32,943 nucleotides of DNA, from positions 1-32,943 of the forward strand of contig JACZJB010000130.1 of the NCBI GenBank assembly GCA_014860805.1. Direction: 5' to 3'. This DNA is from Anaerolineales bacterium (GTDB lineage Bacteria; Chloroflexota; Anaerolineae; Anaerolineales; Villigracilaceae). The translations under genes were made by a program, and so were the position numbers. The notes under the pieces were generated by a model. It was not told the origin of the DNA, did not search any database, and saw only the letters and a program-made list of their open reading frames with translations. Shown one piece after another: positions 1 to 32,943 of the stretch (position 1 is the first letter of the stretch; every line of letters starts with the position of its first letter).

Positions 1-47
1 GCCAGCATTAACGCAATGACGGGTAGATAAAGTTTGGATGTTTTCAT
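1..47 (-). CDS. N-terminus of a probable secreted or lipoprotein, cut by the window edge
   Basis: Reading the minus strand from an ATG at 47 gives fifteen codons beginning MKTSKLYLPVIALMLA before the window ends. A short basic start followed by a hydrophobic run is what the beginning of a signal peptide or lipoprotein leader looks like. The gene would be divergent from scpB, with 47 bases between the two start codons. No clear Shine-Dalgarno sequence precedes the ATG, and the fragment is too short to name. It could be chance. Confidence 0.4.
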   Translation of the reverse strand, partial: MKTSKLYLPVIALML

Positions 48-94
48 AGTTTATTTGATTTTTGAATATAAAATTTAAGCGGAGTAATTATAGC

Positions 95-664
95 ATGAGC
101 GACTCTCAATCTCTTTCAGAACCTGAATTCAGCCTTGCCGCAAAAATTGAGGCAATGTTATTTGTGTCTGCCGAACCCGTTCCTGTAGCCCAGCTTGCGC
201 AGGCATTGGATGTGACTCCTTCGGTCATCGAGCGCGGACTCAAAGAACTTGACGATTCGTTCTTGACCCGCGGCCTGCGTCTGCAACGAAATGCCGGGCG
301 TGTGCAATTGACAACCGCCCCCGAATTGGCTTCCATCGTTGAGCACTTTCTTGGTCTTGAAGCTACGACGCATCTCAGCCGCGCGGCGCTTGAGACTCTG
401 GCGATCATTGCATATCAGCAGCCTGTTACCCGTCCGCAGGTTGATTCGATCCGCGGGGTGAACAGTGACGGCATGATGAAAAGTCTGTTGAGCAAGGGGC
501 TTATTCAGGAATCTGGTCGCACCGATGGTCCGGGGCGTCCGATTTTATACTCTACAACCCCGGAATTCCTGCAGCACTTTGGCTTGAATTCGATCATCGA
601 ATTACCGCCGCTTGCTGTACAGGCTGAAGTTGAGACTGAACATACGGAATTGTTGAAAGGATAA
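95..664 (+). CDS. scpB: Segregation and condensation protein B (ScpB)
   Basis: ScpB is the winged-helix (kite) subunit of the SMC-ScpA-ScpB condensin that organises and segregates the chromosome in the cytoplasm. The 189-residue product has the two winged-helix halves expected of the family, with the characteristic segments AKIEAMLFVSAEPV near the start, ALETLAIIAYQQPVTRPQVDSIRGV in the middle (continuous in the protein, quoted here to identify it), and GLIQESGRTDGPGRP. I place the start at ATG 95 because GGAG at 81-84 lies ten bases upstream; an in-frame TTG at 62 has no such signal. scpA is not in the window. rluB follows after 8 bases, so the two are probably co-transcribed, the common scpB-rluB arrangement. 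Confidence 0.93.
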   Translation: MSDSQSLSEPEFSLAAKIEAMLFVSAEPVPVAQLAQALDVTPSVIERGLKELDDSFLTRGLRLQRNAGRVQLTTAPELASIVEHFLGLEATTHLSRAALETLAIIAYQQPVTRPQVDSIRGVNSDGMMKSLLSKGLIQESGRTDGPGRPILYSTTPEFLQHFGLNSIIELPPLAVQAEVETEHTELLKG

Positions 665-672
665 CATTTTCC

Positions 673-1602
673 ATGCAGGAACGTTTACAAAAATTGCTTG
701 CTCAAGCGGGGTACGGTTCCCGCCGTGCTTGTGAGGTATTCATTACTGAAGGCCGCGTACGCGTTAATGGGAAAGTCGCTGTTTTAGGACAGAAGGCGGA
801 TCTTTCCATTGATAAAGTGACGCTAGATGGAAAGGCTTTGCCGAGGGCAGAGTCTTTAACGTACATTGCTTTGTATAAACCGCGTAATGTTCTTTCCGCT
901 GCTGAAGGACAGGATGATCGACAAACCGTGCGGGATCTGATTCCAGTGGAGGGTCATTTATATCCTGTGGGACGTTTGGATTTCGACTCTGAAGGTTTGA
1001 TCCTGATGACCAATGACGGTGAGTTGACCAATAAATTAACTCATCCGAGATTTGGACATGAAAAGGAATACCGTGTTTTGGTTGCGCGTCGTCCCGATGA
1101 AAAACAGATGGAAGCCTGGCGCCGCGGTGTTGTAATGGAAGATGGCGATAAAACCAAGCCTGCCGAGGTCAATTTCCTTTCCTCGTCTGGGAAAGGTGCG
1201 TGGATTCGCATCGTGATGGGTGAAGGCAAAAAACGTCAAATCCGCGAGGTAGGTAAATTGCTGGGATTACCCGTGGTGAAAATCATCCGTTTAAGAATCG
1301 GCACCTTGAAATTGGGCAGCCTCAAGCCGCGTCAGTGGCGTTATCTCACGGGAGATGAAATCGCTGAGTTGAAGGGAGATAAAGTCCCGACAATGAGCGA
1401 TAGAACGCATGTCAGAAGACCAGAGGTAAAAAGGGAAAAATCTCCGATGACGGGCGAGCGAGCTCGAGCTTATCGAAGGTCTGAAGCAGACGACAATAAA
1501 TCTCCAAAGACTCGCGGATCGCGGACTGATAGACCTAAGTTGAAACGTGAAAACGATAAAAAATTTGAGCGGATCCCGCGCACAAAGAAGCCAGCTAAAT
1601 AA
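673..1602 (+). CDS. rluB: 23S rRNA pseudouridine synthase, RluB/RsuA family, with long basic tail
   Basis: The enzyme isomerises a uridine in large-subunit rRNA to pseudouridine. Residues 1-48 form an S4 RNA-binding domain (MQERLQKLLAQAGYGSRRAC). The catalytic domain follows, with GRLDFDSEGLILMTNDG at about 100-116 (catalytic Asp103), KEYRV near 131, and the GKKRQIREV motif. Family members usually end near residue 240; here residues from about 237 to 309 add a Lys/Arg-rich, low-complexity tail rich in RRPEVKREKS-like segments, probably a disordered RNA-binding extension. GAAAGG lies twelve bases upstream of the ATG, inside the end of scpB. RluB is chosen over RsuA because of the scpB neighbour; the exact target base cannot be read from sequence. 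Confidence 0.88.
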   Translation: MQERLQKLLAQAGYGSRRACEVFITEGRVRVNGKVAVLGQKADLSIDKVTLDGKALPRAESLTYIALYKPRNVLSAAEGQDDRQTVRDLIPVEGHLYPVGRLDFDSEGLILMTNDGELTNKLTHPRFGHEKEYRVLVARRPDEKQMEAWRRGVVMEDGDKTKPAEVNFLSSSGKGAWIRIVMGEGKKRQIREVGKLLGLPVVKIIRLRIGTLKLGSLKPRQWRYLTGDEIAELKGDKVPTMSDRTHVRRPEVKREKSPMTGERARAYRRSEADDNKSPKTRGSRTDRPKLKRENDKKFERIPRTKKPAK

Positions 1603-1633
1603 AAAAACGCCGCTTGAAAAGCGGCGTTTTTTT
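1601..1633. terminator. Bidirectional intrinsic terminator between rluB and the CBS-ACT gene
   Basis: Arms 1601-1615 and 1619-1633 are perfectly complementary (core ACGCCGCTT / AAGCGGCGT) with a GAA loop and A/T runs on both sides. It begins inside the rluB stop codon and ends 2 bases before the stop of the convergent CBS-ACT gene, so it can serve both. Confidence 0.9.
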
Positions 1634-1635
1634 AT

Positions 1636-2277
1636 TTAGCTTTGTCGAATATCCCAGAATTTTTTCACGTATTTTTCGAGTGCTTTTTTGAGGTTTTCCT
1701 TCTTGATGCCTGCCACTTTGAAGGTGATGATCTTTGTACTTGGGTCATCTCCTGTAAATTGACCGAAGGAAATGATATTTCCGCCTGCGTCCGCAACCGC
1801 TTTGGTGACCTTGGCAAGGGTGCCTGGTTTGTCATCGATCACGGCAGTAATACGCAGAGCTTTGGTGCGAGCACCCATTAACTCAAGGAAGATCTTGAAG
1901 AGGTCGGTTTCGGTGATCATGCCGACCACTTTTCCATCGCGCATGACGGGCATGCCGCCAATTTTGAGATCCGCCATGATGCGGGCGGCTTCTTCAATGG
2001 GAGTACCGACATCAATGGTTTTGACCTTTTTGCTCATAACCTGTTTCACGGTCACTTTGCTGATCAGGTAGTTCATCTCCCACACGCTCAGACTTGTGAC
2101 GGGGGAAGGGGATGCATTCAGCAGATCATTTTCGGTTACGATGCCGATCAATTTGCCGTCTTTGACGACAGGAGCGCGGCGGATGTGTTCCTTTTTGAAC
2201 ATGACGACTATGTCATGAATGGGTGTTTCGGGAGCGACAGTGATAACGGGGTGGGACATTCTTTCACCGACAAACAT
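1636..2277 (-). CDS. CBS-CBS-ACT domain protein (AcuB-like)
   Basis: A 213-residue cytoplasmic regulatory protein with two N-terminal CBS domains (about residues 1-60 and 72-130, with paired motifs VKDGKLIGIVTENDLL and MRDGKVVGMITETDLF) and a C-terminal ACT domain (about 137-213, starting ITAVIDDKPGTLAKVTKAV). CBS pairs bind adenine nucleotides and ACT domains bind amino acids or other small ligands; AcuB-type proteins share this order. The precise role is unknown. The start is ATG 2277, because GGAGG lies five bases upstream; the longer frame from TTG 2289 would cover that site. The gene is probably transcribed alone from a promoter near 2330. Confidence 0.85.
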   Translation of the reverse strand: MFVGERMSHPVITVAPETPIHDIVVMFKKEHIRRAPVVKDGKLIGIVTENDLLNASPSPVTSLSVWEMNYLISKVTVKQVMSKKVKTIDVGTPIEEAARIMADLKIGGMPVMRDGKVVGMITETDLFKIFLELMGARTKALRITAVIDDKPGTLAKVTKAVADAGGNIISFGQFTGDDPSTKIITFKVAGIKKENLKKALEKYVKKFWDIRQS

Positions 2278-2329
2278 TTTAGCCTCCAAGCATTGAAAAA
2301 AACTTATTCGTGAATTTTGTTACAAACAT

Positions 2330-2335
2330 ATTATA
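2330..2335 (-). promoter_or_regulatory. Predicted -10 of the CBS-ACT gene
   Basis: TATAAT reads on the minus strand, putting transcription start near 2323 and a 46-base leader before ATG 2277. There is no good -35 at 16-18 bases; the upstream DNA instead carries AGTGA/TCACT repeats (2358-2384), so activator dependence is possible. Confidence 0.45.
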
Positions 2336-2357
2336 AGCAGGATTTGTGAAAAGAATG

Positions 2358-2384
2358 TCACTAATTGGAGTGAAAAAGGTCACT
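2358..2384. promoter_or_regulatory. Overlapping AGTGA/TCACT inverted repeats (possible Crp-type operator)
   Basis: Half-sites alternate: TCACT 2358-2362, AGTGA 2369-2373 and TCACT 2380-2384, each separated by six bases. The pair at 2369-2384 has the GTGA-N6-TCAC core of Crp sites. It lies about 54 bases upstream of the predicted start of the CBS-ACT transcript, an unusual distance, so the assignment is weak. Confidence 0.3.
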
Positions 2385-2403
2385 TTCAAGGTGCGTGTCC
2401 TTG

Positions 2404-2440
2404 TTTGGGCGGCATTTACATGGTGTAGGTGCCGCCCAAA
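2404..2440 (-). terminator. Hairpin downstream of the M20 peptidase gene
   Basis: Arms TTTGGGCGGCA (2404-2414) and TGCCGCCCAAA (2430-2440) are perfect over 11 bp with a 15-base loop, 18 bases after the peptidase stop. No T-run follows, so it may be a weak terminator or an mRNA 3'-end stabiliser. Confidence 0.5.
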
Positions 2441-2458
2441 TAACGACGGGATATTCAA

Positions 2459-3817
2459 TTACTTTGAGAACTCTTTGATCACGCGCACCATGTGCTTTGC
2501 ATGTTGCACATATAAATCAATGCGGATGTTTTCGTTGGGGGCATGGGCTTTCGTGTCAGGGTATCCATGGCCCATCGTCACGACGGGCAAACCTAGGTCA
2601 TGCACGAACGGGTAATTGGGTCCCGATCCGCCGATCATGGGTACCACTTCCATTTTTGCATCATAGACATCCTCGGCAGTGTCCACAACCATTTTCACGA
2701 ACGGGTCATCAGGGTTCGTGCGCGCGGCAGGTTCGCCACCGAGGAATTCGATTTTCACATCACTAAAGCCCTGAGCGTCAAGGTGGGCGCGGAGTTTTTT
2801 CAAGATATCCTGCGGCATTTGATTCGGCACGAGGCGGAAATCCACTTTGGCAGACGCAAACGCAGGTTGTACGGTTTTGGAGCCTGCGCCTTGATAGCCG
2901 CTGGTAAGCCCGCAGATGGTGCAGGTAGGTACGAACACTTCTTCGATTTTCAGATCAGTACCGCCAGTCAGACCTTTGATAAATCCCTTTGCGCCGTAAC
3001 GCGTCAGGTATTCATCGGCAACTTCGGGAAGCGCATCCATCAACTCACGGTCGCGGGCAGATGGAGAAATTACATCATCGTAAAAGCCGGGGATACGAAT
3101 ACGCTCATCGACTCCTTTCAAACTGGCCAATGCCCAAGTGAGTCTCCACGCCGCATTGGGCAGGATGCTGCCACCCAAACCCGAATGGACATCTGTCCCG
3201 AGCGAAGTGACCGAAAGTTCCACGTAACAAATGCCGCGCAAACCGAGATACTGTACAGGCTTATCGCGATGGTCTACGCCGCCAAATTCCCAAATGCAGG
3301 CATCAGCTTTTAATCTGTCGAGATTCTTTGAAATGTAATCATGCAAATGTTCGCTGGCGGTTTCTTCTTCTCCTTCGATGATGAACTTGATGTTGCAGGG
3401 TAATTCACCTTCATCTTCAAGGATGGCGTCGATGGCGTGCAAACGCGCCGTGAGGTGACTCTTGTCGTCACTTACGCCGCGGCCATACATTTTACCGTTG
3501 CGGATCTCCGGTTCAAACGGAGGACTTTCCCATAATTCCAGCGGCTCAGGCGGCTGGACATCATAGTGATTGTAGATGAGCAGGGTTTTGTCGCTTTTGC
3601 CTTTGCGTTCGGCAAACACAACCGGCGCACCGTCTGTTGCCATTACTTCTGCGGTGAAGCCGCGTTTCTCAAGCATCTCTTTGACCATTGCCGCACATTC
3701 TTTTAATCCAAGTTTTTGGGCGCTGATGCTGGGTTGGGATACATATCGCTTGAGCTCTTCAAGGTTTTTATCGAGATTTTTGTCAATGTACGAATCCAAC
3801 TTGTCGAGATTGTTCAT
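2459..3817 (-). CDS. M20 family metallopeptidase (dipeptidase-like)
   Basis: A 452-residue cytoplasmic di-zinc peptidase of the M20 (CNDP/ArgE/DapE) group. Visible metal and catalytic motifs are NHYDVQPP (His84, Asp86), GRGVSDDKS (Asp117/Asp118), and EGEEE (148-152), followed by the dimerisation lid containing TDVHSGLGGS and a C-terminal catalytic segment with MIGGSGPNYPF and HAPNENI. The last motif (HxPNE) holds the final zinc-binding His. There is no signal peptide. The length and motif order match carnosinase-like dipeptidases rather than DapE; the natural substrate cannot be deduced. AGGAG lies upstream of ATG 3817. It is downstream of the VTT gene, separated by a perfect 14-bp hairpin. 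Confidence 0.9.
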   Translation of the reverse strand: MNNLDKLDSYIDKNLDKNLEELKRYVSQPSISAQKLGLKECAAMVKEMLEKRGFTAEVMATDGAPVVFAERKGKSDKTLLIYNHYDVQPPEPLELWESPPFEPEIRNGKMYGRGVSDDKSHLTARLHAIDAILEDEGELPCNIKFIIEGEEETASEHLHDYISKNLDRLKADACIWEFGGVDHRDKPVQYLGLRGICYVELSVTSLGTDVHSGLGGSILPNAAWRLTWALASLKGVDERIRIPGFYDDVISPSARDRELMDALPEVADEYLTRYGAKGFIKGLTGGTDLKIEEVFVPTCTICGLTSGYQGAGSKTVQPAFASAKVDFRLVPNQMPQDILKKLRAHLDAQGFSDVKIEFLGGEPAARTNPDDPFVKMVVDTAEDVYDAKMEVVPMIGGSGPNYPFVHDLGLPVVTMGHGYPDTKAHAPNENIRIDLYVQHAKHMVRVIKEFSK

Positions 3818-3836
3818 GTTTTCTCCTTATTAATGA

Positions 3837-3867
3837 GAGCAGGTCACGTTGAAAACGTGACCTGCTC
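3837..3867 (-). terminator. Intercistronic 14-bp hairpin between VTT gene and M20 gene
   Basis: GAGCAGGTCACGTT (3837-3850) pairs perfectly with 3854-3867 around a GAA loop. It lies 9 bases after the VTT stop and just before the M20 ribosome-binding site. No U-tract follows on the minus strand, so partial termination, attenuation or processing are all possible. Confidence 0.6.
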
Positions 3868-3876
3868 AAGGTGGTA

Positions 3877-4473
3877 TTACTTGTAGAAACTTGCGATCCA
3901 GTCGATTGAATAAGCGCCTGCGTATGCAAAGATCGCCATTTTTATGAGCTGCCCGACCCAGCAAAATAACAGGAATCGCCACAATTTCATCTTTGCCATG
4001 CCTGCTGCCACTCCGGCAATATCAAAAAACGGATTGGGTATGGCAGATAAAATTAAAATTGTCCAGCCGCCATATTTTTCGATCCACGGTGCGATCCTGT
4101 TGTAAACATCGGTTCGCTCTACGACGGCCTGTCCGCTAAAACCAGCCAGATAACCGGAGAGCTCGCCAAGCGCGCCGCCTGTCCCTGCTGCGAGAGCCAC
4201 GCCGAGAGGATTAAAAATACTTCCCATTGCAAATACGACCGCCACGCCCGGCGCGGGCAAAAATACGGTTGCATTTGCCATCAAGGCGATCAGGAAGATG
4301 CCCGGGTAGCCATAGGCGGCAAATTCCTCCACGCGGTCACGGATGCTGTATATATAAATCGTGACCGCGACGACTGCAGCAATCGCAAGTATGCGTAAAA
4401 GGTTGGTGCCAAGATTGCTGGAAGGTTTTGAACTCGAACCTTCCGAAGCTTTAACTTTCTTCGATGGTGACAC
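3877..4473 (-). CDS. VTT/DedA (SNARE-associated) family membrane protein
   Basis: A 198-residue integral membrane protein. After a Ser/Lys-rich cytoplasmic start there is a membrane segment at about 27-44 ([17 protein letters not shown]), then re-entrant and membrane segments containing [30 protein letters not shown] and the closing [18 protein letters not shown] motif, characteristic of the VTT/DedA fold. DedA proteins act in lipid flipping (undecaprenyl phosphate in some members) and membrane homeostasis. The only start compatible with the length is GTG 4473, inside the last codons of the cyclophilin gene (23-base overlap), implying translational coupling. The substrate is not predictable. 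Confidence 0.82.
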
Positions 4474-4960
4474 TGATGATCTTCACTGCTGGTGCGTTGA
4501 CATTGCTCGGGTCGCGTTCCGGGATGGACATCAACACATCTTCGCCTTCGATGACCAGACCAAAGACGCTGTGTTTGCCGTTCAAATGAGGGGTTGGGCC
4601 GTGTGTGATGAAGAATTGCGAGCCATTGGTACCTGGCCCGGCGTTTGCCATGGAAAGAATGCCTCGTTTGTCGTGTTTCAAACTGGGATGGAATTCATCC
4701 TGGAATTTGTAGCCAGGTCCGCCGCGCCCGGTGCCGGTCGGGTCGCCGCCCTGTACCATAAAATTTCCAATAACACGGTGGAAGATAACACCATCGTAAA
4801 ACCCTTCACGGGCAAGGAATACAAAGCTATTGACGGTCACGGGTGTTTTATCCGCAAACAACTCAAAGACCATGGTTCCTTTGTCGGTTTCCATACGAGC
4901 CGTATATTTCTTGCTTGGGTCGATCTGCATTGCAGGTGGGGTTGTCCATTGTTTTGCCAT
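4451..4960 (-). CDS. Cyclophilin-type peptidyl-prolyl cis-trans isomerase
   Basis: A 169-residue single-domain cyclophilin that catalyses prolyl isomerisation during protein folding. Family motifs are [19 protein letters not shown] (catalytic Arg62, with Gln70), GSQFFIT (Gln115, Phe116) and [12 protein letters not shown]; His130 stands where eukaryotic cyclophilin A has the cyclosporin-contacting Trp. There is no signal peptide, so it is cytoplasmic. The Shine-Dalgarno AGGAG overlaps the stop codon of the upstream udk gene (gap 9 bases), and the VTT gene overlaps its 3' end, so udk, this gene and the VTT gene form one tight operon. Confidence 0.93.
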
Positions 4961-4969
4961 TATTTCTCC

Positions 4970-5593
4970 TTATTTGAGTAGGGTTTCTATTCTTGCTACA
5001 ACCATGTCCAGAGCGGCTTTGTTGTGTCCACCTTCAGGGATGATCACATCTGCGTAGCGCTTGGACGGTTCAACGAATTCAAGGTGCATTGGGCGTACTG
5101 TCGCTTCATACTGCTTGATGACGGACTCTGTGGATCGCCCACGTTCGGCAATGTCTCTGCGCAGGCGGCGAATGAAACGAACATCGGCATCTGCGTCCAC
5201 GTAGATTTTTACATCGAACAGCTTTCGTAATTCGGCTTCTACAAAGATTAACACTCCTTCGACGATAATGACTCCGCGTGGCGCCACAGTAAATGTTTGA
5301 CTGGTACGACTGTCAGTGGAGAAATCGTAGATCGGGACTTCGACAGGTTGAAGGTCCCGCAATGATGCGATGTGTTTTATCAACAATTCGGTTTCGAGAG
5401 AATCGGGGTGGTCGAAATTGACATCCCTGCGCAGAGTGGGCGGCAGCCCGGTCAGATCTTTGTAGTAAGAGTCGTGTTGAAGATATGCAATCCTATCCGC
5501 GCCAACTCGATTGAGAATTTCCTGTGCAACGGTTGTTTTTCCAGACCCTGAACCGCCTGCGATGCCAATAACCAATGGAGTGTTGTGACTCAT
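4970..5593 (-). CDS. udk: Uridine kinase
   Basis: Phosphorylates uridine and cytidine to UMP and CMP in pyrimidine salvage. The 207-residue protein has a P-loop IGIAGGSGSGKTTVAQ (about 9-24), QHDSYYKDL, FDHPDSLETELL, PIYDFSTDSRT, the acidic VEGVLIF segment, and the lid RRLRRDIAERGRS. All are diagnostic for Udk, and the length is usual. I choose ATG 5593, which begins the conserved protein. The frame is open further upstream, but that extension would cross a promoter and a terminator. No Shine-Dalgarno precedes 5593; TATAAT at 5600-5605 places transcription start on the A of the ATG, suggesting a leaderless message. Confidence 0.94.
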   Translation of the reverse strand: MSHNTPLVIGIAGGSGSGKTTVAQEILNRVGADRIAYLQHDSYYKDLTGLPPTLRRDVNFDHPDSLETELLIKHIASLRDLQPVEVPIYDFSTDSRTSQTFTVAPRGVIIVEGVLIFVEAELRKLFDVKIYVDADADVRFIRRLRRDIAERGRSTESVIKQYEATVRPMHLEFVEPSKRYADVIIPEGGHNKAALDMVVARIETLLK

Positions 5594-5599
5594 GCCGCG

Positions 5600-5605
5600 A
5601 TTATA
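5600..5605 (-). promoter_or_regulatory. Predicted -10 for a leaderless udk transcript
   Basis: A perfect TATAAT on the minus strand ends six bases before the A of ATG 5593, exactly the usual distance to a transcription start. The -35 position falls in the terminator hairpin and does not match TTGACA. Confidence 0.5.
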
Positions 5606-5619
5606 GCGCATCATATAAA

Positions 5620-5650
5620 AAACGGCTCCGCAGCATACCCGGAGCCGTTT
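5620..5650 (-). terminator. Intrinsic terminator 2 after the DUF2892 gene
   Basis: AAACGGCTCCG (5620-5630) pairs with CGGAGCCGTTT (5640-5650), loop of nine bases, followed on the minus strand by a T-run. It is the second of two tandem hairpins that isolate the DUF2892 transcript from udk. Confidence 0.85.
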
Positions 5651-5657
5651 GCCAAAA

Positions 5658-5686
5658 TTGGAGCGGCAAGAAATTGTCCGCTCCAA
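5658..5686 (-). terminator. Intrinsic terminator 1 after the DUF2892 gene
   Basis: TTGGAGCGG (5658-5666) pairs with CCGCTCCAA (5678-5686), loop of eleven bases, then TTTT on the minus strand. It starts eight bases after the DUF2892 stop. Confidence 0.75.
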
Positions 5687-5694
5687 CTATTTCA

Positions 5695-5895
5695 CTATTT
5701 CTTGTATGTGCTGAATTTGAAAGGAGCGTACAGCGGGCAGAAAGCAACCACTGAAGTGAGAAGAAAAACAGCACCAAGTACAAGAAGTACGATGCCAAGT
5801 GCGCCAGTGACGATGCCGCCAAAATATAAATAGGCGAACACTACGGCGAGAACTACACGGATAATGCGATCGATGTCAGACATATTACGTTTCAT
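5695..5895 (-). CDS. DUF2892 (YgaP-like) small membrane protein
   Basis: A 66-residue protein with two membrane segments (about 11-26 and 30-50) and the family-typical ending VVAFCPLYAPF. It starts MKRNMSDIDRIIRVV, typical of the DUF2892 transmembrane module found alone or fused to rhodanese domains (YgaP). Its function is unknown; rhodanese association suggests sulfur metabolism. ATG 5895 is chosen because AGGAG lies seven bases upstream; a longer frame reaches 5973 but runs across the promoter and operator. It lies directly downstream of a Crp/Fnr-type regulator and appears to be that regulator's target. Confidence 0.85.
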   Translation of the reverse strand: MKRNMSDIDRIIRVVLAVVFAYLYFGGIVTGALGIVLLVLGAVFLLTSVVAFCPLYAPFKFSTYKK

Positions 5896-5932
5896 TGAAA
5901 ATCTCCTGTTGTTGGTTTGAATTGATGGATGC

Positions 5933-5938
5933 AGTATA
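5933..5938 (-). promoter_or_regulatory. Predicted -10 of the DUF2892 gene
   Basis: TATACT on the minus strand predicts a start near 5926 and a 31-base leader. The -35 region (CAGACG at 17 bases) is poor, as expected of an activator-dependent promoter; the palindrome at 5960-5974 is centred at about -41. Confidence 0.55.
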
Positions 5939-5959
5939 GGAGACTTATCAAATTCCGTC

Positions 5960-5974
5960 TGTGACAATGTCACA
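5960..5974. promoter_or_regulatory. Perfect palindrome, probable Crp/Fnr-type operator
   Basis: TGTGACA-A-TGTCACA is a perfect 7+1+7 palindrome containing two GTGA/TCAC half-sites. It overlaps the stop codon of the crp-like gene and sits about 41 bases upstream of the predicted DUF2892 transcription start, the standard class II activator position. The spacing between half-sites (TGTGA-N5-TCACA) is one base shorter than the Escherichia coli Crp site. Confidence 0.65.
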
Positions 5975-6644
5975 TAAGCGAGCGGGATTCCAACAACTTA
6001 AAATCCAGCACTTCCACCGTTCCGCGCCCGGAGCGAATGCTCCCATCGCTGACAAAGTCTTCAAGCAATCGGCTGATGACTTCGCGCGAACTCCCCAGTT
6101 CAGCGGCAATCTCTTGGTGCGTGATACGCAACGGGTTCTGTTTTTTCGCTTGATTTAATAACAACGAAGCAACGCGGCGGTCCATGCGCTGGAATACGAC
6201 TTCATCCACGATTGCCATCACGGTGGAAAGTCTTTGTGAGAGCAGGTCAAAAACGAATTCGCGCCAAAGATCGTGACGCCGCACCCAATCCCGAAAAATG
6301 TCCGCGGGTACCATTACAGCTTCTGCGTCCAGTTCAACCGTTGCGATAGCGGGGAAAGTCTTTTGGTTAAGAATGGCGTTGGCGGTTAGGATACAGGATG
6401 AGCCGTTCCCAAATCGATACAGTGTGATTTCACGGCCTGTTTCGCCAATTTTGTAAACACGCACCATGCCTGAGATCAGCAGGGCAATCGCTTCAACACG
6501 GTCCCCTTCAAGGAAAACATCTCGGCCTGCTGGAATATGCGCAAAAAAAGCAGCCCTTTGAAACTCTTGCACAAACTCTGCGTTGGCTTGCTGGAGGATG
6601 GGCAGGGATTGTAGAATTCGAGCGTACTGGGAAGAATTAAGCAT
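5970..6644 (-). CDS. Crp/Fnr family transcriptional regulator
   Basis: A 224-residue regulator with an N-terminal cyclic-nucleotide-like beta-roll (about 20-120), a dimerisation helix and a C-terminal winged helix (about 150-215). The recognition helix SSREVISRLLEDF has Arg187, Glu188 and Arg192, the same R-E-x3-R spacing that lets E. coli Crp read GTGA. The phosphate-binding cassette is not Crp-like: GSSCILTANAIL and FPAIATVE lack the Arg-Ser/Thr-Ala that holds cAMP, and the N-terminal cysteines of an Fnr iron-sulfur cluster are absent. Cys84 is the only cysteine, so redox or sulfur sensing is conceivable. The start is ATG 6644 with only a weak AGG upstream. Confidence 0.88.
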   Translation of the reverse strand: MLNSSQYARILQSLPILQQANAEFVQEFQRAAFFAHIPAGRDVFLEGDRVEAIALLISGMVRVYKIGETGREITLYRFGNGSSCILTANAILNQKTFPAIATVELDAEAVMVPADIFRDWVRRHDLWREFVFDLLSQRLSTVMAIVDEVVFQRMDRRVASLLLNQAKKQNPLRITHQEIAAELGSSREVISRLLEDFVSDGSIRSGRGTVEVLDFKLLESRSLM

Positions 6645-6678
6645 GGGGCCTAAGAGCGCTGGTTTTACAATAATATGA

Positions 6679-6719
6679 ATATGGCGCCGTCTTAAAAAAA
6701 TTCTGAGAAGACGCCATAT
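6679..6719 (-). terminator. Hairpin terminator of the degV-like gene
   Basis: ATATGGC plus GTCTT (6679-6685, 6689-6693) pair with AAGAC plus GCCATAT (6708-6719), leaving a three-base bulge. It lies ten bases after the DegV stop and is followed by an A/T-rich stretch that also holds a possible -10 (TATTAT, 6670-6675) for the crp-like gene. Confidence 0.6.
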
Positions 6720-6728
6720 GTTTTGCAG

Positions 6729-7580
6729 CTATTCGAAGCTATAAGCGAGACCTACTGTGCCTGGCCCGGCGTGAGTTCCAACCACAGGGCTTACTTCAGC
6801 GAAAATGGTCTCAACAGGATTGTTTTGTTGCGCGGCGCGTTCCAGCAATGCTTTTGCATCTTCGCTGGCGTTTGCATGGAGTGTCGCGATGCGTATATTT
6901 GACTTGCCTTGCACCTTTTCAGAAATCAATTCAAGCACACGGTCATGCGCCTTGGATTTGGTGCGAATGCGTTCCACACCTTCCACACGGCCATCTATAA
7001 GAGCGAGGATCGGTTTTAGATTCAACGCGGATCCAATGAAACGTTGTGCTCCGCCAATGCGTCCGCCGCGATGCAGGAATTCAAGGGTATCGACTGCAAA
7101 GAATAGACCAGAGTTTTCGCGGGTTTTTTCAGCAGCGGCTACACAATCTTTCAGTGAGGCGCCAGCTTCCGCTGCACGCGCTGCGGCAAGTGCAATCAAG
7201 GAAAGCGCCATCGAAGTTGCAAGACTGTCTACAATGGTTACTTTTTCCCCAGCCGCTCCCATGATTTCTTTTGCCTGTACGGCAGATTGGATCGTTCCGG
7301 ATAATTTTGATGAAACAAAAATGCCGAGCACTTCAAAACCCTGTTCGATAAGCGGTTGAAAAACTGCCTGCATGGACGCAGGCGATACCTGGGAAGTGGA
7401 AGGCATGGTTTTCGCCGTCTTGAGGCGGGTATAGAATTCCGCTGGTTGAATATCCACGCCGTCGCGAAAAGTCTCTTCGCCCCAAATCAGAACTTGAGGC
7501 GCTACCGTGATATTGTGCTTCTTAACGTACTCTGCAGGTAAAAAAGAAGTGCTGTCTGTAACGATTGCAATTTTTGACAT
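6729..7580 (-). CDS. DegV family fatty-acid-binding protein
   Basis: A 283-residue cytoplasmic protein with the two-lobed DegV fold. The diagnostic start IVTDSTSFLPAEYVKKHNITVAPQ and the following FRDGVDIQPAEFYTRLK and MPSTSQVSP segments are conserved, as is the fatty-acid site region LEFLHRGGRIGGAQRFIGSALNLKPIL. DegV/FakB proteins bind a fatty acid and, in Firmicutes, present it to the kinase FakA. No fakA is in this window, so the role here may differ. GGAG lies upstream of ATG 7580. It is divergent from mreB. Confidence 0.92.
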   Translation of the reverse strand: MSKIAIVTDSTSFLPAEYVKKHNITVAPQVLIWGEETFRDGVDIQPAEFYTRLKTAKTMPSTSQVSPASMQAVFQPLIEQGFEVLGIFVSSKLSGTIQSAVQAKEIMGAAGEKVTIVDSLATSMALSLIALAAARAAEAGASLKDCVAAAEKTRENSGLFFAVDTLEFLHRGGRIGGAQRFIGSALNLKPILALIDGRVEGVERIRTKSKAHDRVLELISEKVQGKSNIRIATLHANASEDAKALLERAAQQNNPVETIFAEVSPVVGTHAGPGTVGLAYSFE

Positions 7581-7669
7581 GAGTTTCTCCAGTGCCTTGA
7601 ATATGGTTTGGCGCCTATTTTACCCCGTATGGGGGATTGTGCGCTGTGAAATTCCATTTCTACTGCTCA

Positions 7670-7678
7670 TGGTATAAT
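7670..7678 (+). promoter_or_regulatory. Extended -10 promoter of the mreB cluster
   Basis: TGGTATAAT matches the TGnTATAAT extended -10 exactly. A recognisable -35 is missing, which extended promoters tolerate. Transcription would start near 7685, giving a leader of about 41 bases before the mreB start at 7726. Confidence 0.7.
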
Positions 7679-7725
7679 ATTTCGTGCACGTTGATTTGGC
7701 GTAAAATCTCACTTAGGAGCCTATT

Positions 7726-8796
7726 TTGGCCTTCAACCCTATTAACTGGCTGCTAGGCCTATTTTCTCTGGACATTGCCATAGACCTTGGCACAGCGAAC
7801 ACTCTGGTTCATGTTCGCAATAAAGGCATTGTCATTAACGAACCATCCTGGGTTACAGTAGACAAGAAATTAAGACAACCTTTGGCAATCGGGTTGGAAG
7901 CCAAGGAAATGGTCGGACGCACACCTGGAAATGTAGTGGTGGTGCGTCCTATTCGCGATGGAGTGATTGCAGAATTTGATGTTACCCAGATCATGCTCGA
8001 GTATTTCATTGGCAAAGTCCATGAACAGAGTGTCGTCCCTTTGCCTCGTCCGCGAGTGATCGTTGGTCTCCCTACAGGTGTAACGGAAGTAGAAAAGCGC
8101 GCCGTCTATGATGCTATGATGGCTTCTGGTGCGCGTCAAGCCATGTTGATCGAAGAACCGATCGCGGCCGCGCTGGGAGCTGGTCTGCCCATTGGAGAAA
8201 TTCGCGGCTCGATGGTGGTTGACATCGGCGGAGGCACCACGGAAGTTGCTGTTATGTCCATGAGTGGAGTAGTGGCATCTCGCTCTCTGCGTGTGGCTGG
8301 TGACGAGATGGATCAGGATATCGTTCAATATCTCCGCAACAAATACAATATGCTGATCGGTGAAGGGATTGCCGAGCAGATTAAATGGCAGATCGGCTCT
8401 GCATATCCTCTCCAGCCCGAGAAGACAATGGAAGTGCGCGGGAGAAATTTGGTCACTGGCTTGCCTGAAACGGTCGAGGTATCTTCTGTCGAGATTCGCG
8501 AATCACTGTCTGGTTCCGTGCAGGTCATCATTGATACCGTCCGAGACGCTTTGGATGAAATCCCCCCAGAGATCGTAGCTGACTTAATGGATATCGGTAT
8601 TTGCCTTGCCGGCGGCGGCGCACTTTTACAAGGTTTGGCTGAGCGTCTGACCGATGAGTTAAAATTACGGGTCTGGGTTGCGGAAGACCCACTGACCTGT
8701 GTTGCTCGCGGCGCTGCGATGATATTTGAAGATCTAGATTCTCTTGGACGTTATTTGGTAGGTTTGGAGCGTGGCAGCACGCGCCATGTCATTTAG
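7726..8796 (+). CDS. mreB: Rod shape-determining actin homologue MreB
   Basis: MreB polymerises under the membrane and directs the elongation machinery. The 356-residue sequence carries the actin-fold ATP motifs: phosphate 1 DIAIDLGTANTLVHV near 15-29, phosphate 2 MVVDIGGGTTEVAVMS, and the adenosine loop CLAGGGALLQGLAERL, plus the conserved EEPIAAALGAGLPI. The start codon is TTG 7726, supported by AGGAG at 7715-7719 six bases upstream and by the N-terminal amphipathic segment FNPINWLLGLFS, which fits membrane attachment. It is the first gene of the mreBCD-mrdA-minCDE-rodA run. Confidence 0.97.
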   Translation: MAFNPINWLLGLFSLDIAIDLGTANTLVHVRNKGIVINEPSWVTVDKKLRQPLAIGLEAKEMVGRTPGNVVVVRPIRDGVIAEFDVTQIMLEYFIGKVHEQSVVPLPRPRVIVGLPTGVTEVEKRAVYDAMMASGARQAMLIEEPIAAALGAGLPIGEIRGSMVVDIGGGTTEVAVMSMSGVVASRSLRVAGDEMDQDIVQYLRNKYNMLIGEGIAEQIKWQIGSAYPLQPEKTMEVRGRNLVTGLPETVEVSSVEIRESLSGSVQVIIDTVRDALDEIPPEIVADLMDIGICLAGGGALLQGLAERLTDELKLRVWVAEDPLTCVARGAAMIFEDLDSLGRYLVGLERGSTRHVI

Positions 8797-8806
8797 CAGA
8801 AACTGG

Positions 8807-8827
8807 CAGCCTTCTTTAATCAGGCTG
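8807..8827 (+). other. Small hairpin between mreB and mreC
   Basis: CAGCCT (8807-8812) pairs with AGGCTG (8822-8827) across a nine-base loop. There is no T-run, so it is unlikely to terminate; it could affect message processing or mreC translation, since the mreC start at 8835 has no strong Shine-Dalgarno. Confidence 0.35.
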
Positions 8828-8834
8828 ATACATA

Positions 8835-9671
8835 ATGAATTCTCGTTCGTTACAAACAACAATTATATTCTTGGTCGTGGGGGGGATTCTCGCCTTGTCA
8901 CTTGGCGGTTTCTTCGGCTCTGCCTCAAGACAATTTAGCTCTGTTTTGATCGATGCGCAAACCTGGCTTTCCTCCCGCTTTTTAGGTCTGCAAGACTTCG
9001 TTACTGCTCCGCGTGACATTGTGTCATTGCGTACCCGCAACGCAGAGCTGGAAACCCAGGTCTCGCAGCTGCAGGCGCAGGTGATTGAACTTCAGCAGCG
9101 TGTCAGTGAGACTGAGATTTTGGCGGCTCTTGTTGACTTTTCCCGCTCCAACCCTGAAAGTACCTACAAGGCTGCTGCGGTCATTGGGCGCGACCCAAGT
9201 CCTTTTTTGCATTACATAATTATCAATCGCGGTTCAAATGATGACATCCGTCGTGGTATGCCGGTTGTGACGAATCAAGGCCTGGTTGGGCGCGTAGACG
9301 CCGTGATTGCCGATGCTGCGCGGGTCCAGCTTATTACGGATCCTGCTTCTGCGGTGAATGTTTATTTACAAAATGCAGAGACCAGCGCTGTTGCATTTGG
9401 ATCTGTTACAGGGGATGTTTCATTGGATATGATTTCGCAAAGCACAACCGTAGAATCGGGCGATCTTATACTGACCTCGGGCTTGGGCGGTGGATACCCT
9501 TCCGATTTGATCATTGGTCAGGTAGTCACGATTCGAAGCCTTGAGTTTGAGCTGTTCCAACAGGCAACGGTGCAGCCCGCTGTGGACTTTACTCGTTTGG
9601 ATATCGTTTTGGTGATTACCAATTTCCGTCCAGTAGACATTGCTCCCTTGGAGCCCTTGCCTTCCCCGTAG
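8835..9671 (+). CDS. mreC: Rod shape-determining protein MreC
   Basis: A single-pass membrane scaffold that links MreB to PBP2 and RodA. The 278-residue product has a cytoplasmic start, a membrane helix at about 9-29 (TTIIFLVVGGILALSLGGFFG), a long heptad coiled coil at about 62-98 (RNAELETQVSQLQAQVIELQ and onward), and the periplasmic-side beta domain with the family signatures AAVIGRDPSPFLHYIIINRGSNDDIRRGMPVVTNQGLVGRV and ILTSGLGGGYPSDLIIGQV. Length and layout are normal. It lies 38 bases after mreB. Confidence 0.95.
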   Translation: MNSRSLQTTIIFLVVGGILALSLGGFFGSASRQFSSVLIDAQTWLSSRFLGLQDFVTAPRDIVSLRTRNAELETQVSQLQAQVIELQQRVSETEILAALVDFSRSNPESTYKAAAVIGRDPSPFLHYIIINRGSNDDIRRGMPVVTNQGLVGRVDAVIADAARVQLITDPASAVNVYLQNAETSAVAFGSVTGDVSLDMISQSTTVESGDLILTSGLGGGYPSDLIIGQVVTIRSLEFELFQQATVQPAVDFTRLDIVLVITNFRPVDIAPLEPLPSP

Positions 9672-9681
9672 TTTCATTTAC

Positions 9682-10182
9682 ATGCGAAATACAATTGCGT
9701 TTCCCCTGCTTGGGTTGGCGGTTATCCTTCAATCCTCGGTCGTCAGCCAGATGCGTTTGATCTCTGGCTATGCAGACTTGCCCCTGCTTGTTATTGCCGC
9801 GTGGGCGTTGCAGGAGCGCGTTAAGTCCGCCTGGCACTGGGGGATAGTAGCTTGTGTAATGATAAGCTTCGTTTCCAATATGCCTTGGCTGGTTGTGGGA
9901 ATAGGTTATCTTGGTGTGGTCTTCCTGGCGCAGACCCTGCAGCGGCGTGTATGGCAGGCGCCATTGCTTGCCATGTTTAGTGTTATATTTGTAGGCACGT
10001 TATTTATTCATTTGTTGTCCTTTGGCGTCCTGAGCCTGCTTGGCACACCTTATCCGTTTAACGATGTGGTCGGGTTTATCACTCTGCCAAGCCTGTTGCT
10101 TAATATGCTGCTTTCGATCCCGGTGTATGCATTGATGAGAGATTTGGCGCGTTGGGTTTATCCTCTTGAGGAGTATGAATGA
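9682..10182 (+). CDS. mreD: Rod shape-determining membrane protein MreD
   Basis: A 166-residue polytopic membrane protein with five or six hydrophobic segments, found between MreC and PBP2 as in most mre operons. Sequence conservation in MreD is low, and the call rests on topology, length and position. I prefer ATG 9682 (MRNTIAFPLLGLAVILQSS), ten bases after mreC. An upstream in-frame TTG at 9640 would overlap mreC by 32 bases. Neither has a clear ribosome-binding site. The stop overlaps the next ATG (ATGA). Confidence 0.87.
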   Translation: MRNTIAFPLLGLAVILQSSVVSQMRLISGYADLPLLVIAAWALQERVKSAWHWGIVACVMISFVSNMPWLVVGIGYLGVVFLAQTLQRRVWQAPLLAMFSVIFVGTLFIHLLSFGVLSLLGTPYPFNDVVGFITLPSLLLNMLLSIPVYALMRDLARWVYPLEEYE

Positions 10183-12377
10183 GTTCTGGGCCTGCATCTC
10201 GCCCTGTTCGCTTTGAGACATGGCGACTTTCAACGATTTACATTGTCGTATTCTTAACGCTAAGCGGGTTGCTCTTTCGGCTGGTCAATTTACAGGTTTT
10301 TCAAAGTTCGGATTGGGCAGCCAGAGCGGTGGATAACTACACAAATGAAGTAAGCATTCCTGCCCCGCGTGGAATTATTTATGACCGCAATGGATATATC
10401 CTTGCGCGTAATATTGCTTCTTATAATATTGTAATTACTCCTGCAAGTTTGCCGGCGGATGACTCTGATATTCAGCGTGTATACCGCGAGCTTTCTGCAT
10501 TAATTGATGTCCCTGTGGGCGGACCCGTGACAGACGAGTCGCTAGAAGAAGCTAAGTTATTTGCGGCATGTGTCGAAGGTCCCGGTATTGCACAAATGGT
10601 GGCTCTGCAGGATACGCTTGCTCCATTTAGTCCGGTAAAAGTGAAGTGTAATGTTTCAGAGGAAATTGCCCGGGTTGTGGAAGAAAAATCGGTGGACTGG
10701 CCAGGTGTGGACGTGGAAGTTGAGCCGATTCGGGATTATCCAACAGGTTCGCTGACAGCCCATCTGATCGGCTTTTTGGGACCGATTCCTGCCTTGTTCG
10801 AAGATGAGTATCGCGCTAAGGGATTTATCCCCAACCGTGACAAGATAGGTTATGCAGGCGTGGAAGATTCCATGCAGGATATCCTTGCAGGCAGGAATGG
10901 TTTGCGCGTTGTACAAATTGATGTGGCGGGACAGGAAATCCGTAATTTGGAGCCGCCCATCGCGGCGGTTCCAGGAAACAATGTCTACCTGACCATTGAT
11001 ACTCGTTTACAAGCCGCTGCTGAGGCGACTTTGCTTGAAGAAGTTCGCTTTTGGAATACCTATTTCAACAGGGTTCGCATTTCCAGTGGAGTGATCATCG
11101 CCATGAATCCGAAAACGGGTGAAATATTGGCAATGACGTCCTATCCCAGCTATGAAAATAATCGTTTTACACGCATCATCCCAGCTTATTATTATGAACA
11201 ATTGAGTCAGGATCCACGCAAGCCGCTATTGAATAATGCCATCTCTGCAGAGTATCCCCCGGGTTCAGTGTTTAAGCTTGCTACTGCAACTGGTGCCATC
11301 AATGAAGATGTGGTTGAACTGGGACAGATTATCCAGGCCCCGGGGCAGTTGCTTTTGTGTGAAAAATTTAACCCCAATGATATTTGTACCGACAGCAACA
11401 CGCGTCCTTTCGTGGATTATATTTTTGAACAGCGCCCTGAGGGTTTCGGCACCATAGACTTTTTACGCTGTATCGCCTTTTCGAGTAACGTTTGTTTTTA
11501 CAAATTGGGCGGCGGGTATGAAGATGAGATCAATCCTGGATTGGGAATCGAGCGTTTGGGACAATATGCCCGTGCACTTGGTTATGGTGAGCCGACAGGC
11601 ATTGAACTTAAAGGCGAACAGGATGGGTTGATTCCAGATCCGCAGTGGAAGCGTATAAATACAGGCGAGAATTGGTCTACGGGCGATACGTATATTGCCA
11701 GTGTCGGGCAGGGGTATGTGCTTACTACTCCTTTGCAAGTCTTAATGTCAGGTTCGGTCATCGCCAATAGCGGCAAATTGATGCAGCCGACAATTATTCG
11801 AGAGGTGACAGATGGCGATGGGAATGTTTTGCCGATTTGGTTCAATCCAAATGACTTTACCGTGACAGAGTTTGAGACGGATGGAAGCTATCAGATTTCG
11901 CCGTTCACCCCAAATATGCGCTGGGATGTGACCGTGACCCCGAAAATTCAAAGCTATTCCTGTGACGAAGTTTATTGCAGCCTTGATGAGGAAAATTTAA
12001 AAATTGTCGATCCTTCCTCAATCCAAGCCGTACGAGAGGGGACGCGTATGGCAGTAACCGATCCCTCCTTTGGCACTTTGCATGATCTCTTTGTTGATTT
12101 TCCGATTGCGGTGGCTGGCAAGACCGGAACGGCAGAATATTGCGACGATGTCGCCAGAGCCGCGGATCGCTGTAACTTTGGCGCCTGGCCCACTCACTCC
12201 TGGACAGTCGCCTATGCCCCTTATGACGACCCGGAAATCATTGTTGTTGCTTTTGCTTACAATGGTGGTGAAGGGGCAAGTGTGGCTGGTCCAATGGTGG
12301 CGCGTGTCATCAAATCGTATTTTGAGATCAAAGCCATTGATATTGCACAGGGAAATGCCCCTTTATCAGGGCCGTAG
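10179..12377 (+). CDS. mrdA: Penicillin-binding protein 2, elongation transpeptidase
   Basis: Cross-links peptidoglycan during side-wall growth as partner of RodA. The 732-residue protein has one membrane helix (about 20-40), a pedestal/dimerisation domain (about 55-260, with PAPRGIIYDRNG) and a transpeptidase domain with the three active-site motifs: SVFK (Ser363-Lys366), SSN (435-437) and KTG (648-650). It is longer than the E. coli enzyme (633). Cysteines outside the membrane occur in close pairs: 394/403, 431/439, 595/600 and 655/665, suggesting disulfides. The ATG overlaps the mreD stop by four bases, so translation is coupled. Confidence 0.96.
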   Translation: MSSGPASRPVRFETWRLSTIYIVVFLTLSGLLFRLVNLQVFQSSDWAARAVDNYTNEVSIPAPRGIIYDRNGYILARNIASYNIVITPASLPADDSDIQRVYRELSALIDVPVGGPVTDESLEEAKLFAACVEGPGIAQMVALQDTLAPFSPVKVKCNVSEEIARVVEEKSVDWPGVDVEVEPIRDYPTGSLTAHLIGFLGPIPALFEDEYRAKGFIPNRDKIGYAGVEDSMQDILAGRNGLRVVQIDVAGQEIRNLEPPIAAVPGNNVYLTIDTRLQAAAEATLLEEVRFWNTYFNRVRISSGVIIAMNPKTGEILAMTSYPSYENNRFTRIIPAYYYEQLSQDPRKPLLNNAISAEYPPGSVFKLATATGAINEDVVELGQIIQAPGQLLLCEKFNPNDICTDSNTRPFVDYIFEQRPEGFGTIDFLRCIAFSSNVCFYKLGGGYEDEINPGLGIERLGQYARALGYGEPTGIELKGEQDGLIPDPQWKRINTGENWSTGDTYIASVGQGYVLTTPLQVLMSGSVIANSGKLMQPTIIREVTDGDGNVLPIWFNPNDFTVTEFETDGSYQISPFTPNMRWDVTVTPKIQSYSCDEVYCSLDEENLKIVDPSSIQAVREGTRMAVTDPSFGTLHDLFVDFPIAVAGKTGTAEYCDDVARAADRCNFGAWPTHSWTVAYAPYDDPEIIVVAFAYNGGEGASVAGPMVARVIKSYFEIKAIDIAQGNAPLSGP

Positions 12378-12378
12378 T

Positions 12379-12402
12379 ACCTGAGTTATCATCAGGTATA
12401 AT
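12379..12402 (+). promoter_or_regulatory. Possible internal promoter and small hairpin before minC
   Basis: ACCTGA (12379-12384) and TCAGGT (12392-12397) form a six-bp inverted repeat that runs into TATAAT at 12397-12402. The hexamer could be a -10 giving a 23-base leader for minC. No matching -35 is present. Confidence 0.35.
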
Positions 12403-12431
12403 TCACTTCAATATTTTGCTTGAGTTGCTTT

Positions 12432-13112
12432 ATGGAACAGGTTACATCTCTTGTCCAAATAAAAGGAATACGTGATGGACTTCTCGCAACGTTTTTAGAC
12501 GCGCCATGGGAAGACCAGCGTATTGCACTGCTTGCGCAAATTGACGAACGTCCCTCTTTTTTTCAAGGAGCACGGCTCGCCATGGACGTCGGTGCGCAAA
12601 TCTTGAAAGTCAATGATCTTGTGGATTTGCGCGACCATCTTTCGGAACGGAATGTGGTATTGTGGGCGGTGATTGGCGATTCACCGACTACCGAACAGAC
12701 TGCCCAGCTGCTTGGCCTTGCAACTCGAATTTCCAAGCCGCGTCCCGAAGAGCAAAGGCAGTTTGCCGATACGATAACCGATGATACGGCACTGTTCGTA
12801 AATAAAACGGTCCGCTCAGGAACGCGTATTGAGTTTCCAGGCCATATTGTTATTGTTGGTGACGTGAATCCCGGCGCGGAGATTGTCGCCGAAGGCAATG
12901 TAATTGTGTGGGGACGTGTGCGCGGCATGATTCATGCGGGCTCCAAGGGTGATCGTTCAGCATTCATCTGCGCGCTAGATTTGTCCGCCAATCAATTGCG
13001 CATCGCCGACGAAGTTTCCGCGACCCTCAAACCACAGAAAGACCCGAAACCCGAAATTGCCAGCATTAACAGTGAAGGACGATTGCAAGCCGAGCTCTGG
13101 CATGCCGGCTAA
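12432..13112 (+). CDS. minC: Septum site-determining protein MinC
   Basis: MinC inhibits FtsZ ring assembly away from mid-cell. The 226-residue product has an N-terminal domain starting VQIKGIRDGLLATF and a C-terminal right-handed beta-helix (about 125-215) with the family pattern RSGTRIEFPGHIVIVGDVNPGAEIVAEGNVIVWGRVRGMIHAG (several turns of the helix, bound by MinD). The longer frame begins at TTG 12420; I prefer ATG 12432, which matches the usual N-terminus, although no strong Shine-Dalgarno is visible for either. It lies 54 bases after mrdA and 20 before minD. Confidence 0.93.
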   Translation: MEQVTSLVQIKGIRDGLLATFLDAPWEDQRIALLAQIDERPSFFQGARLAMDVGAQILKVNDLVDLRDHLSERNVVLWAVIGDSPTTEQTAQLLGLATRISKPRPEEQRQFADTITDDTALFVNKTVRSGTRIEFPGHIVIVGDVNPGAEIVAEGNVIVWGRVRGMIHAGSKGDRSAFICALDLSANQLRIADEVSATLKPQKDPKPEIASINSEGRLQAELWHAG

Positions 13113-13132
13113 TTCATCGATTAGGACTTAAT

Positions 13133-13930
13133 ATGACAGCTCAAGTGATTACAGTGACATCTGGAAAAGGCGGTGTGGGGAAGACCACAGCCGTTGCAAA
13201 TCTTGCCAATGCTCTCGCAATGGATGGCAAAAAGGTCGTCTGTATTGACGGCGATATTGGTTTGCGAAATCTGGATGTCGTCATGGGTCTTGAAAATCGT
13301 ATTGTATACGACATTGTGGATGTGATTGAAGGTCGTTGCAAATTGAAGCAGGCGATGATCCGTGATAAGCACTATCCTGATATGTACCTCATTCCTGCTG
13401 CGCAGACGCGTGACAAAAATGCTGTTTCACCTTCCGATATGGTCCGCATCTGTAATGACCTGCGGCCTGATGCTGATTTTATAATCATTGACTCACCCGC
13501 AGGCATCGAGCGGGGTTTCCGAAATGCCATAGCGGCGGCAGATCGGGTTCTCGTAGTGACCAACCCTGAGGTCAGCGCGGTGCGTGACGCGGATCGTGTA
13601 GTTGGCATTCTGGAAGCGGAAGAGAAAGGGACTCCGCACTTGATCATTAATCGGTTGAATGCGTCATTGGTCAGAAATAATGATATGCTCTCGGCAGAAG
13701 ATGTGCTCGATTTGCTCGGTATTCAGTTGATCGGCATCGTCCCTGAAGACGAATCTGTCATCATTGGTTCAAATCGCGGTGCGCCTGTTGTCACGGATGG
13801 CAAGAGCCGCGCTGGTTTGGCTTTTCGAAATATTGCCAAACGCCTGCAAGGTCAGGATGTTCCATTCTTGGATCTCGACCAGCAGAGCGGCTTGTGGGGC
13901 GCAATTCAACGGCTCACAGGGAGGAAGTGA
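13133..13930 (+). CDS. minD: Septum site-determining ATPase MinD
   Basis: A ParA-type ATPase that recruits MinC to the membrane. The 265-residue protein has the deviant Walker A SGKGGVGKTT (10-19, with the signature lysine), CIDGDIGLRNLDVVMGLENR, the IIDSPAGIERGF switch segment, and a C-terminal amphipathic membrane-targeting helix LWGAIQRLTGRK. All are diagnostic for MinD. ATG 13133 follows AGGA at 13123-13126. minE begins one base after its stop, so MinD and MinE levels are likely coupled. Confidence 0.97.
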   Translation: MTAQVITVTSGKGGVGKTTAVANLANALAMDGKKVVCIDGDIGLRNLDVVMGLENRIVYDIVDVIEGRCKLKQAMIRDKHYPDMYLIPAAQTRDKNAVSPSDMVRICNDLRPDADFIIIDSPAGIERGFRNAIAAADRVLVVTNPEVSAVRDADRVVGILEAEEKGTPHLIINRLNASLVRNNDMLSAEDVLDLLGIQLIGIVPEDESVIIGSNRGAPVVTDGKSRAGLAFRNIAKRLQGQDVPFLDLDQQSGLWGAIQRLTGRK

Positions 13931-13931
13931 C

Positions 13932-14183
13932 ATGAACTTCTTCACACGTAAAAAGAGTGCTTCAAGCGCAAAAGAACGCCTCCAACTTGTACTGGTTCAT
14001 GACCGCACAGATTTGACACCTGCCCAGTTGGAAGCGTTAAAGGATGATCTGATTAAAGCCATTTCGAATTATATTGAAATTGACCCCGAGGCGGTACAGA
14101 TCGGGTTGGAACGCGACGGACGCGAACAGCGCCTTGTCGCTGATATTCCTTTGCGGAGCGTTTCGCGCCACCGCGCAGGTTGA
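13932..14183 (+). CDS. minE: Cell division topological specificity factor MinE
   Basis: MinE stimulates MinD ATPase and drives its release from the membrane. The 83-residue product is the usual length, with the N-terminal membrane-binding helix MNFFTRKKSASSAKERLQ, the contact segment LVLVHDRTDLTPAQLEALKDDLIKAISNYIEID, and a C-terminal beta region ending in VADIPLRS. A longer open frame runs back into minD, but ATG 13932 has a strong GGGAGGA (13919-13925) and matches the family start. Confidence 0.95.
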   Translation: MNFFTRKKSASSAKERLQLVLVHDRTDLTPAQLEALKDDLIKAISNYIEIDPEAVQIGLERDGREQRLVADIPLRSVSRHRAG

Positions 14184-14215
14184 TCTCTGTTGATCTTGGA
14201 GAACACGGATCAACC
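14178..14215 (+). promoter_or_regulatory. Candidate antiterminator pairing upstream of rodA
   Basis: GGTTGATC (14178-14185) and a second copy GTTGATC (14189-14195) can each pair with GATCAACC (14208-14215). That target lies in the 5' arm of the following terminator, so the pairings exclude each other. The first copy contains the minE stop codon and would be covered by a terminating ribosome. Confidence 0.45.
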
Positions 14216-14249
14216 CGAATCAGATTAATGGTTGTATCCGTGTTTTTTT
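14202..14249 (+). terminator. Intrinsic terminator between minE and rodA
   Basis: AACACGGATCAACC (14202-14215) pairs with GGTTG (14230-14234) and, after one bulged base, ATCCGTGTT (14236-14244). A run of seven T residues follows (14243-14249). The rodA ATG is only four bases further on. Confidence 0.8.
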
Positions 14250-14252
14250 ATT

Positions 14253-15380
14253 ATGACTCGTGGACTTTCCTGGCGTGCATTTGATTTCATATTATTAGGC
14301 GCAATCGTGCTGGCGTCATCATTTGGTACGGTGATGATCCGTTCTGCTGTGGCGGGGAACGAGGTGTTGCAGCCTCTGATCATGCGCCAGGTGTATTTCG
14401 CATTGCTTGGTGTTGTGCTTATCTTTTTGGTCGCGTCAGTGGACTATCGTTATTGGCTGGCTTTGTATCGCCCCATCTACCTGGTCATCATGATTTTTTT
14501 GGTGACCTTAACTGGTTTTGGACAATCAGCATTTGGCGCTCAGCGCTGGTTTACGGTGGGCGTGCTCTTTCTCCAGCCGACTGAATTTGCCAAGATCATT
14601 GCCATCATTGTACTGGCGAGGTATTTCGAATATGCCCAACATCAACCCCGTGACTTAAAGTGGGCGTTTGGCGCCGTTCTTTGGGCGTCGGGGATTATCG
14701 TAATGATCCTTCTCCAGCCGAACTTGAGCAATGTGCTTGTGCTTACTGTGATTCTGGCGGTCATGTTATGGGTGAACGGAGTGCAGATTAAACATGTGCT
14801 CTCCGTTGTCGCAATTGGCGTGGTTCTTGTTGCCAGCCTTGTGGTTCTTTCTGTATTGGGTGTTCGTGTTCCATTTTTACAGGCATACCAACAAGAGCGC
14901 ATTGTTAACTTTGTGGTGCCTGACCCGAATGACACCTACGGCAATCGTTATAACGTGCAGCAGGCTTTGATTGCAGTTGGTACGGGAGGCGTCTTTGGCG
15001 AAGGATATGGGCATGGGACTCAAACCCAGTTGCGCTTCCTGAAAGTCCGCCACACAGACTTTATCTTTGCTGCAAGTTCCGAGGAATTTGGCATGGTTGG
15101 CGGCGCGTTGATCATCCTTACTTTGGGAATTATTGTCTGGCGCTGTATTCGAGCTGCACAAAAGGCGCGGGATGTGGCAGGTTCCATGATCGCCATGGGG
15201 ATTGCCACTCTTATCTTTTTTCAAGGCGCAGTTAACATTGGAATGAATCTGAACATCCTTCCGGTGTCGGGGCTTCCATTGCCATTTATCAGTTACGGTG
15301 GCAGCGGACTCACCGCGCTCATGCTTGGCATTGGGTTGGTTGAGTCTGTCGTCATGCGGCACAAGCAAATGGAATTTTAA
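14253..15380 (+). CDS. rodA: Peptidoglycan glycosyltransferase RodA (SEDS family)
   Basis: Polymerises glycan strands for elongation together with PBP2. The 375-residue protein has about ten membrane segments and SEDS signatures: GAQRWFTVGVLFLQPTEFAK, the large extracellular loop beginning RVPFLQAYQQERIVNFVVPDPNDTYGNRYNVQQALIAVGTGGVFGEGYGHGTQ (with the conserved catalytic-loop Asp region), RHTDFIFAASSEEFGMVGG, and LPVSGLPLPFISYGGSG near the end. RodA is preferred over FtsW because of the mre and PBP2 neighbours. ATG 14253 is directly after a terminator T-run and has no Shine-Dalgarno; a TTG at 14232 would lie inside the terminator stem. Initiation is therefore unusual. Confidence 0.92.
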   Translation: MTRGLSWRAFDFILLGAIVLASSFGTVMIRSAVAGNEVLQPLIMRQVYFALLGVVLIFLVASVDYRYWLALYRPIYLVIMIFLVTLTGFGQSAFGAQRWFTVGVLFLQPTEFAKIIAIIVLARYFEYAQHQPRDLKWAFGAVLWASGIIVMILLQPNLSNVLVLTVILAVMLWVNGVQIKHVLSVVAIGVVLVASLVVLSVLGVRVPFLQAYQQERIVNFVVPDPNDTYGNRYNVQQALIAVGTGGVFGEGYGHGTQTQLRFLKVRHTDFIFAASSEEFGMVGGALIILTLGIIVWRCIRAAQKARDVAGSMIAMGIATLIFFQGAVNIGMNLNILPVSGLPLPFISYGGSGLTALMLGIGLVESVVMRHKQMEF

Positions 15381-15422
15381 TTCGATAGTTTTTTATCACA
15401 AAGAAGAATTGGAGTTTTTCTC

Positions 15423-16904
15423 TTGTCCATCAAACCTGCACGAACCCGCATCGCACCCTCCCCAACGGGGCATATGCACCTTGGCACGGCCCGTGTCGCT
15501 TTATATGACTATCTGCTCGCCAAAAAGACAGGTGGGCAGTTCATCTTGCGCATCGAAGACACAGACTTAAAACGCACTGTCCCCGGGGCCGAGCAGGAGA
15601 TCATGGATGGTTTGCGATGGCTTGGCCTTCAGTATGATGAAGGTCCCGATGTGGGAGGTAAATACGGCCCTTATCGACAGACTGAACGCCGTGAAATTTA
15701 TCAGGCGCATGCAAAAATCCTTGTGGAAAAAGGTCATGCCTATCCCTGCTTTTGCACACCTGATCGCCTCGAAAAAATGAGGCAGGATCAGATGAAACGA
15801 AAGGAAAATCCGCATTACGATGGCACCTGCCGCAAGCTTTCTCCCGACGAAGCGGCGCGCCGTGTTGCCAATGGCGAACCTTATACCATCCGCTTCAAGA
15901 TGCCGTACGAGGGTGTGACTGTTGCGCATGATCATCTGCGCGGCGACATTACCACAGAGAATAAACAACTCAATGATTATGTGCTTCTCAAAACGGACGG
16001 TTTGCCAACCTATCATCTCGCTGCCATAGTAGATGACCATGAAATGGAAATTACCCACGTCATGCGCGGCTCGGAATGGCTGGGTACTTTTCCGCTGCAC
16101 GTCAATATCGTTCGCGCCTTTGGCTGGGACGAACCGGTCTGGATACATCTTTCCGTTTTTCTCAAACCCAGTGGCAAGGGAAAGATGAGCAAGCGCGAAG
16201 CGGCACAAGCCATGAAAGACGGCTATTCCATTTTTATTAAAGACATGCAGGAGCTTGGCTTCACCCCCGAAGGCGTCCTCAATTGGTCTGCATTGATGGG
16301 GTGGGGGGTCTCTGAAGATGATGTAATGACTGTCAGCCAAATGGTTGACCGTTTTACCATCGACTCGTTGACTCCATCTCCTGCTGCGATCAACTTCCAA
16401 AAATTAGACCATTTCAATGCGACTCACATCCGCCTCTTTACAACCGAAGATCTGGCAGCCCGTCTCAAGCCTTACTTTACCCGCGAGGGACTCAATGTAA
16501 ATGATGAAGTGCTGTTGAAAATGATTCCACTTATTCGCGAGAGACTCGTCACATTGGACGATTGTATTTCCTTTGGCGCTTTCTTCTTCAGGGAGAATGT
16601 TGCACCAAACCTGGAAGACCTTATTGCCAAGGGATTGGATGCAAAGCAAACAGTCGAAATCGCCCGCAGAGTGTATCAGATCCTTGCAGCGCAGCCAGAT
16701 ATCAGCCACGAACGATGCGAACCGCCCTTGCGTGCTTATGTCGAAGAAAGTGGATTAAATGTCAACCAGGTTTTTGGGTTCTTGCGCGTAGCCACTACGG
16801 GGCAAAAGGTCAGTCCGCCGCTTTTTGAAAGCATGGAAATTATCGGGCGTGAAACTTGTTTGCGCCGTATTCAAAATGCGATTGCGATGCTGGAGAAAGC
16901 GTAG
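15423..16904 (+). CDS. gltX: Glutamyl-tRNA synthetase
   Basis: Charges tRNA-Glu with glutamate. The 493-residue class I enzyme shows PSPTGHMHLG (HIGH-type motif, about 12-21), RIEDTDLKR, and KMSKR at 254-258. A CxC (109/111) with Tyr132-x3-Cys136 matches the zinc-binding arrangement of many bacterial GluRS. Residues about 330-493 form the anticodon-binding domain. TTG 15423 is the start: GGAG at 15411-15414 is eight bases upstream and the conserved TRIAPSPTG begins at residue 8. Whether it is discriminating or also charges tRNA-Gln cannot be seen. Confidence 0.96.
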   Translation: MSIKPARTRIAPSPTGHMHLGTARVALYDYLLAKKTGGQFILRIEDTDLKRTVPGAEQEIMDGLRWLGLQYDEGPDVGGKYGPYRQTERREIYQAHAKILVEKGHAYPCFCTPDRLEKMRQDQMKRKENPHYDGTCRKLSPDEAARRVANGEPYTIRFKMPYEGVTVAHDHLRGDITTENKQLNDYVLLKTDGLPTYHLAAIVDDHEMEITHVMRGSEWLGTFPLHVNIVRAFGWDEPVWIHLSVFLKPSGKGKMSKREAAQAMKDGYSIFIKDMQELGFTPEGVLNWSALMGWGVSEDDVMTVSQMVDRFTIDSLTPSPAAINFQKLDHFNATHIRLFTTEDLAARLKPYFTREGLNVNDEVLLKMIPLIRERLVTLDDCISFGAFFFRENVAPNLEDLIAKGLDAKQTVEIARRVYQILAAQPDISHERCEPPLRAYVEESGLNVNQVFGFLRVATTGQKVSPPLFESMEIIGRETCLRRIQNAIAMLEKA

Positions 16905-16905
16905 C

Positions 16906-16947
16906 GCAATAAAAAGGACGGAGCAATTGCTCCGTCCTTTTTATTGC
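16906..16947. terminator. 42-bp perfect palindrome: bidirectional terminator of gltX and the cyclase gene
   Basis: Positions 16906-16926 are the exact reverse complement of 16927-16947, with an AATT centre, a core AAGGACGGAGC, and A/T runs outside it. It starts two bases after the gltX stop. It contains the stop codon and last codon of the convergent cyclase-like gene, so it terminates both transcripts and is partly coding on the minus strand. Confidence 0.92.
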
Positions 16948-17576
16948 TGTTCTTCTTCCGTGTTCGTTTTGTAAATGATCGAATATGCAGATGTGCTTAA
17001 CCCGCCGATACTGACTTCGATGAGTTTTCCTTGGATGGCGCCTTCTGCTGGAATAAGGTCCATTGCTTCTTTAGTGATCAGGATTTCCTCTGCCATGCCG
17101 ATGTCTTCGCCCATTTTACAGGCGCGGTTGACGGCATCGCCGAAGATATCTTCATGGTTGACGATCAGAATTTGCCCATAATCGATCCCGATGGATGCTT
17201 GAATGTCCAATTCATCTGCTGTTAGCAGGTTGGATGAGGCGAGGGCGTGTTGAATGGTAATTGCTGCGCGTACGGCTGCGAGTGGATCGGGCAGGATGGC
17301 AAAGCAGTTATCCGCCTCGAACTTGATGACGCTCCCACCGTGACCTGTGATGATCGGTTCCACGGTCAACTGCATGCGGCGGATCATCGAAAGGTAATGA
17401 ATGATTCCGTATTTGCGGGTAAGCAGGGAAAACCCAAACATATCCAGCACAAGCACGGTATTTTTTGTGCCGTATGCATGCCAGATCGCATCTTCCAGCT
17501 TCTTGCGTTCGATCGGATTTGTTTCCTGTGAATAGTGCAGTAAAAGTTCTTGAAAGTGCGCATTGTTTGGGAGCAT
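16941..17576 (-). CDS. Class III nucleotide cyclase-like protein
   Basis: A 211-residue cytoplasmic protein with one class III cyclase domain (about 38-203) and a short helical N-terminus, but no sensor domain. Expected catalytic positions: Asp45 (VLVLDMFGFS) and Asp89 (KFEADNC) for metals; Lys85 and Asp143 (HEDIFGDAVN) as the ATP-specifying pair; Asn150 for the transition state. The transition-state Arg, four residues after that Asn, is Lys154, and the usual GD of the second metal motif reads AD. It may be a weak adenylate cyclase or a divergent nucleotide binder. AGAGG precedes ATG 17576, and TATAAT (17604-17609) is a probable -10. Confidence 0.75.
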   Translation of the reverse strand: MLPNNAHFQELLLHYSQETNPIERKKLEDAIWHAYGTKNTVLVLDMFGFSLLTRKYGIIHYLSMIRRMQLTVEPIITGHGGSVIKFEADNCFAILPDPLAAVRAAITIQHALASSNLLTADELDIQASIGIDYGQILIVNHEDIFGDAVNRACKMGEDIGMAEEILITKEAMDLIPAEGAIQGKLIEVSIGGLSTSAYSIIYKTNTEEEQQ

Positions 17577-17603
17577 GGCAACCTCTTATAATCGGATGAA
17601 ACT

Positions 17604-17609
17604 ATTATA
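17604..17609 (-). promoter_or_regulatory. Predicted -10 of the cyclase-like gene
   Basis: TATAAT on the minus strand predicts a start near 17597 and a leader of about 21 bases before ATG 17576. The -35 at 17 bases (ATCCCT) is poor. Confidence 0.45.
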
Positions 17610-17643
17610 ACGAAAAGAATTGAGGAAGGGATTTTCTGTTATG

Positions 17644-17681
17644 AAAAGACCCTGAAGAGCGCTGTCTCTTCAGGGTCTTTT
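17644..17681 (-). terminator. Terminator of rtcB
   Basis: A 16-bp perfect stem (17644-17659 with 17666-17681, core GACCCTGAAGAG) around a six-base loop, ending in T residues on both strands. It directly abuts the rtcB stop at 17682. Confidence 0.88.
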
Positions 17682-19103
17682 TTAAATATCGCCAGGCTCA
17701 TCAGCCATTCTTACAATACGCGGCGTGAACCTGCCCAGCACTTCCACAAGTTCAAGCTGTGCAGCGATGACTTCTTCGATGGGCTTGTACGCCTGCGGAG
17801 ATTCATCAATGCCGCCGCCGAGCAGGGTGACGCCGTTCTTTTTGAGATACTCGTCCCGCGCTGACTTGCTGATCGAGTTCAATGCATTTCTGCGGCTCAT
17901 CAACCGACCTGCACCATGCGAGGCGGACGAAAGAGAGTTATCTACGCCTTTGCCGCGGACAACGTAACCCGCATCACCCATTGATCCTGGGATGACTCCG
18001 AGCACACCTTTGCCGGCTGGGGTGGCTCCCTTGCGGTGGACAACAACCTTGCGCCCGTCTGGAAGCGTTTCATGCCAGGCAAAGTTGTGATGGTTTTCAA
18101 CCACAGCGGCTTCCTTCAGCCCAACGGATGCTGCCACACGCTTGTGGATGATGTAGTGATTGGCAGAGGCAAAACGCCCTGCAAGTTCCATCGAAAGCCA
18201 GTATTCCTGACCTTCTTCTGAATTCAGTGATAGCCATGCGAGGTGCTGAACACTCTTATCGAGATCGGGATGCTTCTCTCTTGCGATTTTGCTGAACCTG
18301 TCCGCGATCTTGGCGCCAACTCCGCGGGAGCCGCTGTGCGAGAGCAGGGCAAGATACTCGCCAGGCTGCAAACCGAACATGGGTTCCTGCAGACTGAACG
18401 AACCCCATTCGACAAAATGATTGCCCGTTCCGCTTGTGCCAAGTTGATTCATGGCTGTGTCCTTCAATGTCTTAAGCTGGCGGGTGGCGTACCACGCATT
18501 GTCATCCAGTACTTCATGTTGAGCCTTTTTATTCCCCGTCCACTTTGCACCCATGCCGAAAGCGGTTTCTTCCCAAAGGGAATCCTCAAACATGCCCTTC
18601 TTTTGCCCAAGCAGATGCGGTGAGATTTCGTAGATCGAGAGTCTCATGCGGCAGGCAATATCCACGCCCACGGCATAGGGGATGACGACGTTTTCAGTGG
18701 CAAGCACGCCTCCAATGGGAAGACCATAGCCAACGTGTGCATCGGGCATCAACGCGCCTGTCACAGTAACAGGCAGGCGCATGGCGTTTTCCATTTGCTT
18801 GATGGCTTCGGGGTCGATCTGGTTTTCACCCCAAATTGGGAATGGGATGGGGTTTTCAAGAAGTGTGTATTCGGAAGGTTCATCCTTTTGTGTGAGCCTA
18901 ATGCACTCACGCGCGAGGTCTGCGAGCAAGTTGTCTGCGAGGAAACTGCCGGGGTTTTGCCGAACAGCTTCGAGTTGATCAAGAGCCGCATCGCGTTCCA
19001 TGCCGCTTTCGATCATCTTGTTGCCTGCATCCTTTGCAAGCCCAATGACTCTTCCGTCTTCCCAGTTATTTAATTTCAGGATCTTTCCTGTAATGATTTC
19101 CAT
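17682..19103 (-). CDS. rtcB: RtcB RNA-splicing ligase
   Basis: A GTP- and Mn-dependent ligase joining 2',3'-cyclic phosphate or 3'-phosphate RNA ends to 5'-OH ends, used in RNA repair. The 473-residue sequence keeps the active-site motifs: MPDAHVGYGLPIGG (119-132), GVDIACRM with Cys151, GTGNHF with His229, SHSGSRG with His256, ENHHN (336-340), HRKGA with His356, and SHGAGR with His396, the residue expected to be guanylylated. AAGGA precedes ATG 19103. There is no archease gene nearby. It is separated from the upstream ABC genes by a repeat-like palindrome and probably has its own promoter. Confidence 0.95.
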   Translation of the reverse strand: MEIITGKILKLNNWEDGRVIGLAKDAGNKMIESGMERDAALDQLEAVRQNPGSFLADNLLADLARECIRLTQKDEPSEYTLLENPIPFPIWGENQIDPEAIKQMENAMRLPVTVTGALMPDAHVGYGLPIGGVLATENVVIPYAVGVDIACRMRLSIYEISPHLLGQKKGMFEDSLWEETAFGMGAKWTGNKKAQHEVLDDNAWYATRQLKTLKDTAMNQLGTSGTGNHFVEWGSFSLQEPMFGLQPGEYLALLSHSGSRGVGAKIADRFSKIAREKHPDLDKSVQHLAWLSLNSEEGQEYWLSMELAGRFASANHYIIHKRVAASVGLKEAAVVENHHNFAWHETLPDGRKVVVHRKGATPAGKGVLGVIPGSMGDAGYVVRGKGVDNSLSSASHGAGRLMSRRNALNSISKSARDEYLKKNGVTLLGGGIDESPQAYKPIEEVIAAQLELVEVLGRFTPRIVRMADEPGDI

Positions 19104-19116
19104 AATTTTTTCCTTG

Positions 19117-19155
19117 TGTCATTGCGAGCAGGCTTCACCTGAAGAAGCAATGACA
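19117..19155. repeat. Palindromic repeat between the ABC operon and rtcB
   Basis: TGTCATTGC (19117-19125) and GCAATGACA (19147-19155) form nine-bp arms around 21 bases that contain an inner CAGG/CCTG pair. The form GTCATTGCGAG...GAAGCAATG resembles dispersed REP-like palindromes known from many bacterial chromosomes. It lies just after the stop of the second ABC gene. Confidence 0.55.
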
Positions 19156-19156
19156 T

Positions 19157-20962
19157 CTATGTTTCTTCCAACTTCCATAATTCGCGCATCTCCTGGCTGG
19201 TTGTGAGGAGTTTGTCGAGCGTGCCTTCGGATTCGATGCGGCCATCTTTCAAGACGATAATATGATCGGCTCGTCGCAGCAGCGGACGGCGGTGGGAGAC
19301 GACAAGACAGGTCAAGTTTCCATTCTCGAAAATCTGCTCCCAAAGTTGGCTTTCGGTTTCGACGTCCAGTGCGCTGGAAAGGTCGTCGAAGACAATGAGT
19401 TCAGGTTCGCGGATGAACATGCGCGCAGCGGCGGTGCGCTGCGCCTGCCCACCCGAAAGTTTGACTCCGCGCGCGCCGACCATCGTTTCGAGATTGTCGT
19501 CCAGTTGTTCGAGGTCGCGATCCATGACTGCGAGTTTTGCGGCACGGTAGATTTCGTCATCGCTGCGATCCAAGCCGAGCAGGATATTGTTTCGCAAGGT
19601 GTTGCTGAACAAGCGCGGGACTTGTGCGGTGTAGGCGCAGCGCGGCGGAATGAGAAAGTCTCCCGGTGAGGTGAGTATGGTCTCGTTCCATCGTATTTCG
19701 CCAGACTCGATGGGGAGTAATCCCAGCAGCGCACGTAGAAGGGTTGTTTTGCCGGAACCGATGCGACCTGTGATAACTGTCAATGAGCCGCGCTTGACTT
19801 TCAGAGAAATGTCTTCGATGCCGTTTTTTGAATCAGGGTAGTGAAATGTCAGGTTTTTTGCAACCAGTTCATTTAGTTGGTCTGCGGCGGTTTTTGCCGG
19901 GTAAGTCACTTCGGGCAGCGGACCTTCCAGATCCACTTTGCTGTGTTCAACGAGCGCGCCCAGCGGTGCATTTTCCATGAGGTGGTACATTCGCTGAACG
20001 GAAACATCCAGTTGTTTGTAACGCGCCGCGAGCATTCCGCCAAAGGTGGTGAGATCGCCCATGCTTTGTAATAGATAAACGAAGAGCGAAAAATCACCAA
20101 GGGTGAAGTTGCCTGTGCGCATGGATTGGCCGACGAGCACAAGAATGACACCCGTGCCAAGAGTGGATGTGTTGCGGTAGATCGAGCCAAGCACTTCGTC
20201 GAAGAGTTTTTCGCGGATGGTTAAAATGCGGCGTTCGTCATTGAGCTTGTGAAAGTAGCTGATGACGTTCTTTTCAGCCGTTGCCACTTTGACTGCCTGC
20301 ACTGCGCCAAAAAATTCGCCGATGAAGCCGGTTACTTTTCCGCCAGCCTGCCGCGATGTGCGGCGATAATGTTCGATGCGGCTTGTAGCCAGGTTGGCGA
20401 CGATGCCGACGACCACAAGAGGGATTAATGCCATCACTGTAATGGATGGATCGATCTGTGTCATGAGCGCAATGGAAACGGCAATGATAGCCAGCCCGAC
20501 CATGATATCGTTGATGAGAATTACAAACAACGGGATCTCGTTCACATCCGTTTTGAAGCGGCTGACGGCTTCTCCGGGCGAATCAGGCAGTTGCGACGCG
20601 CCGGGGCGTTTCAAAATATACTTCAGAAGATTCTTGCGCAGGAGAGTGGACATTTCCGCAAAGATGGGCACGTCGGCATAATAAAAGCCATAGCTTGCAA
20701 TAACACGTCCGATCCATAACGCGGTGAAAAGAGCGATCACTGCCCATATCCCAAAGGTGAGTTGAGCCGCGCCTGTGACAAAATCAAAAAAGGCTTTGAT
20801 AATGAGCGCTGGACCGATTTGCCAGCAGAAGCGAATCAGTGCCACGCTGACCAGATCCACGAACCAGAGCCACGGGCGGAAGGCAAGCATTTCCCAGATG
20901 ACTTTCCATGTGGGCAGTGCAGGCACTTTTTTGTTTTTGATTGCGGGGTTGAAAGTACTCAT
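19157..20962 (-). CDS. ABC exporter half-transporter, degenerate-site subunit
   Basis: A 601-residue half-transporter: membrane domain of about six helices (residues 25-320) followed by a nucleotide-binding domain (about 365-601). Motifs are Walker A GRIGSGKT (399-406), signature LSGGQ (502-506, canonical), Walker B LIVFDD (522-527) in which Asp527 replaces the catalytic Glu, and H-loop His557. The Asp marks the degenerate half of a heterodimeric exporter. It is translated after the 587-residue partner with a four-base ATGA overlap. The pair probably exports a hydrophobic compound or drug, like BmrCD or TM287/288. It is co-regulated by the attenuator upstream of the partner. Confidence 0.93.
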
Positions 20963-22722
20963 GCGAGCACCTCCTCCATTCCAGTTTGTAAAAGTTGATA
21001 AAAACGTGAGTCCGGGGTTGCCGCCAGTTGTTCGCGGCTGCCGTATTCGCTCACCTGGCCTTTGTCCAGAATCATGATGTCATCCGCGCGATGGACCGTG
21101 TCCAGCCGATGTGCGATGATGATGGCAGTACGTCCTTTGAGCAATTTATCTATTGCGCGTTCGAGCTTTTGCTCTGTGGCAGGGTCAAGACGGGATGAAG
21201 CTTCATCAAGAATTACCAGACCGGGATTTCGCAAAAAGACTCGTGTGAAGGCTAATAGCTGCGCCTCACCTGCGGACAGAGATCTTGATCCTGTGTCGAG
21301 TTCAGTATCCAAGCCTTTGGGTAGATTTCGATACCAGTCGCCGAGTTCCAGTTCTTCGAGGGTGGCAATGATCTTCTCGTCTGCTATCGTGCGGTCGAAG
21401 AAGGTTAGGTTGTCGCGGATGCTGGCGCGGAAGAGCTGCACATCCTGCGTGACGATGGCGATGTTGCGGCGCAGGGATTTGAGCTGCGTATCGCGCAAGT
21501 CCATGTTATTGATTTTTATGCTGCCAGAATTCACATCGTAGAGGCGGAATATCAATCGGCCGATGGTGGTTTTGCCACTGCCTGTGCGTCCGAGCAGCCC
21601 AAGGATGGAACCAGGTTTCAGGTTAAGCGAGAGCGCTTTAAGTACGTTATCTTCACTATTGCCTTTTTCGGGGTTGGAATAGGAGAAGGTCACATTTTCA
21701 AACGTTAATCCCAGCGGCGTGGATTCGAGTTCCGGGCCAACACCATCTGTTACTTCTGGTTTGAAATTCCGAAACTCGGTCAAACGCTGCACGCAGGCGC
21801 CAATGGTTTGGAAACTTTCGATTTCGTGTGTCATTGCCCAGAACGGTTCTTCGAGAAGGTTGATGTAGTGGACGAAGAGATAAACAGTGCCAATGGTAAT
21901 AATGTCCAGTGAGAACAACCAGTACCCGCTGACGATGGCGAGTAGATTGCCAACGGTCAATGCCAGGCCCATGGAATTTTCGATGATCCAGCGCTTGAAA
22001 TGTGCTCTGCGGTTGTGTCCGAGGATGATGCTCTGGTGGCGGAATAATTCCTGAATGGAAAAGTCCACTGCACCGCTGGAGCGGATGTCTTCTGTGCCTG
22101 TTAACTGCTCTTCGATAAAGCCGTATAGCTGGGCTTCTGCTTCACGCCTGGCTTTTTGATGCGGCACGGCAATGTCTTTCAATTTTCCAAGGATCAAAAT
22201 CGTGAGAATGGAATAAATCGAAAACGCCAGCCCGGCACGCCAATCTTCGAGGAACAATGCAACCAAAATGCCGACGAGTAGAAGTCCGTTTGCGATGAGA
22301 TTCAACGCGAATTGAGAGAAGAAGGTCGCAAGTTCGGTCACGTCACCATCGATGCGTTCGATCAATTCACCGGGCGTGTGGTCGTTGTGAAAACGCATGT
22401 CGAGGTTAAGCGCGTGCCAGGCAAGCTCGGCACGCAGGTCGTTGGTTGCCGTCCACGCCACATTTTCACCAAGATAGGTAACGCTGACCGCCACGGCTTG
22501 CTGGATCAACGCAATGCCAATGAATGCGACTGCCGTCCAGGTGAGAGTTTGCAATGCTTCCCCTGCCAGCGCAGAGTCGATGAATTTCCGCATGATCTGC
22601 GGCGCGAAGATGCGCAGACCAATGCTGCCAAACAGCATGGCGGCCAGCAGGATGAACCGTCTCTTTTGCGGGCGGATGTGCTCGGAGAGTAAATTCCAAT
22701 AGGATTTGAATGATAAGTTCAT
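20959..22722 (-). CDS. ABC exporter half-transporter, catalytic-site subunit
   Basis: A 587-residue half-transporter with an exporter membrane domain (about 20-310) and nucleotide-binding domain (about 340-587). Walker A is GRTGSGKT (378-385), Walker B LVILDE with intact Glu507, H-loop His538, but the signature is LSAGE (482-486) instead of LSGGQ. The deviant signature complements the degenerate Walker B of the partner, so both changes fall in the same composite site and the other site stays canonical. The start is ATG 22722 with only weak GAG upstream. Its leader (22808-22999) carries a short ORF and terminator/antiterminator structures. Confidence 0.93.
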
Positions 22723-22743
22723 GATGTTTTCTCGTTGATCGAA

Positions 22744-22786
22744 TCATTGCATCGCCTTAAAAAATAAAGGGCTCACTTTGCAATGA
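22744..22786. repeat. Inverted repeat TCATTGC / GCAATGA upstream of the ABC operon
   Basis: TCATTGC (22744-22750) and GCAATGA (22780-22786) are seven-bp arms around 29 bases. The arms equal the core of the palindrome at 19117-19155, so related sequences bracket the two ABC genes. It may be a degraded copy of the same repeat. Confidence 0.4.
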
Positions 22787-22807
22787 CATGGGGACAGGAT
22801 AATAAAA

Positions 22808-22837
22808 AAGCCACGGTGCTAAAGTGCACCGTGGCTT
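22808..22837 (-). terminator. Leader terminator (segments 3:4) of the ABC exporter operon
   Basis: AAGCCACGGTGC (minus strand 22837-22826) pairs perfectly with GCACCGTGGCTT (22819-22808), six-base loop, and is followed by TTTTATT on the minus strand. The stem lies after the leader ORF stop and 85 bases before the exporter start, so it would end transcription before the structural genes. Confidence 0.88.
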
Positions 22838-22882
22838 AAAAGACACAGAAGGCAGACCTTTAACGGTCTACAGGCGCACTTC
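22821..22882 (-). promoter_or_regulatory. Antiterminator pairing (segments 2:3) in the ABC operon leader
   Basis: Segment 2, GAAGTGCGCC (minus strand 22882-22873), can pair with segment 3, GGTGCACTTT (22830-22821), as ten contiguous pairs, two of them G-U. Segment 3 takes up part of the terminator's 5' arm and all but one base of its loop, so this pairing prevents termination. Segment 2 can instead pair perfectly over nine bases with segment 1, GCGCACTTC (22939-22931), beside the leader ribosome-binding site. Confidence 0.65.
22852..22871 (-). other. Small hairpin with the leader ORF stop codon in its loop
   Basis: GTAGACC (22871-22865) and GGTCTGC (22858-22852) form seven pairs, one G-U, around GTTAAA, which holds the TAA stop of the leader ORF. 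A terminating ribosome would open it; it could act as a pause hairpin. Confidence 0.5.
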
Positions 22883-22928
22883 GAGATGGATTCAATTTTC
22901 GCAGGTGTAGGTCTATACGATGGGTCAT
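22860..22928 (-). CDS. 22-residue leader peptide of the ABC exporter operon
   Basis: A short ORF that is not in conventional gene lists. It starts at ATG 22928 with AAAGGAG (22945-22939) ten bases upstream and ends at TAA 22860-22862. The peptide begins MTHRIDLHLRKLN and ends APVDR; four of 22 residues are Arg (positions 4, 10, 16, 22; two by CGA) and there is one Lys. It lies between a promoter and the leader terminator, and RNA segment 2 is within codons 16-19. A ribosome stalled near codons 8-11 would block segment 1 while leaving segment 2 free. The peptide itself need not function after synthesis. I recognise no exact homologue. Confidence 0.7.
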   Translation of the reverse strand: MTHRIDLHLRKLNPSRSAPVDR

Positions 22929-22969
22929 TTGAAGTGCGCTCCTTTCTTTTGAAATTTAATTACTCTTGC

Positions 22970-22999
22970 AGTTTACATGAGAGTAGGATGAGTTGTCAA
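22970..22999 (-). promoter_or_regulatory. Predicted promoter of the ABC exporter leader
   Basis: A perfect -35 TTGACA (22999-22994), 18 bases, then TAAACT (22975-22970), a four-of-six -10. Transcription would begin near 22963, 35 bases before the leader ORF start. The -35 lies in an inverted repeat (22993-23011). Confidence 0.55.
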
Positions 23000-23011
23000 G
23001 GAATTTGACAA
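22993..23011. promoter_or_regulatory. Inverted repeat over the ABC leader -35, possible repressor site
   Basis: TTGTCAA-N5-TTGACAA is perfectly symmetric over seven-bp arms. One arm is the -35 of the minus-strand promoter. A dimeric repressor bound here would block it. No regulator gene is adjacent. Confidence 0.4.
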
Positions 23012-23098
23012 TTTGATTTCAGGTCATGTGGTTTCACGGAGCTTTGTCATCCTTCCGAAAAGGATAATCGGACTACAATTAATACTTCTGGAGGCTTT

Positions 23099-24793
23099 AT
23101 GAAACAAACGGCTTTACGTGCAAGATACTGGCGAATTGTTTTCTTTTTTGCCCGCGTTACATCGAATATTGTTTTTTGGGATATTTTCCTGCCCCGCCTT
23201 GGGCTTGGTTTTATCGCCCGCAGTACCAGGTCAAACAGGCTGCGTGGAATCGCGATCCGTTTTCGAACGCTGGCGATTCGTCTTGGCGGCGTGATGATCA
23301 AAGTCGGGCAGTTTCTGTCTGCGCGTCTGGATATCCTTCCGCCCGAAATTACGGATGAGCTTTCGGGATTACAGGATGAAGTTCCGCCCGTGGATTATGA
23401 ATCCATTCGCCTCCAAACTGAACTGGAGCTTGGTTCCGCGTTAAATAAAATTTTCCTGACCTTTGAAGAATCTCCGCTGGCCGCCGCATCGTTGGGGCAG
23501 GTCCATCGCGCGGAGTTGACCGCAGGTGAAGCAGAAATAGCTGGCTTCAATCGCGTAGTGGTTAAGATTCTTCGTCCGCATATCGAAGAGGTCGTGGATG
23601 TGGACATGTCTGCCATTCGTGTGGTGGGCGGTTGGTTAAAGCGTTACCGCCCCGTCAGTGACCGTGCCAACGTCCCTGCGATTATTGAGGAATTTTCCGC
23701 CACTCTTCAAGAGGAATTGGATTATCTGGCAGAGGGGAAAAATGCCGAAGCTTTTGCTGCCAACTTCAAAAGCGACGAGAACGTGTACGTCCCGCGTGTG
23801 GTGTGGAATCATACCAGCCGTCGTGTGCTCACATTGGAAGATGTCTCTGCCATCAAGATTACGGATTATGAGGCGATCTCGGCGGCAGGCATCAACCGCG
23901 CGGATGTGGCGCAGGTTCTATTCAAGGTGTATCTCAAGCAGATTTTCGAAGACGGATTTTTTCATGCCGATCCACACCCTGGGAATATATTCGTCACGCC
24001 GCTTGCTGAAAAAAATAAGGATGGTTCAACAGCATTCAAACTGACTTTTATAGATTTTGGCATGGTGGGGCGCATGCCAGATCGTTTGATGGAAGGATTG
24101 CGTGAAGCGGTGATCTCTATCGGCTTGCAGGATTCGCCGCGGCTGGTTAAGGCGTACCAGACTCTGGGTGTGTTGCTCCCCAATGCCAATTTGAAGCTGC
24201 TGGAAGAGGCTGGCGCGCAATTGTTTGATCGTTTTTGGGGGATGAACATGAACGAGTTGCGAAATATCGACCACAAGGAAATGATGAAGTTCGGCCTGCA
24301 ATTCCGCGAGTTGATGCTGAATATGCCTTTTCAACTACCGGAAAATCTTTTGCTGCTAGGCAGGACGATCGGGATTCTGTCGGGGATGTGTACCGGGCTG
24401 CACGCGGAATTTAATTTATGGGAGGGTATTGCTCCCTATGCAAAAAAACTTGCTGAGGGCGATGGTGGTTCTCAGTGGGATGTCATTTTTGACGAAGCGG
24501 GCTCTCTCTTCAAAACGCTGCTGGCTATTCCCGGCAGAGCAGAACGAGTGCTTGGCAGAATCGAACGGGGCGAGCTGAACGTACAAATGCCAATGGTCAA
24601 CATTCAAATGAGTTATCTGGAACGTTCTTTGAATCGGTTGACGGCGGGAATTATCTTTCTCGGACTGCTGGTCGCAGGGTCAATTCTTTATGACGGGCAC
24701 CCCATGCTTGGGCAAATTCTGCTTGGCGGTTCAGGGTTTGCTCTCTTTTACATGCTCTTCCTTGTGAGGCGTGGTCGACGGCCATGGCAATAA
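23099..24793 (+). CDS. AarF/UbiB family atypical kinase (ADCK-like)
   Basis: A 564-residue protein-kinase-like protein. Family hallmarks are KVGQ (68-71, the KxGQ motif that covers the active site), the AAAS loop replacing the glycine-rich loop (128-131), VVVKILRP (Lys156), EELDYLAEGKNAE, HADPHPGN (289-296) and IDFG (318-321). Two C-terminal membrane helices (about 508-552) anchor it. UbiB/ADCK proteins support quinone or lipid metabolism; the substrate here is unknown, and ubiquinone genes are not nearby. GGAGG (23090-23094) lies four bases before ATG 23099. It is divergent from the ABC exporter leader. Confidence 0.93.
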   Translation: MKQTALRARYWRIVFFFARVTSNIVFWDIFLPRLGLGFIARSTRSNRLRGIAIRFRTLAIRLGGVMIKVGQFLSARLDILPPEITDELSGLQDEVPPVDYESIRLQTELELGSALNKIFLTFEESPLAAASLGQVHRAELTAGEAEIAGFNRVVVKILRPHIEEVVDVDMSAIRVVGGWLKRYRPVSDRANVPAIIEEFSATLQEELDYLAEGKNAEAFAANFKSDENVYVPRVVWNHTSRRVLTLEDVSAIKITDYEAISAAGINRADVAQVLFKVYLKQIFEDGFFHADPHPGNIFVTPLAEKNKDGSTAFKLTFIDFGMVGRMPDRLMEGLREAVISIGLQDSPRLVKAYQTLGVLLPNANLKLLEEAGAQLFDRFWGMNMNELRNIDHKEMMKFGLQFRELMLNMPFQLPENLLLLGRTIGILSGMCTGLHAEFNLWEGIAPYAKKLAEGDGGSQWDVIFDEAGSLFKTLLAIPGRAERVLGRIERGELNVQMPMVNIQMSYLERSLNRLTAGIIFLGLLVAGSILYDGHPMLGQILLGGSGFALFYMLFLVRRGRRPWQ

Positions 24794-24858
24794 AATTATC
24801 CCGAAGATGCGCGAACACAGATTTTTGCGGTGAGTTCGTGCTTCCGCGGCTTGTTATA

Positions 24859-24891
24859 AAAAACTCGTCCCAGTTTTTGGGACGAGTTTTT
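24859..24891. terminator. Bidirectional terminator between ubiB/aarF and the 73-residue gene
   Basis: AAAAACTCGTCCCA (24859-24872) and TGGGACGAGTTTTT (24878-24891) form a 14-bp stem with a GTTTT loop. T-runs exist in both directions. About 65 bases separate it from the ubiB stop, and 4 bases from the stop of the small minus-strand gene. Confidence 0.9.
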
Positions 24892-24895
24892 GCTT

Positions 24896-25117
24896 TTAGG
24901 CAGATTTGCTTTTTTCTTCCGTCTTTTTGATGGCGGCGTCGATTAGGCTGCGGAAGGCAAGGAGCGCTTCTTTGCGGGCTGCGCGGCGATGCTCCAAAAA
25001 GCCGGGCGGCAAAATGGTTTCCATGCTTTTGCGCATTTCCTCGCGGGCAGCCTTCATGTGTTCCAACGCCTCAGGCGGAAGTTTTTCTTTTAGGGACTTT
25101 CTCTTGTATTCGCTCAT
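24896..25117 (-). CDS. Small conserved-looking protein with a 23-residue internal repeat
   Basis: A 73-residue, highly charged, probably helical soluble protein of unknown function. Residues 13-28 (LPPEALEHMKAAREEM) and 36-51 (LPPGFLEHRRAARKEA) are clearly duplicated with a period of 23: both read LPPxxLEHxxAAR. AGGAG precedes ATG 25117, TATAAT (25141-25146) is a probable -10 and a good terminator follows, so expression as a single-gene unit is likely. I do not recognise the family. The Pro-Pro starts followed by amphipathic helices suggest two helical hairpin arms or a protein- or nucleic-acid-binding role, which is inference only. Confidence 0.75.
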   Translation of the reverse strand: MSEYKRKSLKEKLPPEALEHMKAAREEMRKSMETILPPGFLEHRRAARKEALLAFRSLIDAAIKKTEEKSKSA

Positions 25118-25140
25118 TGGTCAGCTCCTTATCTGTAATA

Positions 25141-25212
25141 ATTATAGCACCACGGGTGCGTGGAACGTATGACGATTATTAATATTTTTGTTGGGTAAAT
25201 CGTTTGTATAAT
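25141..25212. promoter_or_regulatory. Divergent -10 elements for the 73-residue gene and nnrDE
   Basis: TATAAT on the minus strand (25141-25146) lies 24 bases before ATG 25117. TATAAT on the plus strand (25207-25212) lies 47 bases before ATG 25259. Neither has a strong -35. Confidence 0.45.
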
Positions 25213-25258
25213 TGATCTGTCGAGCCAGATAAAATTCAGGTTGTCAAAGTGAGTATCA

Positions 25259-26809
25259 ATGAAACTTGTCGATGTCACCCAAATGCGTGCGATTGAAAAA
25301 GAAGCCGATGAAAAAGGTGTTTCATATGCTGAGATGATGCAGAATGCGGGGCGCGGACTAGCTGAGCTTGTCCATGCGTTGGGGCAGGAAAATGGCTGGG
25401 ATGAAGTTACAGGCATCGTGGGGACAGGCAATAACGGCGGCGATGCCCTCGTTGCATTAACCTGGCTGGCGGAAGCGGGCTGGCGCACGCATGCGTATCT
25501 GGTCAATCGTAAACAAAAGGGAGATGAACTTATCGTTCGTTACTTATCTGCGGGTGGCGGGTTGGCAGAATCTACTGGCGATGAAAATAATGAATCACTC
25601 GCTGCTTTTCTTAACCAGTCAGATGTGCTTCTGGATGGATTGCTTGGAACGGGCATCAAACTTCCGCTTAAGAAAGAGGCGGCGCAAGTCCTTGAAAAAA
25701 CAAATCTCATTCTCTCTCAAATGGATCCGCCAGTCTTCGTCGTGGCGGTGGATTGTCCATCGGGGGTGGATTGCGATACGGGCGAAACTGCCGATGAAAC
25801 CATTCCTGCCGATCTCACCATCACGATGGCTGCTGTAAAACATGGATTGATAAAACTCCCTGCGTTTGAGTTCGTTGGCGAATTGCAAACGGTTGAGATT
25901 GGTTTGCCCGGGAATTTGAATTCGTGGAACTCAATTCAAGCTGAGGTGGCAGACTGGAATATGGTTTCTGCGCTGCTGCCCGAACGTGCGCCCGCCTCAC
26001 ACAAAGGGACGTTTGGTACGGCTTTCGTTGTAGCTGGTTCTACCTCCTACACGGGCGCGGCGTTGCTGGCTGGGACTGCCGCTTATCGTATTGGCGCGGG
26101 GCTTGTGACAATGGCTGTCCCTGCGCCTTTGCATGCCATCCTCGCTGGTCATCTGCCTGAGGCCACCTGGGTTCTGCTCCCTCATGAAAATGGATGTATT
26201 TCCGCGGCTGCCGCTGAGGATGTTTTACAAAACCTTGAACGTGCCACTGCGTTTTTAGTTGGGTCTGGGCTTGGCGATAAACTATCAACTGGAAGTTTTA
26301 TCGAAAATATAATTTCATCCATAAAATTGCCGATGGTTGTGGACGCGGACGGACTACGGCATATTTCTCGAATAAAAGACTGGCATAAAAAAATTTTTAC
26401 TTCCGCCGTGCTGACTCCGCATCCCGGCGAAATGTCTGCATTGACAGGCTTGCCAACAGAGGAGATTCAATCGAATCGCGAAGTGGTTGCTTTGAAATAC
26501 GCAAAAGAATGGGGGCACGTAGTCGTTTTGAAAGGCGCATTCACGCTCATCGCTTCGCCTGACGGACATTTCACTGTGATTCCCGTTGCTACGCCTGCCC
26601 TTGCCCGTGCAGGGACCGGGGATGTGCTGGCTGGTTTGATTGTGGGGCTTCTTGCTCAGGGATTGAACGCTTATGACGCCGCGGTTGCGGGCGCGTTTAT
26701 CCATGCCCAGGCTGGGTTATTGGCAGCGGACGTTTTTGGTACAACTGCCTCTGTTTTAGCAAGTGATGTGCTGGATTCAGTTGCTGATGTCATTGCTGAC
26801 CTGGAATAG
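25259..26809 (+). CDS. nnrDE: Bifunctional NAD(P)H-hydrate epimerase / ADP-dependent dehydratase
   Basis: Repairs hydrated NADH and NADPH: the N-terminal YjeF domain (about 1-220, with GTGNNGGDAL at 55-64 and VDCPSGVDCDTGE) interconverts the R and S hydrates, and the C-terminal ribokinase-like domain (about 230-516) dehydrates the S form using ADP. Motifs in the latter are AGSTSYTGAALLAGTAAYRIGAGLV, LTPHPGEMSALTG, and AGTGDVLAGLIVGLLAQG. At 516 residues it is the standard bacterial fusion. ATG 25259 has only GTGAG upstream. It is single-gene, with a terminator directly after it. Confidence 0.95.
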   Translation: MKLVDVTQMRAIEKEADEKGVSYAEMMQNAGRGLAELVHALGQENGWDEVTGIVGTGNNGGDALVALTWLAEAGWRTHAYLVNRKQKGDELIVRYLSAGGGLAESTGDENNESLAAFLNQSDVLLDGLLGTGIKLPLKKEAAQVLEKTNLILSQMDPPVFVVAVDCPSGVDCDTGETADETIPADLTITMAAVKHGLIKLPAFEFVGELQTVEIGLPGNLNSWNSIQAEVADWNMVSALLPERAPASHKGTFGTAFVVAGSTSYTGAALLAGTAAYRIGAGLVTMAVPAPLHAILAGHLPEATWVLLPHENGCISAAAAEDVLQNLERATAFLVGSGLGDKLSTGSFIENIISSIKLPMVVDADGLRHISRIKDWHKKIFTSAVLTPHPGEMSALTGLPTEEIQSNREVVALKYAKEWGHVVVLKGAFTLIASPDGHFTVIPVATPALARAGTGDVLAGLIVGLLAQGLNAYDAAVAGAFIHAQAGLLAADVFGTTASVLASDVLDSVADVIADLE

Positions 26810-26812
26810 CCA

Positions 26813-26850
26813 ACAAAAAAGGACTCTCCATACGGAGAGTCCTTTTTTGT
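26813..26850. terminator. Bidirectional terminator between nnrDE and the SPFH gene
   Basis: A 17-bp perfect stem (26813-26829 with 26834-26850, core GGACTCTCC) with an ATAC loop and A/T runs at both ends, lying between convergent stop codons. Confidence 0.92.
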
Positions 26851-26863
26851 AAAATGCTATTTT

Positions 26864-27904
26864 CTAGCTGTTCATGAACGTGTCAAGGTTGTCCTTGCTA
26901 ATGCGGAAAGCCTTGCCGACTTTCTTCGCTTTCAGGCTTCCGTCCTTGATCGCTTCGAGGATGTCATCTTCAGTTACTTTCATGAATTGGGCAGCTTCAG
27001 CAGGGGTCATAATATCAGGCATCTTTGCGCCAGCAGAGCCGCCGGAGTTGGTGTTTTGCATCCCGCCTTGAAGAGCCTGTCCCATTAAATTGCCAATTCC
27101 CATACCAGCGCCGATTCCAGCCGTGAGACCTGCGCCACCGCTTTGGTTGTTCGCCGCTTCGCGCATGGCATCTGCAGCTTGCAATTGGGTGTACATGGCG
27201 GGGTCAAGCAAACCGCGTTCACGTAGTTCCTGCGCCGATTTTTCGCTTGGTTTCAGGTTGCCGATGTAGAAAGATTTCAGGGTCAAGCCAATGGCTTCAA
27301 AATCATCTTTTGCCTTGGCGCGGACCGCAGCGCCGAGTTCTTCGATCAACCCGCTTAATTTTGTCGCCAGATCGGTCTTTTCAGCAGTCTCGCCCAACAC
27401 ATCTCCTAGTTTGGAGACGAGAACGGTCTTTAATCGCTCCTCGATTTCGGAAGAGCGGTAGGAACCTGTCGCACCTACAAGTTGAGTTACGAACTGCTGC
27501 GGATCCTTCACCTGGAAGGAGAAAGTTCCAAAGCCTTGCAGCAAAAGCCATCCAAAGCCAACGCCGGGAGTCCGAACAAGAATGGAAGCCGCAGTGCCCC
27601 ATTTTTTGTTCGCAAATTCCTTGCGAGAAACGAAGAACACTTCCGCAGGGAACGGTGTGCGGTCATTGAACGCCTTGCCGATAAAGTCAATCAGCTTGGG
27701 GATGTTTGCGGTGGCGATGGTGTGCCGCCCCGGCTTGAACACATCCAACGCCTGCCCGTCGCGGAAGAACACTGCGCTCTGGCTCTCGCGTACGATCACC
27801 TGCGAACCTATGCGGTAATCGCCAATCCCTTCTTCGGGGAAGCGGTGTACGATCTCGTCGGACATTTCATTGGGGTATTCAATGACGTCAAAAATTCTAG
27901 CCAT
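26864..27904 (-). CDS. SPFH-domain protein with C-terminal excisionase-type helix-turn-helix
   Basis: A 346-residue protein. Residues about 15-235 form an SPFH (virion core/YdjI-like) domain, with GSQVIVRESQSAVFFRDGQALDVFKPGRHTIAT near the start. A Gly-rich linker follows (about 255-290, GGAGLTAGIGAGMGIGNLMGQALQGG). The last 48 residues (299-346) read as a MerR/excisionase-like HTH_17 domain: MTPAEAAQFMKV, then DILEAIKDGSLKAKKVGKAFRIS and DNLDTFM. Relatives often end in a zinc ribbon instead. No signal peptide or membrane helix is obvious. The role is unknown: SPFH proteins form membrane or cytosolic scaffolds. GGAG precedes ATG 27904. Confidence 0.85.
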   Translation of the reverse strand: MARIFDVIEYPNEMSDEIVHRFPEEGIGDYRIGSQVIVRESQSAVFFRDGQALDVFKPGRHTIATANIPKLIDFIGKAFNDRTPFPAEVFFVSRKEFANKKWGTAASILVRTPGVGFGWLLLQGFGTFSFQVKDPQQFVTQLVGATGSYRSSEIEERLKTVLVSKLGDVLGETAEKTDLATKLSGLIEELGAAVRAKAKDDFEAIGLTLKSFYIGNLKPSEKSAQELRERGLLDPAMYTQLQAADAMREAANNQSGGAGLTAGIGAGMGIGNLMGQALQGGMQNTNSGGSAGAKMPDIMTPAEAAQFMKVTEDDILEAIKDGSLKAKKVGKAFRISKDNLDTFMNS

Positions 27905-27934
27905 GTTTTTCTCCTTTTAGTGAATAACAATCGA

Positions 27935-27963
27935 ATTATAGTCTAACTGACTTTCAGGTACAA
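27935..27963 (-). promoter_or_regulatory. Predicted promoter of the SPFH gene
   Basis: TATAAT (27940-27935 on the minus strand) with TTGTAC seventeen bases upstream (27963-27958). Transcription would begin near 27928, 24 bases before the start codon. Confidence 0.5.
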
Positions 27964-28041
27964 GAACCGTTATTCCTATTCCCTTTACGGATTTCGGCTT
28001 GTTTCGTTTCAAAAACCGCGTCTTTCTTAATCCGAAGCCGG

Positions 28042-28833
28042 TCAGCTTTTCATCGGCATTCCGGTCGCTTTGGCTTTTATCATCATCACTTCAGCCATGA
28101 TGCTGACAGCGATCTCCTCTGGCGTTTCCGCCTGCAATTCCAGGCCGATCGGCGAATGGACTCGCGCGATCTTTTCTTCGGAAATCCCTTTTTCCTTCAA
28201 GGCTTTGACGGTGGTTGCCCAGCGGCGGCGGGAGCCGATGACGCCGATGTAGCTTGCGGCGGAGTCAAGAAGCGGAGTCATCCCAGCCGCGTCCACACTT
28301 GAGCCGCGAGTCGTTAAAATCAAAATGGTGCGCTTGTCGATTTTGATGTATTCGGTAAGCTTATCCATTGTGATTGGGTAATAGGCATCCGCGCCGGGGA
28401 CAACTTCGGGGGTACAAAATTCAGCACGGTCATCGCAAACTGCCACGCGGTATCCCAGCCACTTTGCGAGATGGACAACTGCTTTCCCAACATGCCCGGC
28501 GCCGATCACGACGAGCAATGCGGGAGGAAGGATCGGTTCCACAAATACCTCCACCTGGCCGCCGCACACGCCGGGGTCGCCGCGTGAAGGGTCAGCCATG
28601 TTGTAATGTAATAGGCGGGATTGACCGTCGCTGATCGCCATCCATGCTTCGTCGAGCACACGATGTTCAAGATCGCCGCCGCCAACCGTACCGATGAATT
28701 TTCCATCGGGATAAACGAGCATTTTGCTGCCTACGTGCCGCGGCGTGGAGCCTTCGCTCTTCGTCACTGTGCATAGAGCGGCAGAGCCGTTATTTTTTTC
28801 GAGTTCGGAAAGGGATTGATATATGGAGGTCAC
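28042..28833 (-). CDS. xdhC: XdhC/CoxI family molybdoenzyme maturation factor
   Basis: XdhC-type proteins bind molybdenum cofactor and help sulfurate and insert it into xanthine dehydrogenase family enzymes. The 263-residue product has the family N-terminal region (AALCTVTKSEGSTPRHVGSKMLV, GTVGGGDLEHRVLDEA, CGGQVEVFVEPI) and a Rossmann-like C-terminal domain (VVIGAGHVGKAVVHLAKWLGYRVAVCDDR, ILTTRGSSVD, YIGVIGSRRRW). I prefer GTG 28833, which begins one base after the mazG-like stop and gives the usual N-terminus; a TTG at 28860 would overlap that gene. A xanthine dehydrogenase subunit lies on the same strand 3.6 kb upstream. Confidence 0.9.
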   Translation of the reverse strand: MTSIYQSLSELEKNNGSAALCTVTKSEGSTPRHVGSKMLVYPDGKFIGTVGGGDLEHRVLDEAWMAISDGQSRLLHYNMADPSRGDPGVCGGQVEVFVEPILPPALLVVIGAGHVGKAVVHLAKWLGYRVAVCDDRAEFCTPEVVPGADAYYPITMDKLTEYIKIDKRTILILTTRGSSVDAAGMTPLLDSAASYIGVIGSRRRWATTVKALKEKGISEEKIARVHSPIGLELQAETPEEIAVSIMAEVMMIKAKATGMPMKS

Positions 28834-28834
28834 T

Positions 28835-29152
28835 TTATTTATCCAATACTTGCTTTTCAATTTCGTCCATGGTTCTGATAAATGATTTTTCCAAATCTAT
28901 TTGGTGTTCATTTGCAAGAACGATGATTGACCATAGACAGTCAGAAAGTTCGTGCTCAAGTTTTTTCTTACTGTTAGGGATATCGCGTTTACCGTTTTCC
29001 GCAATGATTAGTTTTGCAAGATCGCCAACATCGCCTACAAAGCCAAGGGCAATTTCTTTATTTGTCCATGATGAACCATAAAGTGATTTCTCTTTTTTCT
29101 CATAATGCTTTCGAATGTGTATGGCTCTATTAATGACTGTTTGAAATTCCAT
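28835..29152 (-). CDS. MazG-like nucleotide pyrophosphohydrolase
   Basis: A 105-residue all-alpha protein resembling MazG-like NTP pyrophosphatases, which hydrolyse non-canonical or excess NTPs to NMP and pyrophosphate. The metal-binding helices are recognisable as GFVGDVGDLAKLI (where the family usually has EExxE, here with Asp) and ELSDCLWSIIVLANEH (the ExxD half). The replacement of Glu by Asp in the first motif lowers confidence in activity. GGAG lies five bases before ATG 29152. Its stop is one base from the xdhC start, so both are co-transcribed, probably with the upstream pyrophosphatase. Confidence 0.72.
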   Translation of the reverse strand: MEFQTVINRAIHIRKHYEKKEKSLYGSSWTNKEIALGFVGDVGDLAKLIIAENGKRDIPNSKKKLEHELSDCLWSIIVLANEHQIDLEKSFIRTMDEIEKQVLDK

Positions 29153-29216
29153 TCCTGCTCCAAAAATTCAGTTGCCGTTTATACGGGGGTGTAGTGCCGC
29201 TGTACCCCTGCGTGAT

Positions 29217-30560
29217 TTAACTTTCCAGCAAACCCAGCACAGCAGGCAATAATTGTTTCTTTCTTGAGACTACGCCCTGGGCATCGCGTGTGCCGTCAGA
29301 GAGTGGAGGATAAGGCAGGTCATTCAAAATGCCTGGTGCATTGGATGAGACAAGCAAACGGCTTGTGCCTCGCACCACGTCGGTAACCAGAAGCATGGCG
29401 AAATCAAGTCCGCGTTTGTCGCGCAGATCGTTCAGGGCAATTTGCAAAGGATTCAGATGCTCCGTCAGTTGCAGAATGTCGGTCACTTCGGCTTGAGCGA
29501 CTGCAAATTTGAATCCACCAGCTTCAAAGGGTTTAATGTCTGTGCTGACGATTTCTTCAGGCTTGCGATTCGAGAGTCCCGCGCCTGCGCTGAGCACTGC
29601 ATTGCCATAGGATTCAATGGTCTCGCCTTTGAGCGGACTTCCGCCAACAAATGCCCAGCGAGCAAGGCGTTCGGCTGCGTCTTTGTCGCGCTGTGTGGTG
29701 GTGGGAGATGTCAGGATAAGAGTATCAGATACCAGCCCGGCAAGAAGCGTGCCTGCCAGCGGAGGTGGCATGGAGAGCCCTGCTTCGGCGGTTAACTCCG
29801 TCACAAGTGTGGAGGTGGATCCAACTGTATCCACCGTAAAGCGGATCGGTTGATGGGTGTACGGATTGCCCAGGCGATGATGATCGAGAATTTCAAGCAG
29901 CTCAGCTTCTTCCAGCGCGGCAATTGCCTGACGCGGTTCGTTGTGATCGACCAAAATGATTTTGAGGCGCGGCGGATTGAGCACTTCGCGTTGACTTGCG
30001 ATGCCCAGGTAGACACCGTGTTCATCCACGACCCAGTAGTCATTGTGCTCGTCGCGCAATAATTTATTGAGCGAATCGCGGATATGAGCATTTGCCTGAT
30101 ATTTAGGAACGGTGGTATCAGCCGCGTCGCGGCATTTTGCTGACATCATCTCGCGTACAGTGGTGTCACCGGGGCGCGGGCCAAGGGTATCGGTGAAATA
30201 TTTAAAGAGACTCATGCCGTTGATGATGCCGTAGGGGATTCCATCTTCGCTGACCACGGGGGCGACGCCTCCAGTTTTGCTGGCAAGAGTCCATGCGCTG
30301 CCAAGTTGCGAATCCGGGTGGATGACATCCAACCGCCTCATGACCGAACCGAAACGTGGGGATGCGTCCGTGAGCAGGGTCGGCGCTTCGAGATTGTTTG
30401 TTTTTAGCACCCAGCTTGTTTGTACGTTAAGGGCGCCTGCGCGGGCAGCGATGGTGTCAGTTCCATCACGCTCGCGCAATAGCCAGGCGTAGCCCATTGC
30501 AGATGCAATGGAGTCAGTGTCTGGGTTGATATGGCCAATTACATAAATTTGGTCGGACAT
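29217..30560 (-). CDS. Family II manganese-dependent inorganic pyrophosphatase with CBS domains
   Basis: Hydrolyses pyrophosphate; the 447-residue form is a CBS-PPase. DHH motifs are GHINPDTDS (His10, Asp14, Asp16), VDHNE (Asp205, His206), LDHHRLG (Asp226-His228) and SRKKQLLP (432-439). Between about residues 68 and 195 a two-CBS regulatory insert is present, with no DRTGG domain; in characterised relatives this insert binds adenine nucleotides that inhibit or activate. GGAG precedes ATG 30560 by eleven bases. TATAAT at 30608-30613 overlaps the stop codon of the upstream HD-GYP gene and may be its -10. The MazG-like NTP pyrophosphatase, which would release pyrophosphate, is 64 bases downstream. 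Confidence 0.93.
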   Translation of the reverse strand: MSDQIYVIGHINPDTDSIASAMGYAWLLRERDGTDTIAARAGALNVQTSWVLKTNNLEAPTLLTDASPRFGSVMRRLDVIHPDSQLGSAWTLASKTGGVAPVVSEDGIPYGIINGMSLFKYFTDTLGPRPGDTTVREMMSAKCRDAADTTVPKYQANAHIRDSLNKLLRDEHNDYWVVDEHGVYLGIASQREVLNPPRLKIILVDHNEPRQAIAALEEAELLEILDHHRLGNPYTHQPIRFTVDTVGSTSTLVTELTAEAGLSMPPPLAGTLLAGLVSDTLILTSPTTTQRDKDAAERLARWAFVGGSPLKGETIESYGNAVLSAGAGLSNRKPEEIVSTDIKPFEAGGFKFAVAQAEVTDILQLTEHLNPLQIALNDLRDKRGLDFAMLLVTDVVRGTSRLLVSSNAPGILNDLPYPPLSDGTRDAQGVVSRKKQLLPAVLGLLES

Positions 30561-30607
30561 TGATTCTGTTTTCTCCAGCGAAATTCAAGGTTGCTCGTAG
30601 TCACTTG

Positions 30608-30613
30608 ATTATA
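30608..30613 (-). promoter_or_regulatory. Possible -10 of the pyrophosphatase gene
   Basis: TATAAT on the minus strand overlaps the TAA stop of the HD-GYP gene and predicts a start near 30601. No convincing -35. Confidence 0.4.
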
Positions 30614-32279
30614 TCTCGCCTTTCTCCACCAACTCCAAAAATATGTTAACGACCTCTGGATCGAAGTGCTTCCCGCTCTCGTTTATTAGATATTGGATAA
30701 TTTTTTCGCGCGGCCAGGCTTTGTTATATGGGCGGTCGTAACTAAGGGCATCCCACACATCTGCCACGGCAAAGATACGAGCAGAGAGCGGGATTCGCTT
30801 GCCTTTCAGTCCTTGCGGATATCCTGTGCCGTCCCATTTTTCATGGTGGGAATAGGGAATTTCAATCGCCTTGTTGAGGAAGGTGATTGGCGAGAGAAGT
30901 TTGTATGCCGTCTCGGGGTGCTTTTGGACAATGGCGCGCTCTTCCACGGTGAGTTTGCCGGGTTTGTGCAGGATTTCATCTGGGATGCTGATCTTGCCAA
31001 TGTCGTGCAGGATCGAGCCGCTGCGAATCTCTTCCAATTCGTCGCCGTCAATGCCCATTTTTTGCGCGATTTTTATGGTGTTTTCTGTTACGCGGCGGGA
31101 ATGACCTTCCGTTTCCTTGTCTCGCAATTCCAGCGCGCGTGCGAAGCCCTCCAGCATGGTGTCATACGCATCTGCAAGCTCACGGGTGCGCGCATGGACG
31201 CGGTCTTCCAGTTTGGCGTTGAGGTTGCGCAGTTCGTATTCCAATTCCTTCATTGCGGTGATGTCATGGGAAATATAGATTCGCCCCATCATTCGTTTGT
31301 TTGAATTGTAGACCGGCCAGACCGTTAATTCGTAATGGATTTTCTTGCTCCCGATGTTAAAGCTTGCCTCTGCACGCGCATATGATACGTGCGTGTACAT
31401 TTTGATTGGAATGGGGAAATCATCGAAAATGATTTTGGCGGGCTGCCCAATGACATCATTGGCGTTTTTTCCGAGCAGTGCCAGCATGGAGGAATTGATA
31501 TCCACGACGATATGCTGGTTGTCAAGAATGACTACGGGTTCCACCATGGCTTCGAATACCTGGTCCCGCCCAATGGGAGCAACTTCGAAGATCCGAAAAC
31601 GGAACAAGCCCCATGCAATGATCAAATTCCCTATGGCGGCGGTGAATGGCGTCGCATCCCGCTGGGGCGCAATGTGGATGTTGAACAGCGAGAATATTGT
31701 ACCGACAGTGGGAATCAAAAACCCAAGTGAAATCAATGTCACTTGAGCACGGTACAGGTTGTGAGGTCGAATGATGCGGCGGAGCAGGATGTAAAATCCC
31801 CAAAATGTGAGAGCGTAGCCGTAGAGCGCAAATACATAGATGACCGGCGTGAAGTCGTAAAACAATTCAGTAAAGGGACTGCCCGGTATCAAGTGCGCAT
31901 TTTTATATATCCAGTGGTGAAGAAAATCTGTGGCAAGCAGAATCGTGAATAGTAAAGGTATAACAAGTGACGCCAGAAAAAACTCTTTTCGGCGGGGAAT
32001 TTTTTGGTCTGTAAATTGAACAACAAAAACCGGCAAAGATATTATGAGGAACAGTGTCGCGAACCATTGAAGACCGTCCCAAAAGATCTTGTTCGCAAGA
32101 CCTTTGCTGAGCAGTTCAAATATGAATCCAACGATCCACAATGACTGGCCGAAGGCGTACCAACTAAATGCAAGTGCACCGGGTGATCGCCTTCGCTGCC
32201 ATGCAAAAACAAGAACGCCGGTGGTGATCGCAAGCGATACAAAATATGGGATCAGATATAGGGCTTCGTCACGCGTCAT
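30609..32279 (-). CDS. 7TM-PAS-HD-GYP signalling protein (probable c-di-GMP phosphodiesterase)
   Basis: A 556-residue membrane sensor. Residues 1-230 hold seven hydrophobic segments like the N-terminal 7TM region of some histidine kinases. A PAS domain follows (about 238-342, VFEAMVEPVVILDNQHIVVDINSSMLALLG), a short coiled coil (345-372), then HD-GYP (375-556) with His393, HDIGK (425-429), HHEKWDGTGYP (478-488) and ADVWDALSYDRPY. All metal-ligand and GYP residues are present, so it should hydrolyse cyclic-di-GMP. ATG 32279 is chosen by length; the nearest GGGAGG is 17 bases upstream, so initiation may be inefficient. Confidence 0.9.
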   Translation of the reverse strand: MTRDEALYLIPYFVSLAITTGVLVFAWQRRRSPGALAFSWYAFGQSLWIVGFIFELLSKGLANKIFWDGLQWFATLFLIISLPVFVVQFTDQKIPRRKEFFLASLVIPLLFTILLATDFLHHWIYKNAHLIPGSPFTELFYDFTPVIYVFALYGYALTFWGFYILLRRIIRPHNLYRAQVTLISLGFLIPTVGTIFSLFNIHIAPQRDATPFTAAIGNLIIAWGLFRFRIFEVAPIGRDQVFEAMVEPVVILDNQHIVVDINSSMLALLGKNANDVIGQPAKIIFDDFPIPIKMYTHVSYARAEASFNIGSKKIHYELTVWPVYNSNKRMMGRIYISHDITAMKELEYELRNLNAKLEDRVHARTRELADAYDTMLEGFARALELRDKETEGHSRRVTENTIKIAQKMGIDGDELEEIRSGSILHDIGKISIPDEILHKPGKLTVEERAIVQKHPETAYKLLSPITFLNKAIEIPYSHHEKWDGTGYPQGLKGKRIPLSARIFAVADVWDALSYDRPYNKAWPREKIIQYLINESGKHFDPEVVNIFLELVEKGEI

Positions 32280-32376
32280 GTTGTTAACACTATTTTACCT
32301 CCCGACGCTTATAAAATGCGGCTTGCATTGTTGATAAATTTGAAGAGGCTCACATGTTTAGATGATTGCTGGAACG

Positions 32377-32412
32377 AAAAAGACGCGGAGAATGAATCGT
32401 CCGCGTCTTTTT
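32377..32412 (-). terminator. Terminator of the xanthine dehydrogenase gene
   Basis: AAAAAGACGCGGA (32377-32389) and TCCGCGTCTTTTT (32400-32412), loop of ten bases, 20 bases after the dehydrogenase stop. The T-run works on the minus strand. Confidence 0.85.
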
Positions 32413-32432
32413 GTACGTTTGCTTGCTCTAGT

Positions 32433-32943
32433 TTACTGACGTTTGATCGCCTTCCAGACCCGTTCTGGCGTGGTCGGGTTCTCATCCACGTTGACGCCGA
32501 CGGCATCCAAAATGGCATTGCCAACAGCGGGAGCGACTCCATCCATGGGAATTTCCGCTACGGCCTTGACTCCAAACGGGTGACTCGGTTCAAACGTTTC
32601 GACGAAGATGGTTTCCAACTCGGGCATCTCGTCTGCGCGGAAGAGATGATAACGGTCAAAGTCCCGTTCGATGGCATTGCCTTTGTCATCGTAGCGCATT
32701 TCTTCAGTGACGGCATAGCCGAGGGCTTGAGTCATTCCGCCTTCGATTTGTCCCGAAGCGGTAAGCGGATTCACGATCACACCCGAATCAACCGCCATGA
32801 CGAGCCTGTCCACGGTGACTTGGCCAGTCTCGGTATCCACGGTCACTTCTGCAAATTGAGCAGCGAATGGTGGAGGCGAAACAGGCGAGACGTAGCTTGC
32901 AACGCCCATGATCTGCTCCTGATTGTTCTTGTGAAGCGTATCG
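32433..32943 (-). CDS. Xanthine dehydrogenase family molybdenum-binding subunit, C-terminal part
   Basis: The frame is open to the window edge, so the 5' part is missing. The visible 169 residues are the end of the molybdopterin-binding domain: PPPFAAQFAEVTVDTETGQVTVDRLVMAVDSG (continuous, quoted to identify it), NPLTASGQIEGGMTQALGYAVTEE, and FGVKAVAEIPMDGVAPAVGNAILDAVGV, which corresponds to the active-site loop region (the catalytic Glu of the GVGE motif in classic xanthine dehydrogenase is represented here by KAVAE). An internal ATG at 32909 is not the start, because codons upstream of it continue the conserved sequence. The substrate class is undetermined. Confidence 0.9.
   Translation of the reverse strand, partial: DTLHKNNQEQIMGVASYVSPVSPPPFAAQFAEVTVDTETGQVTVDRLVMAVDSGVIVNPLTASGQIEGGMTQALGYAVTEEMRYDDKGNAIERDFDRYHLFRADEMPELETIFVETFEPSHPFGVKAVAEIPMDGVAPAVGNAILDAVGVNVDENPTTPERVWKAIKRQ

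Follow-up and report, generated by a model that had tools for sequence, protein, structure and literature searches.

A leader RNA that probably acts as a ribosome-mediated attenuator sensing arrest at the first codons recurs before ABC exporter and other genes in Anaerolineales

Introduction

Several leaders are known in which a ribosome on a short upstream ORF decides whether a downstream gene is expressed. The leader of Bacillus subtilis vmlR contains an anti-antiterminator, an antiterminator, and a terminator; its uORF has three codons and lies within the first stem-loop. Initiating ribosomes are said to be arrested on this uORF by lincomycin and retapamulin, and with a ribosome at the start codon, the anti-antiterminator is disrupted and the antiterminator becomes available (PMC9226507). 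In the bmrB-bmrCD operon of the same species, a 53-codon leader ORF that itself contains the terminator precedes the genes of a heterodimeric ABC exporter (PMC4191407). In E. coli, the toiL uORF before topAI senses several antibiotic classes, and ribosomes are trapped at its start codon in the presence of tetracycline or retapamulin; the response proceeds through unmasking of the topAI ribosome site and Rho (PMC12121999). In Listeria, transcription attenuation by a small ORF (rli80), encoding a 14-residue peptide with an RLR macrolide motif, operates before hflXr, a gene for a ribosome-splitting-factor homologue (PMC6310831).

Here, we describe a leader located on the minus strand of a 32,943-nucleotide contig of an Anaerolineales bacterium (JACZJB010000130.1; the whole contig is referred to as the window). 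The predicted logic of this leader resembles that of vmlR, though we do not class it as a homologue. Anti-antiterminator, antiterminator, and terminator are present in both, and a ribosome at the start codon is predicted to break the first and free the second here as well, judging by footprint folding, in 147 of 147 related leaders. The differences are that leader ORFs of the present family are 16-34 codons long, that the 5′ partner of the first helix (segment 1) lies in the gap before the start codon, that its 3′ partner (segment 2) lies near the stop codon, and that copies precede many kinds of genes. With bmrB-bmrCD the leader shares an ORF, a terminator, and a heterodimeric ABC exporter of the same wide family, but its terminator lies past the stop codon of a 22-codon ORF. 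Unlike toiL, it ends in an intrinsic terminator, and unlike rli80, its family has an RLR motif in only one of 147 members. Attenuators of this kind are thus already known from vmlR, bmrB, and hflXr (PMC9226507, PMC4191407, PMC6310831), while the sequence and the scope of the family look undescribed. A search of the open literature on attenuation in Anaerolineae, Chloroflexi, or Chloroflexota, covering titles and the beginnings of abstracts, with subscription papers and preprints mostly outside it, returned no account of the leader. What would be new is a start-arrest attenuator with segment 1 placed between the ribosome site and the start codon, used before many kinds of genes in one order.

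Results

Organization of the leader

The leader spans positions 22999-22804 of the minus strand, and 81 nt separate the end of its terminator from the first exporter gene. The following elements were recognized:

22970-22999, minus strand: sigma-70-type promoter, from sequence (TTGACA at 22999-22994, 18-nt spacer, TAAACT at 22975-22970, TG before the −10 element)
22939-22945, minus strand: Shine-Dalgarno site AAAGGAG of the leader ORF, from sequence
22931-22939, minus strand: segment 1, GCGCACTTC, between the ribosome site and the start codon; pairs with segment 2 (covariation)
22860-22928, minus strand: leader ORF of 22 codons, MTHRIDLHLRKLNPSRSAPVDR followed by a stop codon, from sequence
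22917-22928, minus strand: predicted stall window, P-site codons 1-4 (A-site codons 2-5), from footprint folding and in-frame residue bias
22873-22882, minus strand: segment 2, GAAGTGCGCC, in codons 16-19; partner of segment 1 (OFF) or of segment 3 (ON), from folding and covariation
22852-22871, minus strand: stop-codon hairpin GTAGACC/GGTCTGC, enclosed by the antiterminator (folding and covariation)
22842-22848, minus strand: conserved CTGTGTC box, whose CTGTG can pair with CACGG of the terminator 5′ arm (alignment and folding; putative role)
22821-22830, minus strand: segment 3, GGTGCACTTT, equal to the terminator 5′ arm and loop (folding and covariation)
22804-22837, minus strand: intrinsic terminator (segments 3 and 4), a hairpin at 22837-22808 followed by a T-run; 12 bp and −23.5 kcal/mol by folding

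When reread from the sequence, the coordinates that a first-pass annotation had given for the promoter, the ribosome site, the 22-codon ORF, segments 1 to 3, and the terminator proved exact. The terminator (22837-22804) lies beyond the end of the ORF (22860), and the ORF and its ribosome site lie 5′ of this intrinsic terminator.

The stop-codon hairpin and the CTGTGTC box are features that the first-pass annotation did not contain. The box is well kept in exporter-type leaders and, besides pairing with the terminator arm, may correspond to an RNA polymerase pause signal.

Alternative helices are maintained by compensating changes

The OFF structure of the window leader, in which segment 1 is paired with segment 2 and the terminator is formed, had a folding energy of −52.6 kcal/mol (z = −5.8), and none of 200 shuffled sequences was equally stable. 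The RNA from 22898 to 22819, when folded separately, adopted the antiterminator helix between segments 2 and 3 (−27.5 kcal/mol, z = −4.3).

Covariation was analyzed in an alignment of 92 leaders from which repeated places had mostly been dropped by hand (L048 repeats L025, leaving 91 distinct rows). For the OFF structure, to which this alignment was fitted, 92.2% of cells were paired and double changes were found in 21 of 24 pairs, with none of 500 shuffles, which ignore relatedness, scoring as high. Doubly changed cells numbered 229 in this OFF-fitted alignment, versus 58.7 in the same relatedness-blind shuffles. The terminator helices (helices 3 and 4 of the OFF structure) were included in the test. 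The 2:3 helix is outside the model to which the alignment was fitted; 90.1% of its cells were paired, and 34 were doubly changed versus 13.6 in shuffles (none of 500 as high). The number of 2:3 pairs with double changes, four, was unremarkable, being matched in 109 of 500 shuffles. Pairing scores of segment 2 were higher with its own segment 1 than with segment 1 of other leaders (22.0 versus 19.9), and likewise for segment 3 (20.0 versus 18.4); none of 5000 permutations, which also ignore relatedness, reached either value. Sliding the partners by 1-3 columns, a control that does preserve relatedness, also gave values far below the observed ones for both the OFF and the 2:3 helices. In two leaders (L031 and L102), all three segments were altered together. 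The stop-codon hairpin was paired in 78% of cells, with double changes in five of five pairs.

Thus, the three alternative pairings proposed in the first-pass annotation (1:2, 2:3, and 3:4) are upheld by folding, and in related genomes both helices that compete for segment 2 covary. Mutually exclusive helices maintained by compensating changes, together with a leader ORF and a terminator, lead us to accept its assignment of the locus to the attenuators. Judged from sequence, the window leader is not a chance arrangement.

The leader ORF is conserved in position rather than in length or peptide

A larger set of 172 aligned leaders comprised 148 distinct leaders and 24 repeats of an identical leader. 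An ATG-initiated ORF was present in 91 of the 92 leaders of the covariation alignment and in 147 of the 148 distinct ones; the exception, L036, lies before an HsdM gene. Among the 147, the length of the ORF (16-34 codons) and the distance from the start codon to segment 2 (28 to 82 nt) are variable, so that constancy of ORF length, one mark by which the first-pass annotation proposed to judge the leader, is not observed. The context of the start and the position of the stop relative to segment 2 are kept: in 140 of 147 leaders segment 1 ends before the ATG, and in the other seven the two overlap by 1-2 nt, the core of the ribosome site lies 5-14 nt before the start, and the stop codon falls at most 25 nt past segment 2 in 144 of 147. 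A TTGAC-N16..19-TANNNT promoter pattern was found upstream of 139 of 145 related leaders, versus 18 of 2900 shuffled sequences.

The peptide encoded 5′ of segment 2 varies widely. Segment 2 itself is read in a frame giving RSAP in 131 of 147 leaders and in the other two frames in the remaining 16, which read EVRLLTV, SECAC, VVRLLTTG, and others, with the stop codon still nearby. RNA and geometry thus appear to be conserved more than the peptide, and RSAP would mostly reflect an RNA constraint, because those 16 leaders read the same RNA in another frame.

Several members of the set deserve separate mention. In two leaders before ABC-F genes (L243 and L246), the ORFs look leaderless, with a TATAAT box close 5′ of the ATG, and segment 1 would reach into the start codon. 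An identical 220-nt stretch including the leader occurs at two places of one contig (L155 and L193); in the latter, the start of an exporter gene is followed by no long open frame, which may be a remnant or an assembly error.

Ribosomes at the first codons are predicted to favor the antiterminator

To follow the fold during translation, the RNA up to segment 4 was folded at equilibrium with the nucleotides under a ribosome (−14 to +15 relative to the P-site) kept unpaired. Without a ribosome, the window leader formed 9.3 pairs of helix 1:2. With a ribosome at codons 1-4, 9.7-9.8 pairs of 2:3 were obtained; at codons 5-11 the fold was mainly 1:2 (6.8-9.2 pairs), at codon 12 mainly 2:3 (6.3 pairs), and at codons 13-22 neither helix was formed. 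Masking of the segments, which the first-pass annotation had proposed and which we carried out as ribosome footprints, therefore does produce the antiterminator, at about codons 1-4.

The same analysis was extended to the 147 leaders. At codon 1, 2:3 exceeded 1:2 in all of them, whichever of three footprint sizes was assumed. Where the stall window ended depended on that choice: the smallest footprint gave ON at codon 3 in 114 of 147 leaders, and the largest gave ON at codon 5 in 126 of 147. When no ribosome was placed, 2:3 prevailed over 1:2 at equilibrium in 60 of 147 leaders, and an OFF default in these would therefore require a kinetic head start of 1:2, which is made first. In only 74 of 147 leaders did a ribosome at the stop codon cover half or more of segment 2, and in most leaders neither helix then formed.

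Based on these results, the switch would work as follows. When no ribosome is present, segment 1 would pair with segment 2 and the terminator would form; during normal translation, the ribosome would pass over segment 2, again leaving the terminator to form. A ribosome held at about codons 1-4 would cover segment 1 and leave segment 2 free, so that 2:3 could form and the exporter operon would be read. We infer the stall, what causes it, and that the two states occur in the cell. Since codons 1-4 give 2:3 and codons 8-11 mostly do not, the switch would report a ribosome at the start codon or the next few. We are fairly confident that the leader is a ribosome-mediated transcription attenuator sensing such ribosomes; the same family appears to head a regulon in Anaerolineales.

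The first codons of the leader ORF are biased in frame

The codon usage of 104 clustered leaders was compared with that at 197 clustered gene starts preceded by a ribosome site (ORFs of at least 150 codons from the leader loci and the window). At codons 2-5, four classes of codons were depleted in frame: glycine (GGN; 1/416 versus 26/788 in gene starts, p = 3e-4), alanine (GCN; 6/416 versus 48/788, p = 1e-4), aspartate/glutamate (GAN; 13/416 versus 77/788, p = 1.5e-5), and proline (CCN; 5/416 versus 37/788, p = 1e-3). Isoleucine and phenylalanine were enriched. Depletion of the same words was absent at p < 0.05 in the other two frames (p = 0.052 for GCN in one of them), and the joint effect faded from codon 7. 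Further on, some G-rich words were rarer in all frames, and the later bias is therefore partly one of nucleotide composition. When a ribosome is at codons 1-4, the window picked by folding, its A site holds codons 2-5; the in-frame bias thus offers what we regard as independent support, at the level of sequence, for an early stall.

The most likely trigger is a drug or a stress by which ribosomes become frozen at initiation or directly after it. Lincomycin, retapamulin, and tetracycline are described as arresting ribosomes on start codons (PMC9226507, PMC12121999). For chloramphenicol, it is reported that glycine in the A site or at position 0 lifts inhibition (PMC11832420), that alanine at position −1 favors arrest (PMC11832420, PMC8987054), and that aspartate at position 0 does so as well (PMC11832420). 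Measured against these statements, the lack of glycine at codons 2-5 fits chloramphenicol or linezolid, but the depletion of alanine and aspartate does not.

A stall farther along the leader was the mechanism put forward in the first-pass annotation, in which a ribosome near codons 8-11 would expose segment 2 and so allow transcription into the operon. Such a stall might result from a slow codon or from drug-dependent arrest by the nascent peptide. Because segment 1 lies between the ribosome site and the start codon, a single ribosome at codons 8-11 exposes both segments, and the OFF helix wins: in the window leader, 6.8-9.2 pairs of 1:2 formed at these codons versus 0.35-2.9 pairs of 2:3, and 2:3 exceeded 1:2 in only 52-59 of 147 leaders, with the same outcome at codons 8 and 10 for smaller and larger footprints. 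A stall at codon 11 does work in the window leader when a second ribosome is queued on the start codon, giving 9.8 pairs of 2:3, and only then; with such a queue 2:3 is above 1:2 in 146 of 147 leaders. The start-to-segment 2 distance of 28 to 82 nt leaves codons 8-11 without a fixed place relative to segment 2, the peptide 5′ of segment 2 is widely variable, and macrolide-type motifs are not characteristic of the family: apart from the single RLR leader, +X+ occurs in 20 of 147 (shuffled mean, 23). A mid-leader trigger is therefore, in our estimation, unlikely. Activity of the C-terminal peptide RSAP(V/I)(D/N)R as an arrest peptide, which would account for the prevalence of the RSAP frame (131 of 147), is less probable still, given that 16 of 147 leaders keep the RNA and read another frame, and that a stall there would mask segment 2 and, by footprint folding, leave the operon off. 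RSAP as a peptide signal was rejected on the evidence of the alternative-frame leaders.

The first-pass annotation had also raised the possibility of amino-acid shortage acting through arginine codons, of which there are four among the 22 (4, 10, 16, and 22); such a leader would resemble those of trp or his. Compared with gene starts in unclustered sequences, arginine is indeed 1.37-fold at codons 2-5 and 2.43-fold at codons 10-13 (52 versus 20.8 expected), but 0.68-fold at codons 6-9, and compared with the composition of the downstream proteins it is 0.86-fold at codons 2-5 and 0.75-fold further on before segment 2. Codons 16 and 22 sit in segment 2 and the stop-codon hairpin, where the RNA is constrained; there is no conserved run of any residue 5′ of segment 2 (any run of three is found in 7 of 147 leaders), and the assigned downstream genes are not amino-acid biosynthesis genes. 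We consider this explanation highly improbable and retain arrest at the first codons as the preferred one.

The leader family probably belongs to the order Anaerolineales

Two further copies of the leader lie in the genome of the window, one upstream of another ABC exporter pair and one upstream of a GNAT gene. Of 150 genomes of the family, 103 (representing 20 of 26 genera) gave DNA matches at E ≤ 0.01, some of these being short and partial and a few covering nothing but the terminator or the ribosome-site part. With a covariance model built from 27 leaders, 113 of the 251 order genomes searched, from 61 of 104 genera, were found to have copies. With a second model (92 leaders), 37 of 400 genomes sampled across the phylum had copies: 33 from the same order, one from the same class, and three from further off. 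Counting from the misses listed, and if these are sorted by kinship, about 33 of 36 order genomes in this sample carry the leader. A pattern scan of 84,980 species yielded 104 stretches; the 80 listed all match the model, and among the matches listed all 80 bear Chloroflexi, Anaerolineae, or Anaerolineales names, or those of genera or families of that group. Rfam 15 gave no match above the gathering score and two far below threshold. The order carrying the family is thus probably Anaerolineales.

Regions before 40 exporter orthologues outside the order were scanned automatically. With a terminator required, 0 of 40 were positive (0 of 400 shuffles; recall, 55 of 92 known leaders), and a relaxed scan returned 1 of 40 (1 of 400 shuffles; recall, 53 of 92). 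By eye, similar architecture with other letters, in some cases with a mismatch, was seen in L286 and L292 (one family), L273 and L298 (another class), and L236 (same class), and may be present in other parts of Chloroflexota. In L239, two segments are complementary over 12 bases, and no recognized gene lies close 3′. As an outside copy, L237 was dismissed since it looks like a chance match; L245, among the low-scoring model matches, was a false match, and alignment A3 was excluded because unrelated proteins were mixed in.

Other leaders were noticed before exporter orthologues. Those of L276 and L277, elsewhere in the phylum, are of another kind, with 39-codon ORFs that share a PGGL motif, a histidine-rich stretch, and a terminator, and possibly represent another attenuator family. 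L293 and L295 have related short ORFs (MAFFAFATTSNRGAFLAS and MAVFTFMTTSDRGAFAAS) with similar peptides and no clear segment 1-2 pair.

Genes downstream of the leader

Behind the leader in the window, three genes were assigned:

20959-22722, minus strand: ABC exporter half 1 (Pfam; PDB BmrD/YheH chain 7m33_D, E = 1e-58)
19157-20962, minus strand: ABC exporter half 2, its start overlapping the end of half 1 (Pfam; PDB BmrC/YheI chain 7m33_C, E = 1e-45)
17682-19103, minus strand: RtcB RNA ligase (Pfam), probably the third gene of the operon

The best PDB matches of both exporter halves are ABCB-type exporters. Pfam and the BmrD and BmrC chains confirm the heterodimeric pair that the first-pass annotation had placed here, and with a BmrCD-like exporter downstream the parallel it drew with bmrB-bmrCD holds.

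Downstream families were assigned by domain matches or, for the remaining genes, by blastp against the proteins so assigned. The first gene behind 172 copies, a sample made up of the best DNA and model matches, 40 hand-picked regions of the order (39 used), and 80 regions found by pattern, and hence not random, encoded an ABC exporter in 136 cases, a GNAT protein in 11, an ABC-2 ATPase in 7, RsgA in 3, an MFS transporter in 2, and RtcB, RIO, and HsdM (L036) in one each. Five were unassigned, including L193, whose gene begins with an exporter start, and in five no gene was seen. Besides the window, five other loci have RtcB behind the same ABC pair, four of them with an intervening unassigned predicted ORF; RtcB is the first gene behind the leader in L026 and the second in L019. 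Low-scoring copies were found before ABC-F genes in L243, L246, and L247 (NCBIfam NF000355, above cut-off), and others before RsgA, RIO, GNAT with MFS, and ABC-2 ATPase genes.

The copies likely constitute a cis-RNA translation-stress regulon of exporters, ribosome-protection, and RNA-repair genes, whose members would act together. A wider reading, which could equally well be right or wrong, is that Anaerolineales mount a general translation-stress response through a copied cis-acting RNA sensor of start-codon arrest that jointly activates exporters, ABC-F, RsgA, RtcB, GNAT, and MFS genes; as part of this reading, the first codons may have been shaped so that many arresting drugs hold the ribosome there. 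A comparable role is played in Actinobacteria by the protein regulator WhiB7. If this is correct, a repeated RNA switch, rather than a regulator protein, would hold together a regulon of a whole bacterial order, and its copies would point to genes used against ribosome-targeting compounds in bacteria known here mostly from metagenome assemblies. The leader could serve laboratory hosts as a broad sensor of start-arrested ribosomes, and the 147 distinct leaders are a natural data set on which first codons ease ribosome arrest.

With PADLOC, the two exporter halves gave only weak partial matches, and two further proteins submitted gave none. The gene behind RtcB, at 16941-17576, encodes a small protein with a weak match to an adenylate/guanylate cyclase domain (Pfam) and is perhaps the last gene of the operon.
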